A stretch of DNA of 20,919 nt from Intoshia linei. Lineage: Eukaryota; Orthonectida; Rhopaluridae. The stretch covers positions 1-20,919 of the forward strand of contig LWCA01000664.1 in the NCBI GenBank assembly GCA_001642005.1, read 5' to 3'. The notes under the pieces are model-generated. The model worked only from the letters and a program-made list of their open reading frames with translations, did no database searches and had not been told where the DNA came from. The position numbers and the translations under genes are program-made. Shown here one piece after another: positions 1-20,919 of this stretch; within the stretch, counting starts at the first letter, position 1, and the number at the start of each line of letters is the position of its first letter.

Positions 1-520
1 CAGCGTATATATTTTTTTAAATTCTCAAACTCGTTTGATTTTCAAAAAGAGGGACAACTGCGGTTTTTGACCCGTAAAATGTGAGTTTGGGAGGTTGAAA
101 TTTAGTTTGCGAACACCCCGGAAACACTGTAATTGAAATGTGAACTTTATAAAATTATAAGACGGGTAGTTATTTAAATAAAGCTGAACACACACACACA
201 AATAAAAATATTAGGTCGTTTCATAAGTAATGTTTTTTCAACAAAATTACAAAGTTTATTTGATTACATTAAAAATAAAGTTATATTATAAAATATTCAC
301 CATATTAATCCATAGAATATATATTTTTAAATTCTCCAACTCGTTTGATTTTCAAAAAAAAGGACAATTATGCTTTTTGACCCTTAAGATGTGAGTTTGG
401 GAGGTTGAAATTTGTTTTGCTAACACCCCGAAAAAAACTGTAATTGAAATGTGGACTTTATAAAATTCTAAGAGTGGCAGTTATTGAAATAAACGGGAAC
501 ACACTCACATGCAAACAAAC
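1..520. repeat. Two diverged copies of a direct repeat, about 200 bp each
   Basis: Copy A covers about 1-203 (cut by the window edge) and copy B about 310-520. Both contain, in the same order, TCGTTTGATTTTCAAAAA, then TTTTTGACCC, then GTGAGTTTGGGAGGTTGAAA, then AACACCCCG, then CTGTAATTGAAATGTG, and both end in an AC-rich tract. The unit of about 310 bp includes a roughly 100-bp spacer that is not repeated. No ORF is visible. It could be a satellite-like pair or two insertions of one dispersed element; the second copy has drifted by substitutions and a few one-base gaps. Confidence 0.8.
211..232 (+). mobile_element. Possible mariner-type terminal sequence
   Basis: A TA dinucleotide (209-210) is followed by TTAGGTCGTTTCATAAGTAA, which resembles the TTAGGTTGG...AAGTAATG terminus typical of mariner elements. 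I did not find the opposite inverted end or any transposase nearby. It sits between the two copies of the direct repeat, so it may be a solo remnant or a chance match. Confidence 0.3.
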
Positions 521-657
521 AAAAATTTCGTAGCATAATATGTAAGGATTTTTAGTTTCATCAATTCAAAAATTTAAATTTACACAAGCAAAAATAAAAA
601 TTGTGACGTGATGTCGCGTGTGACAAAATTTGTTATGAAAAAAAGAATAAACATTAC

Positions 658-1243
658 TTTGACAAAATTGCACTGGCTTTATCTCCAATACACACAATTT
701 TTACATTCATATTCTTATCCAACCTTTCATTAACGGCTTTAACAATAGGTTTTACAATGCTAGAATGGACAGATCCACAAAGTCCTCGATCGGAGGTAAC
801 TGCGATAATTAATTGGTTAGGATCCTCTGATTTTGATTTTACTTCACATTTATCATAAAATTCTAAATTGGATTAAAATGTAGTTTATTTTTATACCCTA
901 ATATAAATACCGTGACTCATACATTTGGAATTTTTTTTAATTTTTTAACTAAATTTTAATTCTTAAAACATCAATTCCGATAACTAGGATTGGAAAATGT
1001 TTCATTATTGAAACATCTAACTAACATCTCACAGGAAATTTTGAAAATAAAAATAAAATGTATTTTGTATTAAATGTATTATATAATATAATATATATTG
1101 TATAGTTGTACCTAAAGCTCCTATCCCATAAGGTCTGACATGCTTCAATTTTCGCTCAGCTTGGGTATATTTTGCAGCTGAAACCATTTTCATAGATTTG
1201 GTAATTTTTTCAATGTTTCTGATAGCCTTCAAACGCATTGAAA
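658..1243 (-). CDS. ATPsyngamma: ATP synthase subunit gamma, mitochondrial (partial, two exons)
   Basis: Central rotating shaft of the F1 part of mitochondrial ATP synthase, in the matrix. Two minus-strand exons are visible: 1112-1243 and 658-862, joined by a 249-nt intron with GT..AG ends. The first begins after ATTAG and encodes [20 protein letters not shown], then [20 protein letters not shown], the hallmark N-terminal helix of the family. The second encodes [20 protein letters not shown] and later [11 protein letters not shown], also diagnostic. Phases agree: the first exon leaves G, the second supplies AA, giving Glu. The next donor is GTAATG just below 658. The remaining exons (about half of the protein) must lie beyond the left edge. 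The exon with the start codon and mitochondrial presequence should lie at higher coordinates than 1243; I could not identify it. An ATG at 1262 in the same frame is intronic and not the real start. No break is seen in the visible part. Confidence 0.95.
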
Positions 1244-2317
1244 CTAATTTAATTAAATACAATTAGATGCAGTAAATCAAATTACATAAAACTTCAACAT
1301 AAAAAGTGTGCTAAAATACAAAATATCTTTCAGTTACTGGAAATATTAAAAACAATAATAAATAATTTTTCTTAATGTCCCAAATTGGGACTTTCAATCA
1401 ACGATTTTACATAATTTTAGCAAAAAACAAACATTTCGGCATAACATCCTACATGAATTTACAGAATCTTACAATATTTCATACTAGCTATTAATATTTA
1501 GTAAATATTGTATACGTTTCAAGAAATTCACTTAGATTAAATTTCCACAATGCATGGTGTTTAGTGATTCCTGATCTATGTAGTAGAATAAAGATAAACT
1601 TGTATTGTTGTGTTGGTCTTAAGTTTATACGGTAAGTCCTACAATTTTTAAAAGTTGACAAGCCCAAATTAATGATATAAGGTCATTTCATAAAATATAA
1701 AAAGATTAAGAGCAAAAATTTACTATGTTTGAGAGTGGCCATGGATCGGCTTTGAACTAAAATGCATCTAAATTGCAATTAAATAAATACAATTGGATAG
1801 ATTATACGGTACAATATTCAACATTATATAAATTAAAGAATTTTATTTCTATATTTGATTCTTTAGTAACAAAATATTTGTACGTTTTTTATTCATTTTA
1901 TTTTATTTTTATTCTAATCCTCAATCTTAACAAACTACCAATTATTGTAACATTGAAACTTTTTGGAAACTAATACTGATACGTATTTTTGATAGGTGTC
2001 ATTAAATAGTTTTTGTTTAACCCACGTGTTTATGGAACAAGGCGTATATTATATGTAATCTGGTGGTAAATTTACTTAATTTAAAATATAAATGTCTAAG
2101 AAGAGGGATATCAAGGCAAGCACCGTATGTTTGCTTGTGATACGGCTGTAGTCTGAATGTGATCAAAGTATATATGAAAGTAAAACTAATTAGTAATTAT
2201 ATTAATTAGTATGTATTATGTTAAACGTATCAACGAGCGATATTGAAATATTCAAATTAGAATAAAAATATTGCATAGATACAAAATTGTCGAAATTGTT
2301 GATCAAATATAAATACA
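1244..2317. other. Spacer between the gamma-subunit gene and TRMT61A
   Basis: AT-rich DNA between two divergently transcribed genes, so it should hold both promoters and the missing first exon of the gamma subunit on the minus strand. A 66-codon plus-strand ORF at 1773-1973 is composed almost entirely of AT-rich codons and has no recognisable motif; I do not call it a gene. A short ORF at 2092-2148 starts MSKKRDIKAST and meets a donor-like GTATGT at 2125. It could be a small first exon, but I cannot join it to anything. Nothing else is supported. Confidence 0.5.
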
Positions 2318-5062
2318 ATGATGGAGAAAAAAATTAAAGACGGTGATATTGTAGTTATATTTTTTGATTACAAAAATATATACAGAAAAAATTTGGATCC
2401 TATAAGAATTGACACAAAATATGGAGCTATATTAAAAAGTGATTTAATTGGTAAAATGTACGGTTCAATAGGAAAAACAAACACCAACATAAAATATTAT
2501 ATACTGGAAATCACACCAGAAATTTATACACGTATTGGGCCAAATATGACACGTTATTTGTATACAAATGATATTTCGCAAATTGTGTATAATTTATCCT
2601 TGAAGCCAGGGTCCAGTGTAATTGAAACTGGAACAGGTAGTGCAAAATTATCTTTTTCAATTTTAAAGAGTATCTTGCCAACCGGAAAATTGTTTTCTTT
2701 TGATATTGACGATATGCGAATTTTACAAGCCAAAAAAGATATGAATTTATTGATTAATGACTGCATTGATGAAAATTTTATCTGTGAAACTAAAGATTTT
2801 ACTAAAGATGAATTTGAAAATTATTCTTGTGTTGATGCACTTTTTCTTGATTTACCTTCTCCTTGGCTTGCTATGAAGAATGTTGTAAAGTTACTCAATA
2901 TTGGTAATATTAAAATCTTATATTCTGGTTCTAGGTTTTTTAAGTTTAATGTATTAGTTTTGGTTAGGTTTTTGTAAGTTAGTTTGGACGGAAAGATCGA
3001 GATTCTACTACCACAAAACCTTGTGAATTATTTTATTTGGTCATTTGTTTCATGTTTTCTAGGGATTGTAATTTTAAAAATTTAACAAATTAAAAAATGT
3101 ACATTTAGATGGTAGATTTGCATCTTTCTCTCCATGTATAGAACAAATTCAGAAAACTGTTTTGACAATGAAGCGAAATTTTGACCAAGTAGAGGTAATA
3201 TTTATTTTTGTTGATTTATATTTTATATTTTGACTTTGTGAAACTTGTATAACTCAAAAAGAATACTGATTTCTGTTTTTGTCTTTATTAATTATAAAAA
3301 CATATCTAAAATGGTCGGTCCGAAAGACAATGGATTACTAACTTCGGGCGTGCCAAACCGTTGTTTGGACCGTGCTTCACAACTATAATAAATACACTGA
3401 TGGACCAGTAGGTCGTAATCATAACCGAACCTATACAGCACTAGGCTATCTGAAAAATAAACTCTTATAATAAAATTTTCACAAAAGAAGTGTATTGTCA
3501 TTCATAATTTATAACCGCTAGCCACTTCTCTAATGCGCTCGAGTTGACATTTTAAATTTAACACAAAAAATAGTTATGATATTCTAGAACAGGGGTGCAC
3601 AACCTGCGGTCGTGAAAGCATTTATGTGTGGCCGTGGGCAATCCATGTCATCAAAATACAATATATCATTTTACTTCAAATTCAAGCAAAATATTTTTAT
3701 CAAAATGTTACATTTTTGACTTTGGCCATTTTCTCAAAATGGATTTAAACTTTCACAATGTCAAATTAAATTTTGTACGGACATAGTATCAATGAGTAAA
3801 GTAGCTTTGCTGGTGAATTGATATAAGGTTGTGCACCCCTATTCTAGAATATAATTTGGAAAATAAGGCCCTCATTTTACAACACTTTCGTCTAGACCAG
3901 TGTTTCCCACCCTTTTAAGTTTTATGCTCCACTTTTATCATTACAAAATTTCTACGCCCCATCATAATTTGTAACAAATATTTCCATAGTAGTGTCATAA
4001 CAGATTTTTTTATGCATATATATTACGGCGCAACAAAATGGGGTAAAACGTTAAATTAAAATTTAATTGATTAATTAATGTGATTTTTGAGTTTAGTGTT
4101 TTTTGCAAAGATTTTCTATTTGAACCACCATTTTTGTAATCTTTAAACGCAGGACTCCTCTTTTGATTATGTCCAACTTTTTTCTTTTCTTTATCAATAG
4201 ATCACTAACTGCACTGAAGCCACATTCTTCTAAGTATGAAGAAGGAAAAGGTAACATAACTCATGTTTCTAATAAGGATAATTCTAATCATAACAAGGAA
4301 TGTTTCTATCTCATCACAAAGCCATGAAATAACTCCTTTTATGTTGAACATTGATTTCATTGACTCATCGTTTTGCATTTTTGAGATTTTTTCTTGATAT
4401 TGCGTCGAGATATCACATAGATTCACTAGCATTGGATGCATCGTTCATACTGGAAATTTAATGTTTTTTAAATCAGAAGCTAATAATTTTAAATTATCAA
4501 CTATTATAAGTACATCAGCATCAGTTACCTCACACCTCTTTAACCAATAAAACAAATAAACCAGTTTTCTATGGGAAGCCGAATGAATTTGTTCGCAAAA
4601 AATATGAGAATTTATTAATGATTAGATTATCTTGATTTCTTGACAAATTTTGACAAGCCCCACTGGTGGGGCATACCCCACGTTGGAAATAACTGGTCTA
4701 GACCGTCTATACCCCACAGAAAGGATCTCGGTACGGTAGGTTCGGGACTGGTTCTAATCACCAAAAATTTTGATTATTTTTTTTCCGTATAACTACAAAA
4801 TATGCAGAGTAAAATTAAATTATTAGTAAACGTGGTAAAATATTTAATTATGATATAATTTTTTCAATAGGTCTACGAGTTTGTTAAAAACCATTATGGT
4901 TTTAGAAAATTTGATTATTCTGAAATAATAAATAAGGACGAATATACAAATGGAAATTTGATAAAAACCGAAAAACAAAATACAATTATTAATTTCGGAG
5001 CACCTATAGGCCATACTGGATATTTGCTATTTGCTTCACTCACAAACAAATTAAATTTATAA
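2318..5062 (+). CDS. TRMT61A: tRNA (adenine(58)-N(1))-methyltransferase catalytic subunit
   Basis: S-adenosylmethionine-dependent enzyme that, with its partner TRMT6, makes 1-methyladenosine at position 58 in the T-loop of tRNAs. Three exons: 2318-2903, 3109-3194 and 4871-5062 (stop TAA 5060-5062). All introns are GT..AG and phases fit: exon 1 leaves G, exon 2 supplies AT. The product is 287 residues, close to the human 289. Visible signatures: ETGTGSAKLS at residues 103-112 (SAM-binding motif I; the family usually has GTGSG), DALFLDLPSPW at 173-183, FASFSPCIEQIQKT across exon 2, and the C-terminal GHTGYLLFAS. The start at 2318 gives MMEKKIKDGD, matching the family N-terminus; the Met at 2321 could also be used. 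The second intron (3195-4870) is long because two hAT elements landed in it. Reading exon 1 past its donor to a stop at 2975-2977 gives a false C-terminus. Confidence 0.96.
3590..3841. mobile_element. Non-autonomous hAT element (MITE), 252 bp
   Basis: Terminal inverted repeats CAGGGGTGCACAACCT on the left and, read on the other strand, TAGGGGTGCACAACCT on the right. A perfect 8-bp target duplication TTCTAGAA flanks it at 3582-3589 and 3842-3849. This end sequence and 8-bp duplication are typical of the hAT superfamily. There is no coding sequence inside. It lies in the second intron of TRMT61A, so it is removed by splicing. Confidence 0.9.
3898..4695. mobile_element. hAT element with decayed transposase, 798 bp
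   Basis: A perfect 8-bp target duplication GTCTAGAC lies at 3890-3897 and 4696-4703. The left end starts CAGTGTTTCCCACCC; the right end read in reverse starts CAGTTATTTCCAAC, an imperfect inverted repeat. Inside is a minus-strand relic of a hAT transposase C-terminus. It is a second, independent insertion in the same TRMT61A intron, only 48 bp from the first element. Confidence 0.88.
4138..4441 (-). pseudogene. hAT transposase relic (C-terminal dimerisation region), frameshifted
   Basis: On the minus strand, 4138-4251 reads PFPSSYLEECGFSAV followed by SDLLIKKRKKLDIIKRG. This is the C-terminal dimerisation block of hAT transposases of the ZBED/FAM200 type, where Y-L-x-E-x-G-F-S-A is the conserved core. 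The adjoining minus-strand ORF 4205-4441 (start MHPMLVNLCDIS) is in another frame over the shared part. The coding region therefore carries at least one frameshift near 4250 and is dead. It lies inside the hAT element at 3898-4695, antisense to the host gene. Confidence 0.75.
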
Positions 5063-5091
5063 CATTGTAATTGTAAATTTTGTAAATTGTA

Positions 5092-5097
5092 ATTAAA
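5092..5097 (+). terminator. Candidate poly(A) signal of TRMT61A
   Basis: ATTAAA, the commonest variant of the animal polyadenylation signal, lies 30 nt after the TRMT61A stop codon. No canonical AATAAA is nearer. Its use is inferred from position only. Confidence 0.45.
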
Positions 5098-5446
5098 ATG
5101 TAACGTTTTCCCTTATCTGGTGTATTAAGATCATAATATGCATGTACAAATGCTAAAATAATGGACCAAAAGTAATCGCATTCTATTTCTCTACTTCAAT
5201 GTCCACCTGTTTTGATACTGTCATTTTTGTCCACCCAATTTTTTGTATAACTTTTTGATGTGAGTAGTCTTCTCACATCTGATCTCAAAAATTAAGATGA
5301 AATAATTCACTTTAAAGTAAAAAGTAATGTGATATGATGGTTCCACCTGAAACAAAATTTGGGACCACTCTTTTAAATGATTGATAATAGTGAATGGTAG
5401 GATTTTGTAAGTTAGATTTTCAACGTGAATTTATTTTTTTGGTAGA

Positions 5447-5737
5447 ATGAAAATGTCCCTCAGCAGAGCTAGGCCCTGTTTGTACGTAGTACATAACAGT
5501 CAACCTAGTAATTATATATTCTGTTTTGCAAAATTGTTGAGACTTTCATATTTTCTAAAATATGAAAAAATGAAGCATCTACGAATAAATTCGATTAATT
5601 TTTCTAAATTTTTTTTCAATGACGGGTCTTGCGAATCTCATATATATTTTATTTTATCATATAAAAAATTCAGAAATTTAAATGTTGATTTAGACAACAT
5701 AATAGCAATTGCAAAATTGCTGGGAGGAGGTATATAA
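5447..5737 (+). CDS. Unassigned ORF, 96 codons
   Basis: ORF starting MKMSLSRARPCLYVV and ending DNIIAIAKLLGGGI. I do not recognise the product. It is less AT-biased than the spacer, has a mixed residue composition with three Cys before residue 40 (C11, C26 and one later Cys in NDGSCES), and no obvious signal peptide or repeat. The last codons overlap a donor-like GTATAT at 5732, so the ORF could be an exon whose continuation I cannot find. A possible acceptor (TTTGGTAG) lies just before its ATG. It stands between TRMT61A and the DHHC gene on the same strand. It could equally be a chance ORF or a decayed transposon fragment. Confidence 0.3.
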   Translation: MKMSLSRARPCLYVVHNSQPSNYIFCFAKLLRLSYFLKYEKMKHLRINSINFSKFFFNDGSCESHIYFILSYKKFRNLNVDLDNIIAIAKLLGGGI

Positions 5738-6302
5738 TAAATGTAAATTTGAAAATCGATAGTTACACAAATTATTAATGTGTTATATATGAACAATGTT
5801 TATTAAACATGTCATGATTTCAGAACTGAAATAATATTGATATTCAAGAATAAAAATTTTTTAATACTCAATTTGGAAAATGATCATACCATTTAAAAAA
5901 AATTTATCAAAGCATTATCTCCTCAAAAATGAGTCTTAGCTAGTGTAGGTTTAACACTGCTTTCAGTCATCTCACTAAATGGTTACACAAAGTGTCAAAC
6001 ACATTTTTAGCAACTTTTAGTTTTTAACAATGCGTATGGTAACATTTGAAATTTGTTACAATGTCTATATTTTGCAACTATTGCATATTATGAAGTATAT
6101 TAATTAGAAACATAACATTGCTCGGTCCCAAAGTGATCACTATAAACGGCTTCTACTGAATATACTACTTAGATTTATTTTTTGTATTTTTAACATTTTC
6201 GTAACATTTATGATTTTGAATTGTTGATTTTCGTATATAGAAACGTATGTGTAAACAAATATTTCGGCTTTCATTATAAAATTATTTAAACTTCATTTTA
6301 AT
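5738..6302. other. Spacer upstream of the DHHC gene, no gene seen
   Basis: AT-rich DNA with many stops in all frames. It should include the promoter of the downstream palmitoyltransferase gene, but no distinct TATA box or initiator stands out from the AT background. Confidence 0.5.
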
Positions 6303-8460
6303 ATGCGGCTAATGAGGAGTGGGTCAATTTGCTTCTTCTCATTAATATCTTTATGGATATTTGGATTTGTTATTATCAATAGAATCTTTTCCATCAAATA
6401 TATTAACCAAATTCAATTTTCCTTTATTGGTAAATTTTAATATATTTTTTAATAAATATGTAAATACACAAATCGCACCTCATTTTATCTACCTATAAAA
6501 TTAATTTATTTTTAATATATAATATAAAATAAGTTTGTTTCCATCATTATTTCATTAATGATATACATTAATTTACAGGAACCATCCAAATATTCATAAT
6601 AATTATGTTAAACCTGGATAAAATTTTTAATTTATACGGTTGATATATGACCGGAAACACTAAATATATATTTATGTTAATATAAAATTTGAAACATTAA
6701 GATTGGTAAAAACAATATTAAAATATTAAATTTACACATAAATACATTTGTGCACATAGAGGTACCCTCACTTACGAAGCCCATGAAATATCCGCTCAAA
6801 CTGAAGTAATTCTGTATTTTCATAAATACTACAGAATAGGGATGGAGCCAATTTTGTATATATAAAAATATTTTAAATGTAACTAAAAATCGCGAAAATT
6901 TCTTTACACTCAGTTACATTAGCATCTAATCATTAGATTGTTAATTTAAAAGGAATAAATCAAAAAATTCTTAAAACCACTAAAGGAGGGTTACAGATAT
7001 AATTTTTTATTTATTACATTTTAAATTTACATTTAGGTTTCAATGTTTTCTACATACTAATGATTATTAGCTATCTTAGAGTGTCGTTTTCCTCTCCTGG
7101 ATATTTCTACAGTATTTCATTTTTTGTTTTATTTCTTTACATTGTATATACAGATTTTACTCCATTTGAAAGAGAAAACCAACAAGCCATAGCAATACGT
7201 ACATTCTGTAAGAAATGTAAACATCTTAGACCAGCCAGGTCTCATCATTGTGCAGTTTGCAATAAATGCGTAAGGAAAATGGATCATCATTGTCCTTTGT
7301 AACATTTTTACATGCATTCTTACTTATTTTTAAAATAATTACAGTAATTGTAAGTGAATAAATATATTTTAGCATCAACAATTGTGTTGGAGAAGAAAAC
7401 TTTAAATTTTTTGTTTTGTTGCTGTTATATTGCTTTTTATCTGCTCTTTTTTCAATGTACATTCATATTTCCTATTATACAGGATACTATCCTGAAGTTG
7501 AGGTATATTTTTACGTATAAATTGTGTATTTTTATTTTTAGGAGAATCCAATTTATAACCAATCAATCATAATCAAATTTACATTTTTTGTCACCATTAT
7601 TTTCTTCCTTTTTGATACATGCATATTACTGGTTGCACATTTAAATATCCTATTAGTAAGTATTTTATACATATTATAAATTTTCTCAAATTGTGTAAAA
7701 TATAAGATACAATTGTTTTGTTTTTAAATATGATCTTTTTAACTCTACAATTTCATCTGAAAAAAATATTTCTTGCAATTTTTTTAATAGTCATAAATAA
7801 AACGTACAAAATAGAATAATTTTATTCCCTTACACTTTTAGAATATTTTAAAGGCATAGTGAAATCGTTGAGGAAAACTGTGTTTTCTAATTTTAGACCC
7901 AGATACATGCATTATAATGATAATTATAATGGAAATACATAACATTTTTTTATATTATTATTCTATAACTTCTTCATTTATATAGAATAGAACAACTTTA
8001 GAATGGTATGATATTAGAAAAGAAGAGCAAAGTGGAAAGATATTTATCAATTACCTTAGGTTAGCCGTCTTATCAAACATTAAAATTAATTTTTATTTTA
8101 CGTTAACGTTAAATAATTTGAAGTTTCCATATACCGTATCTAATCATATTTTCATCACTTTTGAATGTAATTTGAACCATATTTAAAACAAATAATTGGA
8201 TATTAGTACGAAATTTTTTTTCATGATAAAATGTAATTTTCTACACTGTACTAAATAACCGTATGATGGAAAACCCTATTTACATTGTATCGAAAATGAT
8301 AATTATTATAAAATTACAATTAATATTTAGAAATGCAAGATCACAAGATTATCCAAACAATTTACGTGTTATATGTGAATCAGATAACTTGTGTTTATCA
8401 CTGTGGCCTCTGAGACAACAAATTTTGTTTAGGGAAACTGAAAATTTGTTACCTTTGTAA
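6303..8460 (+). CDS. DHHC-type palmitoyltransferase (ZDHHC family)
   Basis: Membrane enzyme that transfers palmitate from palmitoyl-CoA to cysteines of proteins, typically in Golgi or ER membranes. Six exons: 6303-6429, 7037-7298, 7373-7502, 7542-7655, 7986-8059, 8331-8460 (stop TAA 8458-8460). All junctions are GT..AG and in phase; the product is 278 residues. Exon 1 gives membrane segment one (about residues 10-28), exon 2 segment two (about 65-80) and the zinc-binding cysteine-rich domain [20 protein letters not shown] ending in catalytic D-H-H-C at 125-128. Exons 3 and 4 give segments three and four. Exon 5 starts NRTTLE, the TTxE motif (214-217). Oddities: the usual W after DHHCP is F here (codon split TT|C across intron 2), no DPG motif is seen, and intron 3 is only 39 nt and has an in-frame stop, so it must be spliced. 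The subfamily is not clear. Confidence 0.93.
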
Positions 8461-8469
8461 AAAAATATA

Positions 8470-8475
8470 AATAAA
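8470..8475 (+). terminator. Poly(A) signal of the DHHC gene
   Basis: Canonical AATAAA, 10 nt after the stop codon at 8458-8460, implying a very short 3' UTR. Confidence 0.7.
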
Positions 8476-8914
8476 CTTTTCCAAGTCTACAATAGAATTG
8501 AATTACAATATACATTATACAGTACAATTTTTCCTTAAAAAATTTTTTAAAATAATGCATCAAATAATATGGTATGAATTAGAATTTACATTTTGATACA
8601 TTGATGATATTGGTGTATTTTAAAAAAATGGTTGTATTGGTGTTTGGATATTTTTCGAGACCATTCATTCTAAAACCTCAATGTTTCTCCAGAAATGTAA
8701 AAATTTACAATTTTAATTGATGAGACTAATATACAATTATATCAATAACTTACATTGACGATGAAGGTGATTCACACTTGGTGATACATAATCTTAATTT
8801 TTGCGAAACTTTTTATTTTGATGACCACTAATATGCAGGCCATGGTATTGGAAGACTGGTATCATCCTACATTACATTTACGTTGTTGGTATTGGTAATT
8901 CAAATATTTGAATA

Positions 8915-8948
8915 GATAAATAAAAAAGGTCGCTCTCATACATCATAA
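8915..8948 (+). promoter_or_regulatory. Candidate core promoter of the microexon gene
   Basis: GATAAATAAAAAAGG (8915-8929) is TATA-like and is followed about 20 nt later by CTCATACATC, a plausible start region. This would leave a 5' UTR of about 40 nt before the ATG at 8988. The background is so AT-rich that this is position-based inference. An acceptor-like TTTACAATTAG at 8970-8980 leaves open a spliced 5' UTR. Confidence 0.3.
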
Positions 8949-8987
8949 ATACATTTCTCAACTTTTAAATTTACAATTAGAATCAAA

Positions 8988-9066
8988 ATGAAATCAGTTA
9001 CATTTTTCAGTGGATTATTATTTGTTTTTATACAATTGATATCATACAATTACATTGAAGCTAAAA
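8988..9066 (+). CDS. Signal-peptide exon of a secreted microexon peptide gene
   Basis: Encodes 26 residues, MKSVTFFSGLLFVF followed by IQLISYNYIEAK, plus one extra nucleotide (A). Lys2, a hydrophobic core from about residue 4 to 18, polar residues and a small residue at the end (IEA) make a textbook secretion signal with cleavage predicted after Ala25. The exon ends at AAAA|GTAAAA, so it is left in phase 1, and nearly nothing of the mature peptide is encoded here. The next acceptor, TTTATTTTAG, ends at 9108 and gives a 42-nt intron; the DHHC gene next door has a 39-nt one, so this is feasible. If unspliced, the frame stays open to TAA at 9129-9131 and gives a 47-residue peptide, the main alternative. 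The product is not recognised. The downstream triplets are described in their own entries. Confidence 0.6.
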
Positions 9067-9108
9067 GTAAAACATTTCATACATTTTTTTTTATAAATTT
9101 TATTTTAG

Positions 9109-12100
9109 CTGGTAAATTTAAAATTAACTAATTATGAAATATATTTATTTAAATTGTTTACAGATATATTCATTTTTTTACTCAAATTACTCTATTCCAT
9201 TAATTTAAAATTTTACCATGATCAATGATCGTACGTGAAACTATTTGTTGTGTAAATGAGGATTTTGCAAAATTTTTCGTGATGGGTCAAACTAACATTA
9301 TTCAAACTCTCATCCTTACTTATATAATATGCTACGCAATATTTTTGTGTGTGTGTGTGTTCCACTTTAGTAATTTATAAATGTTTCATTTTAATATTCA
9401 GTAATTGTTTATAGTCTAAATCAGTGGTTCCCAAAGTGGGCAATTAATTCAGTTAGGGGGCGTTTTGAAAAATAATGCATTAATGAGAAACAAATTTTTG
9501 GATTAATTTTTTTTATTAAATCCTCAAATCCCCATTCATTATAGATCAATTTCAAAAGTCAGGGTCTTACAAATTTAATGAATCGCGTATAAACTTTAAA
9601 ATTTAAAAAAAAAAATTTTAATTTTTTATAAAATTGATTAATCTTATTTTCACTGCTAATTAGTTCTATTAACTAAATTCACAACAGTAGCCAAATACAA
9701 ATATAATAAAAATTCTTGTGAACAAGATATTGTATTTAAAATATCATAATTGTTAGAAAAACCACCAAGAAACCCTCTATTTTATAAATTCTGTTTTTTA
9801 TGAATTTTTGGGTAAAATAGGGTTATATTGAGAAGGATTTCTGATAAACTGTTATAACCATGGCATTATATATACTCAAAAATTTTACATATACTATTTA
9901 TACGCATGAATTCACAACGTTACCACACCAATATTGTTTTATAAAGTTCATGTTAGTTTTTGCAAAATTGTATTAAAAATTAGTTAAAAATGCAAAAAGT
10001 CAATATTTTTTTTGAGAGTTAGACAATTTCAAGCACCTCATCTTGTTCACAATAACAAGTTTCATTTTTCCCCGTTGGATACTTTTGCATTGTATAAAAA
10101 AAGTGTTTTAGGACACACCTTAATATATATAGAACATGTAACATGTATTAAATTTATATTAGTTAATTATCATTATTAATTATTATAGTGTGTAATTAAT
10201 ATTTATTCATCACAATATGGTGTTACAGTGTCCAGTTTCATTATCACGAATTAAAAATTTATGAAAAGTTTCTAAAAACCTTATTATTCACCTTAATACA
10301 CCATTTTCAAAAGTGAAACTATTTTAATTTAAAGTATATGCTATATAACAGTGATGGCAAATATATGACACGCCCAGGGATTCTGCTTAACACGTTGGTA
10401 AAAAGATAATTTGAAATTTTTAATATGATGTGGAAAAATTAACTCAAAAGTGTGCAATAATAGAAAAGTGTACATACCTAAAATTATTTATTATTTAAAA
10501 GTGACACCCAACAAAAAAGAAAATAACAAAAAAAATTTTTTTGACTCAACAACTGAAAAGTCTTGTCATCACTGCTATATAACATCAAATTTCAATCGAT
10601 TTTGAAATTGATGCAATTTTTTATGCATTTATAACAGGGTCAGCAACCAGTGGCTCACAGAATAATTTTGGTAACCCTTTGATTAAGCATTTAAATTATT
10701 TATTTTTAAATTTTTCAACGTTTAAACACCGATTTAAACATTTTTATAATATAATTATAATTGGCTCATTATACATTGTATAAATATTTTGTTAAATATA
10801 CTAGAACAATTTCTCTTCTGTTAAAATTGAATTGTATAATGTGTAAATTTTCTAAAGCGGGGCTCGTAGAATTTTTTGATATATAAAAGTGGCACACGAA
10901 ATGCAAAACGTTGCCGACCCCTAATGTATAATATATTTATTTTGAACCATATTAATATAAAGCTTGTAAATTTTAATTTTTTAAGAATGTACAAATTTTT
11001 TTTTAAATGTATTTGAATATCTATTATTTAAAATATTATTTTAGTGAGTATAATTATAATTATTTTATATACCGTGTTAAAATTTTAATTAATTTTATTT
11101 TAATTATACTTATATATTTAATTTATAATTAGTTCCCCGTAATAATCATACCATTATATAATAAATATAATGTATTAATATTATTGATGATATACATTAA
11201 AATACATGTCTATAAGAATAATTTTATAGTTGTTCTTATGGATAGAGTCGAACATTAGTTTAGTGCATAATGAAAATGTAAGTAACATTAAAAAATTTAG
11301 TAAACTATGGAAACATTGAAAAGTGTTTTTATAGAAAGTGTTCTCATAGACAGAGTTTACTGTATTACATTTAAGTGTAAGCATTACTTTGTTAAAAATA
11401 ATATATTATTTTAGCTGGTAAGTATTATTGGTATAATTAATTTTGAAAATTGTACTTTAATTCAATAAAAATTATTTACTTTTTTTATGTTTTGTGAATA
11501 ATATCATATTCCTTTGATAGCAAGTAAAAATATAATATATAAATCGTTATAAACTTAAAATTAAAATATATACAACATATACAGTCAAATCTCTCAATAG
11601 CGCCATTTCGGTTTTTTGATATGTGTTTATTAATGGGGGTATTCGGTGTAACGAATAGATCACGAATACGGTTACTATGTATTAATAAGCATATATATAA
11701 TAAAATAATGATAAAATGAAGTTCATTCATCCAACACGCGTTTTTTAATGTATTTGTTTGTAAATTTAATTAAAATTTGATAAAATATAATTAAAATTAG
11801 ATTAATAATTTCTATATTAACTGTTTATATTAATATATTTATGATTTTAAATTAAAAATTTACTCATTTTAATTAAATTTTTTTTAAACTATTTTAAAAT
11901 TGAAGCGATATTGAGAAATTTTCTTATATGTTTATTATAAAATTTAAATATAGTGGCGGTATTGAGAGGTCTGACTGTAATTAAAAATAATGTATATATT
12001 AATTTTTTCTAAATAATATATTTCAATGTAACCCTTAAACTCTATATCAGTGGTAGCGAAAATAGTATTTGCGTGTTGAAACATTATTTGATTAAACTGT

Positions 12101-12887
12101 TTTTAACTCACATCAAATAAAAAATGATTTTATTTTAAACTATGAAATTAGAATTTAAGTAAACATACATAATCATTTGAATATATTCAGATTAAAATTT
12201 TATTTAACTTTAAAAAATAATAGATTTTTTAATAATGCTACGTTTCGTAAAAAGTTCGACAGAGGTTATTACTAATACATTATTTAGGTAATTATATATA
12301 ATGTAATATATGTAGTATAATGTTTTGATTGATAAAACATTAAATATTTTATAATATTAATACACTATATCACAGCATTATGTAAATATTATATTTATTA
12401 AATAATTAAGCCTAAAAATGTGGCAGATCGATCCTATGGTGTATATCTTAAAAAAATTCAACTCTACATACATAATCTAATAAATTAATGATAATTATCA
12501 TTATTAATATAAAAATGATATTATATTATATAAAAACTTACAAAACTTTATTTTTTTATTTTGCATTGATATTTATTTATCATATTATTTACATGTTAGT
12601 TATATATTTTTTATAATAAATAAATTGCAAATTTATTACAATTATTTTTTTTATTTGTGTTTAGTCGGTAATTTTAAAATTTTTATTAACAACGTTTAAA
12701 AATCATACCTGTGAACTGTGTTCACCGAACACGAATCTTGCCAAATTTTAATTCAAAAAAATATAATATATTTTATAATTACAAAATTCAGAATCATAAT
12801 AAATAATTTAATTATTTTTAGATAGTAATTAGTTTTTTTTAATTCTTTCAAAAATGTTTTCAAAAATTTAATTCACTTTCATAGAAT
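9109..12887 (+). CDS. Sparse 5' part of a 3-nt microexon array
   Basis: Each entry is a splice acceptor ending in TAG, three nucleotides, then a GTAA donor: CTG 9109-9111, TGT 10189-10191, CTG 11415-11417 (donor GTAAGT), TCG 12665-12667, ATA 12822-12824, AAT 12885-12887. Weaker candidates are TGA 11045-11047 (donor GTAT) and a 6-nt TTCCCC 11133-11138 (donor GTAATA). With the phase-1 carry from the signal-peptide exon the six strong triplets read T-V-S-V-D-K without a stop; including the weaker two also gives no stop. Introns here are long because transposons have landed in them. That these are real exons is inferred from the splice-site pattern, the exact spacing and the frame; no transcript evidence is available. 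Individual members, especially 10189, may be chance matches. Confidence 0.5.
9422..9465 (+). mobile_element. Left end of a hAT-type element (fragment)
   Basis: CAGTGGTTCCCAAAGTGGGC, followed shortly by TTAGGGGGCGTTTTG, is a well-known kind of hAT terminus. I searched up to 10348 for the reverse end (GGGAACCACTG) and found none. The element is truncated, or its right end has decayed. It lies in an intron of the microexon gene. Confidence 0.6.
10349..10574. mobile_element. Non-autonomous hAT element (MITE), 226 bp
   Basis: Ends CAGTGATGGCAA and, on the other strand, CAGTGATGACAA. A perfect 8-bp target duplication CTATATAA lies at 10341-10348 and 10575-10582. There is no coding content. It sits in an intron of the microexon gene. 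Confidence 0.88.
10635..10923. mobile_element. Non-autonomous hAT element (MITE), 289 bp
   Basis: Left end CAGGGTCAGCAACC; right end in reverse TAGGGGTCGGCAACG. Target duplication ATTTATAA (10627-10634) against ATGTATAA (10924-10931), one mismatch, so somewhat old. No coding content. Confidence 0.8.
11199..11362. mobile_element. Possible old pogo/Tigger-like MITE
   Basis: The right end, read in reverse from 11362, is CAGTAAACTCTGTCTATGAG, flanked by TA. The left end is degraded: ATGTCTATAAGAATAATTTT at about 11205 aligns with the interior of the right arm, but the first ten bases are not clear. The open frame on the minus strand here (11181-11384) is a by-product. It lies between two triplets of the microexon array. 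Confidence 0.35.
11582..11977. mobile_element. pogo/Tigger-like MITE, 396 bp
   Basis: Inverted ends CAGTCAAATCTCTCAATA and, reversed from the right, CAGTCAGACCTCTCAATA (16 of 18 identical). TA dinucleotides flank both sides (11580-11581 and 11978-11979), the target used by Tc1/mariner/pogo transposons. There is no transposase. It enlarges the intron between CTG 11415 and TCG 12665. Confidence 0.85.
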
Positions 12888-13027
12888 GTAATGAAAATAG
12901 TCAAATTTAACTTTATATTACAGAGTGTTCAATGAACTTCAGTGTTCAGTGTTCATTTTATGACTATACCTTTGATAAAATTAGTAAACTTAAGTAATAA
13001 TCATTACCAATAACTACTTAATAAATT

Positions 13028-13216
13028 TTAAAATAAAAATAAATAAAAATTATCGAATTTACGGACTAAATTAAGAACCGCACATTTAGTAGGAAGCCTA
13101 TCAATTCCAAATTTATTTATAAAATTTTCGCGTACAATTATATTAAATTTTCCATATTTAATCATCTCTTGAACTAGGAATAATCTTTCATCTATCAAAA
13201 TTATAATATCAATCAA
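13028..13216 (-). pseudogene. Helix-turn-helix transposase relic (DUF4817-like)
   Basis: A 62-codon minus-strand ORF with ERLFLVQEMIKYGKFN, then VRENFINKFGIDRLP and TKCAVLNLVRKFDN. The layout (E-x3-V...Y-x-x-x...VRx-F-x-x-K-F...P-x-x-x-x-I/L-x-x-LVxKF) matches the N-terminal DNA-binding helix-turn-helix found in insect transposon proteins of the DUF4817 type. No catalytic domain follows, so it is a fragment. It lies inside an intron of the microexon gene in the antisense direction. Recognition is by residue pattern only. Confidence 0.5.
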
Positions 13217-13462
13217 ATTTAGTTTCAGAAAGTTTACATACAGATTGTTTTGAACTTTATTATGACTATAATTTTTCTATATGAATATGCACTGAAAGTA
13301 TAGCTTTAAAATAAATACCCTGTAGTAATAACATTGTACTACAAATGTATACATTCAAATTAATATCTATAAAACGGTAGTACGTAAATCAAAAAAAATA
13401 AAATATCAATTATTTTATTATATAAATTTAAATTTATTAATGTATAAATCATTTTTAATTAG

Positions 13463-15591
13463 CTCGTAAAACATTAAAAACGTGCATTATAAAGAAATAT
13501 AATTATTAATTAATGAAACAGAATACTTTATCAATTTTTTATATTTTATTAACTAATTATTTTATCAGAAATATACCATTAATTAAGTATTACCAAATAT
13601 GCTGCAAGTTAGAAATTTTATGATAAAATTTTAAATAAAATTAAAAAAATATTACCTGTATATTAAATTAGAAATATTGCGCCAAAAATTTGTTGAGTTA
13701 ATAACATGAATTGATAATTACAATTCAATAATACAAAGTGCAACAAAAAGTTCCAAATGTTTTAATTGATATCTAATTAATAGACAAGATCCATATAAAT
13801 ATTTGAAATGTAAATTAAATTCACTTTACAAATCCATATTAATAAAAAAAATTTATTAAAAAAGTGAATAAAGAATATAATGATAAATTTTGATTTTGAT
13901 TTGACATTTATGGCGCAAATTTACAACAGGCAATATGTTATCTTTTTTAATGTGACAAATTTTTATTTTCAATCAATTTTTTACATCAACAATTAATTGT
14001 ACGGATTATGGTAATTATTTTTTTCTGAGTGATTTTAATAATTATATCAATAAATTAAACAAATTAATTTGATTAAATAGTCATTAATTGTGTCTTGAAT
14101 TTCTAATATTACTTAATTTTTCTTAAATTGACTTTTACAAAATTGTAATAATATAGTGTTTAGATCCAATTATATAATTATACACATTATATTCAGTTTG
14201 TAATTTATTATTACTTTATCATTATCAATCAGAGGTAGCAATCCATTCATCTTTTTTAATAGTCTTAGAAAATATACAGGGGATAAGAAAATGATATATT
14301 TTTATGTGGTTGGCTAAAATCTGAGGAAATTTTAATTTATTTATATATTTACAATTGATTAATAAATTTATATTAAAATAAAAACAGATCGTTAGTTTTA
14401 TATTTATCATTTATATTTATCAATTATATATTTTTCTCAATAATGATTAAATTCATTAGCCGATAAAAATTATTTCATTATATTTATAGAGTGTAATATT
14501 TTTATGATTCTTGAAATCCAAATTTTTTAAATTTAAATAATATGCGTTGATTTTAATTAATATAAAAATTTTGTTAATAAAAATAATTATTAAATTCAGT
14601 CGGTAATTATAGTTTATATACAATTTATATCTGTAACATGTACTTAGTTTCAATTTTTATATAATTATACACTATTAAATTAATAGCACGTAAATAATAA
14701 TTATTGTAATAAAAAACATTTAAAAAAAAATGTATTAATATATTTATATCATTGTTATTACCTTTATAATTAACATCATTAGGAGGTAAATTATAGAAAC
14801 AAGCAATGATCTCTAAAAATGAAATATATTTAAATATTTAAATCATAATATCTATACTTTCATTAGCATGTAAATTATATATAAAAATTAAATTAAATCG
14901 ATTAAATTTAATTTCAATGTTTTATATTACAGCTTGTATATTTATTATTTATTAATGAGACTATTTATAATAATTTTTTTTTGATTTCATAAATATTTTA
15001 TTATGCTGCATAGATTGTAAATTTACAATACATTTAATTGACTAATTGATACTATTAATTTATTGTTTTTAGATGGTTTGGAAAATTTTATATGATAAAG
15101 TGAAAAATTTTTGAATTTTTATTATTTTCAGTTTGTAATTTTTTAAGTAGTTACAAATCACTAAATTATATTCGAAATTGTTAATTTTATAAAAAATCTA
15201 TACTTATTATATACTTGATATATTTTCATAGATAGTAATTATAAAATAACGTGATAAGTGTATTTAAATTATATATATATATTTTTGATTATAGACGGCA
15301 ATTTTGCTAAACTTTTTAGAATTTTGTTAAAATAACTTTGAAGTTATAATTTTTATTAAATTTTAAATTAAAATAACATTTAGATGGTAATAGAAAATTA
15401 ATTTATTATAAACCCATTTTAACATACGACAATTTATTTTTCGATTAATTTAAACTTATATGTTTTCAGTAAAAATTTCAAATTTATTCATATAATATTC
15501 AAACTAATTTTATAGAATGTAAGATTTATAATTTTATTAATTTTTGTTCATATAAAAAAATGCTTATTATTTTTTTTAATTTCAGCAAAAA
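13463..15591 (+). CDS. Dense part of the 3-nt microexon array
   Basis: Triplets between AG and GT, by first base: CTC 13463, TTT 14197, ATC 14388 (donor GTTAGT), AGT 14490, TCG 14600, CAC 14687, GAG 14783, CAT 14867, CTT 14933 (GTATAT), ATT 15014, ATG 15073 (GTTTGG), TTT 15132, ATA 15232, ACG 15295 (GC donor, GCAATT), ATG 15384, AAT 15516 (GTAAGA), then a 6-nt CAAAAA 15586-15591. From 14197 the implied introns are 56-188 nt. Acceptors vary (TTCAG, TATAG, CATAG, TTTAG, ATTAG) and the introns do not align with each other, so this is not a tandem repeat. Carrying on in phase 1 from the upstream triplets the frame reads S-L-Y-Q-F-A-R-A-S-Y-Y-V-Y-N-D-E-S-K with no stop. The open frame depends on including ATC 14388; without it TTT then AGT makes TAG. 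Confidence 0.6.
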
Positions 15592-15782
15592 GTAAATTTT
15601 TAAGAATTTAAATATCTTTTTGAATGATGGTATCATCCCATCAATTGCATTAATTCGGTTTGAACACTTTTCTATGCATGGGCACATCACAAATTTTTAA
15701 TTTAAGATACAAAATGATTTAATTAAGTGTAAATCAGGAGTAAAAGAAAATTATGGATAAAATAAATATAAATTAATCATAG

Positions 15783-15985
15783 GATGTAAATGTTTTTATC
15801 AATACATTATCATGTATGTCGATTTGATGGGTTGTAAAAATGATATTTATTTTCAACTAATTATGTTAGATTGTAAATTTTATATTACATTTGTATTGTT
15901 TTTAGTATTATTAAAATCAATATATATTTTAAATGGGATTTTGTTCACCATTCTTAAAAATAATAATAACAAAGAAAAGATTTAA
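15783..15985 (+). CDS. Candidate 3' end of the microexon gene
   Basis: Two more triplets fit the pattern: GAT 15783-15785 (CATAG, GTAAAT) and ATT 15870-15872 (TTAG, GTAAAT). After TGTTTTTAG at 15905 the carried T continues TTA TTA AAA TCA and stays open to TAA at 15983-15985, giving LLLKSIYILNGILFTILK, then a run of Asn and KEKI. This could be the terminal exon. If ATT is used, the last intron is only 33 nt, shorter than any other here, so it may be skipped. The alternative is that CAAAAA at 15586 begins the last exon, read on as S-K-S-K-F-L-R-I-stop (TAA at 15608-15610). I cannot decide between them. Confidence 0.35.
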
Positions 15986-16008
15986 AATGTTCGGAAAGAG
16001 GGATCTAG

Positions 16009-16014
16009 AATAAA
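16009..16014 (+). terminator. Candidate poly(A) signal of the microexon gene
   Basis: AATAAA 24 nt after the candidate stop at 15983-15985, followed by a GU-rich stretch (TGTTGTAAATGTGCATG, 16022-16038). Another AATAAA at 15761-15766 would serve the shorter version that ends at 15610. Confidence 0.35.
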
Positions 16015-17155
16015 AAATATATGTTGTAAATGTGCATGTTTTTTTTGGCTAAAATATTATTGTTTATTTTAATTTTCTAACATGTTTAGTAAGTAATACT
16101 ATAATGCCAAAAACAAAAAGTTTATTATACATTTATATATAATATTTATTATTACAAATATTTAACAATTATTATTATGCATTATATGTATATTTGGTTT
16201 AATATTAATTATATTAATCTAAATATTAATTTTTTGAATTCTGATTTTATTAATCAAATATTCTCAAAAATTAAGTATTCCAATAATTTTAGTGAGTAAA
16301 ATATTATAATAATAATAATATGTATATTAGGCTGTGCAATTAAAATTATTTTGATAATTTTCGAGGACGATTAGTTCACAATCTGTTCATTTATGTAATA
16401 TTTAGATTAGTTCGAAATAAAAATATTTAAAAATAGTCTACCCACTCGAATCGGCATTTTTGTTAAGATCCCATTGTAGATTATGTTATTTTACAGAAAA
16501 ATACACCAGATGTGCACTAATCGACCTTGATTCTTGAATAAGTGTGAACCCTAATGATTTGAGCCTAATGTACAATGTACATATAAATATTTGAAAAAAT
16601 TTTGTAATTTTATTGAATTTTTAATACAATTGTAAATGTGAAAATGTATAGCAAGTAATTTTTTTCTAATATGAACAATACCATTTTGATATTTGTGTAT
16701 GTATAATATACATTCTATATTTATGACGACAACGGTATTGCTGATGCTATTATATGATTATTACCAATCCATATTATTTCGAATGTCTGAATTGCTTCAG
16801 CTATACTTGGTGTGTCTTAATTAGTTTATACAGGGGTCCCAAATTCACCTTATCAACTGCTATATATAGATTTTATAAAAATTACTAAGTGATTACTGAG
16901 TTCTCGGTTTTAGTATTTTTGACTTTATTTATTTTATTTTGACCGAGTTCTTATATTTTTTTATTGATTTTAAAATTCATCTCTTCCTTTCATAAATAAT
17001 TTTGATAATCATTAATATAGCATTTTTTATGGGCGTTGAACTTCAAAGTTTGAATTATGATATTTTTGATACATTATTACCTAACAGGTTCTTATTTTGG
17101 GCCATCCCCAATCGTAGTACATACTTTTTACTGAAGCTATAATAGGTGTGAAATT

Positions 17156-17827
17156 GTGTGTTCAATTTTTGTAAAAAGTAATGAGTTTTAAAACTCAATA
17201 CTTTTTAGAATAAACATATTTTAAAAATTATTAATTTTGTTAATCAGATTGGTTTTTCAATCAAAGCATTAAAAAATTGCATTAAATAAATAATTAAATT
17301 ATCAATACTTTCAACTAGTACATCAGATGAAATATTATTTTCTGCGACGGGGTTATCCACGTCTATTGGTAAAACTAGGATTACGCCAGAAATAATTGAA
17401 ACTGATTTTTAAAATACAATAAAAACTTGATGTCCACAAAAACTAATTTATAAACAATTTTTTGTTAATAACAAATTTAACTATCTACTACTTTATACTA
17501 GTTTATATATGATACTACTTTCTTATAAATTTCGGATATTATTATCCTCTAAATATCAGTTATTTATTTATTGTATATAATTTATTTTTTATTGCCATCG
17601 AAAATCAGCAAGATTAATTGTATGTTTTGAATTTTTTACGTTTTGTGAACCAAAATTGAAAACTCATCAAATTGTTTTTAAGTATTTTTATTAAATTTTG
17701 AAAAAACGTACTTACTGAGTTTTTAAAAAAAAAATTGTTTTACTGAGTTTTACTATACTGGATTTTTATTTTGTAAAAAAAAGTACTTAGTGCTTACTGA
17801 TTTCCTAAAAAACTAAGTTGAACACAC
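17156..17827. repeat. Region bounded by a 10-bp inverted repeat
   Basis: GTGTGTTCAA at 17156-17165 and its exact complement TTGAACACAC at 17818-17827. The interior repeats ACTTACTGAGTTTT-like words. No target duplication is clear, so a 672-bp MITE is possible but unproved. Confidence 0.3.
17173..17206. repeat. Near-perfect 34-bp palindrome
   Basis: Two 17-base arms, AAAAAGTAATGAGTTTT and AAAACTCAATACTTTTT, pair with one mismatch and no loop. It lies just inside the left inverted repeat at 17156. Confidence 0.7.
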
Positions 17828-19465
17828 TAGTACAAAATATCAATAAATGATGATAGCTAATGTACTCGTCAATGGTGTAAATAAATATATAATTAATAAT
17901 TATGTATTTATTTAATTATAATTAAATCACAAATATTAAATATTAAAAATGAATAAATACTTTTAAAGAATGTAAATTAATTGATATATCATCTATTTTA
18001 TATATATTATATACATTACATACATCTGGATAGGGCTGAATCTACACTTTCTCAATCATTTACCCATTACTAATTCAGGTATTTTCAATATTGATTTTGG
18101 GAAAATTGTTTAAAATTATTAAAATTATTAAAAAGTAATTAATCGTAAAACCTTACATTAAATTTCACATTATGTACATGTTTTTTGCCAAAATAATGTA
18201 ATCATAAAATAAAATCGTAAAATCGATTCATACGGTAAATTAAATTTTTCATTTTAATAATTTAAGATAAATCACATTTTTTTATTTTATGTGTTAGACT
18301 AGTGACCGCCAAAATATATGATCGGCAGAAACCAGTTACGATTCTTTGTTAAAAGTACCTTTATCTGATTAATTTTGATTAAACGTTAAAAATACGAATG
18401 TTGTGACATTTCAAAAATATTTTTTATTAATACTGATTCAATAATCATATTTGGAACAATAGAAAATTGTTATTACGCAATTAATTCTGACATAATACAA
18501 AGAAATTTTTAATTTTTAAATGGTGACATAGCACTAAAAAAAAACATATATATAATTTCATGAGACTATGAAAATCGCAGAACAACGACTATATGTACTA
18601 TATACATTATATATTTGTATACAAGGACATGTCATGATAGTATGCTCGAAATTTTTTTATTACATACCCATACATTTATTACACCGCTAGTAAATACTTT
18701 GGTGAAACACTGACCACTTCTGTATCATGCACTTCTCATTAATTTGTATATAACTTGTATACGTAACTTGTGTTTTATTAATTTTGATGTTATCACAAAA
18801 TTTTCAATATTCTGAATGGTAAAATTAATATTAGATGGTAATTTAAATTTAATGTTATTTTTACTTTTTTATATGTGAAATTTCTGTATAGTTGGTATGT
18901 TCATTGACATTGTTTTAATAATAATTGTTAAAACTCATAACGTATAAGATTATATTCTTTCAATAAGAAAATACATATGGCCCATTCTCTACACTAAATA
19001 TCAAAATAGCAAAAATTAAAATGATAAATTAGATTTATTTTTTTGGTTTAATGTTGAGCATAAATCTTATATTTTACAATAATTATAAAATATCTGCCAA
19101 AAAAATTATATTTAAACACTATTTATAGACGCTTACATATATGTTAGATAAAAATTTGTTTTTACAAAATATTAAGTATAAATATCAATCGACATATCTA
19201 GTTTTGTATAGAATAAAAATAAACCAATTTCGATTTGTTACGTTGATAAAATCAAAAAAATTTTGGTAGCGCCAAAACTTTCAATTATAGTTATTTTAAA
19301 ATAAATATTTACACATTCTCAATAAAACTCTAAAGTTTTAATGTGATGTCAGATAGTTACATATGCATCTTATTTGAAAAGAAATTTAAAAATAAGCATC
19401 ATTAAGATGTCATTCTAAGACTTTTAAATACTGTAACGCCAATAAGTTTAAATTAAATTAATTAA

Positions 19466-19726
19466 ATGAATCAATCAATTGATATAGATATGACCAATAC
19501 AACTGAACATTGTTCCAATTGCGCGAAAAAGACAAAGAATAACGATGAATTCAAGAAAAATAATAGAGAAAGTAGCGTTATCGGGTGTATAACTCATAAA
19601 AATGAAGTTATAAATACATTTGGTAACGAGATAATGATATTAAGTACTAGCAGTAACTTCAATAGTGTACTACTAGAAACTTATATATCAAACATTATAT
19701 TTCATGTAAAAAATGAATTAACATAA
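19466..19726 (+). CDS. Unassigned ORF in the candidate transposon, 86 codons
   Basis: Starts MNQSIDIDMTNTTEHCSNCA and ends IIFHVKNELT. It is hydrophilic, rich in Asn, Ser, Thr and Lys, with one C-x-x-C pair near residue 16-19 and no membrane segment. Base composition is less AT-biased than the surroundings. It begins 34 bp inside the left inverted repeat, so it is likely the N-terminal part of the transposon protein or a separate small transposon ORF. The frame ends before the downstream transposase-like ORF. A 6-nt exon-like AGTGAA with donor GTGAGT follows at 19741-19746, so splicing between the two is conceivable. Confidence 0.45.
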   Translation: MNQSIDIDMTNTTEHCSNCAKKTKNNDEFKKNNRESSVIGCITHKNEVINTFGNEIMILSTSSNFNSVLLETYISNIIFHVKNELT

Positions 19727-19811
19727 TATATTTATTCCAGAGTGAAGTGAGTTTAACATTAGTTACTCTAAAGTTACTATATCGTTACTGAGAAAGGAAA
19801 AAAAATTATAG

Positions 19812-20366
19812 AAGGAGGTATATAAAACACAATATACAAAAACACATCTTTTTGCTTTGTGTACCGACAATGGAGATAAAGGGGAAAATGCTGTTAGAAC
19901 ATATTTAAATCAAATTTTTGATATGTATAAAATAAAAAACAAAACTGTAATCGTATGGTCTGATGGACCATACGGTGAATTTAAAAATAAATATCTTGTA
20001 CAGACATTAAAAATTTTGGAAATTAAATATTTGTGCAAGATTCATTGGAGATTTTTTGCAACAAGCCATGGAAAAAGTGTTGTTGATGGGATTGGGGGGC
20101 GAGTGAAGCATATGGTGCAAAAATCAGTAATGTCCAAAAGACATGATGCCCCTATTGTCAATAATGCAATAACATTTGTTAGTACGGCTCAGAGGTTATG
20201 TCAAAACACCTTCATTAAAAAATGTCGTGGAGTTAAAAAGTACAAATGGAACAAAACAAAATTTGCTGGCATTGGAAAATGCCATAATATTGAAATAGAT
20301 AAAAATCTTCTAATACTAAGAGAACACACTAGAGACCATCCTTTTATTACATATCTAATATTATAA
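19812..20366 (+). CDS. Transposase-like protein, C-terminal part (SDG / HGK / DGIGG type)
   Basis: Open from just after TTATAG at 19811 to TAA at 20364-20366, 184 codons without an ATG at the start. The first in-frame TTG at 19857 is not a credible start, because conserved-looking residues (THLFALCTDNGDKGENA) run through it. Key features: VIVWSDGPYGEFKNKY, then HWRFFATSHGKSVVDGIGG, the signature of a widespread family of transposon-derived proteins in insects and cnidarians with an RNase H-like fold. The Asp of SDG and the Asp of VDG are candidate catalytic residues. Family members are usually several times longer, so this is a spliced terminal exon or a truncated copy. No internal stop or frameshift is present. 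The superfamily is not identified. Confidence 0.7.
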   Translation, partial: KEVYKTQYTKTHLFALCTDNGDKGENAVRTYLNQIFDMYKIKNKTVIVWSDGPYGEFKNKYLVQTLKILEIKYLCKIHWRFFATSHGKSVVDGIGGRVKHMVQKSVMSKRHDAPIVNNAITFVSTAQRLCQNTFIKKCRGVKKYKWNKTKFAGIGKCHNIEIDKNLLILREHTRDHPFITYLIL

Positions 20367-20372
20367 ATTATA

Positions 20373-20378
20373 AATAAA
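20373..20378 (+). terminator. Poly(A) signal after the transposase-like ORF
   Basis: AATAAA 6 nt after the stop codon at 20364-20366. It supports the ORF being a real 3' exon on this strand. Confidence 0.5.
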
Positions 20379-20919
20379 TGTTTAATTTAAAATGTATTGA
20401 AATTCTATATTCATTTTAAAAAGTTTATATATGTAAAGCCAAAGTTTATAATTTAATTTTAATTTTTACACTATTATAACCAATACCCATGGTTTAATTA
20501 TTGGTAGTATCTGTCGACTTTATTCCTACTAAACTATTAAATGAATTAATGGTCTTCATTTATTTATAGATTCACAAGAATCTTCGATAAACTAAAAATG
20601 AACATTAAAAAGTGTTTTTTGTGAATTTCGAATGAATCACATTCTATGTTAAAATTTAAATATTGTAATTCGTTTCTCTCCAAACTAATGCTAATTAAAA
20701 TATTTTTAATTTTTTTGTGGTCAATTTAAAGCTATTTCTAAACAATATATTATATTATTTTGTCATCTATATCTATTTATCTGTAAATTTAACCATTTTG
20801 GCGTTACAAGCATGGGCCATATATATACATATATGTATGTATTTATAAATGTAATCAATTCAGTGGGTATATTTATTTATAATTAACTGTACTATCAATA
20901 TTAGGCAAAAGTTTAGTCT

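Follow-up and report, generated by a model that had tools for sequence, protein, structure and literature searches.

The window is an entire 20,919-nt contig of Intoshia linei (Orthonectida), a tiny marine parasite, and an aphid origin of the DNA is rejected. The genome paper of this animal is reportedly that of Mikhailov et al. 2016. A strict site is defined as YAG-NNN-GTAA, and k denotes the number of nucleotides between the acceptor YAG and the donor GTAA. A hand-built model, predicted from the DNA only, describes one gene of 29 exons, in which the 27 internal exons comprise 26 exons of 3 nt and one exon of 6 nt. The reading frame of the model is open through to the stop, and the predicted product has ~80 residues including the signal peptide and is presumably secreted. 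This gene is apparently unannotated in I. linei. The predicted features are as follows.

8988-9066, +, first coding exon, 79 nt, ATG and putative signal peptide (its hydrophobic core judged by the Kyte-Doolittle score alone), phase 1 at its end, donor GTAAAA
9109-9111, +, 3-nt exon CTG, strict
10189-10191, +, 3-nt exon TGT, strict
11415-11417, +, 3-nt exon CTG, strict
11521-11523, +, 3-nt exon CAA, strict
12665-12667, +, 3-nt exon TCG, strict
12822-12824, +, 3-nt exon ATA, strict
12885-12887, +, 3-nt exon AAT, strict
13381-13383, +, 3-nt exon TAC, strict
13463-13465, +, 3-nt exon CTC, strict
14197-14199, +, 3-nt exon TTT, strict
14388-14390, +, putative 3-nt exon ATC, weak donor GTTAGT; adding it removes a stop
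14490-14492, +, 3-nt exon AGT, strict
14600-14602, +, 3-nt exon TCG, strict
14687-14689, +, 3-nt exon CAC, strict
14783-14785, +, 3-nt exon GAG, strict
14867-14869, +, 3-nt exon CAT, strict
14933-14935, +, 3-nt exon CTT, donor GTATAT; the arrays are enriched in donors of the GTAT type at k = 3
15014-15016, +, 3-nt exon ATT, strict
15073-15075, +, tentative 3-nt exon ATG, donor GTTTGG; matches the regular spacing
15132-15134, +, 3-nt exon TTT, strict
15232-15234, +, 3-nt exon ATA, strict
15295-15297, +, tentative 3-nt exon ACG, GC donor; matches the regular spacing
15384-15386, +, 3-nt exon ATG, strict
15516-15518, +, 3-nt exon AAT, strict
15586-15591, +, putative 6-nt exon CAAAAA, donor GTAAAT; adding it removes a stop
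15783-15785, +, 3-nt exon GAT, strict
15870-15872, +, 3-nt exon ATT, strict
15906-15985, +, terminal coding part of the model, acceptor TTTTTAG, in-frame stop TAA at 15983-15985
16009-16014, +, poly(A) signal AATAAA of the model, 24 nt downstream of the stop

The exon at 8988-9066 and its 42-nt intron confirm the description in an earlier sequence-only reading, which had the array beginning 42 nt past the donor of a signal-peptide exon. Judged by eye, four ordinary-looking donors and three acceptors in other genes of the contig likewise conform to GTAA/GTAT and TTTAG. Taken alone, the strict triplets of the window contain stops in 2 of 21 phase-1 codons compared to 0 of 22 in phase 0, and both phase-1 stops vanish only after adding one weak-donor exon and the 6-nt exon. 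The weak-donor and 6-nt exons have been picked post hoc, so the phase of the window gene rests partly on hand choice; comparably strong sites, e.g., 10963 (AAG acceptor) and 11045 (GTAT donor), have been omitted manually. A protein search with a 75-residue peptide of the window gene, which covered proteins of 0.55-1.75x the query length, has given no candidate sharing three 5-residue words with it, and no Pfam family scores above the cut-off.

Spacing of the splice sites in the window

The forward strand contains 25 strict sites in 9067-16660, while each of the other spacings from k = 0 to k = 60 gives only 0-4 matches in the same interval. In 1000 dinucleotide-preserving shuffles, the mean number of strict sites is 0.795 and the maximum is 5. 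The shuffle and spacing comparison put forward in the sequence-only reading thus strongly favors k = 3, and chance as the source of the array is ruled out by these counts. The array reported in that reading stands, with its number of strict copies corrected from 23 to 25. The at least four further sites that it had noticed with other donors have been located at 14388 (GTTA), 14933 (GTAT), 15073 (GTTT), and 15295 (GC). Elsewhere on the forward strand there is one strict site to the left of the array (3412), in agreement with the nearly site-free left part described before, and one to the right (18835); a single one lies on the minus strand. The strict sites at 16090, 16293, and 16652 come after both the stop and the poly(A) signal of the model and are probably not part of this gene. 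None of the 30 strongest aligned site pairs falls within the window, which is in line with flanking introns that differ from one another, as had been claimed.

Recurrence of the arrays and their reading frame

The same kind of array has been found on 11 more contigs examined besides the window. The array regions of 11 contigs contain 311 sites at k = 3, compared to a mean of 13.1 and a maximum of 24 at k = 7-40, and the reverse strand has five k = 3 sites. At k = 6 there is a small excess (27 vs about 13), and GTAT donors are also enriched at k = 3 (52 vs 13.5). The longest array examined, on contig C615, has 59 strict sites, while contig C872 has 20 sites at k = 3 and 0-3 at other k, with a composition that leaves its stop test without content. 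Genome-wide, site pairs 45-75 nt apart number 129 for k = 3, compared to 30, 31, and 30 for k = 4, 6, and 9, and 16 k = 3 triples are found vs 0 with the pattern read backwards. A k = 3 site followed by a 6-nt site within 45-75 nt occurs 46 times, the same as in the backward control (46). Single YAG-NNN-GTAA sites are not in excess genome-wide (7314 vs 7326 for a gap of 4), and the array class is therefore visible only as clusters.

Tandem repeats have been considered as a general cause and rejected, as just two clear unit duplications are present. Contig C559 carries a recent tandem duplication with a 218-nt unit, consisting of an intron and a 3-nt exon, that is 99.6% identical, and the unit duplication on contig C897 (94.8%) carries a site of the broad pattern. 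Identical triplets follow one another no more often than expected (10 vs 9.4, sd 2.9), which also argues against 3-nt target-site duplications. No strong strand-specific intron motif that could aid 3-nt exons has been found in the arrays.

The junctions of neighboring triplets have been examined for stop codons. In the broad set, 9 of 389 phase-1 junctions are stops, compared to 24.6 expected (sd 3.7), and none of 2000 order shuffles is as low; in the strict set the numbers are 9 of 299 vs 19.3 expected, and a fraction of 0.002 among 2000 order shuffles reaches so low a count. Reversing the triplet order in the broad set gives 27 junction stops. For broad-set neighbors less than 150 nt apart, only 2 of 211 junctions are stops, while exons 2, 4, 5, 6, 7, or 8 apart show no clear deficit and exons 3 apart show a weak one (P 0.035). 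The codon-position composition of 307 triplets outside the window gives phase 1 a lead of 44 log units over the second-best phase, and none of 1000 permutations is as good. On contig C615, the 59 strict triplets form 58 phase-1 codons with no stops, whereas the two alternative phases have 4 and 5, and its broad set (73 triplets) has 2 phase-1 stops vs 5 and 7.

The introns appear to lie in phase 1, except on contig C488, where phase 0 is favored by 5.1 log units; on contigs C443 and C351 neither phase is clearly favored. As to the phase, contig C488 and, by themselves, the strict triplets of the window give contrary or weak evidence. A small piece of contig C896 has one stop in six broad junctions (0.43 expected). 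An automatic search for signal-peptide exons over the arrays gives 16/12/11 for phases 1/0/2 vs 17/13/10 in antisense and so shows no phase-1 preference beyond that of the antisense control. With phase-1 introns, each 3-nt exon would net one residue, its bases being split over two codons. Stop avoidance at forward-order neighbors, phase-1 composition, and recurrence of the arrays together point to real splicing and translation. The earlier proposal of one gene whose peptide is spelled mostly one residue per exon is supported by these three observations, with the modification that phase 1 divides each triplet between two codons.

Proposed splicing mechanism and alternative explanations

It is very likely that the arrays are genes of single-codon exons, which are spliced in order by intron definition and encode small secreted orphan proteins. 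The support at the DNA level consists of the k = 3 excess, limited to k = 3 among the gaps tested, the neighbor-specific stop avoidance, and the coding-like composition. Actual splicing, its order, secretion, constitutive inclusion, and a role at the parasite-host boundary are inferred. The window would hold one ~29-exon gene with a signal-peptide exon, near-uniform 3-nt internal exons, and a terminal exon with a stop and poly(A), and much of the mature secreted protein would be put together one residue per splice. Intron definition would act on introns that are short for the most part and carry ordinary splice sites. With only 3 nt between them, the acceptor and donor of an exon would be too close to be held simultaneously, so the introns on either side of it would be excised in turn. 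Every splice would set the next donor against the growing exon, similar to recursive splicing, with one codon left per step. The published median length of orthonectid introns is 57 bp (PMC6543705). Since these introns are short, intron definition explains much of the arrangement, and the strong challenge to exon-definition models seen in the sequence-only reading is reduced.

If true, these genes would provide a test of a fixed order of intron removal and of fidelity over 28 consecutive splices for an 80-residue product. A class of secreted proteins would be missing from the gene annotation of I. linei and perhaps from that of further genomes. They also raise the question of why a compact parasite genome spends 7-17 kb on a small protein.

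We tentatively consider a dedicated splicing mode which could treat acceptor-NNN-donor as one unit and advance along the transcript by one codon at each step, with exactly 3 nt privileged in this animal; entire secreted proteins would then be encoded in single-codon exons. Exons of 6 or 9 nt would suit the frame equally, yet no such clustering is seen for them. The use of exactly 3 nt, not 6 or 9, calls for a testable mechanistic or historical reason.

A compatible variant of the ordered single-codon splicing proposed above, although an unlikely one, is that the triplets are real but optional exons, and that skipping yields a large set of variants serving as a diversity generator at the host boundary. 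The 3-nt exons are symmetric, so that any skip preserves the frame; weak donors occur among them (GTTA, GTTT, GC), and stops in the broad set are slightly low for exons 2 apart (19/376 vs 23.7) and 3 apart (16/363 vs 23.0). However, the stop deficit is strong at immediate neighbors and absent at 4-8 apart, a pattern that would follow from inclusion of most exons as a rule.

The arrays might instead be relics of formerly spliced genes that are now silent, which is improbable. Stop avoidance at close neighbors is nearly complete (2/211) and the series of intact splice sites are long; thus, decay cannot be far advanced, even though some donors are weak, a few residual stops are present, and none of the candidate proteins has three words in common with the window peptide.

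A further reading, which is very improbable, takes the composite sites as ratchet points for recursive splicing, situated in the long introns of a gene of simpler structure, with the 3 nt spliced out and never translated. The layout resembles the zero-nucleotide ratchet points of Drosophila, and three early introns of the window gene are longer than 1 kb each. On the other hand, ratchet points need k = 0, which occurs 15 times in the arrays against a background of ~13, and 182 introns between array sites fall in the counted range of 30-130 nt, a length at which no ratchet is required. Translation is also required for the stop avoidance and the coding-like composition of the triplets. A DNA or RNA element apart from splicing that mimics back-to-back splice sites, such as a protein-binding site or a portion of some repeat family, is hardly credible: the spacing is exact and fixed, interspersed repeats are present in the array regions, and AT words are more frequent beside the arrays than in the remaining DNA of these contigs, but 53 of the best 60 of 327 repeat matches have no 3-nt site in either copy, a position table of 305 sites reveals no sharp preference beyond the motif, and order-dependent stop avoidance is not expected from such an element.

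Comparison with known systems

Within the collection of papers searched, no work joins Intoshia with microexons and none deals with arrays of consecutive 3-nt microexons. PMC12249979 mentions neither microexons nor exons or splicing. PMC10639083 mentions Intoshia once, in passing.

Micro-exon genes (MEGs) and aphid bicycle genes had both been named as relatives in style; the predicted organization is MEG-like, while bicycle genes are an analogy at most. MEGs are expressed in host-facing glands or stages. The Schistosoma mansoni MEGs are described as parasite genes for secreted proteins that are difficult to annotate, with numerous small exons whose lengths are in most cases divisible by three (PMC10526429). 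They have 10 to 20 such exons per gene, of 6-81 bp (3-81 in the abstract) and mostly 15 bp (PMC10526429). The predicted window gene likewise combines many small symmetric internal exons (27 in the model) with a first-exon signal peptide that is clear by hydrophobicity only. In contrast, the Intoshia arrays consist almost entirely of predicted exons of exactly 3 nt, with 59 strict sites on one contig, and the 6-81 bp size spread is absent, as 6- or 9-nt pairs are no commoner than 4-nt pairs; the comparison concerns gene organization. The Intoshia arrays are micro-exon-gene-like in style, but new and extreme.

The exons of bicycle genes are longer and varied in size. Aphid bicycle and megacycle genes resemble the predicted Intoshia genes in having many tiny internal exons that start at codon position 2, with phase-1 introns, and have ~17 exons on average (bicycle) or >100 (megacycle) (PMC9168663). 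Bicycle genes have CYC motifs; cysteine makes up 0.5% of the concatenated triplet residues in the Intoshia arrays. Bicycle genes belong to insects and the arrays to an orthonectid, so the resemblance is one of analogy at best.

Exons of one codon or less have been reported as single cases in otherwise ordinary genes, i.e., the isolated 3-nt or 1-nt microexons of Drosophila TnT and homothorax, mouse Ncam, and Arabidopsis APC11, and so small a size is described as an obstacle to recognition by the spliceosome. They show that exons this small are spliced, but they are lone exons, whereas in Intoshia they would make up almost the whole gene in a class spread over the genome. If true, the smallest useful exon would become the main building block of whole genes. 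Recursive splicing ratchet points likewise have a donor directly after an acceptor and stepwise removal. They retain nothing and clear long introns, whereas the Intoshia arrays would keep 3 nt per step for translation. A gene class of nearly all single-codon exons in a very reduced animal would test the sequential use of splice sites only a few bases apart.

Clustering of sites with a 3-nt spacing

On the DNA evidence, many Intoshia linei contigs carry a genuine and highly unusual gene architecture, in which the predicted internal exons are mostly only three nucleotides long. In the window, the motif YAG-NNN-GTAA (a strict site, with k = 3 nucleotides between acceptor and donor) occurs 25 times at positions 9067–16660, while every other spacing from 0 to 60 gives 0–4 matches each. 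The maximum in 1000 shuffles of this region is 5 matches at k = 3, and there is one match on the minus strand across the entire window. The excess of strict sites claimed by the sequence-only reading is borne out by both comparisons, although its count of 23 was slightly low.

Eleven contigs (C347, the whole of which is the 20,919-nt window, and C615, C559, C329, C897, C443, C488, C171, C527, C351, and C205) have been examined in whole or in part, together with pieces of C872 (5 kb) and C896 (2.5 kb), from an assembly whose 1,319 contigs total 34.65 Mb. The array regions of the eleven contigs (117,724 nt) contain 311 strict sites versus a mean of 13.1 over k = 7–40, and the count at k = 6 is 27. 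GTAT donors and AAG acceptors are also above expectation in these regions, by 39 and 19, respectively. The C872 piece has 20 sites at k = 3 and 0–3 at every other k below 40, and the C896 piece has four k = 3 sites. The strength of the arrays is uneven, with 9 strict sites in C443, 13 in C205, and 59 in the following array:

C615, 387–17721 (loci L025/L026): array with 59 strict 3-nt sites within 17 kb

Since the contigs were picked for having k = 3 pairs, the excess inside them is partly due to selection. The selection-free evidence consists of genome-wide pair counts with other gaps, stop tests, and composition tests. Interspersed repeats common to several array contigs lie in the long spacings between 3-nt sites, and 53 of the best 60 repeat matches (of 327) contain no 3-nt site.

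Genome-wide, 129 pairs of k = 3 sites (97 forward, 32 reverse) lie 45–75 nt apart, compared to 30, 31, and 30 for gaps of 4, 6, and 9. Among these four gap lengths, only 3 stands out, about fourfold. A backward-pattern control gives 54, 109, 63, and 83 pairs for gaps of 3, 4, 6, and 9; other gap lengths are the preferred control because the backward pattern is a different word with its own background. At 70–100 nt, where k = 3 was the sole gap length run, there are 144 pairs versus 54 in the backward control. Mixed pairs (a 3-nt and then a 6-nt gap) number 46, which is not above the backward control. The 16 triples of k = 3 sites are spread over nine contigs (C171, C329, C347, C488, C527, C615, C881, C897, and C1046), and the backward pattern yields none. 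Single k = 3 sites show no excess genome-wide (7314 versus 7326 for k = 4), and the evidence therefore rests on clustering. In C1046 (26578–40575), a further long array is suggested by two triple matches separated by 14 kb.

The gene model in the window

The model of the predicted secreted-protein gene of the window has been assembled by hand and comprises 29 exons, in which 26 exons of 3 nt and a single 6-nt exon lie between the signal-peptide exon and the terminal exon. The 28 modelled introns range from 33 to 1223 nt (median 89.5), and the candidate sites excluded from the model include 10963 and 11045.

Five modelled exons outside the strict set: 14388, 14933, 15073, 15295, and the 6-nt exon at 15586
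Terminal exon: stop at 15985, AATAAA at 16009

The exons at 14933, 15073, and 15295 match the surrounding regular spacing of 56–97 nt. The phase is the weakest point for this gene: two stops appear in phase 1 if 14388 and 15586 are omitted, and the strict triplets in phase 0 contain no stop. In base composition, phase 1 has an advantage of 3.3 log units. The gene seems to be unannotated, since no protein of similar length emerged as a candidate when a preliminary form of its peptide was searched.

Past the predicted gene end, three further strict sites (TAA, TGA, and CAA; 16087–16654) may be due to chance or belong to another gene. Exons at 7003–7600 resemble, by their motif, a DHHC palmitoyltransferase, and ORFs at 19466–20366 give the impression of being derived from mobile elements.

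Stop codons and composition at triplet junctions

If the triplets are spliced in order, the codons spanning the introns must avoid stops. As the signal-peptide exon ends in phase 1, each such codon takes its first base from the end of one triplet and its other two from the start of the following one. In the strict set of the eleven contigs, 9 of 303 phase-1 codons are stops, with 19.2 expected from exon-order shuffling; the other two frames give 25/303 and 21/314. The broad set, which adds GTAT donors and AAG acceptors, has 9 stops in 395 phase-1 junctions (24.5 expected), or 9/389 (24.6 expected) when arrays are split at gaps >2.5 kb. Neighbours in this set <150 nt apart show 2 stops in 211, while reversing the exon order gives 27. 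Exons two apart give 19 stops versus 23.7 expected and exons three apart 16 versus 23.0; the deficit is absent for exons four to eight apart. This pattern is hard to explain unless neighbouring triplets are linked in forward order and translated, and the limitation of stop avoidance to neighbours suggests that all exons are normally included.

Seven of the nine residual stops have another candidate site, of very mixed donor quality, between the two triplets, and one of the remaining two, in the window, has a 6-nt site in between. Phase-1 stops are missing from the strict sets of C615 (58 codons), C559 (33), and C329 (25), which contain 1 to 5 stops in each other phase; the C615 broad set has two phase-1 stops.

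The ORF at 2303–2977 of the window includes a 193-residue piece 100% identical to Intoshia linei protein A3Q56_04852, with a tRNA methyltransferase domain. Measured against two exons of the methyltransferase gene, a yardstick of one gene only, phase 1 is the best fit to the 307 triplets outside the window, ahead of the next phase by 44 log units, an advantage matched by 0 of 1000 permutations. Composition favours phase 1 in 9 of 12 contigs, the exceptions being C443 (-0.7), C488 (-5.0), and C351 (-0.1). The C488 triplets fit phase 0 better, so the phase may vary among genes. The C488 array (locus L035, 2871–9444) may be two genes or have a different phase; signal-peptide-like ORFs are found nearby at 2871 and 6671. 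The GC content of the triplets is only slightly higher than that of control triplets (0.301 versus 0.264; difference 0.037, standard error 0.019).

Related systems, splicing and array growth

Among the papers searched, from a limited collection, none describes microexons in Intoshia. The arrays are compared here with schistosome MEGs and aphid bicycle genes, and membership of either is not claimed. The exons of bicycle genes are longer. Bicycle genes have, as described, an intron phase in common with the arrays but are insect genes (PMC9168663), and this comparison is one of style only because Intoshia linei is an orthonectid. The MEGs are like the arrays in organisation and secretion but differ in exon size, which is given as 6–81 bp, mostly 15 (PMC10526429).

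The median intron of Intoshia linei is reported to be 57 bp (PMC6543705), and a few ordinary introns in the window contig have, by eye, the same GTAA/GTAT donors and TTTAG acceptors. For these reasons, the pairing of splice sites probably takes place across short introns. Two introns with just 3 nt between them could not plausibly be processed simultaneously; we infer an order of removal in which the flanking introns would be taken out successively, in a cycle recurring dozens of times.

Overall, neighbouring triplets are identical no more often than expected. At locus L027 of C559 (7912–8358), a 218-nt tandem duplication with 99.6% identity contains an intron and the 3-nt exon CGA, and is a recent step of array growth. 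A 155-nt unit is tandemly duplicated in C897 with 94.8% identity. Such tandem unit duplications show how the arrays can grow.
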